DNA from: Bacteroidota bacterium
GTDB taxonomy: Bacteria; Bacteroidota; Ignavibacteria; UBA10030
Direction of reading: 5' to 3'
DNA length: 46,701 bases
Assembly (NCBI GenBank): GCA_021813905.1
Contig: JAKAJH010000026.1
Coordinates: forward strand, 1 to 46,701
Every line of letters begins with the position of its first letter. Positions within the stretch are counted from its first letter, which is position 1. Below the pieces are notes generated by a model. That model saw only the letters and a list, made by a program, of their open reading frames with translations. It searched no databases and was not told where the DNA came from. Made by a program: the position numbers and the translations under genes. Positions 1 through 46,701 of this stretch are shown here, piece by piece.

Positions 1-1
1 C

Positions 2-643
2 GCCGCGGGCATCGCGCCTGAGGTCGGCAATCCGCTGACGGCCATCTCATCGCTCGTGCAGGTCATCCAGCGGACCAGCGCCGACGACTTTGCGAAGGAA
101 AAGCTGGAACTGATCCACAGTCAGGTCAATCGCATCACCCGCATCATCCGCGAGCTGGTGGACTATTCGCGGCCCTCCACGCATATCTCCAAGGATACCG
201 ACATCAACCGTGTGGTGCACGAGGCGCTGAATATCGTGCAGTACGGAAAGAAGGTAAAGGACATCGTCTTCGCGCTCGACCTGGCGCCCGACCTGCCGCA
301 TGTCTCGGTGGTTCCGGATCAGGTGGTGCAGGTGTTCATCAACATTCTGATGAACGCGGTGGATGCGCTTGAAGGAAGGGCCGGACGCATCGCGGTCGCC
401 AGTTCATTCACTGACAGTCAGATCCATGTCGTGGTGCGGGACTCGGGCCGCGGCATCTCGCCCGCGGAGCTGGAAAAGATCTTTGAGCCGTTCTACACCA
501 CCAAGGCGACGGGGCAGGGCACCGGTCTCGGGCTGTGGGTCAGTTACGGCATTGTGAAGAGCTTCGGCGGCGACATCTTTGTCGAGAGCGCTCCCGGCGA
601 CGGGAGCGTGTTTACGGTCATGTTTCCGAGGAAAGGGCGGTAG
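2..643 (+). CDS. Sensor histidine kinase, C-terminal part (cut by window start)
   Basis: The reading frame is open from the first bases, so the N-terminal sensor part lies outside the window. What remains is a dimerisation/phosphoacceptor helix followed by an HATPase domain. The N box (NILMNAVDAL), G1 box (DSGRGIS), F box (FEPFYTTK) and G2 box (GTGLGLW) are all present. In the first helix the sequence reads GIAPEVGNPLTAI, where the family has GIAHEVGNPL, so the phosphoacceptor His is replaced by Pro (codon cct, bases 17-19). The stop codon is followed directly by the ATG of the NtrC-type regulator, so the two are cotranscribed and form a two-component pair. The kinase fold is certain; whether it can autophosphorylate is not. 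Confidence 0.9.
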   Translation, partial: AAGIAPEVGNPLTAISSLVQVIQRTSADDFAKEKLELIHSQVNRITRIIRELVDYSRPSTHISKDTDINRVVHEALNIVQYGKKVKDIVFALDLAPDLPHVSVVPDQVVQVFINILMNAVDALEGRAGRIAVASSFTDSQIHVVVRDSGRGISPAELEKIFEPFYTTKATGQGTGLGLWVSYGIVKSFGGDIFVESAPGDGSVFTVMFPRKGR

Positions 644-2011
644 ATGGCGCAGCGCATTCTGGTCGCAGACGATGAGCAGATCATTCGCGAGTCGCTCTCG
701 TTCATTCTGAAGAAGGAAGGATATACGGTGGAGGAGGCGGCGCACGGGCGTGATGCGCTTGCGCGGCACGAGGCGAGTCCGTTCGACATCATCATCACCG
801 ATATCGAAATGCCCGAGATGAAAGGGGTGGACCTGCTCCGGCAGGTGCGCCAGCGGACGCCGCAGACGCTCGTGATCATCGTGACCGCATTCGCGTCCGT
901 CGAAACGGCCATCCAGGCGCTGCGCGAAGGAGCCGCCGACTATATCCTCAAACCCGTCAACTTCGACGACCTGCTGTACCGGGTCAAGAAGCTTCTGGAG
1001 TACCGCTCGCTGGCGGTCGAGAACTCCCTGCTGCGGCAGGAGCTGCAGCGCACGTATGACTTTGAACAGATCGTCGGACAGAGCGCGCCGATGAACCGCA
1101 TTTTCCAGGTGATCCGTCGCGTCGCGACGAGCGATGGCACCGTCCTCATCACCGGCAAGAGCGGCACCGGCAAGGAACTGGTGGCCCGGGCGATTCACTA
1201 CAACAGCGGCCGGCGCGAGAAGCGGTTCGTGCCGATCAACTGCGGCGCCATTGTGGATACGCTGTTCGAGAGCGAACTGTTCGGCCACAAACGCGGCTCG
1301 TTCACCGGCGCCACGATGGACAAGGAAGGTCTGCTGAAAGTGGCGGACGGAGGGACGGTGTTTCTCGACGAAGTGAGCGAGATCCCGCTCGCGCTGCAGG
1401 TGAAGCTGCTGCGCGCGCTCGAGCAGAAGGAGATCACGCCGGTCGGCATGACCGAGGCCATCTCCATCGACGTGCGCATCATCGCGGCCACGAACAAGGA
1501 TCTGCGGAAGGAAGTGGAGCAGGGGCGCTTCCGGGACGATCTGTTCTACCGGCTGAATGTCGTTGAGATTCAGCTCCCGTCGCTGCAGGAACGGCGCGAC
1601 GATATTCCGGTGCTGGCCCAGCACTTTCTGGATTCGTTCAAGCGGCAGATGAGCAAGCCGATCCAGGGCTTCACCAACGAAGCCATGCGCGCGCTCCTGC
1701 AGTATCACTGGAAGGGAGAGGTGCGCGAACTCGAGAATGTCATCGAGCGGTCCGTCATTTTCTGCGACGACGATTTCATCCAGCTGGAGCATCTGCCGGA
1801 ATACATGCGGCCGGTGGACGGATCGTCGGCATCGACTGCATCGTCCGGCGGCGGAACGCTCAAGGATGCGGTGAAGAGTTTCGAGCGTCAGTTCATCCAA
1901 CAAGCGTTGTCGGCGCACAACCAGAACAAGGAAGTCGTTGCACGCGTCCTCGGCGTCAGCCTCTCGTCACTCTATCGGAAGATCGAAGAGCTTCAGATCC
2001 CCACGAAGTAA
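644..2011 (+). CDS. NtrC-family sigma-54-dependent response regulator
   Basis: A 455-residue protein with the classic three-domain order. The receiver domain has the acidic pair D9/D10 and phosphoacceptor D53. The AAA+ sigma-54 activator domain has Walker A GKSGTGK at 171-177, the sigma-54 contact loop GSFTGA at 218-223 (usually GAFTGA) and Walker B FLDE at 240-243. A Fis-type helix-turn-helix ends the protein (about 415-450). It should remodel the sigma-54 holoenzyme at target promoters when phosphorylated. It follows the kinase with no gap. A near-consensus sigma-54 promoter lies 140 bases downstream of its stop, in front of a small gene encoding a copy-like version of its own DNA-binding domain, so local targets are likely. 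The hydrogenase operon downstream is a plausible but unproven target. Confidence 0.95.
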   Translation: MAQRILVADDEQIIRESLSFILKKEGYTVEEAAHGRDALARHEASPFDIIITDIEMPEMKGVDLLRQVRQRTPQTLVIIVTAFASVETAIQALREGAADYILKPVNFDDLLYRVKKLLEYRSLAVENSLLRQELQRTYDFEQIVGQSAPMNRIFQVIRRVATSDGTVLITGKSGTGKELVARAIHYNSGRREKRFVPINCGAIVDTLFESELFGHKRGSFTGATMDKEGLLKVADGGTVFLDEVSEIPLALQVKLLRALEQKEITPVGMTEAISIDVRIIAATNKDLRKEVEQGRFRDDLFYRLNVVEIQLPSLQERRDDIPVLAQHFLDSFKRQMSKPIQGFTNEAMRALLQYHWKGEVRELENVIERSVIFCDDDFIQLEHLPEYMRPVDGSSASTASSGGGTLKDAVKSFERQFIQQALSAHNQNKEVVARVLGVSLSSLYRKIEELQIPTK

Positions 2012-2084
2012 TTCACCCTGTAAATCCGCGATTCTGTTCTGATTTGTGGGAAATGCGGATTCCGTCGATTCCCATTTCTAGCAA

Positions 2085-2092
2085 GCACGTGC
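2085..2092. promoter_or_regulatory. Candidate activator-binding palindrome
   Basis: GCACGTGC is a perfect 8-base palindrome. Its centre lies about 90 bases upstream of the start expected from the sigma-54 promoter at 2154, the distance at which NtrC-type activators usually bind. An imperfect dyad, GAAATG (2050-2055) and CATTTC (2073-2078), lies just before it. Position and symmetry are the only evidence. Confidence 0.3.
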
Positions 2093-2153
2093 ATTTTCGA
2101 AATACCCCCTCGCTGATTATCAAGTATTTCCCTCATCGATCCTCGTCGGCGGC

Positions 2154-2169
2154 TGGCACGTTCCTTGCG
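2154..2169 (+). promoter_or_regulatory. Sigma-54 promoter
   Basis: TGGCACG, four bases, then TTGC matches the sigma-54 consensus TGGCACGNNNNTTGCW at all core bases (GG at -24, GC at -12); only the last base is off. It lies between the stop of the NtrC-type regulator and the small Fis-like gene. It also rules out the upstream TTG codon at 2165 as a start, because that codon lies inside the -12 element. Confidence 0.85.
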
Positions 2170-2203
2170 GCCGGCAAGGAATCACGATTCGATTCCGAAC
2201 GCC

Positions 2204-2464
2204 ATGACCACAACTGAACAAACGATCATTGTCGCGCCGCCGGTACTGCCGAACGGAACGCGTTCGCTGAAAGAAGCTGTCCGCGTCTTTGAGCGGAACG
2301 TGATCATGGACGAACTGCAACGCAACAATTTTGACAAACGCCGGGTCGCGAAGTTGCTCGGGATCAGCATCTCGTCGCTCTATCGCAAGCTCGCGGAGCT
2401 GTCGATCGAAGACCGGGAGAGCGAGCTGGCGGAGTCGCCCGATTCCGGGGGAGTCATACAATGA
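2204..2464 (+). CDS. Stand-alone Fis-type DNA-binding protein
   Basis: An 86-residue protein that is almost entirely a Fis/NtrC C-terminal helix-turn-helix. Its core (LKEAVRVFER...RVAKLLGISISSLYRKL) aligns along its length with the end of the regulator at 644-2011 (LKDAVKSFER...VVARVLGVSLSSLYRKI), but it has no receiver or AAA+ domain. It could bind the same or related sites and so compete with or assist the full-length activator; this is inference. The ATG at 2204 is chosen because the sigma-54 promoter at 2154-2169 excludes the earlier TTG. No strong ribosome-binding site is visible. Its stop overlaps the next ATG by four bases (ATGA), indicating translational coupling. Confidence 0.8.
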   Translation: MTTTEQTIIVAPPVLPNGTRSLKEAVRVFERNVIMDELQRNNFDKRRVAKLLGISISSLYRKLAELSIEDRESELAESPDSGGVIQ

Positions 2465-2652
2465 AGATCCGCTGGTGGATGGTGGGGTCGCTGGCCCTCG
2501 TCGTGGGCGGCATTCTGCTCGTCGGACGCGTTCTGAGTGTGCGGGAGCGTGCCCTGCACTTTGTGGACGGCGACGGTGAAGAGAAGAATTTCGGAGCGTT
2601 TCCGCCGGACATTCCGGAAACGGAGTTCGACGGCGCTGACTTTCTCACGTGA
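2461..2652 (+). CDS. Single-helix membrane microprotein, unknown function
   Basis: A 63-residue protein with a basic N-terminus (MKIRWW), one hydrophobic segment (about residues 7-24) and an acidic soluble tail rich in Asp and Glu. The predicted topology is N-in with the tail outside, or an uncleaved signal anchor. I do not recognise the family. It overlaps the preceding Fis-like gene by four bases and is followed by a receiver-like gene, so it belongs to the same sigma-54-driven unit. It may link the membrane to the regulators on either side, but nothing in the sequence proves it. Confidence 0.6.
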   Translation: MKIRWWMVGSLALVVGGILLVGRVLSVRERALHFVDGDGEEKNFGAFPPDIPETEFDGADFLT

Positions 2653-2699
2653 AAGCCTCACGCGTCGGATCTCTCGCGAATCACGCCGGGAGCGTCCGC

Positions 2700-3122
2700 A
2701 TGAATAATATCCCGGTACCCTTGCCGCGCACACACTCATCGGCCTCCCCGCGCCCGGCGCTTCGCCGTAAGCGAGTGCTTGTCTTCAGCCCGGACGCGGA
2801 CTTGGCGCGCTTTCTGATCCTGAACCTTGAGGATCGGTACGAGATCGCGCGTGAACACACGCTCCAGGATTTTGAACATGCGATTCACTCGATGGCGCCT
2901 GATCTGGTGCTCATCGATCTGTACACCTTCTCGGCGGATGTGCTGAAGCAGCTGGACATCGTCCGCCGCAACGCCGTGTCGGTTCCCATTATCGTCTTAC
3001 GCGCCTACGTGTCTCTCTCCTCCGATATGAACCAGTTGATTGAAGAACTGGCGGATCACATCTTCTACAAACCGGTGGACGTGGAGCTCATCACACAGGC
3101 GATTGAGGATCGATTGGAGTGA
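2700..3122 (+). CDS. Receiver-like (CheY-fold) protein
   Basis: A 140-residue protein with a 30-residue Pro/Ser-rich start and then a single receiver-like domain. Visible landmarks are an acidic pair (D32, D34 in FSPDAD), a candidate phosphoacceptor D73 (LVLIDLY) and the conserved Lys K124 (FYKPVD). The Thr/Ser switch position after strand 4 reads LRAY, so the standard switch residue looks lost. There is no output domain. ATG 2700 has GGGAG seven bases upstream. A GTG at 2649 overlaps the previous stop and would add 17 residues. It is the last gene of the small sigma-54 unit and lies directly before the hydrogenase operon. Confidence 0.7.
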   Translation: MNNIPVPLPRTHSSASPRPALRRKRVLVFSPDADLARFLILNLEDRYEIAREHTLQDFEHAIHSMAPDLVLIDLYTFSADVLKQLDIVRRNAVSVPIIVLRAYVSLSSDMNQLIEELADHIFYKPVDVELITQAIEDRLE

Positions 3123-3271
3123 CGGTTGTGTTTGTGCGGGAGACCGATCCCGTGAGCAGGCCGAGCACCACGAGGTAGAGAGAGACAGCAACGACGCGTA
3201 CCCCGATGCGGGGCCGGATGCCGGGCCATCAGTGCCGGCGCGGTTCTCCCTCACCGAACGCAGGTACGTCC

Positions 3272-4417
3272 GTGAAGACCTTCACCCTTGAGCGCAGTGA
3301 TGTCGGCGCATTGCTGGATGCTCTCAAGCGCCGCGGCTATACCCTCCTGGGACCCACCGTCCGCGACAGCGCGATCGTCATCGATGAAATCTCCCGCGTC
3401 GAGGACCTCCCCGTCAACTGGACCGACGTGCAGTCCGGCGCCTCCTACCGCCTGAAGCGCCGGGAGGACAACGCCTTCTTCGGTTTCGCCGTCGGACCGA
3501 CTTCCTGGAAACGATTTCTGTACCCTCCGATTCAGCACCTGTTTGCCATGCTGCGCGCGGGCAAGAGCTTCGCGCTTCCGGCGGGGACAAAGGAATCCAC
3601 ACCGTCCCGCGATCCGAAAATGGCCTTCATCGGCGTCCGTCCGTGCGACGTGCACGCGCTGGCCATTCACGATCGCGTGCTTCTGGCAGGGCCATTTGTC
3701 GACCCGCTCTATCAGCTCCGGCGCAACGGGTGCTTTGTGGTCGCGGTCAACTGTACGCAGGCCGGCGGCACCTGCTTCTGCGCATCGATGAACACCGGAC
3801 CACGCGCCACGGAGGGATTCGATCTCGCCTTGACGGAACTGATCACGCACAAGCGGCACTACTTCCTGGTGGAGACCGGCTCGGATCGCGGAGAGGCCCT
3901 CTTGAAGAGCGTGCCGGTCTCCGAGGCCGGCGCTGACGAGATGAAAGAAGCGCGCGCGGCCTGTGAACAGGCGCAACGACAGATGGGGCGCAGCCTCGAC
4001 ACGAAGCAACTGCGGGAGGTGCTCTACCAGAATGCCGAACACCCGCGCTGGGATGCGATCGGCGCGCGATGCCTGACGTGCGCCAATTGCACGATGGTGT
4101 GTCCGACCTGCTTCTGCGCGACGGTGGAAGACGTCACCGATCTTGGCGGCAGCCGGGCGGATCGGATCCGCAAATGGGATTCCTGCTTCACGCTCGATTT
4201 CTCATACATTCATGGCGGCAGTGTGCGAGCGTCGGCGAAAGCGCGCTACCGCCAGTGGATGACTCACAAGCTGGCCTCGTGGGTCGATCAGTTCGGCACG
4301 TCCGGCTGTGTCGGCTGCGGGCGCTGCATCACCTGGTGCCCGGTGGGCATCGACATCACCGAAGAAGCGCGTGCCATCCGTGAAGGACAACCAACCGAAG
4401 CACGCACCCATGCATAG
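3272..4417 (+). CDS. hydB: Group 3b [NiFe] hydrogenase, beta subunit (4Fe-4S protein)
   Basis: A 381-residue sulfhydrogenase beta subunit (HydB family). Two ferredoxin-type [4Fe-4S] motifs lie in the C-terminal third: C267, C270, C273, C277 ([12 protein letters not shown]) and C346, C349, C352, C356 ([12 protein letters not shown]). It passes electrons between the hydrogenase heterodimer and the flavin subunit HydG. GTG 3272 is preferred because the family similarity begins there (KTFTLE) and an AGG-containing site lies about eight bases upstream. An ATG at 3206 is in frame but would add a low-complexity extension. It heads the operon; I see no convincing promoter in the 150 bases before it. 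Confidence 0.9.
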
Positions 4418-4432
4418 GCGGAGGAGCACCCC

Positions 4433-4894
4433 ATGGAGAACCTCGAACACATTCTCGGCGAACACCCCTTCTTCCAGGGCCTGAAGCACGAGCACCTGCA
4501 TCTGCTGGTGGGGTGCGCGTCCAATGTCCGCTTCGATGCCGGGCAGTATATCCTTCGCGAAGGAGCGGAGGCCAATACCTTCTACCTGGTGCGGTTCGGA
4601 AAGGTCGCGCTGGAAATGGGGACTCCCAACAAGGGACCGATGATCATCGAGACGATCGGCGAGGGGGATCTGCTCGGATGGTCGTGGCTCGTGCCACCGT
4701 ACACGTGGCACTTCGATGCGCGAGCCATGGAACTGACCCGGGCCATCTCCATTGACGGAAAATGCCTGCGCCGAAAGATCGACAACGATCACGAACTGGG
4801 GTACGAATTTCTGCGCCGGTTCTCGGACCTGATGGTGAAACGATTCGATGCCACGCGTCTCCAACTGATGGACGTCTATGGAAACCGCGCCTGA
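4433..4894 (+). CDS. Cyclic-nucleotide-binding-domain protein in hydrogenase operon
   Basis: A 153-residue protein with one cNMP-binding (Crp-type) beta-roll domain (about residues 10-125) and a C-terminal helix, but no helix-turn-helix, so it is not a Crp-type transcription factor. Its phosphate-binding cassette region reads [15 protein letters not shown], without the Arg-Ala-Thr signature of true cAMP binders. A strong site (GGAGG at 4421) precedes ATG 4433. Its end overlaps the hydG start by 17 bases. Such genes are known inside group 3b hydrogenase operons. A role in controlling or assembling the enzyme is inferred from context. Confidence 0.85.
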
Positions 4895-5747
4895 CCTGCA
4901 ATCGATCAGCGCCGAGGCGGCCCTGAGTCCGATGCTTCCGCGTCCGTTCGTGATCAAACGGGTGCGGCGGGAGACAGAAGATACGTTCACCCTGGAGCTC
5001 GAACCGACGGGAAGAGACGACGGATTCTCGTTCACGCCCGGACAATTCAACATGGTGTACGTCTTCGGCGTCGGCGAGATCCCGATCTCAATCAGCGGCG
5101 ATCCGGCCCGGCCCACCACGCTGATTCACACGACCCGCGCGGTGGGGACCGTGACCAAGGCCATGGATAAGCTGCGCCGGGGAGACACGCTCGGCATTCG
5201 CGGTCCGTACGGCAGTCCGTGGCCGCTGGACAAAGCCGTCGGGAGGGATGTGGTGTTTGTTGCCGGCGGCATCGGTCTTGCCCCGCTGCGTCCGGCGCTG
5301 TACCACGTCGTCTCGAACCGGGAACGATTCGGCAAGGTGGTGCTGCTCTACGGCACCCGGAGCCCGGCGGATATTCTGTTCCGTGAAGAACTGGAGACCT
5401 GGCGCGCCCGTTTCGATCTGGATGTGTACGTCACGGTCGATCGCGCGATGAGCGGATGGCGCGGCAACGTCGGCGTCGTCACGACGATGATCCCGAAAGC
5501 GCCCTTCGATCCGCGCAACGCCGTCGCGATGGTCTGCGGACCGGAGATCATGATGCGATTCACGGCCGCCGAGATGATCAAGCGCGGCGTCGACATCCGG
5601 GATGTCTCCGTCTCGCTGGAACGGAACATGAAATGCGGCATCGGACTGTGCGGCCATTGCCAATTCGGGCCCGTCTTCGTCTGCAAGGACGGTCCGGTGT
5701 TCCCGTACGCGCAGGTCCGGGATATGCTGGTCAAGTGGGAGATCTGA
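4878..5747 (+). CDS. hydG: Group 3b [NiFe] hydrogenase, gamma subunit (FAD/NAD(P)-binding)
   Basis: A 289-residue ferredoxin-NADP reductase-type subunit. It has an FAD-binding beta barrel (about 20-110), an NAD(P)-binding fold ([13 protein letters not shown] region, about 125-235) and a C-terminal [2Fe-2S] site with C253, C258, C261 and C269. It exchanges hydride with NAD(P)H and links it to HydB and the hydrogenase core. This HydG is the sulfhydrogenase subunit, not the radical-SAM maturase of [FeFe] hydrogenases. It starts inside the preceding gene and is separated from hydD by one base, so the subunits are tightly coupled. Confidence 0.93.
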
Positions 5748-5748
5748 A

Positions 5749-6528
5749 ATGCCTCCGAAGCGAAAACCGAAGCTGGCGGTCTGGAAGTTCTCCTCCTGCG
5801 ACGGATGTCAGCTGAGCCTGCTCGACTGCGAAGACGAACTGCTGGCTGTGGCGAGCCATGTGGAGATCGCGTACTTCCTCGAAGCGACCCGCGCCGTGAC
5901 GAAAGGTCCGTATGACATCTCGCTGGTCGAAGGATCCATCACGACGCCGCATGATGCGGAACGCATCCATCAGGTGCGCCGCCAGTCCAGGACGCTGATC
6001 ACCATCGGGGCATGCGCGACCGCCGGCGGCATTCAGGCGCTGCGCAACTTCAGGGACGTACGGCAGTTTATCAGCGCCGTGTACGCGAATCCCAAATACA
6101 TCGAGACGCTGAACAAGTCGACGCCGATCGCCGACCACGTGTTCGTCGATTTCGAGCTGCGCGGATGTCCCGTCAGCAAATACCAGCTGGTCGAAGTCGT
6201 GAACGCGTTCCTCAACGGACGCAAGCCGAATACGCCCTCGTACGCAGTGTGTGTCGAGTGCAAACGACGCGGCATCACGTGCGGCCTCGTGGCGCACGGA
6301 CCGACCTGCCTGGGACCCGTCACCCAGGCGGGGTGCAACGCCCTGTGTCCGTCGTATCATCGGGGGTGCTTCGGCTGCTTCGGTCCCAAGGAGACGCCCA
6401 ACACTTCTTCTCTTGCCGGTTCCTGGATCGGTCTCGGCGTCCGTGAGGACGAGCTGGTGCGGCTGTTCCGGGGATTCAACGCATACGCGGAAGCCTTCCG
6501 GAAAGAGAGCGAAGCGCATGAAAAGTAA
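5749..6528 (+). CDS. hydD: Group 3b [NiFe] hydrogenase, delta (small) subunit
   Basis: A 259-residue small subunit of the NADH:ubiquinone oxidoreductase 20 kDa type. The proximal-cluster pair C17/C20 (SSCDGCQLS) is followed by ligands in the GACAT and GCPVSKYQ regions and a Cys-rich C-terminal segment (about 165-215) that should bind the further [4Fe-4S] clusters. There is no Tat signal, which fits a soluble cytoplasmic group 3 enzyme. Its end overlaps the start of hydA by 11 bases. Confidence 0.93.
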
Positions 6529-7804
6529 GACTGTAAAGATCGACGCCCTGGCCCGTGTCGAGGGAGAGGGGGGATTGACGGTGAAGATCGCCGGCGGCAA
6601 TGTGACGGACGTGAAGTTCACTCTTTACGAACCGCCGCGGTTCTTCGAAGCATTTCTGCGCGGGCGGCTTTATGCAGAGGCGCCCGACATTACCGCCCGC
6701 ATTTGCGGCATCTGTCCGGTCGCGTATCAGATGAGCTCCGTGCACGCCATGGAACACGCATTCGGTGTCACGGTGGACGGTCCGCTGCGCGCCCTGCGGC
6801 GTCTGCTCTACTGCGGGGAATGGATCGAAAGCCACGCCCTGCATGTCTATCTGCTGCACGCGCCGGACTTTCTCGGGTACGAGGATGCACTGCGGATGGC
6901 GAAGGATCACGGGCCCGTCGTCCGGCAGGCGCTGACGCTCAAGAAGATCGGCAACGACATCGTCACGCTCATCGGCGGACGGGAGATCCATCCGATCAAC
7001 GTCCGCGTCGGCGGATTCTACAGGCTTCCGACGAAGCAGGAGCTCCAGGGGCTGGTCGAGCGGTTGAAGTGGGCCGTGGACGCGTCGCTGCAGATGGTGA
7101 CGTTCACCGCTCAGCTTCCGTTTCCCGACTTTGAACGGGACTACGAGTTCGTCTCGCTGCGCCATGAGAAAGAGTATCCCTTCAACGAAGGGCGGATCGT
7201 CTCGAACAAGGGTCTGAATATCACCGTGCCGGAGTACGAGCAGTTCTTCACGGAAGAGCATGTCGCGCATTCGACCGCTCTGCACTCGGTGATCCGTGAC
7301 CGGGGACCGTACCTGGTGGGACCGCTGGCGCGGTTCAATCTGAATTTCGATCTGCTCACGCCGACGGCACAGGAAGCGGCTCGCGCCGCGGGGGTTGTAC
7401 GGGGTGTACGGAATCCGTTCAAGAGCATCATCGTGCGCTCGGTGGAGACACTGTATGCGTGCGAAGAAGCGCTCCGGATCATCAAGGCCTACGAGCCGCC
7501 GGAGCGGCCGTTCGTGGATATTGAACCGCGGGTCGGCGTCGGATACGGGGCAACCGAAGCACCGCGGGGCATGCTGTACCACCGCTATACACTGAATGAC
7601 GCGGGGCTGATTCAGGACGCGAAGATCGTGCCGCCGACATCGCAGAATCAGAAAACCATTGAGCAGGATCTGCGTGAATTCGTGCCGCCCCGAATCGCGC
7701 TGTCACCCAAGAAGCTCACGTGGCAATGCGAGCAGGCCGTCCGGAACTATGATCCGTGCATTTCGTGCTCAACGCACTTTCTCCGGTTGCAGTTCGACCG
7801 GTAA
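6518..7804 (+). CDS. hydA: Group 3b [NiFe] hydrogenase, alpha (large, catalytic) subunit
   Basis: A 428-residue catalytic subunit. The four Ni-Fe ligands are the N-terminal pair C63/C66 (RICGICPV) and the C-terminal pair C414/C417 (DPCISCSTH). Eight residues follow H420, the short tail normally removed by a dedicated endopeptidase once nickel is inserted; a gene for such a protease lies at 8354. With HydB, HydG and HydD it forms a bidirectional, NADP-linked hydrogenase that in some organisms also reduces sulfur. ATG 6518 gives the usual family length and sits inside the end of hydD. A longer in-frame opening from 6251 is only read-through of the hydD region. Confidence 0.96.
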
Positions 7805-7858
7805 ATCGGTGGAACCAGCGGTCCACAATTCCACCCATGGCTCAAACGGAGGTGCATC

Positions 7859-8347
7859 ATGGCGAAAATGAAGGATCTGCTCAAGTATCTCGACAAGAAC
7901 GGCATCGCGTATCAGGTGATCGAGCACGCGACGGCGTTCTCCGCTCATGAAGTTGCGACGGTGACTCATGCGCCGGATCGCCAGCTGGCCAAGACGCTCG
8001 TCATCCGTGCCGACGACCGGTACTACATGATCGTGCTCCCCGCCGATCATCGAATGAACGATCATGCGCTCCGGGATCTCCTGGGAGCGCATCATGTCAC
8101 GCTTGTCCACGAAGAGGAGCTGAGCCAGCTCTTTCCCGACTGCGAGATCGGAGCGATGCCGCCGTTCGGCAACCTGTACGCGCTGCCGGTCGTGGTGGAC
8201 AAATCCCTGACGGAAGATGAAGAGATCCTGTTCAACGCGTGCTCGCACACCAAGTCCATCCGCATGAAGCGGGAGGACTACATCCGCCTGGTCAAGCCGT
8301 TCGTGGGAGAATTCACTCAGCCGCGGCATGCCGTAGAGGAATGGTAG
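7859..8347 (+). CDS. YbaK/EbsC-type aminoacyl-tRNA deacylase
   Basis: A 162-residue single-domain protein of the YbaK/ProX editing family. It shows the QLAKTLVI strand with the conserved Lys and the GAMPPFGN loop typical of these trans-editing deacylases, which hydrolyse mischarged aminoacyl-tRNA such as Cys- or Ala-tRNA(Pro). A strong site (GGAGGTG) precedes ATG 7859. It lies between hydA and the hydrogenase maturation protease with short gaps on both sides, so it is cotranscribed with the hydrogenase. Its substrate cannot be told from the sequence, nor whether its place in the operon is functional. Confidence 0.88.
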   Translation: MAKMKDLLKYLDKNGIAYQVIEHATAFSAHEVATVTHAPDRQLAKTLVIRADDRYYMIVLPADHRMNDHALRDLLGAHHVTLVHEEELSQLFPDCEIGAMPPFGNLYALPVVVDKSLTEDEEILFNACSHTKSIRMKREDYIRLVKPFVGEFTQPRHAVEEW

Positions 8348-8353
8348 GCGTCC

Positions 8354-8818
8354 GTGCGGACCGACGACCGGACACTGGTGATCGGTGTGGGGAACGATTT
8401 CCGCCGGGATGACGCCGTGGGTCTTCGGATTGCCCGTCGGTTGCGTGATCGCTCCGACGGTCGGCTTCGCGTCGCCGAGGTCTCGGGCGACGTCACCTTG
8501 CTGATGGAGTTATGGAGGCCCGCGTCCCGTGTTGTCGTCGTGGACGCGTGCGCTGCCGGCGGCAATGCGGGACACATTTCGCACTGGGAAGGCGGGGAGG
8601 TGGCACAGGCTGTGGTCCGGCTCCGCGGGTCGACGCATCATCTCGGTGTTGCGGACGTGATCACCTTGTCCCAATCACTTCATCATGCTCCCGAGCTCGT
8701 CGATGTCTATGGCATTGAGGGAAAGGACTTTTCGTTCGGCACGGATCTCTCGCCCGAAGTGGCACAAGCGGCGGAGAACCTGTCCCGGACGTTGCAGAAT
8801 CTTCTCCTGACCGAATGA
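8354..8818 (+). CDS. Hydrogenase maturation endopeptidase (HyaD/HycI family)
   Basis: A 154-residue [NiFe]-hydrogenase-specific protease. The N-terminal glycine-rich motif GVGNDFRRDDAVG carries the acidic nickel-sensing residues, followed by a DAC strand and the THHLG His segment. It should cut HydA after its last ligand region and remove the eight-residue tail. The start is GTG at 8354, six bases after the deacylase stop; no better ATG is in frame. It is the last gene of the hydrogenase operon. Confidence 0.92.
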   Translation: MRTDDRTLVIGVGNDFRRDDAVGLRIARRLRDRSDGRLRVAEVSGDVTLLMELWRPASRVVVVDACAAGGNAGHISHWEGGEVAQAVVRLRGSTHHLGVADVITLSQSLHHAPELVDVYGIEGKDFSFGTDLSPEVAQAAENLSRTLQNLLLTE

Positions 8819-9003
8819 CGATCGTGTGTACCCCGCGGCTGTCTGCGCGCTTCTTTCGCCCGGAGCGAGGTCTGCGCCCGCGGTCAGATGCCCGCGCCAT
8901 CCTGTCCGGAAGGGCATGCGTTCCGGGGCGCAGTGAATCGCTGGCGACGTCGGTCCTCCGTTATCGCTCTTGACTCCCAGCTTCTTCTTCCGTTCCTTGT
9001 GCT

Positions 9004-9050
9004 GCCCGCACGGCACGATCCGCGTGTTGTGCGGGCGGTTCTGTTCTGTC
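9004..9050 (+). terminator. Strong hairpin after the hydrogenase operon
   Basis: GCCCGCAC (9004-9011) pairs with GTGCGGGC (9029-9036). Inside it, GG/TT wobble pairs and CACG/CGTG extend the stem to 14 base pairs around a five-base loop. A moderately T-rich run (GGTTCTGTTCTGTCTC) follows. It most likely ends the hydrogenase operon, but could also be a 5' leader structure of the peptidase gene at 9072. The 185 bases before it (8819-9003) hold no gene, only a weaker dyad at 8906-8926. Confidence 0.65.
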
Positions 9051-9071
9051 TCTTTCTGAAAGGATCATTCC

Positions 9072-10298
9072 ATGGCACGATTTGTCACCGGCACGCTGTG
9101 CGCCGTTCTCATGGCGTGTGCGCTTCCCCTTCAGGCGCAGCACCGCGATACAGTGATCTTCCGGGAGCGGAAGAATGAGTTCTACGATTCCGTCCGCACC
9201 GAGCTGGCGAAGTTCTATCGTAAACCGCCCCGGGACCGCAAGGTCCTCGAGATGGATTTCAGCGCCGTGAATGCCCCCGCGGGCTTGTCCGCGTTCACAT
9301 CCGCCTGGCACACGCCTCCCGTTTCCCAGGCCGTCTCGGGCATGTGCTGGTGTTTCTCGACGACGTCCATGCTGGAGTCCGAGATCCATCGGCTGAACAA
9401 CCGCGATATCAAGCTGTCGGAGCTGTACACGGTGTACTGGGAGTATGTGGAGAAAGCGAAGGGCTTTGTCGAATCGCGCGGCACGACGGAGTTCGGCCAG
9501 GGATCGCAGGCGGAAGCGGTGCTCCGCTTGCTCCGAAATCACGGCATTGTGCCGGAAGAAGCCTACACCGGACTGCTCAACGGACAGCCGTTCCACGACC
9601 ATGACCGGATGTTCGATGAAATGCAGAAGTATCTCACCGGCGTGAAGGAAGCCAATGCATGGGATGAGGAGACCGTCACCCGGACGATCCGCTCCATTAT
9701 GAATCACTATATCGGCGAGCCCCCGAGCACGGTGACGGTGAACGGAAAGAAGATGTCGCCGCAGGAGTATCTGAAGAACGTCGCGAAGCTGAATCCCGAT
9801 GACTACGTCGCGGTCTGCTCGTTCCTCTCGAAGCCGGTGCATCAGATGGTGGAGTACAGCGTCCCGGACAACTGGTGGCACGGCAAGGAATACTTCAACG
9901 TGACGCTCGACGAGTTCATGGCGGCCATCAAGAGCGCGGTGCGCAAGGGCTACACCATGGCCATCTGGGGCGATGTCTCGGAGCCGGGCATCGAGGGCCA
10001 CGCCGGCGTTGCGGTGATCCCGACGTTCGATATCCCGTCACAGTATATTGATGCGTCGGCACGTGAGTTCCGGTTCAGCAACGGCACGACCGGTGACGAT
10101 CACGGCATTCATCTCGTCGGATATACGGAGAAGGACGGGAAGGACTGGTACCTGATCAAAGACTCCGGCTCGGGCTCCCGCAACAACGCGCACCCGGGGT
10201 ACTATTTCTTCTCGGAGGATTACGTGAAGTTGAAGATGCTCGGCTTCATGGTGCACAAGAGCGCGATTCCGGAGATCACGGCGCAGATGCCGAAATAG
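9072..10298 (+). CDS. Secreted papain-type (C1) cysteine peptidase
   Basis: A 408-residue protein with a Sec signal peptide (about 1-22, ending LQAQ) and a C1-family fold related to bleomycin hydrolase/aminopeptidase C. The nucleophile is C92 in SGMCWCF, with the oxyanion Gln Q86 six residues before. The catalytic His is H344 (DDHGIHLVGY). The third triad position, normally Asn in a KNSW motif, is D364 (LIKDSGSG). Bleomycin hydrolases are usually cytoplasmic, so the signal peptide is notable. AAAGGA precedes ATG 9072. It is a single gene between two hairpins. Confidence 0.85.
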   Translation: MARFVTGTLCAVLMACALPLQAQHRDTVIFRERKNEFYDSVRTELAKFYRKPPRDRKVLEMDFSAVNAPAGLSAFTSAWHTPPVSQAVSGMCWCFSTTSMLESEIHRLNNRDIKLSELYTVYWEYVEKAKGFVESRGTTEFGQGSQAEAVLRLLRNHGIVPEEAYTGLLNGQPFHDHDRMFDEMQKYLTGVKEANAWDEETVTRTIRSIMNHYIGEPPSTVTVNGKKMSPQEYLKNVAKLNPDDYVAVCSFLSKPVHQMVEYSVPDNWWHGKEYFNVTLDEFMAAIKSAVRKGYTMAIWGDVSEPGIEGHAGVAVIPTFDIPSQYIDASAREFRFSNGTTGDDHGIHLVGYTEKDGKDWYLIKDSGSGSRNNAHPGYYFFSEDYVKLKMLGFMVHKSAIPEITAQMPK

Positions 10299-10323
10299 CG
10301 GATCCCGCCTCAGTGAGACACGG

Positions 10324-10354
10324 AACGCTCCGACAAATGCCGGAGCGTTTCTTT
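10324..10354 (+). terminator. Intrinsic terminator of the C1 peptidase gene
   Basis: AACGCTCCG (10324-10332) pairs perfectly with CGGAGCGTT (10341-10349), with an eight-base loop and a following TTTCTTT run. Confidence 0.85.
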
Positions 10355-10658
10355 GTACAGCCCGTTGTCGCGCCGCTCATGGCGGCGGATCACGTTGTCT
10401 GCCGAAGGGCTCCGTCCGCGGACATTCATGTCGCGGTCAGAATTCATGCTGCCTGCCGTTCGGCGCTTCGAACCGCAGTTCCTGCCGGTCATTGCCTCCC
10501 TCGCAGAAGCCGCCCGATCATCTTCGCCCGTAATTCAAAGTCCTGCCGACTTGTAGCCAGGTGGACGCTTTGAGACAAGTCGCCTGCAGTACGCCAGGCA
10601 TGGCGGGAAATGGCGCGCCCTCAGATGCGCAGAAACCGTCGGAAAACGTCACTGCGGA

Positions 10659-10685
10659 TAAGTCAATCTGCGGATAGGCCGATTG
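10659..10685 (+). promoter_or_regulatory. Candidate sigma-28 (flagellar/chemotaxis) promoter
   Basis: TAAG, 15 bases, then GCCGATTG, against the sigma-28 consensus TAAA-N15-GCCGATAA. Spacing is exact and 9 of 12 core bases match. It precedes a chemoreceptor gene, the usual kind of sigma-28 target. Confidence 0.4.
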
Positions 10686-10691
10686 ACCGAC

Positions 10692-10706
10692 TGGCACGGG
10701 GCTTGA
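10692..10706 (+). promoter_or_regulatory. Degenerate sigma-54-like site
   Basis: TGGCACG, four bases, then TTGA. The -24 element is perfect and the spacing correct, but the -12 GC reads GA, which usually cripples the promoter. It begins seven bases after the sigma-28 candidate. Confidence 0.25.
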
Positions 10707-11062
10707 CAGCCTTTTTTATCCCCGTCGGAGGGTGGGCAATCCTCGTCGGAGAACGGCGCTGCGCGTGCAATCACCCTGCGGATTGCGGTTCCGACGGCGG
10801 CGCCCGGAGGTCGGTCGGCGATTGCGCAGAAGGACTCGCGACGCCGTGCCGGACAGCCCTTCAGAACTTCCCGGGAGGCCACTCGCCAGTCGCACGGTCT
10901 CATCGCGCGGGAAGCATGGAATCCATCCCGCTTCGGATGCAGGTATCCATGACGGTTGGAATGCATCGCGTCGGCGCTCAGATCAGAAAGCCGTATCAAT
11001 CCATCAATCCATCTGCGGTACGGGAAGTTCACCAGCACATACATCATGGGAGGATCTGCGTT

Positions 11063-12805
11063 ATGCAATGGTTCTATAATCTGAAGATCGGCACGAAGCT
11101 GCTCATCAGCTTCGGCCTGGTGGCGCTGATCGCGGGGATCATCGGGTACGAAGGCATCGTCAGCCTGAAGACCGCGGACCAGAGCGATACGATACTCTAC
11201 CAGCAAAACACCGTCCCGGTGTCCCAGCTCTACGGAGTGTCGACGGCCTTTCAGCGCGCACGCACGAATTTGCTGCAGCTGCTCATTGCGCGAACGGATG
11301 CGGAGCAAGCCAAGCTCAAGCAGCTGATGGATGCGCGTGGGAAGGAGCTGGATGCTGCGATGGCCGACCTTGACAAAGCTCTCGTCGCGGAACAGGCGCG
11401 GGTGGCCCTCAAGGCGGTCAGTGAGGCGGACGCGGAGTTCGCCAAAGTCCGCAGTACGATCATCAATTTGGTGGATGCGAACCGGACTGCCGAGGCAATG
11501 TCACTGTTCAATGGGGAGCAGGAGCGGCTCCGCACGAATGAACAGAATGCTATTCAGAAACTGAACGACGTCCTGGTGGAGCGGGCGAAGAACCGTTCGA
11601 ATGAGAACAGTGCAGCGGCCAACACCACGGTGGCGACGATGCTTGTTGTGATGGGTGTCGGCGTGCTGTTGTCAATGCTGCTCGGGATATTCATCGCGAG
11701 GATCATCAGCCGACCGGTCAAGGAAGTGGTCGCGAGCATCGAGAACGCGGACCTGAATATGCAGTTTCGCTCGGACCGGAAGGATGAAATCGGAGAGCTG
11801 CAGCGGGCCTTCGACGGTTTTGTGGCCTCCATCAAGGATACGTTGCTGCAGGTGGCGGAGGCGTCGTCGGCTGTAGCGAGCGCCAGTTCGGAGATCTCGT
11901 CCAGCACTGAGCAGATGGCGGCCGGGGCGCAGGAGCAGACGAGCCAGGCGGGCGAAGTGGCCAGCGCCGTGGAAGAAATGACCAAGACGATCGTGGAGAA
12001 TTCCCGGAATGCCGCCACGACCGCGGAAACGGCGAAGGATGCGAAACAGGCAGCCGAGCAGGGCGGGTCGGTGGTGGAGGAAACGGTGACCGGCATGCGG
12101 CGCATTGCGGACGTCGTGAAGCAGTCGGCGGGTACCGTCCAGGAACTCGGCAAGTCCAGCGACCAGATCGGAGAGATCATCGGCGTCATCGATGACATCG
12201 CCGATCAGACCAATCTGCTGGCGCTGAATGCAGCCATCGAAGCCGCACGCGCCGGTGAGCAGGGGCGGGGATTCGCGGTTGTCGCGGATGAAGTTCGCAA
12301 GCTTGCCGAACGGACGACGAAGGCCACCAAGGAGATCGCATCCATGATCAAGAAGATCCAGAGCGATACCCGCGGCGCGGTCGAATCGATGGAAGAAGGA
12401 ACACGCCAGGTCGACAGTGGCATCAAGCTGGCGGACAAAGCGGGCTCCTCGCTGGCAGAGATCGTGGGCATCTCTCAAAAGGTCACCGACATGGTGAGTC
12501 AGATCGCCGCGGCGAGCGAGCAGCAATCGAGCGCCAGCGAGCAGATCTCCAAGAATGTCGAAGCGATCAGCAGTGTGACAAATCAGTCGGCCGCCGGTGT
12601 GCAGCAGATCGCCCGGGCCGCTGAGGACCTGAATCGTCTGACGGAGAACCTGCAGCGGCTGCTGGGCAAATTCCAGCTTTCCACGGAAGCCGGCCTGTCG
12701 GGACACGCCGCCTCGGGACCGACGGTCCGCACGGGCCGTAAACCGGCGGAAGGCCGTTCGACGCTTGCCGTGCGTGAAAACGGCGCGCTGGTGTCTCATA
12801 GCTAA
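11063..12805 (+). CDS. Methyl-accepting chemotaxis protein
   Basis: A 580-residue chemoreceptor. It has a membrane helix (about 13-33), a four-helix-bundle periplasmic sensor (about 35-185), a second membrane helix (about 190-212), a HAMP domain (to about 265) and a long cytoplasmic signalling coiled coil with the conserved hairpin tip ([20 protein letters not shown] and EVRKLAERT, around 385-415). It relays ligand or energy signals to a CheA kinase through CheW, encoded next. The C-terminal 50 residues are a flexible tail without an NWETF-type pentapeptide. ATG 11063 has GGGAGGA upstream; the frame is open further upstream but without recognisable protein. Confidence 0.95.
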
Positions 12806-12819
12806 TGCGGACGGCGGAT

Positions 12820-12875
12820 CCTCCCCGTGCGACGGACCGGCGGGGAGGGCACGGCCGGGTCTTCACCGTCCCGGC
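12820..12875 (+). other. Two adjacent hairpins between chemoreceptor and cheW
   Basis: CCTCCCCG (12820-12827) pairs with CGGGGAGG (12841-12848), and GCCGGG (12854-12859) pairs with CCCGGC (12870-12875). Neither has a T run, so they more likely reduce read-through or stabilise processed mRNA than terminate fully. Confidence 0.45.
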
Positions 12876-12904
12876 TCATTCGATCTTTGGAAAGGAGCAA
12901 TCGT

Positions 12905-13378
12905 ATGATGGATTCGGAAAATCAACAGGGGCAACGCAGCGGCGCGTCGGGGGGCGATGAGCTGCTGCAGCTGGTCAGCTTCAGGATCGGCGACGAGGAA
13001 TTCGGGGTGGACATCCTGAAAGTCCAGGAAATCAATCGCATGCTGGAGGTCACTCAGGTGCCCGACGTTCCCGACTATGTGGATGGCGTGATCAACCTGC
13101 GCGGGAAGGTCATTCCGATCATTGATCTCCGGCGCAAGTTCGGTCTGGAACGGAAAGAACCCGACAAGCACACGCGCATCATCGTGGTGGATCTGAGCGG
13201 GAACGTGATCGGCTTCATCGTCGATGCCGTTCAGGAAGTGCTCCGGATTCCCCGGAGCGTCACCGAGCCGCCGCCGGCAATCGTGGCAGACGGCAGAGCG
13301 GAATACATTACGGGCGTCGGCAAGCTCGACGATCGTCTGCTCCTCCTGCTGGAACTCGACAAGATCCTGTTGAACTGA
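12905..13378 (+). CDS. cheW: Chemotaxis coupling protein CheW
   Basis: A 157-residue CheW with the typical beta-sheet core (LVSFRIGDEEFGVDI, VINLRGKVIPIIDLR, GFIVDAVQEVLRI) after a 20-residue polar N-terminus. It links chemoreceptors to CheA. ATG 12905 (or the adjacent ATG 12908) has AAAGGAG about seven bases upstream. It follows the chemoreceptor by 100 bases. No cheA, cheR, cheB or cheY is nearby. Confidence 0.95.
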   Translation: MMDSENQQGQRSGASGGDELLQLVSFRIGDEEFGVDILKVQEINRMLEVTQVPDVPDYVDGVINLRGKVIPIIDLRRKFGLERKEPDKHTRIIVVDLSGNVIGFIVDAVQEVLRIPRSVTEPPPAIVADGRAEYITGVGKLDDRLLLLLELDKILLN

Positions 13379-13389
13379 CGTGCGGTGAT

Positions 13390-13412
13390 GCCGTTCCGGT
13401 CTTCGGAACGGC
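13390..13412 (+). other. Hairpin after cheW
   Basis: GCCGTTCCG (13390-13398) pairs with CGGAACGGC (13404-13412) around a five-base loop. There is no T run. Confidence 0.5.
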
Positions 13413-13445
13413 GACGCTGACGTCGTCAAGGAACGTGATACCACT

Positions 13446-13478
13446 CCCGCCCGGCTCACACCGGGCGGGTCTGTCTCT
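13446..13478 (+). terminator. Intrinsic terminator of cheW
   Basis: CCCGCCCG (13446-13453) pairs with CGGGCGGG (13462-13469), followed by TCTGTCTCT. Very GC-rich stem; moderate T run. Confidence 0.7.
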
Positions 13479-13590
13479 GCGCGAAATCTCCATGGCGGCT
13501 GTAAACATCTCCATGCCGGAAGCGTCAAACAGAGTGTCAGGTGCCCGGTGCGGTGGTGCGGGAGGGCGATCGTGTCGGCCGCCTTTGTCG

Positions 13591-13619
13591 TTGAAAGTGT
13601 CTACACGAAATCATATTTT
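13591..13619 (+). promoter_or_regulatory. Housekeeping promoter for the hybrid kinase
   Basis: TTGAAA, 17 bases, TATTTT. The start would fall near 13626, about 100 bases before ATG 13724. Confidence 0.5.
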
Positions 13620-13723
13620 CACAAGGTTCGTCAATACACTGCGTTTGCAGCACGCTGCAGGTGCGGAAATTCGTCGTCTTCTTCCCCCCGCGCAGTCTGC
13701 CCCAAAATACAGGTCCGGATCGC

Positions 13724-16700
13724 ATGTCACAGGTGAATCTGTTTCCTTTCCAGCGGCGCATTGGTGCGCTCCTGATGGTCGTTGGTGCCATCGCGCTTCT
13801 CGGTTGGCTCACCGGTCTGCGCATTCTTGCGAGTGTGCACCCCGCCTATCTGCCGATGCCGCAAGGAACCGCCCTCAGTTGTCTGATTCTCGGAGCGCTC
13901 CTCCTGGTCGATCTCTCCTCGGTGAGCGGTCGGAAGCGCCTGGCGCTCTCCGCCGCCGCAGGACTCGTGGCAGTCTACGGACTGCTGAAGTTCGTCGAAT
14001 ATCTGGTGCATGCCGACCTTACCTTTGCGGATGTTTTGTTGCCGGTATCGGAGCGCCTCGGGCCGTACCCGCTGACGCGCATGTCGCCGATCACGGGGGC
14101 GTTCCTGTTCCTGTCCGGTACGGCGCTTGAATTGAAGCTCTGGTTCTCCACGCGGACGGAGACCGATACCGCAGTCGCCGTTGTGGGACTGGGCACGCTC
14201 AGCGTCGGACTGATCGCGATGCTGGGTTATCTGTATGGAAGCCCGCTGCTGTACGGCGGCGGGATCATTCCGCTGTCGCTGCCGACATCGCTTGGTTTTG
14301 TTCTGCTGGGGAGCGGCCTGATCATCCTCGCGCAGCCCGGGACGATGTTTCTGCGCTGGCTGATGGGTGAGACGCCGCGTGCCAGGGTCGTCCGCTGGCT
14401 CGTGCTGACCATGATGTCCCTCCTGCTCCTGGACGGTTTTCTGGATGCACGGGTGTTCGATTGGCTGAATCTGAGCCGGCCGTTCTCCACCGCGATCGAA
14501 ACGCTCGTCTTCATGGCGGTCATGTTCTTTGTGGGCGTCCGCATGACGCATGTGATCTTTCGTGATGCGGAAGAAGCCGACCGGCTTCGCCGACAGGATG
14601 AGGCGGCGCTCCGGGAAAGCGAGCAGCGCAACCAGCTCATCTCGCGCGCGACCAACGATGCGCTGTGGGACCTGGATCTCACGCTCGATCGGATCAGGTG
14701 GAATGAAGGTATCACGAAGTTGTTCGGCTACGTCCCGCCCGAGAGTCATACATCACTGGCGTGGTGGTCGGATCGTCTCCATCCCGACGACCGGGCACCG
14801 ATTGAACGATCATTCACCGCCGCCGTTCGGGGGTCCGCGAACGAGTGGACCGCGGAGTACCGTTTCCGTTGCGCGGACGACACCTACCGTGATGTGTTTG
14901 ACCGGGGGACCTTCGTGCGGGATGGAAATGGCCGCGCCGTACGGGCGCTCGGGGCGATGACGGACATCACCGCGCTCAAGCAGGCGGAGCATCGCCTGCG
15001 GCTTGCTCTGCAGCACCTGCGGTCCCATGAGGACAACTCGCCGCTTGCCGTGATGGAGTTCAGCAGCACGCTGGAACTGATCAAATGGTCGCGCAATGCG
15101 GAGCGTCTGTTCGGATGGCGGGCGGACGAAGTGCTGGGAAAGCACATTGGCGACCTTCGGTGGGTGCACGAAGACGATGCGCAACGGGTGGCGGACATCA
15201 GCGCTGACATGCTTGCCGGCCGCAAGACAAGCAATACGCACAAGAACCGAAACTACCGCAAGGATGGATCGGTCGTCGTTTGCGAGTGGTATAACTCCGC
15301 GCTCACCGATGTGAACGGCCATCTGATCTCGGTCCAGTCGCTCGTGCTTGACGTCACCGAACGGACACAGGCGGAGGAAGCACTTCGCAAGAGTGAGAGT
15401 CGATTCAAGCGCCTCGTGCACGATCTGGCCGCCGGCGTCCTGCTGCACGGCCCGGACGGAGAGTTCGTCCTCGGTAATCCGAAAGCGTCGGAATTGCTCG
15501 GACTGACGGACACGCAACTTGCGGGAACCGAACCGTACCCGGCGGGGTGGAGCGTCGTCGGGGAAAACGGATATCCAATGGCCGACCCCCTCGCGCCGGT
15601 CCGACAGGTGATCACGACGCGCCGGCCGGTCCGCGACGTGATCATGGGTGTGTGCCGGCGTACGGGGGACGAGCGTGTGTGGTTGCTGGCCAACTCGGAA
15701 CCGGAACTTGGGCCGGAGGGAGCAGTGTTGCAGGTGATTTGCACGTTCATCGACATTACGGAACGCAGAAAGTTCGAACGTACCCTGCAGAACCAACGGG
15801 ATGAATTCGAAACGATGTTCAACCTTGTGCCCGCACAAATCTGGTACAAGGACACGCGCAACCGCATCATGCGCGTAAATGGTCAGGTGTGCCGCGATCT
15901 CGGCATGACCCACGATCAACTGGAGGGCCATACTGCCGACGAAGTCTTTCCGCAGTTCGCCCGGCAATACTACGAAGATGATCTGGAGGTGATCGAAACG
16001 CGAAAGCCCAAGCGGGGAATCGAAGAGCAGATCACGGCCGCATCCGGTGAGCTCCGATGGGTGCACACAGACAAAGTGCCCGTTTTCGGACCGGATGGCG
16101 AGGTGATTTCACTTGTGGCGTTCACGCAGGACATCACGGAGCGCAAGAGGGCGGAGCAGACACGGAAGGAGCTCGAACGCCAATTGGCGCAGTCCCAGCG
16201 GATGGAGGCGATCGGTATTCTGTCGTCCGGTGTGGCGCACGATTTCAACAACATCCTGAATATCATTCTGGGTAACCTGAATCTTCTGGAGCAGGCGCCG
16301 GAGGATCGGGAAAAGTTCCACCGGCGGACGGAAGCCATCGGCAAGGCGACCGAACGCGGCGCACATCTCGTGCGGCAACTCCTCACGTTTGCGCGACAGA
16401 CTTCCTCGAACCGTCGCCTCGTCAGCGCAAACGAGCTCATCCGCGAGATCTGGAATCTGTTCGACGAGACGTTCCCGAAGAATATCGCGGTATCGCTGCA
16501 GCTCGATGCCGGGCCGGCACGGATCGACGTCGATCAAAACCAGATTCACCAGGTGTTGCTGAATCTGAGCGTCAACGCGCGCGATGCGATGCCGTCCGGA
16601 GGGAAGCTGTCGATTGCGACGTCCGTCGTCCCGGCGACCGAGCTGCGCGGACGGTATGCGGACGTCGGTGCCCCCGACTACGTACGGATCGCGATCGCGG

Positions 16701-17329
16701 ATACCGGGATCGGCATCGAGGAACAGGACCTGAAGAAAATCTTCGATCCCTTCTTTTCAACCAAAGAGATTGGGAAGGGAACGGGACTGGGCCTCGCGGT
16801 GGTGTACGGCATCGTGCAGAACCACGGCGGCTTCATCGATGTCGCCAGTCAGGTGGGACACGGCACGGAATTTCGCATCTACCTTCCCGTCGCGCAGGAA
16901 GGAGAACCTCCGGAAGAGGAGTCGCCGGCACCCGTTCCGGATGCGCAGGAGGGAACCGAAACGATTCTCTTCGTGGACGACGAGCACCTGGCACGGGAGA
17001 TCGCGATGGAGCACCTGTCGGAGAAGGGATATCGCGTTCTGGTAGCCGCAGACGGCGAGGAAGCGGTCGATGTCTTCCGCCGGCACAGCGCGGACATCGC
17101 ACTCGTGCTGTCGGACTACGGACTGCCCCGCTGCGACGGTGAGGAGGTCTACCGCCGGATCCGGCAGATCAATCCGCGCGTGCCGTTCATGCTGATGACC
17201 GGATTCATCGAACCGGAGAAGGAGAAGGAGTTCGAACAACTCGGCGTGCGGTTGGTCATCCGCAAGCCGTATCGCTTCACCGACGTGATGGCCCGGATGC
17301 GGACGATCCTGGATGAAGCACAGCGTTGA
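13724..17329 (+). CDS. Membrane hybrid histidine kinase with four PAS domains and a receiver
   Basis: A 1201-residue protein. The N-terminal 275 residues hold several hydrophobic helices forming a membrane sensor module. PAS domains start near residues 298, 437, 560 and 695. The dimerisation domain carries the phosphoacceptor H839 (GVAHDFNNIL), followed by the HATPase (DTGIGI, FDPFFSTK, GTGLGLA, about 940-1060). The receiver near 1079-1198 has phosphoacceptor D1131 (LSDYGLP) and a KPY Lys. It probably starts a phosphorelay; no partner His-phosphotransfer or response regulator gene is adjacent. ATG 13724 is chosen because the first membrane helix begins about 15 residues later. GTG 13661 is in frame and would add 21 residues. 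Neither has a strong ribosome-binding site. Confidence 0.93.
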   Translation: MSQVNLFPFQRRIGALLMVVGAIALLGWLTGLRILASVHPAYLPMPQGTALSCLILGALLLVDLSSVSGRKRLALSAAAGLVAVYGLLKFVEYLVHADLTFADVLLPVSERLGPYPLTRMSPITGAFLFLSGTALELKLWFSTRTETDTAVAVVGLGTLSVGLIAMLGYLYGSPLLYGGGIIPLSLPTSLGFVLLGSGLIILAQPGTMFLRWLMGETPRARVVRWLVLTMMSLLLLDGFLDARVFDWLNLSRPFSTAIETLVFMAVMFFVGVRMTHVIFRDAEEADRLRRQDEAALRESEQRNQLISRATNDALWDLDLTLDRIRWNEGITKLFGYVPPESHTSLAWWSDRLHPDDRAPIERSFTAAVRGSANEWTAEYRFRCADDTYRDVFDRGTFVRDGNGRAVRALGAMTDITALKQAEHRLRLALQHLRSHEDNSPLAVMEFSSTLELIKWSRNAERLFGWRADEVLGKHIGDLRWVHEDDAQRVADISADMLAGRKTSNTHKNRNYRKDGSVVVCEWYNSALTDVNGHLISVQSLVLDVTERTQAEEALRKSESRFKRLVHDLAAGVLLHGPDGEFVLGNPKASELLGLTDTQLAGTEPYPAGWSVVGENGYPMADPLAPVRQVITTRRPVRDVIMGVCRRTGDERVWLLANSEPELGPEGAVLQVICTFIDITERRKFERTLQNQRDEFETMFNLVPAQIWYKDTRNRIMRVNGQVCRDLGMTHDQLEGHTADEVFPQFARQYYEDDLEVIETRKPKRGIEEQITAASGELRWVHTDKVPVFGPDGEVISLVAFTQDITERKRAEQTRKELERQLAQSQRMEAIGILSSGVAHDFNNILNIILGNLNLLEQAPEDREKFHRRTEAIGKATERGAHLVRQLLTFARQTSSNRRLVSANELIREIWNLFDETFPKNIAVSLQLDAGPARIDVDQNQIHQVLLNLSVNARDAMPSGGKLSIATSVVPATELRGRYADVGAPDYVRIAIADTGIGIEEQDLKKIFDPFFSTKEIGKGTGLGLAVVYGIVQNHGGFIDVASQVGHGTEFRIYLPVAQEGEPPEEESPAPVPDAQEGTETILFVDDEHLAREIAMEHLSEKGYRVLVAADGEEAVDVFRRHSADIALVLSDYGLPRCDGEEVYRRIRQINPRVPFMLMTGFIEPEKEKEFEQLGVRLVIRKPYRFTDVMARMRTILDEAQR

Positions 17330-17414
17330 CGGCCGGCGCGGCGCTCCAAGGGATCGAACGGTCTCCGCGATCGATGTTCACGGCGTATCTACGCCCGAGC
17401 GCCATACTCTCCCG

Positions 17415-17443
17415 TTGCGTTTCGTCTCTGTTTCAAGTACACT
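17415..17443 (+). promoter_or_regulatory. Candidate housekeeping promoter
   Basis: TTGCGT, 17 bases, TACACT, about 100 bases before ATG 17547. The rest of the 217-base gap (17330-17546) holds nothing else I can support. Confidence 0.35.
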
Positions 17444-17546
17444 TCCGCCGACCTGTACGATGTGAAGGGTGGACCGCGTTCCCGGCCCGAGGCGACCGTC
17501 ATCGCACGTGCAGGCAGGTGAAACCCCTCAGAGCGGAGAACTTCTG

Positions 17547-18398
17547 ATGACTCGCATGACGAGGTGGCGCTGGACCGTGGTGCTCGTTCTTCTCCTGGCA
17601 GAAGGACAGAGCGCTCCGGCGCAAGGCACGCAGTATATCGCGATGATCCCGGTGTTTCACGATCGGCAATGGCGCGGCGGCCTGGAAGGACCGCTCCATC
17701 TTCACCGGCAGCGATTTGTCATGGCCGTGTTCCGAAATGCTGTGGCGGTGTACAGTGAAGCGGAATACGTCAATAACGGCACCTTGCCGATCGAGCAGGA
17801 ATTGGCACTTCCATCGACCGGTCACGATGAGAACGGCGATCTGCCGGGGGGGAGGATCTCGAACGGTCTTCTTGATGTGCAGATGTGGATACAGGACCGG
17901 CGGGTGGAGCCGCAGTTCGTGAATGACGGGATCCAGGACTGGGTTGCGATCCGGGCGAGATTCGAACCCGGCGAGGAGCGAAAAGTGAACGCGCTCTTCT
18001 GGGTCCAGACGTCGTATGCCAACGTTGATTCGATCCCGGGTCTTGATTCGGTGGCAATTCCCGATGGCGACCGGGGATTCCTGGTCGATGTCTGGCACGC
18101 GGCCCCTTGGAACGGCAGCGTCGGTTCGTTGCGCGCCGATGCGATCCTCGAGGACGGCCTGCGTGACCATGATCCCTCGTTCCGTGCTGAACCGGATACA
18201 TACGAAACTCAGGATTCGGTGCTGGTGTGGAGATTCTACGATCTTGAGCCGAGTCAGGGGGATAATATTGAAGTGAAATACTCCAGTGTCGGCAGGTCCG
18301 AGGGAAGTCCGAACACCATGGCATCGCTTTCAGCGATGATGATTGAAACGGTGTACGGCACACTGCGCGAGTATCTCTTTGAACAAAGCGGTGAGTAA
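17547..18398 (+). CDS. Secreted protein of unknown function
   Basis: A 283-residue protein with a Sec signal peptide (about 1-26, ending APAQG). The mature part looks beta-rich, with conserved-looking strings such as AVYSEAEYVNNGTLPIEQELALP and repeated references to charged loops, and no recognisable catalytic motif. ATG 17547 has GGAG eight bases upstream; a GTG at 17469 is in frame but adds no signal-peptide-like sequence. I do not recognise the family. It may share a transcript with the secreted nuclease downstream, although 300 bases separate them. Confidence 0.75.
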   Translation: MTRMTRWRWTVVLVLLLAEGQSAPAQGTQYIAMIPVFHDRQWRGGLEGPLHLHRQRFVMAVFRNAVAVYSEAEYVNNGTLPIEQELALPSTGHDENGDLPGGRISNGLLDVQMWIQDRRVEPQFVNDGIQDWVAIRARFEPGEERKVNALFWVQTSYANVDSIPGLDSVAIPDGDRGFLVDVWHAAPWNGSVGSLRADAILEDGLRDHDPSFRAEPDTYETQDSVLVWRFYDLEPSQGDNIEVKYSSVGRSEGSPNTMASLSAMMIETVYGTLREYLFEQSGE

Positions 18399-18698
18399 GC
18401 GCATCGAGTGCTCATACACCGATGGCGGGAGGGATTGTGTGGAGGAACCGCTGCGATGAATTTGCTTTCAGCCGATCCATTGCCTGTTGCTCCTCGAAGG
18501 GCGCGAGTTCTGATCGCAATGTGTGAATGATGCGAGGAGGGACAACCGGATTCCCGATTTCTCGTGATGATGCTCCCTGGAACAATCCGCTGGCCGCTTG
18601 CTGGTTTGTCGAACTCCATCAATCTCCGGAGTGTCGGTGCCGCCCACTCACTTCGGGACGGGAACGGTAACCGAAGCCAATAGCTGGTCGAAGCTGTG
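18399..18698 (+). other. Intergenic region
   Basis: Three hundred bases without a supported gene. A 24-codon opening (18456-18530) has a good GGAGG site ten bases upstream, but its product resembles nothing known. No terminator or clear promoter is seen. Confidence 0.4.
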
Positions 18699-19337
18699 AT
18701 GATCAAACTCCCCGCAGCAATCCTGTTTTTCGTCTTCTCTGCATTTGCCCAGGAACCCGACACAGTCACGATCTTCCACAAGTATTACTCCACCACGTTC
18801 AGCAGATCCAGGCACTTCCCGGTGGTTGTGAAATACTGGCTCACGCGGGAAATGCTGTCCTGCGATGCGCGCATCAAGCGGACGAATCGGTTCAGAGCGG
18901 ATCCGCAACTGCGGCACGACACGGATCTCGGGAGGGATTATGCCAGATCGGGCTACGACCGTGGCCACAACATGCCGGCGGAGGACAATCGGTGCGATGA
19001 TCAGGGGATGAGAGAGTGCTTCTACTATTCGAACATGACCCCGCAAACGCACAGCCTCAACGCCGGTGCGTGGAAGACATTGGAGGAGCGTGAACGGGCT
19101 GAGGCGATACAGTATGACTCGGTGCTGGTCTGGTGCGGTTCGGTGTCGAGCGATTCCGTCAAGATTGGACGTGTGTTCGTACCCGAATATTGCTGGAAGG
19201 TCCTGTTTGTCAAGGCGACGGCAGACACGGAGGCGTACTCGTTCAGGAATGACAGTCTGGCTTCGAGACCGTTGGAGGGATACCGGATCACGGTGGATTC
19301 GGTCCGCGTGCTGACGGGACGGCAGTCCCTTCCTTGA
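18699..19337 (+). CDS. Secreted DNA/RNA non-specific endonuclease (DRGH family)
   Basis: A 212-residue protein with a short Sec signal peptide (about 1-18) and a beta-beta-alpha-metal nuclease fold of the NucA/Serratia type. The catalytic motif DRGH is at 87-90 (general base H90), and the metal-binding Asn lies in the following YYSNMTPQ segment. It would cleave DNA and RNA outside the cytoplasm. ATG 18699 is preferred over the overlapping GTG 18696. No inhibitor gene is adjacent, which suits a scavenging role better than a cytoplasmic toxin. Confidence 0.9.
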   Translation: MIKLPAAILFFVFSAFAQEPDTVTIFHKYYSTTFSRSRHFPVVVKYWLTREMLSCDARIKRTNRFRADPQLRHDTDLGRDYARSGYDRGHNMPAEDNRCDDQGMRECFYYSNMTPQTHSLNAGAWKTLEERERAEAIQYDSVLVWCGSVSSDSVKIGRVFVPEYCWKVLFVKATADTEAYSFRNDSLASRPLEGYRITVDSVRVLTGRQSLP

Positions 19338-19399
19338 TCGGCTCTGGACGTTGATGAGGCGAATGGCGGAAAACTGCTAACAACTTTTTCCCTTCAGCC

Positions 19400-19483
19400 A
19401 GGAAACCGGCAGCCGGAACTGCCGATTCCCTGCTGAAATCGTCGGGGTGAGAGGATTCGAACCTCCGGCCTCCTGCGCCCGAG
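19400..19483. repeat. Left copy of 84-base direct repeat (tRNA-Pro 3' end plus flank)
   Basis: It matches 28390-28473 at a constant offset of 8990 bases. The first 51 bases are identical. The remaining 33 differ at five positions: four form two compensated base pairs of the tRNA T-stem and the fifth is the anticodon wobble base. Similarity stops sharply at both ends. It marks the left edge of a possible island. Confidence 0.9.
19442..19483 (-). pseudogene. 3' half of a tRNA-Pro (CGG anticodon), truncated
   Basis: Read on the minus strand, this starts in the anticodon loop (CTCGGGC, anticodon CGG) and continues through the 3' anticodon strand, variable loop, an intact T arm (GGAGG/CCTCT around TTCGAAT) and the 3' acceptor strand CACCCCG plus A73. 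The 5' half (acceptor, D arm, 5' anticodon strand) is absent and replaced by unrelated sequence. The intact T-stem with sequence unlike that of the tRNA at 28432 shows it came from a different isoacceptor. Confidence 0.85.
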
Positions 19484-19908
19484 CATCGATATCATATCCC
19501 TGAACGACCAGGGAAATCGTGATGAGAGGTATTTCGCTGCAACAATAATTTGCCTAAGGGCGCCCGAAGCTTCGTCATGATAGCAGCAATGAGTCAGAAC
19601 AGAAGGAGAATGCTCGTTGGTCGAGTCAACTCGCAGGATGGATTGTGCCGATTGTTCATGGTGTTGACATTCAGCATGAATAGGGCTACTATTTGACGGT
19701 TCTGTTCAGAGGGAGGAGTGCTGCGCCCCGGTTCTCCGTGTTGTGATCTGCCCTTCGCTCACGTGGCCGCACCCAGTGATTCGTTCTGACGGACTGCAAG
19801 CGTGCGCAGTACCCGTGACAGATATGAAGGTTGGGGATCCTCTGATGTCGAAGAAGCACACCGATGAAGCCGGTCTTCCGCATTCTTGAGATCTCGCTGG
19901 GGCTCTGA
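19484..19908 (+). other. Non-coding region at the left end of the tRNA-bounded segment
   Basis: It holds a small dyad TCCCTG/CAGGGA (19497-19514), a 39-codon opening (19577-19696) with no usable ribosome-binding site, and the promoter at 19664. A 21-codon opening at 19824 is also unsupported. No integrase, excisionase or transposase fragment is visible. Confidence 0.5.
19664..19692 (+). promoter_or_regulatory. Promoter upstream of the sigma-like/anti-sigma pair
   Basis: A perfect TTGACA, 17 bases, TACTAT. The expected start near 19700 leaves a leader of about 210 bases before GTG 19909. Confidence 0.6.
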
Positions 19909-20931
19909 GTGGAATCCGCTCGGCTTCGCGTGCTGATCGTGAAGGTTGTCGGTGGCTCTGCTTCTGAACGAGACCTCACCGAGCTCGTTCGCTACGCCTA
20001 CCAGATTGCCCACCTGCGATTGCGGCAGCTCCTGCACTCCGGACGACTGCATCTCCATTCGTATTCCATCTCGCTCGAGGGAGTCGCGTTCGACAGCATC
20101 GCTGATTTGTTCAGAAGGGATGAACAAGGTCAGTTTGTGGAGTTGTCGCGCGCCTTCTCGTGTGAATGGAGCGGAGACCGCATCGACGACGATACGTGCG
20201 CGTACCGACTCCGGTCGCTGATCTTCGGAGCCATTCAGGAAGGGATCGCCCGATTGTACCGTGAGTATGATCCCATCTTCAGTAAGATCCTGAGGAACGT
20301 CCGTCTGGCGTTGAAGCGTTCGTCTTCGTATCGCGTGTTCGAGAGGCTGGGTCTGCAGTATGCGTCAGCTGTGCCTGAAGAGGATATGGCCGCACAGTTA
20401 CCTGAGCTGTCGGTCGACGAGCTGGAAAGGTTGCTCACTTCCCGACTTCGGCGGACGCCGTCTGTGCCGAACATCCTTTCGGACCTGTTTGCCGTACTTG
20501 ACAAGCAGCAGTCATACCGCAAATTCTACGGCGTACTTGACATCGCATTGGTTATCAAACGGATCATGGTCCGGGAACGCATCCTGGTCAGTGCAGTCGT
20601 GCAGGATGAGTCGGCATTGCTCGGTCAGGACATTGAGATGATCCTCACACGAAGTCTGGATGACCTTCGATCAGAATTTCGGACGGAATACGTCGACAAA
20701 GGGAAGATTCCCGCCGTCGTTCTTGAGAAATACTTCCAAGCCATCACACTCCTCATCGAAGACGTCTTTGCGCGCAACGATGGCGAAGCATGGGCGCAGC
20801 CCGATTATCTCGCCGAATTCATGCCCGGAATGACCCGGGATGAATATCGCAGGAATCACCGGATGCACTTCGAATATATGGTGCGGGTGGCGCGGAAACG
20901 GATCGGTGATCAGCTCAAGGAGCTTCTGTGA
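19909..20931 (+). CDS. Unrecognised protein, possible sigma-like regulator
   Basis: A 340-residue cytoplasmic protein, predicted mostly alpha-helical and rich in Arg and Leu, with no signal peptide or membrane helix. I do not recognise the family. Helical stretches such as RLRSLIFGAIQEGIARLYREYDP (about 103-125) recall the core helices of sigma-factor region 2, but I see no clear region 4 helix-turn-helix. Its neighbour 52 bases downstream is a zinc-finger anti-sigma-type membrane protein, and such proteins are normally encoded right after their sigma factor. GTG 19909 follows an in-frame TGA directly, so it is the earliest possible start; no ribosome-binding site is evident. Base composition is lower in GC than the flanks. 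Confidence 0.65.
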   Translation: MESARLRVLIVKVVGGSASERDLTELVRYAYQIAHLRLRQLLHSGRLHLHSYSISLEGVAFDSIADLFRRDEQGQFVELSRAFSCEWSGDRIDDDTCAYRLRSLIFGAIQEGIARLYREYDPIFSKILRNVRLALKRSSSYRVFERLGLQYASAVPEEDMAAQLPELSVDELERLLTSRLRRTPSVPNILSDLFAVLDKQQSYRKFYGVLDIALVIKRIMVRERILVSAVVQDESALLGQDIEMILTRSLDDLRSEFRTEYVDKGKIPAVVLEKYFQAITLLIEDVFARNDGEAWAQPDYLAEFMPGMTRDEYRRNHRMHFEYMVRVARKRIGDQLKELL

Positions 20932-20983
20932 TCGGACTTTCAGCAAGCGGAGTTGACTGCGGGGACTGTGGAAAGAAACACCA

Positions 20984-22312
20984 GTGAGACATTTTTCTGA
21001 ACAGGACATTGAACTGCTGCTCAAGGATCCGTCGCGATCCCGTGGGGAGTATGCGGCTCTGCAGGAGCATCTGAAGGAATGCTTCAGTTGCAGGGAAGTG
21101 TACGATGAACTCGAGCGATTCTACGAAGCTTTGTCTGACGCATCGCCAAAGTTGCTGGGCGAACAGAAATCCGAAACATCCTCAATCGTCATTTCTCCTT
21201 CGTACGTTCAGAGAGTGACCGACGGAGCTCTCAAGCGAGCATGGAATTGGACTCGCCAGAATCCCGTCCGAAGCTCAGTGCTTGCGGGTGCCGCGATCGC
21301 ATTTGTAGTGTTCTCTCTCATTCTGAGGCCCCCCGAGGCGCCCCTGGATCCGGCATATATTATCACTAATGACACTTTGGCGCGAGTGCAGGTGTACGCC
21401 GAGAACGGCAAAGAACTGTGGAGTATCCCGTTCTCAAAGGAGGGACAATGGGGACGGCTCGAAAGCGAGATACACGCTCAGCTGTCTGCAATCGTACGGC
21501 TGGATGGAAATTCCGCAAGCGATGTGGTTACGATCATTCCGCCTTCTGAAATTGTGAATGTGGCGCGAGTGCTCGCACTGAATCCGCGAGGCGAGAGGCT
21601 GTGGGAATGGCAGTATGATGGTAGCATCTCATACGGGGACATCCGGTATCCATTTTTCCTTAATCCAGCCTGCCTTCTGACTCTTCCGAATCCGAGCAAA
21701 AGAGAAGCCACGGTACTCGCCGCTTTCACGAACTCTCATTCCCCGTCGTTTCTCGTTCGGTTGAGTGGAAGCGGAAAGGAGCTCGGCCAACTCTGGAACT
21801 TCGGTCACATCCGGGGTATGAAATTCCTGCCGTTGTCGGACAGCCATACTCAGCGAATCGTGATTCATGGATTCGCCGATGTCGACGAAGGATCCTTCAT
21901 CTCAATCGTCGATCCGGCCAAAATCATTTCGGCCACGAAGACCGTTGTGAGCCCGGCATTTCCATTCCCGGAAACCGTTTGTGAAGACAAAGTGGTCCTG
22001 TTGCCGCACCTGCCATTCATGTATTCGACGAAATACCGTTTTGGCTTCACGTATGTCGGCGATGTCACGGATCGAGGATTCTCGGCGATCTTTGGGCGCT
22101 ATGGCAGCCGTGAATGGCTATTCACGTTCGTCTTCGACCGAGAGTTGAACCTTCTCTCAATTCTCGCCACCGACGACTGGCGCGATTTCGCGAGGGAATC
22201 CGGCATCCCGGCCGATATTGAGCTGAGTCGACTTGAGACTTGGGTTCGAACCGAGATGAAGATCTGGGATGGCCACACGTGGAAGAAGGGGGCAGAGCCA
22301 AGAAATCGGTAG
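20984..22312 (+). CDS. Membrane zinc-finger anti-sigma-type protein with large extracytoplasmic domain
   Basis: A 442-residue protein. The cytoplasmic N-terminus has a zinc-binding anti-sigma motif: H3, then H29-x3-C33-x2-C36, the HisX25HisX3CysX2Cys spacing of ZAS/zf-HC2 domains. One membrane helix follows (about 97-114). The 325-residue outer part is beta-rich with repeated blade-like strings (GKELWSIPF, GERLWEWQYDGSI, FLVRLSGSGKELGQLW) suggesting a PQQ-like propeller. It would hold a sigma-type partner at the membrane and release it on an external signal. The start is GTG 20984 with only a weak purine run upstream. The partner is probably the preceding gene. Confidence 0.75.
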   Translation: MRHFSEQDIELLLKDPSRSRGEYAALQEHLKECFSCREVYDELERFYEALSDASPKLLGEQKSETSSIVISPSYVQRVTDGALKRAWNWTRQNPVRSSVLAGAAIAFVVFSLILRPPEAPLDPAYIITNDTLARVQVYAENGKELWSIPFSKEGQWGRLESEIHAQLSAIVRLDGNSASDVVTIIPPSEIVNVARVLALNPRGERLWEWQYDGSISYGDIRYPFFLNPACLLTLPNPSKREATVLAAFTNSHSPSFLVRLSGSGKELGQLWNFGHIRGMKFLPLSDSHTQRIVIHGFADVDEGSFISIVDPAKIISATKTVVSPAFPFPETVCEDKVVLLPHLPFMYSTKYRFGFTYVGDVTDRGFSAIFGRYGSREWLFTFVFDRELNLLSILATDDWRDFARESGIPADIELSRLETWVRTEMKIWDGHTWKKGAEPRNR

Positions 22313-22333
22313 CGACACCGTATTCTCTTCTCG

Positions 22334-22376
22334 GCGGCCCTCATCGTGTTTCTTGACGGTGAGGGCCGCTCGTTTT
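22334..22376 (+). terminator. Intrinsic terminator after the anti-sigma-type gene
   Basis: GCGGCCCTCA (22334-22343) pairs perfectly with TGAGGGCCGC (22360-22369), followed by TCGTTTT. Confidence 0.8.
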
Positions 22377-22495
22377 CAGCAACGAGGAGCCGGTGCGGGG
22401 ATAGTAGGGAATTGCAGCGCAGTAGTTCTTGATACGATCGTTTCGGTACACGGATCACGCGGTGTCAATGCTCTGAATCTACGGTGAGGCGAAAC

Positions 22496-23548
22496 ATGCG
22501 GACTGCCATACTGTTCGTGCTCGTGACAACACTGTTGAACCCGATCGTCCTTTCGCAGACCGCTCGACAATTTTTCGAGAGAGGATGTGAACTCGGGGCG
22601 AAAGGCGACCACGCAGGGGCCATCCTGCAGTATGATCGTGCGATTGAACTCAAGTCGGATTTTGCGCAGGCATACGCGAACAGGGGCGAAGCGAAACGGA
22701 CGATTGGCAAATTGCGGGAGGCGCTGATCGATTTCGATAAAGTACTGCAATTGAACCCGGACGATAGAGTCGGCCTATATTGCCGAGGTGTCGCCCTTGC
22801 GACGCTGGGTGATACTCCGGGTGCTGATAGTGATTTGACGAAGTTGCTCCGATTAGATCCGCAGGATGGAGATGCTCACATCGCGCGAGGATATCTTCGA
22901 TTGCACTCGAATGATCTTGGAGGCGCTTCGAGGGATTTCGAAGCCGCTGTCGCAGCGGATCCGAAGGCGTGGAACGCTTTCTATGGTCGAGCACAGCTCA
23001 AACTGCGACTCAGGGATGAGAAGGGATATGCGGAGGATATGGCCACAACAATTCGATTGAAACCCACAGTCCCTGATCCTTATTGCGAGCATGCACTCAA
23101 TGCGTGCAATTTCGGAATATATGACGAGGCAATCAGGAATGCCACACGTGCCATTGAGCTCGATTCTGCGTACGCAGAAGCGTACCACGTACGAGGCATA
23201 GCCAACGCAGGAGCGAATAACCGCTCGGCAGCGTTCACCGACTTCGCCCGAGCGATCAGGTTGGATTCGACGAACGCGGTCTACATGGCAAACTTTGGAA
23301 GATACCTCATACAGCAGCACGAATACGATTCGGCAATGAAGTATCTCGACAAAGCGCTCGCGATTGACACCACGTTTGCGCCGGCGTGGATGAGCCGAGG
23401 AGTGGCGAGAATCGAATCCGTCCAAGCGGTGGTGGGGACACAGCTCGGCGGAAGGATTTCGAGAGCGAAGGGATGTGCCGACCTCAAGCGCGCAGTCGAA
23501 TTGGGGTTGGAGCAAGCAAGAGTCCTTTTGGAGAAATACTGCAAGTGA
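22496..23548 (+). CDS. Secreted TPR-repeat protein
   Basis: A 350-residue protein with a Sec signal peptide (about 1-21, ending VLSQ) and seven or eight tetratricopeptide repeats with the usual Gly/Ala/Tyr positions (for example AYANRGEAKRTIGKLREAL). TPR arrays mediate protein-protein contacts; no enzyme domain is attached. ATG 22496 has GAGG six bases upstream; GTG 22484 is in frame but would put charged residues before the signal peptide. The gene has its own unit after a terminator. It lies in the tRNA-bounded segment. Confidence 0.85.
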   Translation: MRTAILFVLVTTLLNPIVLSQTARQFFERGCELGAKGDHAGAILQYDRAIELKSDFAQAYANRGEAKRTIGKLREALIDFDKVLQLNPDDRVGLYCRGVALATLGDTPGADSDLTKLLRLDPQDGDAHIARGYLRLHSNDLGGASRDFEAAVAADPKAWNAFYGRAQLKLRLRDEKGYAEDMATTIRLKPTVPDPYCEHALNACNFGIYDEAIRNATRAIELDSAYAEAYHVRGIANAGANNRSAAFTDFARAIRLDSTNAVYMANFGRYLIQQHEYDSAMKYLDKALAIDTTFAPAWMSRGVARIESVQAVVGTQLGGRISRAKGCADLKRAVELGLEQARVLLEKYCK

Positions 23549-23796
23549 GACTGTGCAGCCTGGATCCAGCTAGCTGTTCGTTGAGTCTGTGAGTGCGTTA
23601 ATTCACTGGCCTCCGATTGTTGTTGAGTAGGACGCCCGCCGAACAAATGCCGTAGGCAGGCTCCTATGACACTTGAACTGGTCGGCGGTTTCTGCGCGGC
23701 GAGCGGCGATAGGGATGGACTCAGACATTTCTCAAGCCGAAGCTGACGCTTCGACATTCCGCTGATTTCCCTGATATCTTTTGTTGCAGCACATCC

Positions 23797-26700
23797 ATGG
23801 AGAAGAGTCTCGTGAAAACGATCATAACTCCGATGATCCTTCTGTTCCTATGTGTCCTTGGAAGCGCGCCAGTCGCTGGGCAGACTACTCTTGTTTCATG
23901 GACATTTCATCGTTTGCCTGATGACGTTGTGGCTGACGGAGGCATCGTGACGAATCTCGACAAGACTATTTCCACATCTGCAACCAACCAATCGGGTCTC
24001 ACCTATCCGGCAGGAGCCACGTCAAACTCCATAGCATGTATCGGGTGGGACAATGGGGTCGGGACCAAGTACTGGCAGATCAGTTTCTCAACCGCGGGAT
24101 TCACGGGTGTTGCGGTGTCTTCAAAGCAACAAAGTGGAGTAAACGGTCCGCGGGACTTTGGGCTGCAATACAGTACAGACGGGATCTCTTTCAGCCAAGT
24201 CCCCGGTACAGCCATTGTTGCATCGATTGACTTCGCCTCAGGGATCCTCTCGCATGTGTCGTTACCATCAGAGTGTGACAACCAGCCTAATGTGTACCTC
24301 CGATGGGTAGTGACATCAACCACAGCGGTGAACGAAGGTCCTGTTGTCGCCGAGGGGCAGAGCAGAATAGATGACATTGTGGTTACTGGTGTAGGTCCGC
24401 TCAGCGATGGCGATGGCGTGGCTGCCCTTTCCAACGACGGTCCAACTGTGCTGAATGGAACCTCAATCTTCGAGCCGGCGCATTCCGGTCAATCGGTGAA
24501 ACTGGTTATTTCCGGGACCCCAGCGGGGACATTGAAGCATCTCAGTGTCACCGTCCCATATCAGTGGCTGTGGTCGGGCTCTCTTGTAGATATTGCGGTT
24601 TCCGGAAGTGCAAATCCGATGAATCCTTCGCTCCAAGGCGTCGGCAGTTTCGTCGATCCTTACACGATACTGTACGATGTTAACCTGGGGTCGAGCGACA
24701 CCGTCACAATTGACATCACTAATCTGACCACGCCAAATTCTTCGGATCTTAGCCCTGATGGCAACTATCCCTTTTTGATTAAGACCGCAACCGATAGCGG
24801 TTCGCTCTCTACCGTCGGCACCCCTCCAGTGGCGTATGTGGTGATTCCGATCTCCAACCTGAGGGCGCAAGATGCGTTGGGTATGCCTCTTATTTGGTCG
24901 TCTGTAGTCGCGGTGAAAGGAACTGTTACCGTTCCCACAGGTGTGTATGGGACTACGGTTCTTCAGCTGTATGCTGAGGATGCAACGGGAGGGGTCAACT
25001 TATATCGGTTTGACAATCCACCACCGGCAGTATCAATCAACCATGAGATCTTCGCGAGAGGATATGTTCTCCAGTATTATGGCAATACTCAGGTGAATCC
25101 GCTGACGAAGGCGGACATAATCGACAACGGAATAGGTCAGTCTCCAACTCCTATCACCGTTACAGTGGCTCAGCTCCTTTCGAATCCTGAGTTGTATGAA
25201 GGTAAACTAATCACCGTCCCGAACCTCTCTCGTACTGGAGGAACATGGACGAGTGGTACGTCATGTAGCATGTCTGATGGGGCGAACGCGCTGAACATGT
25301 ATCTGAACGTGTCGACGAATATTGCCTCGTCCGGCGAACCTCCATGGCCGAGAGATGTCACGGGCATATGGTATCAAAAGACCCCGACAACCGCTCCGCC
25401 GTTTGTCGGAGACCCTACGACCTATTTCCTGGCACCTCGAACTGTGGGGGACTTCTCGGCAACCAACCCCGACTCCGGGCTCGTTGCGTACTACCCATTC
25501 ACTGGTAATGCAGATGATTCAAGCGGAAACGGAAACAACGGAACAATCTATGGGGCGACTTCCACGGAAGATCGCTTTGGTAGACCAAACTCTGCCCTCC
25601 GATTCAATGGCATGTCAGACTACGTCCTCGTCCCTAGCTCGACTTCCTTTCCGTCAAGTGCAATTACAACAGCCTTTTGGTTCAATAGGTTGGGATGCGG
25701 TTTGACAGGCGCAGAGAACTATCTGAGCAAAGAAATGTCGTTTTCTACCTATCTGTATACTGACAGCATCCTTGCTGCACAAGTCTGGAAAGGTTCGGCC
25801 GGCGTGTGGAGTTGGTGGACGACGGACCAGAAGATGGCATGTGATGATGCGTGGGTGTTCTATGCCTCCACGTACGACAATGCGACCCGAACTGTTGAAC
25901 TCTATCTTGACGGTTCGCTGGTCAAGACAATTCATGAGTCTGACTCAAGCGCAATTCTACGAACGTCCTCTGAGCCGCTTTACATCGGCCGAAACGGTTC
26001 CGCAAGTGTGTACTACATAAACGGTGCCTTGGATGATATTCGGCTCTACAATCGCGTATTGTCTCCAAGCGAGATCCAGACACTTTATCACGAAGGGGGC
26101 TGGAAGTCCTCAGATGCAGCCATTGCCTTTTCGGTAGATATCTGTGCTACGGCAGGGACCGTGAAGGACACCACAAATATTGCTGCAATTGGTACATCCG
26201 CGGTTGACGGATATGACGCTGGATCGGACATTCCTGAACCACCTCCCGCACCTGGAGACTATATCTCCGTCTATTTCCCGCACCCCGAGTGGGCAAGCAT
26301 TTTGGGAACTAATTACGCTAAGGATGTTCGGGCGAATACAGTACTGTCTGATACGGTAAAACGCTGGTACTTTGATGTCCTTTCAAACGTACAGGATACC
26401 GTGAGCCTCAGTTTTGTGAACGACAGAATCCCCGAAAAGCTGGGTATCTGGCTGACCGATCTGGCAATCGGGCAACGAGTGAACCTCAGAAATAGCTATA
26501 GTTACAAGTACTACAACGGCAATGAAACTGCCCATCACTTCATGCTGGCAATCGGTGACAGCACGCCACCGGCGATCAGCCTGATTCAGCCCAACGGCAA
26601 CGAGATCTGGCAGAGTGGAACGGTGAAGATGATATCCTGGCACAGCAGCGACGGAACCGGAATACTCTCCACGCAGATCGAATCATCGTCCGACACGGGA

Positions 26701-28146
26701 ACGACATACTCGCCGGTCACGCTCTTGGCCGGGGAACAGATGTATGACTGGGCAGTGCCGTCGGCGTATCTGAACAACAGTTATGCGGTGAGGCTGACGA
26801 TGACAGACTCGATGGGGAATGCCTCAAGTGTAGTTTCAGGAAAGACATTCACCATTGTGGGCGACAGTCTGGCACAAGTATCCAGTGCTGGATGGTCACT
26901 CGTAGGGTTGCCGCTGAACCCTCCGGACAGTTCTGCAGTTTCGATATTGGGCGACGATTTTGCCGCAATGCCCTACTATCTCTGGGCCTATGATCAGTCA
27001 ACCGGCTATTCGATTCCGACGTTGCTACAACCCGGAAAAGGTTACTGGCTGGGCATGACCGCCTCCTCCAGCTGGGATGTGACAGGTACCGCCGTGGAGG
27101 CCGACAGCGTAGTCCAGTCCCTGCCGATTGGCTATACGATCATCGCACCACAATATGTCCGCAGTGTGTCGAAATCGAATCTCACGTTTATGAAAGATGG
27201 AACCAGCTACGATTTCGCACAAGCGGTGGCAGCTGGACTCATCGTGAACGCTCTCTATGGGTATCAAAGTGCTGGCTACTTCTCAGCAGATACGATGTCA
27301 GTGTTCACAGGGTACTGGCTCGGTGTACTGCAAAGCGGTATAAGTCTTGTTCAAAGGCCGGCCGCCTCCGGTGCCACGCCTTCAGCATCATCACCGAAGA
27401 TCTCAGCCCCCACACCGAGCAATTGGCAACTGGCCATCAATGCCGCATCATCAACTCTGGCCGATCGCATCGCGCAGATCGGGGCACGACCTGACGCAAC
27501 GGCCGATTTCGATGTGGCGTACGATGTACCGCGGCCGCCGAGGACCCCGGGGAACAAGTATCTCGAGATCTACTTCTTCCATAGTGGCCCTCACTATCCA
27601 GCCCTTCTTGGAACGAAATACGCAACCGACTTCCGGGACGCGGCTAATCCCGCGTGGGAGTTCACGCTGGAATCCAGTGAAGCAGGCTCGGTAACGCTTC
27701 GGTGGGACAATGCGATCCTGACCCAATTAGCCGGCGGCGTTCAACTGATCCTGACGAACCTGGCAAACGGCGCGAGTATCGACATGGGCAGCCAAACCAG
27801 TTACACGTTCGACTATGCCAGCCCAACGAGCTTTGCGATTGCGTCCAAGATCACTGGTGTGGCACAGGAAGGGACGTTGCCGAAGGAGTTCGCCTTGATG
27901 AACAACTATCCGAACCCCTTCAATCCTTCCACTGTGATCCGGTATGCTCTTCCGGCACGGGCACACGTGAGCCTGGTTGTCTACAACGCTCTGGGACAAA
28001 AGGTTGCGGAGTTGGTCAACGCCGAGAAAGAGGCGGGATACTATGATGTGCACTTTGATGCGACCGGGCTGGCTTCAGGAATTTATCTGTATCGGTTGCA
28101 GGCGGGGAGTTTCGTGCAAACGAAAAAGTTGGTGCTGATGAAGTAA
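23797..28146 (+). CDS. Large T9SS-secreted LamG-domain protein
   Basis: A 1449-residue protein. In order: signal peptide (about 1-28), a jelly-roll-like region (30-200), an OB-fold-like region resembling DUF5689 (about 355-555), a LamG/concanavalin-A-like domain (about 560-768, from SGLVAYYPFTGNADD to the LYNRVLSPSEI end), a 150-residue module (about 773-925), an Ig-like stretch, a WSLVGLP segment (about 1030-1190), a second copy of the 150-residue module (about 1209-1352) and a type A T9SS sorting domain (1369-1449, NYPNPFNPST to LVLMK). It should be exported by the type IX system and anchored or released at the surface, probably to bind glycans. No catalytic residues are recognised. The 5' half is visibly less GC-rich than the 3' part. 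Confidence 0.88.
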   Translation: MEKSLVKTIITPMILLFLCVLGSAPVAGQTTLVSWTFHRLPDDVVADGGIVTNLDKTISTSATNQSGLTYPAGATSNSIACIGWDNGVGTKYWQISFSTAGFTGVAVSSKQQSGVNGPRDFGLQYSTDGISFSQVPGTAIVASIDFASGILSHVSLPSECDNQPNVYLRWVVTSTTAVNEGPVVAEGQSRIDDIVVTGVGPLSDGDGVAALSNDGPTVLNGTSIFEPAHSGQSVKLVISGTPAGTLKHLSVTVPYQWLWSGSLVDIAVSGSANPMNPSLQGVGSFVDPYTILYDVNLGSSDTVTIDITNLTTPNSSDLSPDGNYPFLIKTATDSGSLSTVGTPPVAYVVIPISNLRAQDALGMPLIWSSVVAVKGTVTVPTGVYGTTVLQLYAEDATGGVNLYRFDNPPPAVSINHEIFARGYVLQYYGNTQVNPLTKADIIDNGIGQSPTPITVTVAQLLSNPELYEGKLITVPNLSRTGGTWTSGTSCSMSDGANALNMYLNVSTNIASSGEPPWPRDVTGIWYQKTPTTAPPFVGDPTTYFLAPRTVGDFSATNPDSGLVAYYPFTGNADDSSGNGNNGTIYGATSTEDRFGRPNSALRFNGMSDYVLVPSSTSFPSSAITTAFWFNRLGCGLTGAENYLSKEMSFSTYLYTDSILAAQVWKGSAGVWSWWTTDQKMACDDAWVFYASTYDNATRTVELYLDGSLVKTIHESDSSAILRTSSEPLYIGRNGSASVYYINGALDDIRLYNRVLSPSEIQTLYHEGGWKSSDAAIAFSVDICATAGTVKDTTNIAAIGTSAVDGYDAGSDIPEPPPAPGDYISVYFPHPEWASILGTNYAKDVRANTVLSDTVKRWYFDVLSNVQDTVSLSFVNDRIPEKLGIWLTDLAIGQRVNLRNSYSYKYYNGNETAHHFMLAIGDSTPPAISLIQPNGNEIWQSGTVKMISWHSSDGTGILSTQIESSSDTGTTYSPVTLLAGEQMYDWAVPSAYLNNSYAVRLTMTDSMGNASSVVSGKTFTIVGDSLAQVSSAGWSLVGLPLNPPDSSAVSILGDDFAAMPYYLWAYDQSTGYSIPTLLQPGKGYWLGMTASSSWDVTGTAVEADSVVQSLPIGYTIIAPQYVRSVSKSNLTFMKDGTSYDFAQAVAAGLIVNALYGYQSAGYFSADTMSVFTGYWLGVLQSGISLVQRPAASGATPSASSPKISAPTPSNWQLAINAASSTLADRIAQIGARPDATADFDVAYDVPRPPRTPGNKYLEIYFFHSGPHYPALLGTKYATDFRDAANPAWEFTLESSEAGSVTLRWDNAILTQLAGGVQLILTNLANGASIDMGSQTSYTFDYASPTSFAIASKITGVAQEGTLPKEFALMNNYPNPFNPSTVIRYALPARAHVSLVVYNALGQKVAELVNAEKEAGYYDVHFDATGLASGIYLYRLQAGSFVQTKKLVLMK

Positions 28147-28170
28147 GAGATGGAGCAGGGGAGAACAAGA

Positions 28171-28206
28171 AAGGTCCTCATGTAGTCTGAGGACCTTCCT
28201 ATTTTC
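28171..28206 (+). terminator. Intrinsic terminator of the LamG gene
   Basis: AAGGTCCTCA (28171-28180) pairs perfectly with TGAGGACCTT (28188-28197) around a seven-base loop, followed by CCTATTTTC. The 220 bases from here to the tRNA repeat hold no supported gene. Confidence 0.85.
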
Positions 28207-28389
28207 AACTGGGGCAAGCGGCAATTACGACAGCTTTACGTGGACACTGCGATTGGTCGTACGAGGCAAACCGCTTGCTTGTCCAGAATCATGCGTCCAC
28301 TGTGTACAGACGGGCGATAAGGATCCAGGCAATACCTGAAAGATGCAGATCAGCGATTTGTGGGGAGCGCACTCCAAGATCCCTAGTGT

Positions 28390-28473
28390 AGGAAACCGGC
28401 AGCCGGAACTGCCGATTCCCTGCTGAAATCGTCGGGGTGACTGGATTCGAACCAGCGGCCTCCTGCGCCCAAG
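28390..28473. repeat. Right copy of 84-base direct repeat
   Basis: Counterpart of 19400-19483. It covers the 3' part of the intact tRNA-Pro, from the anticodon loop to the end, plus 42 bases of downstream flank including the tRNA terminator. Confidence 0.9.
28391..28417 (-). terminator. Terminator of tRNA-Pro
   Basis: On the minus strand AATCGGCAG pairs with CTGCCGGTT (one T-G wobble) around TTCCGG, ending in a short T run. It starts 15 bases after the tRNA 3' end. The same structure is preserved in the left repeat at 19401-19427. Confidence 0.65.
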
Positions 28474-28506
28474 GCAGGCGCTCTAACCGGGCTGAGCTAC
28501 ACCCCG
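28432..28506 (-). tRNA. tRNA-Pro (anticodon TGG)
   Basis: A 75-base cloverleaf on the minus strand. The acceptor CGGGGTG pairs with CACCCCG, discriminator A73, T8/A9, D stem GCTC/GAGC, anticodon stem CCTGC/GCAGG with loop CTTGGGC (anticodon TGG, plus-strand bases 28469-28471), and T arm GCTGG/CCAGT with loop TTCGAAT. The 3' CCA is not encoded. It reads CCA codons and, by wobble, other proline codons. Confidence 0.97.
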
Positions 28507-28516
28507 AAACACGACC

Positions 28517-28545
28517 AATGTACAAAAGAACAACCGCCAAAACAA
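28517..28545 (-). promoter_or_regulatory. Promoter of tRNA-Pro
   Basis: On the minus strand TTGTTT, 17 bases, TACATT. The -10 box ends ten bases before tRNA position 1. Confidence 0.6.
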
Positions 28546-28604
28546 TCCGACTGCAGACTGCGCGGCGCACATGGTCGAACGCTCAGCCCTCCCCCGCCGC
28601 ACCG

Positions 28605-28967
28605 TCAGCGCACCAGAAGAATGATCACCGCCCCGAGAAGCGCGAGATTCTTCGTGAAGTTGATCTGCTCACCCATCTTCGCCATCGGGTCCTGAACCTT
28701 CCAGAACGTGTGCATCGTGAAGGTCACCGGTACAAGAAACGCCACGAGCGCCAATAGACCGACGGTCGTTTCGATGTTCGTGATCAGGCTGAGACCTCCT
28801 ACCAGAAGCAACAAGCCCGAGAATCCCACCGCCGCCTTCGCCGCCGGAATGCCCTTGGCCTGCGCGTAACCGGCCATGCCGTTCAGATTGGCGAAGTGGT
28901 TGTATCCATTGAACAGAAAGTAGCCGCCGAAGAGAATGCGGCCAAGCCACAACAGGATCGTTTCCAT
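28605..28967 (-). CDS. DoxX-like membrane protein
   Basis: A 120-residue integral membrane protein with four hydrophobic helices, of the DoxX family (N-terminal LWLGRILFGGYFLFNGYNHF is characteristic). DoxX proteins are associated with quinone or redox functions in the membrane; the exact role here is unknown. GAAAGGAG lies upstream of the ATG on the minus strand. It is a single gene transcribed toward the tRNA. Confidence 0.85.
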   Translation of the reverse strand: METILLWLGRILFGGYFLFNGYNHFANLNGMAGYAQAKGIPAAKAAVGFSGLLLLVGGLSLITNIETTVGLLALVAFLVPVTFTMHTFWKVQDPMAKMGEQINFTKNLALLGAVIILLVR

Positions 28968-29107
28968 CGCTCTCCTTTCGCATTGAATGGGACAGTCCGT
29001 GCGCTTCTGCGCATACTTTGAGAACAGTACGAAATTAGTTCAAGTTCCAACTATTCAGCTCCGCACGGTTCTGAGCGGCCCGACGCGGCACGATTGACCG
29101 GCCTGCG

Positions 29108-29136
29108 TTGTATCTTCCGCCCAATCTGCGTAGATT
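29108..29136 (+). promoter_or_regulatory. Promoter of the symporter gene
   Basis: TTGTAT, 17 bases, TAGATT; the start is expected near 29143, about 40 bases before ATG 29186. Confidence 0.5.
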
Positions 29137-29185
29137 CAGACCGGTTCATCTCTCATCGTCCCCCAACGATAAACGCGGATTGTGA

Positions 29186-30685
29186 ATGACTTTCTCCTGG
29201 AAGAAGATTCCCCTGCACCAGAAAATCCTCGCGGGTCTGGTCTTCGGCGCCCTCTTCGGCGCTCTGTTCAATGTGAGCAAGTTCGAACTGTCCGTCACGT
29301 ATGGACCCCCACGGACCGAACAATCCGTGACCGTCCGGCACTGGGACCGGATCGACATCCTCTCCGCCGATTCGACGATCCTGGCCTCCTTCGGCCCCGA
29401 TGACCAACTCAAGATCCTCCAATACATCCGACGGCTCCCGGTTGCGGAGCGGTCGATCCGCACGCTCCAGGCAACGATCAAGGGGGTGGTGTCACGCTAC
29501 CCCGGCATCCGTTCGGTGGAGAAAGTACAAAGTCTCGCCGTGATGATCAAGCCGATCGGGACGGTCTTTGTCCGCCTCCTGATGTTCGTCGCGATTCCCA
29601 TGGTGCTGGCGTCGCTTATTGTCGGTGCGGCAAGCCTCGGCGACATCCGCCGTGTGGGGAAACTCGGCGGAAAGACCCTCCTTTGGTATCTGGCGACCAT
29701 CGTCATTGCCATCACGATCGGACTTACCCTGGTCAACGTGATCCAGCCGGGCGTGCGCATCTCCCCCGAATCCCGCGAAAAGCTGATGACGGAATTTCAG
29801 GCGGACATGCTCGTACCGACGGAAGGGGTCAGCCTGGTCGATACCTTCGTGCGCATCGTGCCGCCGAATCCGTTCGCCGCCATGACGGGGGGAGAGATGC
29901 TCCAGATCATCTTCTTCGCGCTCATGATCGGTGTCAGCCTGACGCTCATCGATCCCCCCAAAGCAAAACCGGTGGTTGACTTCTTTGACGGCTTCAGCGA
30001 ACTGATGATCCGAATGGTGGGCATGATCATGACGCTCGCCCCGTACGGCGTCTTTGCGCTCATCGCCGCTACCGTGGGGGAGTTCGGCTTCGACATTCTC
30101 GGCACGCTCTTCTGGTATGCCCTGACCGTGGTGGTGGGACTGGCGTTGCACACGTTTGGCGTGCTGCCGGCCGCGGTACGGTTGCTCACCGGCATCCCGG
30201 CAAAGTTCTTTCTCCGCGGCATGCGCGATCCGATGCTCGTGGCCTTTACGACGAGCTCCAGCGCCGCGACGTTGCCGGTCAACATGAAAGCATGCGAAGA
30301 CAATCTCGGCGTGCCCAAGAATATCACCAGCTTCGTGCTGCCGCTCGGCGCCACCGTCAACATGGACGGCACGTCGATGTATCAGGCCATCGCCACCGTG
30401 TTCATCGCACAGGTGTATGGCGTGGACCTGAACCTGGGTCAACAGATCACGGTCCTGATCATGGCGGTCCTCGCGTCCATCGGAACGGCCCCCGTGCCGG
30501 GCGTGGGGATCATCATGCTGATGATCGTGCTGAAGTCGGTGCACGTTCCGGAGGAGGGAATCGCACTGATCCTGGGGATTGATCGGTTCCTCGACATGTG
30601 CCGGACCGTACCGAATATTCTCGGCGACGCGGCGGTCGCGACGGTTATGGCAAAGTCGGAAGGAACGCTGGAGCGGCGGTGGTGA
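29186..30685 (+). CDS. Dicarboxylate/amino acid:cation symporter (DAACS/GltP family)
   Basis: A 499-residue secondary transporter. The family motifs are clear: the serine-rich hairpin TSSSAATLP and the substrate/sodium site NMDGTSMYQ in the C-terminal half, with about eight membrane helices and two re-entrant loops. It takes up glutamate, aspartate or C4-dicarboxylates with Na+ or H+. It is longer than typical GltP (about 430) because of an extra, mostly polar segment of about 70 residues between the first and second helices (about 33-105). It converges with the EnvC-like gene with only seven bases between the stops. Confidence 0.93.
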   Translation: MTFSWKKIPLHQKILAGLVFGALFGALFNVSKFELSVTYGPPRTEQSVTVRHWDRIDILSADSTILASFGPDDQLKILQYIRRLPVAERSIRTLQATIKGVVSRYPGIRSVEKVQSLAVMIKPIGTVFVRLLMFVAIPMVLASLIVGAASLGDIRRVGKLGGKTLLWYLATIVIAITIGLTLVNVIQPGVRISPESREKLMTEFQADMLVPTEGVSLVDTFVRIVPPNPFAAMTGGEMLQIIFFALMIGVSLTLIDPPKAKPVVDFFDGFSELMIRMVGMIMTLAPYGVFALIAATVGEFGFDILGTLFWYALTVVVGLALHTFGVLPAAVRLLTGIPAKFFLRGMRDPMLVAFTTSSSAATLPVNMKACEDNLGVPKNITSFVLPLGATVNMDGTSMYQAIATVFIAQVYGVDLNLGQQITVLIMAVLASIGTAPVPGVGIIMLMIVLKSVHVPEEGIALILGIDRFLDMCRTVPNILGDAAVATVMAKSEGTLERRW

Positions 30686-30692
30686 TGAGAGG

Positions 30693-31946
30693 TTAGCGGC
30701 GGGCGAGCCAGCTTTCGGGATTCTGCTTCTCGCGCTCTTTCCAGATCTCAAAGTGCAGCATCGGGCGCTCGACGGTGTCGCCGCTGCGCGCGATCACCAT
30801 TCCTTCCTTCACTTTCTCCGATTCGCTGACGAGGATCTCGGCGAGATGCGCGTACACGGTCCGGTAGCCGCTGTAGTTGTTGATGATCAGCACGTTGCCG
30901 AATCCCGGGATGAATGAGACGATCGAGACCTCGCCGTCCGCCACGGCGAAGACGTTCGATCCGCGCGGGGTGGCGATGTCAATGCCGGTGTTCTGCGTGA
31001 CCGTCTTCAGCACCGGGTGCACCTGCTTGCCGAAATGCGACTGGATGGTTCCCCGGGCAACCGGCCAGCGGAGCTTGCCCCGACGCTCGCCAAATGTCCC
31101 GACGGGCTCCGTGTCGACCGTCGGCAGTTCGGGCGGCGATTTCTTCAACCGCTCGCGTTCACGCGCGGCCGCCAGTTCCCGTGCCCGGCGTTCCGCCGCT
31201 TCCTTCTCCTTCCGGATCCGCTCCTTCTCGATCAGTTCCGCGATCAAGTTCTCGATCTGATGCGCCGCGCCGGTCTTTCGAGTCAGCTGCCGGCGATAAG
31301 TCTTCTTGTCGCTGCGGATACGGGTGAGAACGCCCTGCCGCTCGCTCCGCTTTCGCTTCAACATCGTCTCTTCCCGCGTCTTGTCCGCCAGCAGCCGTCG
31401 TTCGCTGGTGAGCTTCTCGCGCAGGTCACGGTCCTTCTGCTCGAGCGAATCCTTGTTGGCCAGGATGTCGAGCAGATCGCGGGCCCGCTGCTCGGAGAAT
31501 CGCCTCAGGTACTGGATGCGGATGGAAAGCTGATTGATGGATTGGGAGGAAAAGAGCAGCTCCAGATCATACACGCGCCCGTGCTTGTACACGGAGCGCA
31601 CGTAATTGGCGTAGTGGGATTGGAGGAACTGCTGGCGCTGCTCGAGGTCTTTGATCCCCGCACGGGCGGTGTCGATGTCCTGGGTGATCTGCTGCTCTTC
31701 GTCGCGCAGACGGCGGATGAGCGTGCGGATGAGGGACGATTGCTGCTCGAGATCGTCGAGCCGATCGAGCGTGGAGCGCTCGCGCTTTTCACTGTCCTTC
31801 AGCTTCTTCTCGAATGCCTGGATCTCACTGCGAAGCCGCTGCAGTTCCTTCTCCCGCTTGCGGATCTCCCGCGTCGACTGCTGCGCGACCGCAGTCACGG
31901 CGAGTGCGCCAAGCAGCAGGCAGACGAGCATGCTCCGGAAAGACAT
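30693..31946 (-). CDS. EnvC-like murein hydrolase activator (coiled coil plus LytM)
   Basis: A 417-residue protein with a Sec signal peptide (about 1-21, ending AVAQ), a long charged coiled coil (about 25-265) and a C-terminal LytM/M23 domain (about 290-417). The first zinc ligand of M23 peptidases, His in HxGxD, is N319 (NTGID), while H367 (YAHL) and H398 (LHFE) remain. Loss of zinc ligands is typical of EnvC-type activators, which switch on amidases for daughter-cell separation, so regulation rather than catalysis is likely. It is the last gene of a three-gene minus-strand operon, two bases after the DUF4292 gene. Confidence 0.88.
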   Translation of the reverse strand: MSFRSMLVCLLLGALAVTAVAQQSTREIRKREKELQRLRSEIQAFEKKLKDSEKRERSTLDRLDDLEQQSSLIRTLIRRLRDEEQQITQDIDTARAGIKDLEQRQQFLQSHYANYVRSVYKHGRVYDLELLFSSQSINQLSIRIQYLRRFSEQRARDLLDILANKDSLEQKDRDLREKLTSERRLLADKTREETMLKRKRSERQGVLTRIRSDKKTYRRQLTRKTGAAHQIENLIAELIEKERIRKEKEAAERRARELAAARERERLKKSPPELPTVDTEPVGTFGERRGKLRWPVARGTIQSHFGKQVHPVLKTVTQNTGIDIATPRGSNVFAVADGEVSIVSFIPGFGNVLIINNYSGYRTVYAHLAEILVSESEKVKEGMVIARSGDTVERPMLHFEIWKEREKQNPESWLARR

Positions 31947-31948
31947 GG

Positions 31949-32728
31949 CTACCAGTGCACCCGTTGTGCGTTCGAGGGAACCCGGAACGAGAATTGCAAC
32001 GACGGCGGATTGACCGTCATGTCACTGTACCGCAGCGCGATGGATTGCCGCTCTTTCGGCCGGAGCAGACGCAGGCTGCGGGGAAGCACCGTGCGGTCCG
32101 TCGTCTCGAAGTCAGAGAATGTCTGCTCGAGGATCAGCTTGTGCTCCGTGTTCAGCACCTGGATCTTTGTGATCGCATCCAGCGCCGGGTCGAGCCAGTA
32201 GAGACGTCGTCCGGAGGCGTCGTCGTACGTCAACAGCACACGGTCGTCCTGAGTCTCGACGTTGTCGGGTGCGCGATCGTCATCCGCCACGAACACGCCG
32301 CCGGCGAACAGGTCGAGAAGATCGTCGAACGAGAGGGAGAAGTGCAGAATGCGCCGGAGATTCTCGGGGCTGGAGGCGCCTTCGATGAGCTTATTCTCAA
32401 AGCTGTTGTAGAACCGGAATCCGTCCCGCGTCAGGAGCGCGGAGCCGACGCGGATACCGAACGGTCCTTCCAGCATCAGCAGCAGCGAATCCGGCTTCCG
32501 GAGCGACAGGTGGAAGGACCCCGACTGCGCCACTTCGGGCGTCTCGACTGAGATGCGACCTTCGCCCTGCATCGACAGGATGCGCGCGTGATTCGCCCGG
32601 ACGGCTTCCTGCATGCCGCGCACGTTGACGGATCCGGTGCCGACCTTCACCGACGATGACGTACCGCAGCCGGCCGCCAGCAGCGCCACACACAGCATCA
32701 TCCCCCGCGCAGCATGCATCCGGTTCAC
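31949..32728 (-). CDS. DUF4292 lipoprotein (LolB-like)
   Basis: A 259-residue lipoprotein with lipobox LAAGC (lipidated C21). The mature part matches the DUF4292 family of Bacteroidota, thought to have a LolA/LolB-like fold, with strings such as MQGEGRISVETPE and the LRKPDSLLLMLEGPFGI strand pair. A role in the outer membrane is inferred. Its start overlaps the stop of the upstream TPR gene by four bases. The order TPR, DUF4292, EnvC recurs in Bacteroidota. Confidence 0.85.
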   Translation of the reverse strand: MNRMHAARGMMLCVALLAAGCGTSSSVKVGTGSVNVRGMQEAVRANHARILSMQGEGRISVETPEVAQSGSFHLSLRKPDSLLLMLEGPFGIRVGSALLTRDGFRFYNSFENKLIEGASSPENLRRILHFSLSFDDLLDLFAGGVFVADDDRAPDNVETQDDRVLLTYDDASGRRLYWLDPALDAITKIQVLNTEHKLILEQTFSDFETTDRTVLPRSLRLLRPKERQSIALRYSDMTVNPPSLQFSFRVPSNAQRVHW

Positions 32729-34446
32729 AGCGTCCCCCGTTCCGCTTTGCCGCGCGCGGCGTCATTCTTCGGATCGAGGCTGGATGCCTGCTTCCAGTAT
32801 TCCATCGCTTTCTCTTTGTCGCCCAGCTTGTAATAGACGTCGCCGAGGTGCTCGTGAACGACGGAACTTGCCTGATCGTGCGACACGGCTTTGGCGATGT
32901 ACTCTTTCGCTTTCTCGTATTGTCCGAGCTGGTAGTAGATCCAGCCCAGCGTGTCGAGGTAGGAGGAATTGTCCGGTTCCGCGGCCACGGCCTTTTGCGC
33001 CATCGCGAGGGCACGCTCCAGCTGCAGACCGCGTTCCGCCATGCTGTACGCGTAGTTGTTCAGGATCAGCGCCGAAGTCGAATCGATCTTCAGCGCCTCC
33101 TCGTAGATGCGGTAGGCGTCGTCGTACCGCTTCGCGGTCTCATATTCCAGCGCCAGGCTGCTGAGCGTGTTCAGATCGCCCGGATTCATCCGGTAGGACT
33201 TCTCCAGCATGTTGATGGCGTCGGCGGAACGGCCCATGCGGGAGTACGCCAGCCCGAGCAGGAGGGAGACGCGGGCGTCACGGGGGACCGCCTTCTGCGC
33301 GCGTTCCATCACGTCGACGACCTTGTCATACTGCCCATGATCGAAGTAGTTCGTGCCGAGGAACCACCAGGCGTCCGCGTTCCAGGCCGCCAACGCCGTC
33401 ACACGCTCGAAATTCTCTGAAGCGAGCGAATCGTTCTTCTGGCTCGCCGCGATGGCACCAAGGTACCAGTACGCCCGCCAGTCGTTCGGCAGCGCCGTGC
33501 GCACTTCCTCAAAGAGCTGACGCGCCCGCGGCAGCAGTGTCGAATCCCGGTCCGACTGTCCGAACAGACCGATGCCGATGCGCAGCTTCACTTCAGGATT
33601 ATCCACGCCCTGGGCCAGGATGCGCTCGTAGAGTGCCACGGCCTTGTCGAATTTCTTTTCCTGGAGATATACATCGGCGAGAGCGGCCGCGGTCTCGGAA
33701 TCCTTCTGATCCTGTTCCACGAGCGACTCGAGGATCCGGACCGCGTCATCGATCCTGCCCGCCTTCGCGTACGTTTCCGCAAGCTGCCGTTGCAGCGCGC
33801 GGTTGCTCGGATCGAGCGCCAGCATGCGCTCGAGCATGCCGGCCTCCTCCGCAAAGCGGCCGAGCGAGCTGTAGATCGTCGCGCACTGCAGCAGGATGTC
33901 CCAGTCGTCTCCCTGACGATCGAGCAGCCGGTTGTAGATCTCCAGCGCCCGTAGCGGCCGTTGGGCCTGCTGGAGACGGGCGAGATTGTACCATGCCAGC
34001 GTGGCGTTGGAATCGAGCCGAACCACTTCCTCGAATTCCCGGATCGCTTTCTCCGGCTGCATCGCATTGACGTACACCGACGCGAGATCCTGGTGATACC
34101 GCACGTTTGCGGGTTCCAGGCGCACCGCTTCGTGTCCGGCCTCGGCGGCTCGGGCGTGCTTGCCGAGCGATGAGTACGCTTTCGCGAGGGCGTCGTAGAT
34201 CGCCGCGTTGGGCTCGAGGCGCAGGGCTTCCTGATAATCCAGAATGGCATCTGCGGTGTTGCCCTGCACTTCCTGCACGGCGCCCTCGATGAAATTCTGG
34301 AGCGCGGCTTGGTGCCGCCGGTCGGTATCGGCGTTGGTCGCGGTCGGCGGAGCCGATGCCGGTGAAGGGGAGGATGATGCGCAGCCGGTCCAGACGGCGC
34401 TGCCGGCGATCAAGAGAAGACTCGGAAGAATCAATCGATGTCTCAT
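32725..34446 (-). CDS. TPR-repeat lipoprotein
   Basis: A 573-residue lipoprotein: signal with lipobox WTGC (C22), a Ser/Pro/Ala-rich linker to about 45, and then a nearly continuous array of some fourteen TPR units to the end. It is probably a periplasmic or outer-membrane scaffold. ATG at 34446 is chosen because the signal peptide begins there; the frame stays open upstream but crosses the promoter and shows no protein-like sequence. It is the first gene of the minus-strand operon with DUF4292 and EnvC. Confidence 0.88.
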   Translation of the reverse strand: MRHRLILPSLLLIAGSAVWTGCASSSPSPASAPPTATNADTDRRHQAALQNFIEGAVQEVQGNTADAILDYQEALRLEPNAAIYDALAKAYSSLGKHARAAEAGHEAVRLEPANVRYHQDLASVYVNAMQPEKAIREFEEVVRLDSNATLAWYNLARLQQAQRPLRALEIYNRLLDRQGDDWDILLQCATIYSSLGRFAEEAGMLERMLALDPSNRALQRQLAETYAKAGRIDDAVRILESLVEQDQKDSETAAALADVYLQEKKFDKAVALYERILAQGVDNPEVKLRIGIGLFGQSDRDSTLLPRARQLFEEVRTALPNDWRAYWYLGAIAASQKNDSLASENFERVTALAAWNADAWWFLGTNYFDHGQYDKVVDVMERAQKAVPRDARVSLLLGLAYSRMGRSADAINMLEKSYRMNPGDLNTLSSLALEYETAKRYDDAYRIYEEALKIDSTSALILNNYAYSMAERGLQLERALAMAQKAVAAEPDNSSYLDTLGWIYYQLGQYEKAKEYIAKAVSHDQASSVVHEHLGDVYYKLGDKEKAMEYWKQASSLDPKNDAARGKAERGTL

Positions 34447-34455
34447 ACAAACGCT

Positions 34456-34484
34456 AATATAGAGAAAGGCGCCCTGAGTTACAA
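34456..34484 (-). promoter_or_regulatory. Promoter of the TPR-DUF4292-EnvC operon
   Basis: On the minus strand TTGTAA, 17 bases, TATATT. Only nine bases separate the -10 box from the ATG, so the transcript would be almost leaderless. Confidence 0.55.
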
Positions 34485-34536
34485 CCGAAGCGTCCCTGCT
34501 TGCGTTCCGCCGGGATTCATCATAAGTTTTGACGAC

Positions 34537-35469
34537 ATGAGTGCGGACATTCCAACCATCGATCTTGCGATCGCCTGGACGTGGGAGCACGACGCGGAGT
34601 TCGTCCGGCTGCTGGAAACGACGGCGGCCGGCGCCGGTCTGCGCACGATGTCGATCCGGCGCGCGGAGATTGCGCACGTCACAGAGGATGTTCGCGCGTC
34701 GCGCCTCCGCATTCGCGCCTTTCTCGATCGCGCATCGGATGAGGAGGAATCATTCCTTCCCCTTGCGCTCCTTCTGAACGGCACGGCTCCCGGTGAAGGC
34801 ACGCCGGCCCCGGTGGTGATCAATCGTCACGAGCTGCTGCAGCGCGCCGCCGACAAAGCGACGATGCATCTGGAGTTTCTGAACGCGGGGATCCGCGTGC
34901 CGTACACGATCATCATCTCTCCGTTCAGCGAGGAGCGGGAGGTGGATCTGACGCTCTCGGAGCTTGAGAAACTCGGCCGGCCGTTCATCATCAAGCCGGC
35001 GAACACCACGGGGGGCGGTGTGGGCGTCGTGCTGGGCGCCGAGACGCTCCGCCACGTGCTCGAAGCGCGTCAGTCGCACAAGAATGATAAGTATCTGCTT
35101 CAGGAAACGGTGCATCCGGTCCAATGGAACGGCCGCCGCGCCTGGTTCCGGTGCTTCTTTGTCTGTGGGGAGATTCTTTTGTGCTGGTGGGATGACCGGA
35201 CACATCGGTATGCCGACGTGACAGCCGAGGAGCGGCAGACGTACGGGCTGCAGGTTCTGGAGGATATGACGCGGACAATCCGGACGGTGTGCGGGCTGGA
35301 TTTCTTCTCGACCGAGGTCGCCTTCGCAGCTGGCGGGGAGGCTGTTTCCGTGGATTACGTGAACGAACTCTGCGATATGCGGCTGCAATCGTCCGCCATC
35401 GACGGCGTTCCGGACGGGGTTGTCGAGCGGGTGTGTCGTGCCATCGTGGGGCATGTCAGGCGCGGGTAG
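34537..35469 (+). CDS. ATP-grasp superfamily protein (RimK-like)
   Basis: A 310-residue protein with an N-terminal alpha/beta region (1-100) and an ATP-grasp domain. The nucleotide-binding Lys and glycine loop are in FIIKPANTTGGGVGV (about 150-165), and the metal-binding acidic/Asn region is VDYVNELCD near 275. ATP-grasp enzymes ligate a carboxylate to an amine or thiol; the substrate cannot be told. The start at 34537 is the first ATG followed by fold-like sequence, with no good ribosome-binding site. It is divergent from the TPR operon. Confidence 0.8.
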   Translation: MSADIPTIDLAIAWTWEHDAEFVRLLETTAAGAGLRTMSIRRAEIAHVTEDVRASRLRIRAFLDRASDEEESFLPLALLLNGTAPGEGTPAPVVINRHELLQRAADKATMHLEFLNAGIRVPYTIIISPFSEEREVDLTLSELEKLGRPFIIKPANTTGGGVGVVLGAETLRHVLEARQSHKNDKYLLQETVHPVQWNGRRAWFRCFFVCGEILLCWWDDRTHRYADVTAEERQTYGLQVLEDMTRTIRTVCGLDFFSTEVAFAAGGEAVSVDYVNELCDMRLQSSAIDGVPDGVVERVCRAIVGHVRRG

Positions 35470-35514
35470 AGGCCGGCGGAGCGCTGAAACCGTGGTCCAT
35501 CATCGCAGTAGAAC

Positions 35515-35543
35515 TTGACTTTCAACCATGGGTTTAATACCTT
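35515..35543 (+). promoter_or_regulatory. Promoter of the CpoB-like gene
   Basis: TTGACT, 17 bases, TACCTT(AG), about 50 bases before ATG 35593. Confidence 0.5.
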
Positions 35544-35592
35544 AGCACAAGTTGTAGAAAACCTGTCATCCACCTGCACGATTGGAGGCACT

Positions 35593-36471
35593 ATGAGTCT
35601 CAAGAGCACTGAGGGATTGCACGTCGTTCAGCGGTCGTTCATCGCCGTCGCCGTCATCGGTGCCATGCTCCTGGTCGGGTGTGGGAGTTCCGAAGAGACA
35701 ACTCAGCAGGAACAGCCGGGTGAGCCACTCGGAGCAGCGCAGGAAAAGCCGAAGCAGGACAAGCCCATGGATCAGGCGCTGACGAGTTTCATCGGCGAAA
35801 AGCCGGCGGCCCAGCCCGCTGCGTCGACCAGGAAGGATTCAGTGGTTGCCCCGCCAGCCCCGGACCTTGATAAGCAGATCGATGAGCTTCGCACAGAAAA
35901 CACGAGTCTCAAGCAGAAGATCGTGAAGCTTGAGCAGGACAATCGGACGCTCAATGCACGGATCGCAGAGAATGATGCAGCGCTTGCGGCGGAGAAAGAA
36001 CGTGCGGACAAGGCGGAAGAGGCCCTGAAAGCCGCTCCTCCGGCGGCAGCGGCTCCTGTTGCCGCGGCGGCCGCAGCGCCCGCCATGAGTGCCGAAAAGT
36101 CCAGCGCCTCGATGTCGTCGTACGAAGATGCGTTGAAAGCCTTCAACAGCCGCCGGTACGATGAAGCCCTGAAGATGCTGCAGGCGATGCTGACGACGGG
36201 CGTGCCGGAAGACCTCGCGGACAATTGCACCTACTGGATGGGCGAATCCTACTACGCGAAGAAAAAGTACAAGGACGCCGCCGCCCATTTCGAGGATGTG
36301 ATGAAGTTCAAGAATTCCGAGAAGAAGGGAGACGCGGAATTCATGCTTGCACAATCCTATGAGCGTCTCGGAAACAAGGTGAAGGCAAAAGAGGCGTACG
36401 AGAAGGTCGTGAAAGACTTTCCGTTGAACAAGCATGTGAAGCGTGCCAAAGAACGCTGGGCGAAGCTGTAA
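35593..36471 (+). CDS. CpoB/YbgF-like lipoprotein (coiled coil plus TPR)
   Basis: A 292-residue lipoprotein (lipobox LVGC, C30). A Gln/Glu/Pro-rich linker is followed by a coiled coil (about 95-145), an Ala/Pro-rich hinge and three TPR units at the C-terminus (about 175-290). This is the layout of CpoB/YbgF, the Tol-Pal-associated protein that couples outer-membrane constriction with cell-wall synthesis, though tol-pal genes are not adjacent here. TTGGAGG lies six bases before ATG 35593; the longer opening from 35515 overlaps the promoter. Confidence 0.82.
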   Translation: MSLKSTEGLHVVQRSFIAVAVIGAMLLVGCGSSEETTQQEQPGEPLGAAQEKPKQDKPMDQALTSFIGEKPAAQPAASTRKDSVVAPPAPDLDKQIDELRTENTSLKQKIVKLEQDNRTLNARIAENDAALAAEKERADKAEEALKAAPPAAAAPVAAAAAAPAMSAEKSSASMSSYEDALKAFNSRRYDEALKMLQAMLTTGVPEDLADNCTYWMGESYYAKKKYKDAAAHFEDVMKFKNSEKKGDAEFMLAQSYERLGNKVKAKEAYEKVVKDFPLNKHVKRAKERWAKL

Positions 36472-36490
36472 GCATTCCGGACGTATCGCA

Positions 36491-36525
36491 AGCCCCCGTC
36501 GGCAGTGACCGGCGGGGGCTTTTTT
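36491..36525 (+). terminator. Intrinsic terminator of the CpoB-like gene
   Basis: AGCCCCCG (36491-36498) pairs with CGGGGGCT (36513-36520), with an inner CGG/CCG extension, followed by six T. Confidence 0.92.
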
Positions 36526-36559
36526 CTGTCCCCACTGCTGACAGCACCGGGCAAATCGC

Positions 36560-36588
36560 TTGACAATACCTCAAAGATTTTCAATATT
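36560..36588 (+). promoter_or_regulatory. Promoter of the TonB-receptor operon
   Basis: A perfect TTGACA, 17 bases, AATATT. The start is expected near 36595, giving a leader of about 100 bases. Confidence 0.55.
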
Positions 36589-36693
36589 CACCTGTCCGAT
36601 TCACCACGCGGAACCCACGCTGTAAACATCGTTCCTTTCACGTTCGCCAACGTAGTGCACGAACTTGCACGTCATTTGGATGGAGATGACTCT

Positions 36694-39600
36694 ATGAACA
36701 AACCGCTCCTTCTCCTCTTCTTGATCGTGGCCATCGCCGCTTCCCTGATCGCAGGTACCACGGGAAAAGTCGCCGGCACGATTACGGATGCAAAGACCGG
36801 GGAGCCGCTCGTCGGTGTCAATATTCTGATCGAAGGTACCGCGATGGGCGCTTCGACCGGACCCGACGGTTATTATGTGATTCTGAACGTTCCTGCCGGG
36901 ACGTACCGCTTGCGCGCATCTTACGTCGGATATGCCTCGATGGTGAAGACCGAAGTGGTCGTGAATATCGATCAGACCACGACGATCGACTTCGCAATGA
37001 CCGAGGAAGCGGTCAGCACCCAGGAAGTGGTCGTCGTCGCCCAGCGCCCCATCGTGCAGCGCGATGTGGCCGGCAGCCGTGCGAACATCAGCTCGCAGGA
37101 AATCCAGAGCCTGCCGATTTCGCAGGTCTCGACGGTCATCGGCCTTCAGGCTGGTATGCAGGGACTGTCGGCCCGCGGCGGCTCCGTCGACCAGACGGCG
37201 TTTGTCCTCAACGGACTCACCCTGCGTGACGCACGCGACAACACCCCGTACACCGCGATCTCACTGCTCGCCGTCGATGAGGTGCAGGTGCAGACGGGCG
37301 GTTTCAGCGCAGAGTACGGCAATGCACGGTCCGCCGTCATCAACGTGATCACGAAAGAAGGGAGTACGACCAAATACAACGTTGGCGTCAATGTTCGATA
37401 TCATCCCGCGTCGAAGAAGTACTTCGGCATGGAGCCGAACAACTATAATTCGTACTGGATCCGACCGTACCTCGATCCTGCGGTCTGCTGGAACGGCACA
37501 ACCAGCAACAGCGCAATCGGGTATGTGAGTCCGTGGGATAAATGGACCGCGGCCCAGTACGCGACCTTCAATGGAGGCTGGAACGAGGTGTCCCGCCGCA
37601 CCCTGGCGGACAGCGATCCGACGAATGATATTTCCCCCGAAGGCGCCCGCGAAGTGTTCCTGTGGCAACACCGCAAGGACTTCGACATCACGAAGCCGGA
37701 TTATGATGTGGACTTTGCGATCGGCGGACCGGTTCCCGGCGGCAGCTCGCTGGGAAATCTCCGGTTCTACGCATTTTATCGTGCGACGAACACCGAATTT
37801 GCCGTGCCCCTGTCCCGTGATGCGATGACCGACTACAGCGCGTCGGTCAAGCTGACCTCCGACATCGGCAAGGGAATGAAGCTGATGGTCGAGGGACTCT
37901 TCGGCCGCAACGAAGCCGTGGATGCGAACCAGACCGGCGTGTATGGCAGCTTCGGCTCGGCCGGGTCCATCTTCGGCTCCATGACGCAGGTGAGCTACAT
38001 CGACACCCGGCTGTTTGCGACCGACTATTGGGCGCCGAACAGCGTCGATCGGATGAATATCGGTCTGAAGTTCACCCATGTCCTCAGCAATGAAACCTAC
38101 TACGAAGTAAGCCTCCAGCGGTTTTCCTCCTCCTACAGCACAAACCCCGGCCGTCTCCGTGATACGTCGCGGATTTACATGTTCGGGAACGGGTACTACC
38201 TGGACGAGGGTCCATTCGGATTCTTCCCGACGCCGCCGAACTATTCGTCGCAGGGCATCGATGGAAGCCTGCGCATGGGTGTGGGCTTCAGCAACGCCCG
38301 TGACACCAGCAAGCTGGCGACCTATACCGCGAAGTTCGACATGTCGAGCCAGCTGGACCGCTACAATCAGGTGAAGGGCGGTTTTGAATTTGCCTACACG
38401 GAAAACGAAGTCAACTACGGGTCGGTGGACGCGGTGCTCCCGGTCGGGCGCTCCACCTCCAAATGGACGACACATCCCGTCCGGTTTGAAGCGTACATCA
38501 AGGACAAGCTGGAATTCCAGGGTCTGGTCGTGGACGCGGGCGTGCGGTTCGCGCTTTCCCATGCGGGCGGCGACTGGTACCAGTATGATCCGTATACCAA
38601 GGCACTCGTTGGCCAGAACTCGTACGGCATCGACACCACCCTGGGCCGGGCGCCGACGAAGGTCGTCACGGCACTTATGCCTCGCTTGAACGTGGCATTC
38701 CCGATCACGGAGGATGCGAAGCTGTTCTTCAACTATGGGCACTTCCGGCAGCTTCCGCTTCCGGAGAACCTCTTCCTCGTGCGGCACGAGACGTTCACGG
38801 GTGACATCGTCCGGCTGGCGAACCCGAATCTGCCGTTGCCGAAGACCGTGGCCTACGAATTGGGATACGAACACAATCTGTTTGACATGTTCCTGCTTCG
38901 CATCTCGGGCTATTACAAGGACATCAGCGATCAGTCACAGTTGGTCGAGTACGTTGCGCGCGACAGCAAACCGGACTACACCGTTACGACCAACGCGTCG
39001 TACGCGGATATCCGCGGCTTCGAGGTCACGCTCACGAAGAACCGGGGTGACTGGGTGCGCGGCTTTGTGAACTATACATACCAGGTTTCCACGAGCGGAA
39101 GCTTCCTGTATCCTGCCGTCTATCAGAATCCGGTGCTGCAGATCGAACAGGAGAATACGAACCCCGTGCAGTACCGTCCGGTGCCGACGCCGTATGCGCG
39201 TCTGAACATGGACATCTTCACGCCGCTCGAGTGGGGCCCCATGGTCGCCGGCATGCATCCGCTGAGCGACTGGCGGCTCAACATTCTGGGCAGCTGGGCG
39301 GCGGGCAGTTATATCACGTGGGTCGGTGGTGCGAATATCCCCGGCATCGCCAACAATCTGCAGTGGCGCGATTCCTACGGACTCGACCTGCGCGTCAGCA
39401 AATCGCTGAAACTTGGCAGGCTTGATCTCACCGCGTACGTCGACATCAACAATGCGCTCAACATCAAGCAGATGACCTCGTACGGATTTGTGAACAACGC
39501 CGACTATGTGGCCTACATGAAGTCACTGCATCTGCCGGGCGAGTTTACCAGCTACTACAAGGATAATATCGAAGGAAACGATCGCCCGGGTGATTACCGT

Positions 39601-39888
39601 GCCGCCGGGGTCGCCTTCCAGCCGATGGTCCGCCTGCTCAGCTCCACAGAGCTGCCGGCAAATGTGGCCGATCCGACGAATACGCGTCCGTTCTACTATC
39701 TCGCCGATCAGAACGTCTACGTGCAGTATGATGCGGCGAGCAGTACGTGGAAGGCGGTGGATAGCGCGACGCTCAACAAGGTGCTGAACAACAAAGCATA
39801 CATCGATATGCCGAACCAGGATTGGGCGAACTTCCTGAATCCCCGGATGGTCTACTTCGGACTGAAACTCTCACTCGACCTCAATTGA
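36694..39888 (+). CDS. TonB-dependent outer-membrane receptor with N-terminal carboxypeptidase-like domain
   Basis: A 1064-residue protein. Signal peptide (about 1-21), a carboxypeptidase-regulatory-like beta-sandwich (about 24-105, VAGTITDAKTGEPLVGVN), a plug domain (about 120-225, with an SARGG segment and the VQTGGFSAEYGNARSAVINV strand) and a large beta-barrel to the C-terminus. Receptors of this type import bulky ligands; the ligand cannot be read from the sequence. It heads a run of secreted and outer-membrane genes. ATG 36694 has a GGAG site upstream and begins the signal peptide. Confidence 0.92.
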   Translation: MNKPLLLLFLIVAIAASLIAGTTGKVAGTITDAKTGEPLVGVNILIEGTAMGASTGPDGYYVILNVPAGTYRLRASYVGYASMVKTEVVVNIDQTTTIDFAMTEEAVSTQEVVVVAQRPIVQRDVAGSRANISSQEIQSLPISQVSTVIGLQAGMQGLSARGGSVDQTAFVLNGLTLRDARDNTPYTAISLLAVDEVQVQTGGFSAEYGNARSAVINVITKEGSTTKYNVGVNVRYHPASKKYFGMEPNNYNSYWIRPYLDPAVCWNGTTSNSAIGYVSPWDKWTAAQYATFNGGWNEVSRRTLADSDPTNDISPEGAREVFLWQHRKDFDITKPDYDVDFAIGGPVPGGSSLGNLRFYAFYRATNTEFAVPLSRDAMTDYSASVKLTSDIGKGMKLMVEGLFGRNEAVDANQTGVYGSFGSAGSIFGSMTQVSYIDTRLFATDYWAPNSVDRMNIGLKFTHVLSNETYYEVSLQRFSSSYSTNPGRLRDTSRIYMFGNGYYLDEGPFGFFPTPPNYSSQGIDGSLRMGVGFSNARDTSKLATYTAKFDMSSQLDRYNQVKGGFEFAYTENEVNYGSVDAVLPVGRSTSKWTTHPVRFEAYIKDKLEFQGLVVDAGVRFALSHAGGDWYQYDPYTKALVGQNSYGIDTTLGRAPTKVVTALMPRLNVAFPITEDAKLFFNYGHFRQLPLPENLFLVRHETFTGDIVRLANPNLPLPKTVAYELGYEHNLFDMFLLRISGYYKDISDQSQLVEYVARDSKPDYTVTTNASYADIRGFEVTLTKNRGDWVRGFVNYTYQVSTSGSFLYPAVYQNPVLQIEQENTNPVQYRPVPTPYARLNMDIFTPLEWGPMVAGMHPLSDWRLNILGSWAAGSYITWVGGANIPGIANNLQWRDSYGLDLRVSKSLKLGRLDLTAYVDINNALNIKQMTSYGFVNNADYVAYMKSLHLPGEFTSYYKDNIEGNDRPGDYRAAGVAFQPMVRLLSSTELPANVADPTNTRPFYYLADQNVYVQYDAASSTWKAVDSATLNKVLNNKAYIDMPNQDWANFLNPRMVYFGLKLSLDLN

Positions 39889-39922
39889 TCGGATCGTTTC
39901 TGACCGATTTTCACTGGAAGGT

Positions 39923-42031
39923 ATGATGACCATGATTCCTCAAGATAATACGGTGCGACGTTGGAGCGTACGGCTGGTGATGGCGGCAATGGTGGGGATG
40001 GCCGCGACGATGATCGCCGCAGCCCAGGGCCAGACGAAATGGCTGGCCGTCGGCTCTCTGCAGAACTGGTACTCAGAGAAGGGTTGGGAGGTCGAAGAAG
40101 GCTTCGTCCGTGAACAGCAGTACGGACTCCGCTGGCCGTCCCAGTACAATTACCAGGACATGCAGGCCGCCAAGGGCATGTGGATCGGCGTGACGAACTA
40201 TACGGATGCGGCGAACAATCTGTGGCCCTACAAGGTCGTACATGTCGGGCCGCGCGTCGCCGGCGACGGTGAGTTCTTCCCCGTGTCCTTCAAGCTTCAC
40301 AGCCGCTTCGCTCCGCCGGCGGTCTACGTCGACGGACTGCCGACGCTTGCAGAGTCGTACAGTGAGCCCGATGTGATCGATCCGAGCCTCGTCTCCGATC
40401 GGATGCTCGAAACGATCGCCAACACGGACATCGGGGTCCGGGAAGATCGCAAGATCTACCAGTTCAGCCAGGCCTATCACGATAACTACCACGTCTTCGA
40501 TATCACCTACACGAACACGAATGTCTCGCAAACCCTGACGGGACTGTATGTCTTCTTCCAGTGGCGCTATTCCGTCTGTGCGGAGGTCCGCTACTGCGTG
40601 AACAACTCATCCGGATGGGGTATTAACACCATGAACGATGCCCGGGGTCCCTGGTATCCAACCTCGACCCCGACGGATCTGCGGGCGCAATTCTCGTGGC
40701 ATGGATTCCATGATTCCGCGAATAAGCCGGCTCCGGGAACATACCCCGGCGCCGCCGGCTATGACAATATCGGCGGCCCGATCTGGAATCCGTCGGCATC
40801 ATCCGGATATGTCCAACCCTCCGACTCGACGTGGCGCCTTGGCGCGGCTCAGTTCGTCGGCAACGTCACCCTGCATGCCGACAAATCGCCCACCGACACG
40901 TCCGATGACATGACCCAGCCTTCCACGACGAATTATGTCGGGTCCGACGATGATATGTACACCCGCAACAACAGTGAGTACAACCTCGGTCAGATGACCC
41001 AGGAATATGCGAAGATGGCAGAAGGCCATGCCACCCGCCATGCGTGGCTGGTCCAGCCGGATGGGAAGTTCGATCAGCAGACGTCGATGGCGAACATCGG
41101 CATCGGTTCTCCGGGCGGATGGTCCTCCGCGAACGGATACGGACCGTACACGCTGGCACCAGGACAGAGCGTTCGCATCGTTTTTGCGGAAGGGGCCAAT
41201 GGTCTCACGCGGGACGAGTGCATTCGGATCGGCAAGCAGTTCCGTGACGGTGTGATCTCCGACGTTCAGAAGAATGATTCCGTGTTCGTCGGCCGCGACC
41301 GACTCTTCAACACGTTCCGGCGCGCGCTGGCGAACTACAATTCCGGCTATCAGATCCCCCAACCACTTCAACCGCCGCCGGTTTTCAACGTGAATGGCGG
41401 CGGCGACAAGATCAGCCTGTCATGGTCGGCCAGCCCCGATGCCGGTTCGCCGGACTTTGTGGGCTACCGACTGTATCGTGCGCGTGGCCGCGCCGACAGC
41501 ACGTACACAGTGCTGGCGCAGACCACGTCGACCTCGTATGACGATGTGTCGGCCATCCGCGGCGTCGATTACTACTACTACGTGGTGACTGTGAGCAATC
41601 CGTCCCAGAATGTGGGCGGAGGCTTGACGCCGGTGGGCGAGCTGGAAAGCAGCCGCTTCTACACCCAGACGTTCACGGCGACGAATCTGAAGCGTCCGGC
41701 GCCGCCGGCGGATTCGATTGATTTGAAACTGCGTATCGTCCCGAATCCGTTCGCGATTCAGGCGGCGGATAAGGGGGTCAACTATCGCGGGAACCGGGGC
41801 AATCCGGACGCGATCGGCTTCATCGGCATCCCGGGCAACTGCACGATCCGGATTTACACCGAGCTCGGTGAATTGATCAAACAGATCGAGCACTCGAACG
41901 GCACGGGCGATGAGTACTGGAACTCCATCACGTCTTCGGACCAGGTGGTGGTGAGCGGCATCTATATCGTGGTCGTTGACGATAATTCGAACGGCAAGCG
42001 GTACATTCGCAAGCTGGTGGTGGTCCGCTAA
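39923..42031 (+). CDS. Secreted Fn3-domain protein with T9SS-type C-terminus
   Basis: A 702-residue protein with a signal peptide (about 1-37, ending AAAQG), a large unassigned region rich in aromatic and polar residues, a fibronectin type III-like domain (about 490-590, DKISLSWSASPD to YYYYVVTVSN) and a C-terminal module (about 605-702, from RIVPNPF to IRKLVVVR) that resembles a variant type A sorting domain. It is likely a surface partner of the TonB receptor 35 bases upstream. ATG codons at 39923, 39926 and 39932 are all possible; AAGG precedes them closely. Confidence 0.82.
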   Translation: MMTMIPQDNTVRRWSVRLVMAAMVGMAATMIAAAQGQTKWLAVGSLQNWYSEKGWEVEEGFVREQQYGLRWPSQYNYQDMQAAKGMWIGVTNYTDAANNLWPYKVVHVGPRVAGDGEFFPVSFKLHSRFAPPAVYVDGLPTLAESYSEPDVIDPSLVSDRMLETIANTDIGVREDRKIYQFSQAYHDNYHVFDITYTNTNVSQTLTGLYVFFQWRYSVCAEVRYCVNNSSGWGINTMNDARGPWYPTSTPTDLRAQFSWHGFHDSANKPAPGTYPGAAGYDNIGGPIWNPSASSGYVQPSDSTWRLGAAQFVGNVTLHADKSPTDTSDDMTQPSTTNYVGSDDDMYTRNNSEYNLGQMTQEYAKMAEGHATRHAWLVQPDGKFDQQTSMANIGIGSPGGWSSANGYGPYTLAPGQSVRIVFAEGANGLTRDECIRIGKQFRDGVISDVQKNDSVFVGRDRLFNTFRRALANYNSGYQIPQPLQPPPVFNVNGGGDKISLSWSASPDAGSPDFVGYRLYRARGRADSTYTVLAQTTSTSYDDVSAIRGVDYYYYVVTVSNPSQNVGGGLTPVGELESSRFYTQTFTATNLKRPAPPADSIDLKLRIVPNPFAIQAADKGVNYRGNRGNPDAIGFIGIPGNCTIRIYTELGELIKQIEHSNGTGDEYWNSITSSDQVVVSGIYIVVVDDNSNGKRYIRKLVVVR

Positions 42032-42064
42032 CAAGTGCCCACTTCCTATTCGACGGACATGCTC

Positions 42065-43117
42065 ATGAAAACGAATCGACACTTTCCCACCGCCTGCCTT
42101 GCGTTGCTCGTCCTGGCGGCGGGCATTCTGACACCGGCGGACGCGCAGCAGGACTTCCAGAAGCGCGCGCAGACCGGAATGAAATTTCTCGTGACCGGCC
42201 TGCCGGCACGCCAGACGGCCGTCGGTGAGGCCTTTACCGCCGTGGACGGCGGAGCGGCCTCCATGTTCTACAATCCGGCCGGAATGGCGCGTCTCGGATC
42301 CACCGTTGATCTGACCTTCGGGCGGATGCAGTGGATCGCGGACATCAACCACATCTATGGCGCGATCGCCTTCAGCCCGTGGAGCGGCGACTATGGCGTG
42401 ATCGGCGTGACTTTCCATTACGTCGATTACGGCGAGATTCAGTCGACCATCCGTTATGATAACACGGACGGCTACCTGGATGTCGGCACCATCCATCCGT
42501 ACGCGTACGACGCCGGTCTGACCTATGCCCGCGCCTTGTCCGACAAATTCTCGGTCGGCGGCACGGTGAAGCTCGTGAAACAGGACCTGGGAACGAGCAT
42601 CCTGGATGTACAGCGCGACAGCACGGGAACCGTGATCAGCGGAACTCCCACGTCACAGATCAAGAATGCCCTTGATGTGGTGGCGTACGACTTCGGCATC
42701 CTCTATCGCACCGGTATCAAGAGCCTGACGTTCGGGATGAGTATCCGGAATTTCTCGCGGGAAGTGACCTATCAGCGGGAAAGCTTCCAGCTTCCGCTGC
42801 TGTTCAAGATGGGTCTCTCGATGAATGTCCTGGATGTCTGGGACATCAATCCGGACATGCAGTCACTGCTGGTGGCCGTGGATGCGGATCACCCGCGGGA
42901 CTACCCGGAACAGCTGCGCGTCGGTGCGGAATATGTGTTCGCAAAAACGCTGTCGCTCCGCGTCGGGTATGTTTCGCCGTCCGATGAACACAATATTGCG
43001 TACGGCGTCGGTCTGATGCAAACGGTCCTGGGGGCGCACTTCGCCCTGGATTACTCGTATACGCCGTTCGGAGTGTTCAACAATGTCCAGCGACTGTCGT
43101 TCCAATTCAGCTACTGA
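42065..43117 (+). CDS. PorV/PorQ-family outer-membrane protein
   Basis: A 350-residue protein with a signal peptide (about 1-28, ending ADAQ) and a FadL-like beta-barrel. The start of the mature part (GMKFLVTGLPARQTAVGEAFTAV...GGAASMFYNPAGMA) is the signature of the PorV/PorQ family. PorV carries T9SS cargo to the attachment complex, which fits the sorting-domain proteins around it. ATG 42065 begins the signal peptide; ATG 42059 or GTG 42035 would add residues. Confidence 0.88.
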   Translation: MKTNRHFPTACLALLVLAAGILTPADAQQDFQKRAQTGMKFLVTGLPARQTAVGEAFTAVDGGAASMFYNPAGMARLGSTVDLTFGRMQWIADINHIYGAIAFSPWSGDYGVIGVTFHYVDYGEIQSTIRYDNTDGYLDVGTIHPYAYDAGLTYARALSDKFSVGGTVKLVKQDLGTSILDVQRDSTGTVISGTPTSQIKNALDVVAYDFGILYRTGIKSLTFGMSIRNFSREVTYQRESFQLPLLFKMGLSMNVLDVWDINPDMQSLLVAVDADHPRDYPEQLRVGAEYVFAKTLSLRVGYVSPSDEHNIAYGVGLMQTVLGAHFALDYSYTPFGVFNNVQRLSFQFSY

Positions 43118-43184
43118 GTACTGAACGGAACGACGGCGGATGCCCATTTCATTCACCATGATTCATTAATCGAGAGAATTTCCT

Positions 43185-44426
43185 ATGCGACGGACTTACC
43201 AATTTGCATGCATTGTGACCGTCGGAGTGTTGCTGGCGAGCTTCTGGGCGGGATGTGCGGAGGACAAGACCGGCAGTCTCTACGATCCCAACTACAAATC
43301 CCAGCCGGCACCGACGATCACCGCCGTCAGTCCGGCGGACTACGCCCTGGCCGGCGTCACCAACGTCACGATCACGGGCACCGGGTTCTCCACGACAGCG
43401 GCGGAGAACGTGGTGTGGTTTGACGGACTGAAGGGAACACTGCAGTCCGCAACCGCGACCCAACTGGTGGTCACGGCGCCTATCCTCGTGAGAGACAGCG
43501 TCAAGTTGCGCGTGGCGCTCTTCGGGGCGGCGGACTTCAGCAATACGTGGTACTATCGCCTGGAACCCGCGGTCGAGAGCATGTCCGCCCTGGATGGAAA
43601 GTCGGAATATGCAACGTCGGTGGCGACGGACTCCTCCGGGAATCTGTATGCATCGCTGATGACGTATACGGCCACGACGAGAGCGGCGCTCGGCGTGTTC
43701 AAGATCACCATGGGCGGCACGCGGACCAGCTACTCGCCGATCCTCAGCTCGGCCGTTGGCTCATGGACCTCGATGAAGATGGGCACCGGCGGTGCGATCT
43801 TTGCGACGGCGGCGAACCGGAATATCATCTTCCGCATCCCTCCGGGTGGCGGGGCGCCGGGCGTGTTTCTGAGCGGCGGCGGACTCCTGAACCTGAACGA
43901 ACTCGACTTTGATGCCGCCGGCAACATCTGGGCGGCGGGCGCCGGGAATAAAGTCTTCCGCGTGCGCACAAGCGACAAGAACGTCAAGTCCTTTGTATTC
44001 ACGGGGACGGTCCATGCGCTCCGCGTGTACAACAACTACGTCTACGTGACGGCACTGCGTGATACGCTGGAAAAGGTCTGGCGCCTGCCGATCGTCAGCT
44101 CCGACAGCCTCGGCGTCGACGAAGAGTATTTCGATCTCTCCGCGATCTACGGCGTGGGGAAGGTGACGGCTAATGCGATCACATTCGCGTCCGACGGATC
44201 GATGTTCGTCGGAACGACGACGGCGGATGGTGTGATCCTGGTCAAACCGGACAAGTCGTGGGAGCCGTTCTATCCCGGTCAGTTTGTGCCGACGATACTT
44301 TCGTTTGCGTGGGCATCCGGGCCGTTCCTGTACGCTGCACAGTCTGCCGCGCCGACCGGAGTGCAGGCACTCTATCGGATCAATACGCAGATGGCAGGAG
44401 CCCCGTATTACGGACAAGGTCTCTAA
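43185..44426 (+). CDS. IPT/TIG-domain lipoprotein with propeller-like repeats
   Basis: A 413-residue lipoprotein (lipobox WAGC, C24). An IPT/TIG Ig-like domain (about 43-125, PTITAVSPADYALAG) is followed by a region of NHL/SMP-30-like beta-propeller repeats (for example ATSVATDSSGNLYASL and ELDFDAAGNIWAAG). IPT domains are common in surface glycan-binding proteins, so binding for the upstream receptor is plausible. It has no T9SS sorting domain. Confidence 0.82.
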   Translation: MRRTYQFACIVTVGVLLASFWAGCAEDKTGSLYDPNYKSQPAPTITAVSPADYALAGVTNVTITGTGFSTTAAENVVWFDGLKGTLQSATATQLVVTAPILVRDSVKLRVALFGAADFSNTWYYRLEPAVESMSALDGKSEYATSVATDSSGNLYASLMTYTATTRAALGVFKITMGGTRTSYSPILSSAVGSWTSMKMGTGGAIFATAANRNIIFRIPPGGGAPGVFLSGGGLLNLNELDFDAAGNIWAAGAGNKVFRVRTSDKNVKSFVFTGTVHALRVYNNYVYVTALRDTLEKVWRLPIVSSDSLGVDEEYFDLSAIYGVGKVTANAITFASDGSMFVGTTTADGVILVKPDKSWEPFYPGQFVPTILSFAWASGPFLYAAQSAAPTGVQALYRINTQMAGAPYYGQGL

Positions 44427-44441
44427 TATTTGACGATTCAC

Positions 44442-44472
44442 TTGACAGAGACCGGAAGGAGATGTAAGTTTG
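44442..44472 (+). promoter_or_regulatory. Internal promoter, textbook Bacteroidota type
   Basis: TTGACA, 17 bases, TAAGTTTG. The downstream box matches the TAnnTTTG consensus exactly. It would drive the gene at 44575 independently of the upstream operon. Confidence 0.7.
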
Positions 44473-44574
44473 GGGGAAAGTTGTCCCGTCGTTGGCTGCG
44501 ACGATAGTCACGGGTGCGGCACGTTGTGTGATGCTTCTGCACCGATTATTCATTCACAATACCGAGGAGGTCGT

Positions 44575-45903
44575 ATGAGAAGAATCATTACCATGCTCGC
44601 CGTCCTGATGGCCGTTGCGTCGGTCGTCAGCCTGGCGCAGGTGACCGGCACTGTCAACTGGCAGTGGCAGTTTGTGAAGTTTTTCCCCGACACGACCACG
44701 CTGGTGGACAAGTCCCTGGGTGGCCATGGTGTCGCAGTGGATCCCGATGGGAAAGTGTGGGTGCAGATGTACGGGACAACGGACAGTATTGCCGTCGGCG
44801 GCGGCAAGTATGCCAGATGTCGCGTGATCTATTGCTTCAATCCGAACGGAACGCAGGCATCGTTCTCGCCGATCAAGACTGTCACGGTCGGGGCGGTGAC
44901 CGATACGCTCTGGAACAGCAACCGCGGTATGGAAGCGGATCACGATGGAAACATCGTCTTCGCCTCGTATGATGCGCTGTACAAGCTGAACTACAAGACG
45001 GGTGCGGGCATGGCCAAGGGTCAGCCGTATCCCGGCAACACGCTGATCAAGCCGGCGTTCGATGCGGCGAATGATGTGTTCTGCGGATTCGTCATTCCGA
45101 AGGGCCCGATCTTCATCCTGAACCCGGCGGACCTCTCCCTGGTCGGCAACGCGGTTGACAGCGCCAGCGGCTACAGCCGCGTCGTGGAAGTCTCCGACGA
45201 CGCCAACACGATTTACTGGACGGCCTATACGAATTCCGAAGGCGTGCAGGTGTACACGAGCGCCAACGGAACACTTGGACCGTACGCGTTGGGCGCGCCG
45301 ATCGGCGGCCTGTATCCGGAAGGTGCCGGCTGGTGCCGCAAGACCGGTGCAAAGCTGCTCTATATCGGCTCCGGTGACGGCGTTACGTCGAACCCGACCA
45401 TGAACCGCTCAAAGTGGGGATACTACGGTTACGATCCGGCCACACACGCCATTCGCGACAGCATCTTCTGGAATGGCGCCAACGCCACTCTGGATCCTCG
45501 CCCGCGCGGTATCGCGTTCAGCCCCGCCGGCGACACGGCGTATCTCTGCCAGTTCAATGCCGGTTCGATTTCTGCAATTCAGATGTTCAAGCGCGTTGCC
45601 CGCACCACCGCCGTCGAACCGGTTGACAACGGTGTCGTGAAGGGATATGCGCTGTCGCAGAACTATCCGAACCCGTTCAACCCGACCACGCAGATCCAGT
45701 TCTCGGTCGGCAAGGCGGGCTTCACCACGCTGCGTGTGTACGATGTGCTGGGCCGCGAAGTGGCGACACTCGTGAACCAGGAAATGAACGTCGGTGCGCA
45801 CACGGTGACGTTTGACGCGTCGAGCCTCACCTCGGGCACGTATCTGTATGAACTCCGCTCGGGCGATGTGCGTCTCGTCAACAAGATGGTTCTGATGAAG
45901 TAA
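44575..45903 (+). CDS. T9SS-secreted beta-propeller protein
   Basis: A 442-residue protein with a signal peptide (about 1-20, ending SLAQ), propeller-like repeats (GHGVAVDPDGKVWVQMYG, GMEADHDGNIVFASY) and a type A T9SS sorting domain in the last 80 residues (NYPNPFNPTT to KMVLMK). It is related in style to the IPT lipoprotein before it. ATG 44575 has CGAGGAGG immediately upstream; the longer opening from 44470 overlaps the promoter. Confidence 0.87.
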   Translation: MRRIITMLAVLMAVASVVSLAQVTGTVNWQWQFVKFFPDTTTLVDKSLGGHGVAVDPDGKVWVQMYGTTDSIAVGGGKYARCRVIYCFNPNGTQASFSPIKTVTVGAVTDTLWNSNRGMEADHDGNIVFASYDALYKLNYKTGAGMAKGQPYPGNTLIKPAFDAANDVFCGFVIPKGPIFILNPADLSLVGNAVDSASGYSRVVEVSDDANTIYWTAYTNSEGVQVYTSANGTLGPYALGAPIGGLYPEGAGWCRKTGAKLLYIGSGDGVTSNPTMNRSKWGYYGYDPATHAIRDSIFWNGANATLDPRPRGIAFSPAGDTAYLCQFNAGSISAIQMFKRVARTTAVEPVDNGVVKGYALSQNYPNPFNPTTQIQFSVGKAGFTTLRVYDVLGREVATLVNQEMNVGAHTVTFDASSLTSGTYLYELRSGDVRLVNKMVLMK

Positions 45904-45959
45904 GAGTGCTCCTAGCCTCCGGGCGTGCACAACGCCTGCGCTGTGATCCTCGATTCTCG

Positions 45960-45994
45960 AAGGGCATCCGCTTCGGCGGATGCCCTTTGCTTTT
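45960..45994 (+). terminator. Intrinsic terminator after the T9SS propeller gene
   Basis: AAGGGCATCCG (45960-45970) pairs perfectly with CGGATGCCCTT (45977-45987) around a six-base loop, followed by TGCTTTTC. Confidence 0.92.
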
Positions 45995-46011
45995 CTCCCC
46001 CCTCCGGTTTC

Positions 46012-46040
46012 TTGAATGTCGCGGCGTGGGATGGTATATT
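46012..46040 (+). promoter_or_regulatory. Promoter of radA
   Basis: TTGAAT, 17 bases, TATATT; the start is expected near 46047, about 27 bases before the ATG. Confidence 0.6.
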
Positions 46041-46073
46041 GAAACGACCGGACCGCACGCGTCCCTCGAACCA

Positions 46074-46701
46074 ATGTCCAAAGCGCTGACCAAATACGTC
46101 TGCCAGTCCTGCGGGTACGTCTCGCCGCGTTGGATCGGCAAGTGTCCGAACTGCAGTTCGTGGAATACATTCGTCGAAGAGGCGCCGCCGCCGGTCAAAG
46201 CCTCGCGGCGGACCGGAACCGCCTCCAAGCTCGAGCCGGTCCCGCTTGATGCTGTTGACGCGGAGGAGACCGCCCGCGTGCGGATCGGCATCTCCGAATT
46301 TGACCGGGTGCTGGGTGGAGGCCTGGTGCCGGGCTCGCTCGTGCTGCTCGGAGGCGATCCGGGCATCGGCAAATCCACGCTTATGATGCAGGCGGCCCTG
46401 CATCTGAAGGACCAGGTGATCCTCTATGTCACCGGTGAGGAATCGGTCCGCCAGATCAAGCTTCGCGCTGATCGCCTGCAGGGAGCGGAGACGCACCACG
46501 TCCAGCTGCTTGCCGAAACAAATCTCGACTTCATCCTCGATATCATCGATCGCGCCGAACCTGACCTGGTGGTCGTCGATTCGATTCAGACCATGTACCG
46601 ACCCGGTCTCGAAAGCGCTCCGGGCAGTGTCAGCCAGGTGCGGGAGTCCGCGGCACTGCTCCTGCGCCTTGCAAAGACAAAGGGCATCCCAATTTTCATT
46701 G
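46074..46701 (+). CDS. radA: DNA repair protein RadA/Sms (N-terminal part, cut by window end)
   Basis: The first 209 codons are present. A C4 zinc finger (C10, C13, C24, C27) is followed by the RecA-like ATPase with Walker A GGDPGIGKST at 93-102 and Walker B LVVVDSIQT. RadA is a helicase-like protein that promotes branch migration in recombination repair. The KNRFG motif and LonP-like domain lie beyond the window. ATG 46074 gives the usual short start before the zinc finger; no strong ribosome-binding site is seen. Confidence 0.97.
   Translation, partial: MSKALTKYVCQSCGYVSPRWIGKCPNCSSWNTFVEEAPPPVKASRRTGTASKLEPVPLDAVDAEETARVRIGISEFDRVLGGGLVPGSLVLLGGDPGIGKSTLMMQAALHLKDQVILYVTGEESVRQIKLRADRLQGAETHHVQLLAETNLDFILDIIDRAEPDLVVVDSIQTMYRPGLESAPGSVSQVRESAALLLRLAKTKGIPIFI

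Follow-up and report, generated by a model that had tools for sequence, protein, structure and literature searches.

This locus raises the question of which protein is controlled by a zinc-type, membrane-bound anti-sigma factor when the gene in front of it encodes no recognisable sigma factor. The window, by which we mean the whole stretch of DNA analysed here (46,701 nucleotides; contig JAKAJH010000026.1 of assembly GCA_021813905.1, from an Ignavibacteria genome of the Bacteroidota), contains two genes on the + strand, separated by 52 bases, whose products we call P1 and P2. On the reading we favour, P1 is a divergent sigma70-type factor that P2, as a membrane-bound anti-sigma factor, holds in check; we put the probability of this at about 0.72. 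The genes and the predicted parts of P2 are as follows.

19909..20931, + strand: P1 gene, 340 aa, with a GTG start directly 3' of an in-frame TGA.
20984..22312, + strand: P2 gene, 442 aa, with a GTG start; membrane anti-sigma protein.
20984..21157, + strand: predicted class I anti-sigma domain, P2 residues 1–58, with the zinc site H3-H29-C33-C36 and three helices in the model.
21263..21322, + strand: single predicted membrane helix, P2 residues ~94–113, from a hydrophobic stretch and a helix in the model.
21356..22312, + strand: predicted outer beta-propeller, P2 residues 125–442, from the model, FG-GAP in homologues and a YesW profile match.

The H-x25-H-x3-C-x2-C motif that a preliminary description of this DNA had reported in P2 is exact (H3-x25-H29-x3-C33-x2-C36), and all four residues are invariant among 28 aligned homologues. 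The Pfam model zf-HC2 gives the P2 of the window a score of 14.5 bits, against a cut-off of 22.2, and is matched by 10 of 18 P2 homologues at E values up to 1 (best, 0.001); all nine recognised zf-HC2 matches of this genome sit just 3' of a Sigma70_r2 gene. A profile of the P2 family matches, mostly through its anti-sigma part, genes that lie immediately behind conventional ECF sigma genes (E values from 1.4e-6 to 4e-4; L134, 1.4e-6; L118, 1.9e-5; L129, 2.6e-5; L004, 1.4e-4; L110, 4e-4), and its weak matches among PDB sequences include RsiW (5wuq, E = 0.024) and 3hug_B (E = 0.074). When the profile was confined to residues 1–58 and made solely from P2 homologues, it matched the gene immediately following an ECF sigma gene in 20 of 39 cases. 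On these sequence comparisons, membership of the N-terminal domain of P2 in the class I anti-sigma domains is well supported. Domains of this class are known to grip ECF sigma factors by a dual interface (PMC7406223). A sigma-like client is therefore expected for P2, and P1 is encoded where the sigma gene would normally lie. The earlier view that P2 needs a sigma-type partner is strengthened by the matches behind ECF sigma genes.

The remainder of P2 also has the architecture proposed for it, a single membrane helix followed by a large beta-rich outer domain. The model (pLDDT 82.8) contains three N-terminal helices, a membrane helix at residues 94–113 and mostly beta structure from residue 125 onwards. 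Beta-propellers match this outer part at Z values of about 14 in VIA-align, the Pfam family FG-GAP_3 was found in 11 of 18 P2 homologues and the P2-family profile matches the lyase YesW (4.6e-8). One homologue of 820 aa (L104:3426-5885) has two tandem copies of the outer propeller region.

P1 is not recognisable as a sigma factor from its sequence, as the preliminary description had stated: no match to Sigma70_r2, Sigma70_r4 or r4_2 was found in Pfam or NCBIfam, and searches of Pfam, NCBIfam and PDB sequences gave nothing beyond chance. The profile–profile search that had been proposed as a check came out negative, in that P1 profiles built from 45 and 83 sequences had no significant match in hhalign to sets of 9 to 40 ECF sigma factors or to the organism's own primary sigma factor (the positive control reached 96%, and a reversed control scored similarly to the P1–sigma comparison). 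The best local match to the own primary sigma factor, itself insignificant, falls in regions 2.1–2.2. P1 had no match to SigI family models and P2 none to those of RsgI in Pfam or NCBIfam at E values up to 5, no SigI chain was found among PDB sequences with the P1 profile at E values up to 10, and a scan of viral contigs with P1 yielded no relative. Among PDB sequences, both the full-length and the N-terminal P1 profile gave only matches attributable to chance (kinesin light chain and others), and we likewise dismiss a weak NCBIfam sigma match in one P1 homologue (E = 0.035), which aligns residues 6–47 with the C-terminal part of the model. By eye, the conserved GLS--D-A-DCIA-LF-RD (residues 53–71) resembles region 2.2, which we treat as a lead only. 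The absence of an obvious region 4, also reported earlier, holds in the library searches; residues 295–340, with the C-terminal LT-EEY--HR--LEYL, resemble the helix-turn-helix of region 4.2 by eye, again as a lead only.

An AlphaFold model of P1, made with 18 sequences (pLDDT 86.3, pTM 0.62), and the family alignment together divide the protein into three parts.

P1 parts, + strand: residues 1–137, all-helical with a predicted sigma2-like fold; residues 142–208, a beta-hairpin and two helices; residues 209–340, helical, ending in the conserved C-terminus.

Foldseek returned no match for this model below E = 0.35, and its searches of the PDB and of viral models gave nothing. With VIA-align, the thirteen top rows are all sigma factors (ShbA, sigma-S, sigma-32, SigB, WhiG, sigma70 and others), and the first unrelated row has a Z value of 5.5. 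The best row is ShbA (Z = 9.2, r.m.s.d. 13.2 over 108, a flexible fit), residues 1–120 of P1 superimpose on region 2 of sigma-S (6uu7, residues 71–161) at 2.8 Å over 91 residues (Z = 7.3) and sigma70 domain 2 (5yix) matches at 3.3 Å over 90 (Z = 6.4), on a scale in which Z values below about 13 can arise from a common arrangement in helical proteins. The comparison gains its weight because all of the top rows agree with what the anti-sigma partner had already led us to predict. For the C-terminal part, matches based on long helices (TRPV and others) have Z values of about 5 or less and were put down to common arrangements. Structure comparison of the predicted model thus favours a sigma2-like fold in the N-terminal part of P1. 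The preliminary description had left the choice between a divergent sigma class and another kind of anti-sigma client, and had suggested structure prediction against sigma-70 region 2; the top structural matches favour the first branch. The putative sigma homology of P1 thus draws on its predicted fold and its anti-sigma partnership, with no significant sequence match.

To establish how P1 and P2 are associated elsewhere, we surveyed gene neighbourhoods. Among the 100 P1 entries with enough downstream sequence, a gene with the anti-sigma domain lies directly 3' of P1 in 73, and among the closer entries it does so in 61 of 62, with at least one entry counted twice. These partners are on the same strand at a median gap of 64 bases, and 72 of the 73 keep H-x3-C-x2-C. 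The pair is present in all 17 loci from the genome_contigs set, most of them titled as Ignavibacteria or Bacteroidetes metagenome-assembled genomes. The two outcomes named in advance as counting against the proposal, a confident match of P1 to an unrelated family and a lack of linkage of the two genes elsewhere, therefore both failed to appear. Distant P1 homologues are often without a detectable anti-sigma gene; weak matches at the start of the next gene suggest that in some of these members the domain may have diverged rather than be absent. Covariation between P1 and the anti-sigma domain was slightly above permutation, mainly in conserved columns, in an underpowered sample of only 67 pairs.

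Of 61 relatives, 35 carry a P1 homologue, as do 90 of the 245 genomes of the class and 52 of the 395 genomes in a phylum sample, where other classes are represented among the carriers; several paralogous P1–P2 pairs occur per genome. The genome studied here has three copies of P1, of which those on contigs C8 (the window) and C69 are followed by P2 and that on C70 is not. Downstream of the C70 paralogue (L100:5048-6145), the nearest same-strand frame has a Lon-type protease domain (Lon_C, 5e-7).

The form of the receptor varies across the family. In some lineages P1 is accompanied by a short anti-sigma protein of 167–302 aa. In a three-gene form (L169–L175 and L101), P1 comes with two further genes, one for a stand-alone anti-sigma-domain protein and one for a membrane propeller that has a new N-terminal domain. 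Within L169–L175, P1 is only about 235 aa long and is without the C-terminal third, and most of the separate anti-sigma-like proteins are without the zinc cysteines, which L172 keeps. The sensor part is thus variable (propeller, short or split across three genes) while P1 and the anti-sigma domain persist, as in ECF pairs.

Three other explanations were weighed against this evidence. P1 could be a sigma mimic: a decoy with a sigma2-like fold would occupy the anti-sigma domain and thereby release a genuine ECF sigma factor whose gene lies elsewhere, in the manner of PhyR and NepR. The precedent of PhyR demonstrates that a sigma-like domain can act as a decoy (PMC4814048), P1 would bind the anti-sigma domain yet has no recognised promoter-binding regions, and one P1 family is without the C-terminal third. 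However, the one-to-one pairing of a membrane-bound P2 with P1 in many paralogous copies is the usual layout of sigma and anti-sigma genes, the receiver domain of PhyR is absent from P1, and the neighbourhoods that were read showed no additional sigma gene next to a pair, apart from an ECF-like frame in L085 at a distance of about 3.4 kb. We therefore consider a mimic unlikely.

A second possibility is that P1 has no sigma fold and is an unrelated regulator, tethered to the membrane through the anti-sigma domain of P2. Such a protein would account for a sigma homology that is undetectable by sequence and for the lack of a significant Foldseek match, but it leaves unexplained why sigma factors fill the thirteen best structural rows, and the domain family to which the anti-sigma part of P2 belongs also follows conventional ECF sigma genes; we regard this explanation as improbable. 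It is very improbable indeed that P1 and P2 are neighbours without a joint function and that P2 controls a distant ECF sigma factor, given same-strand linkage in 61 of 62 closer entries at that short median gap, even though about a dozen sigma genes are recognised in this genome, whose C70 copy of P1 stands without P2.

If P1 is a sigma factor held by P2, the pair could work as follows. At rest, residues 1–58 of P2 would bind P1 at the inner membrane and keep it off RNA polymerase. The outer propeller would sense a periplasmic or surface signal, after which P2 would lose its activity, probably through stepwise proteolysis with a site-2 protease as the last step, by analogy with other membrane anti-sigma factors; the genome has a match to the RseP-type site-2 protease family (8e-64). 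Freed P1 would then guide RNA polymerase to the P1 operon and to genes close by, among them probably those for secreted proteins with type IX sorting tails. A candidate target of this kind is the second gene 3' of P2.

23797..28146, + strand: candidate target, a 1449-aa secreted protein (Pfam Laminin_G_3, 3e-22; Por_Secre_tail, 1.1e-7).

In about 7 of the 17 loci with enough sequence, the product of the first complete same-strand gene after P2 has a type IX sorting tail (L085, L089, L095, L103, L107, L108 and L109; confirmed by Pfam in L085, L089, L095, L108 and L109). By comparison, there are 61 sorting-tail matches genome-wide (TIGR04183), roughly 2% of an estimated 2,700 genes. We regard the sorting-tail genes near the pair as candidate targets of P1. 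No shared promoter motif above shuffles was found upstream of 92 P1 genes. The window itself contains three TIGR04183 matches (27907, 41819 and 45664).

The pair had been described as having its own promoter and terminator. Of the two, the terminator is probable and the evidence for the promoter is weak.

19664..19692, + strand: weak sigma70-type promoter-like site, TTGACA-17-TACTAT, 10/12 matches, ~215 bases 5' of P1.
22334..22369, + strand: strong hairpin 3' of P2, a probable terminator, followed by TCGTTTTC.

The stretch folded around the hairpin has an energy of −33.3 kcal/mol (z = −5.75), and two promoter-like sites of the quality of the upstream one were found where 1.5 are expected by chance. 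The putative island around the pair receives some support: GC content drops from about 0.61 to 0.52–0.55 over about 10 kb, from ~18 to 28.5 kb of the window, and this low-GC stretch (18000–28506) ends near a tRNA-Pro gene (28431–28506, − strand), which fits the expectation for an island inserted near a tRNA gene. Just 5' of the pair, at 18696–19337, the window encodes a secreted DNA/RNA non-specific endonuclease (Pfam Endonuclease_NS, 8e-36).

Comparison with known systems places P1–P2 close to the pairs of ECF sigma factors and class I zinc anti-sigma factors (SigW–RsiW, SigR–RsrA), which it resembles in gene order and in the N-terminal H-x3-C-x2-C domain; the anti-sigma proteins of such pairs often have one membrane helix and a variable sensor part, as does P2. 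P1 differs in matching neither the Sigma70_r2 nor the Sigma70_r4 model, and at 340 aa, with extra middle and C-terminal parts, it is longer than the ECF sigma factors of this genome (~185–250 aa). SigI–RsgI of Clostridia and Bacilli combines a sigma factor that has a sigma2-like N-domain and a C-domain without sigma4 homology with a membrane anti-sigma factor whose outer sensing module controls secreted proteins (PMC10575876, PMC12203970). P1–P2 resembles this system in outline, with a predicted sigma2-like domain and a membrane anti-sigma factor with an outer sensor; unlike RsgI, P2 combines a propeller with a class I anti-sigma domain of the zinc type, and P1–P2 occurs in Ignavibacteria and relatives whereas SigI–RsgI occurs in Firmicutes. 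P1 is filed neither as an ECF nor as a SigI member because the defining sequence matches came out negative. In PhyR–NepR–EcfG, a sigma-like fold binds an anti-sigma factor without being a sigma factor; PhyR has a receiver domain and NepR is soluble, whereas P2 is a predicted membrane receptor.

Our verdict is that P1–P2 is a widespread, unannotated sigma-like family with anti-sigma receptors. We lean, at little better than even odds, towards a further step: that P1 represents an unrecognised branch of the sigma70 superfamily, present in several classes of the phylum and in about one-third of the sampled genomes of the class, in which a sigma2 domain is combined with a new middle domain and with a new or extremely divergent domain that reads the −35 element, and which is paired with receptors in fused, short and three-gene split forms, some of them without the zinc site. 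A search of the literature turned up no work that connects Ignavibacteria with sigma and anti-sigma factors.

Should P1 prove to be a sigma factor, a whole layer of transcription control goes unannotated in the genomes of many Ignavibacteria and their relatives, because no family library recognises the protein. It would also be another case, after SigI, of a −35-reading domain that is not recognisable as region 4. If the reading as a whole is true, it would link an outer propeller sensor to the expression of secreted proteins in a group of bacteria with almost no genetics.
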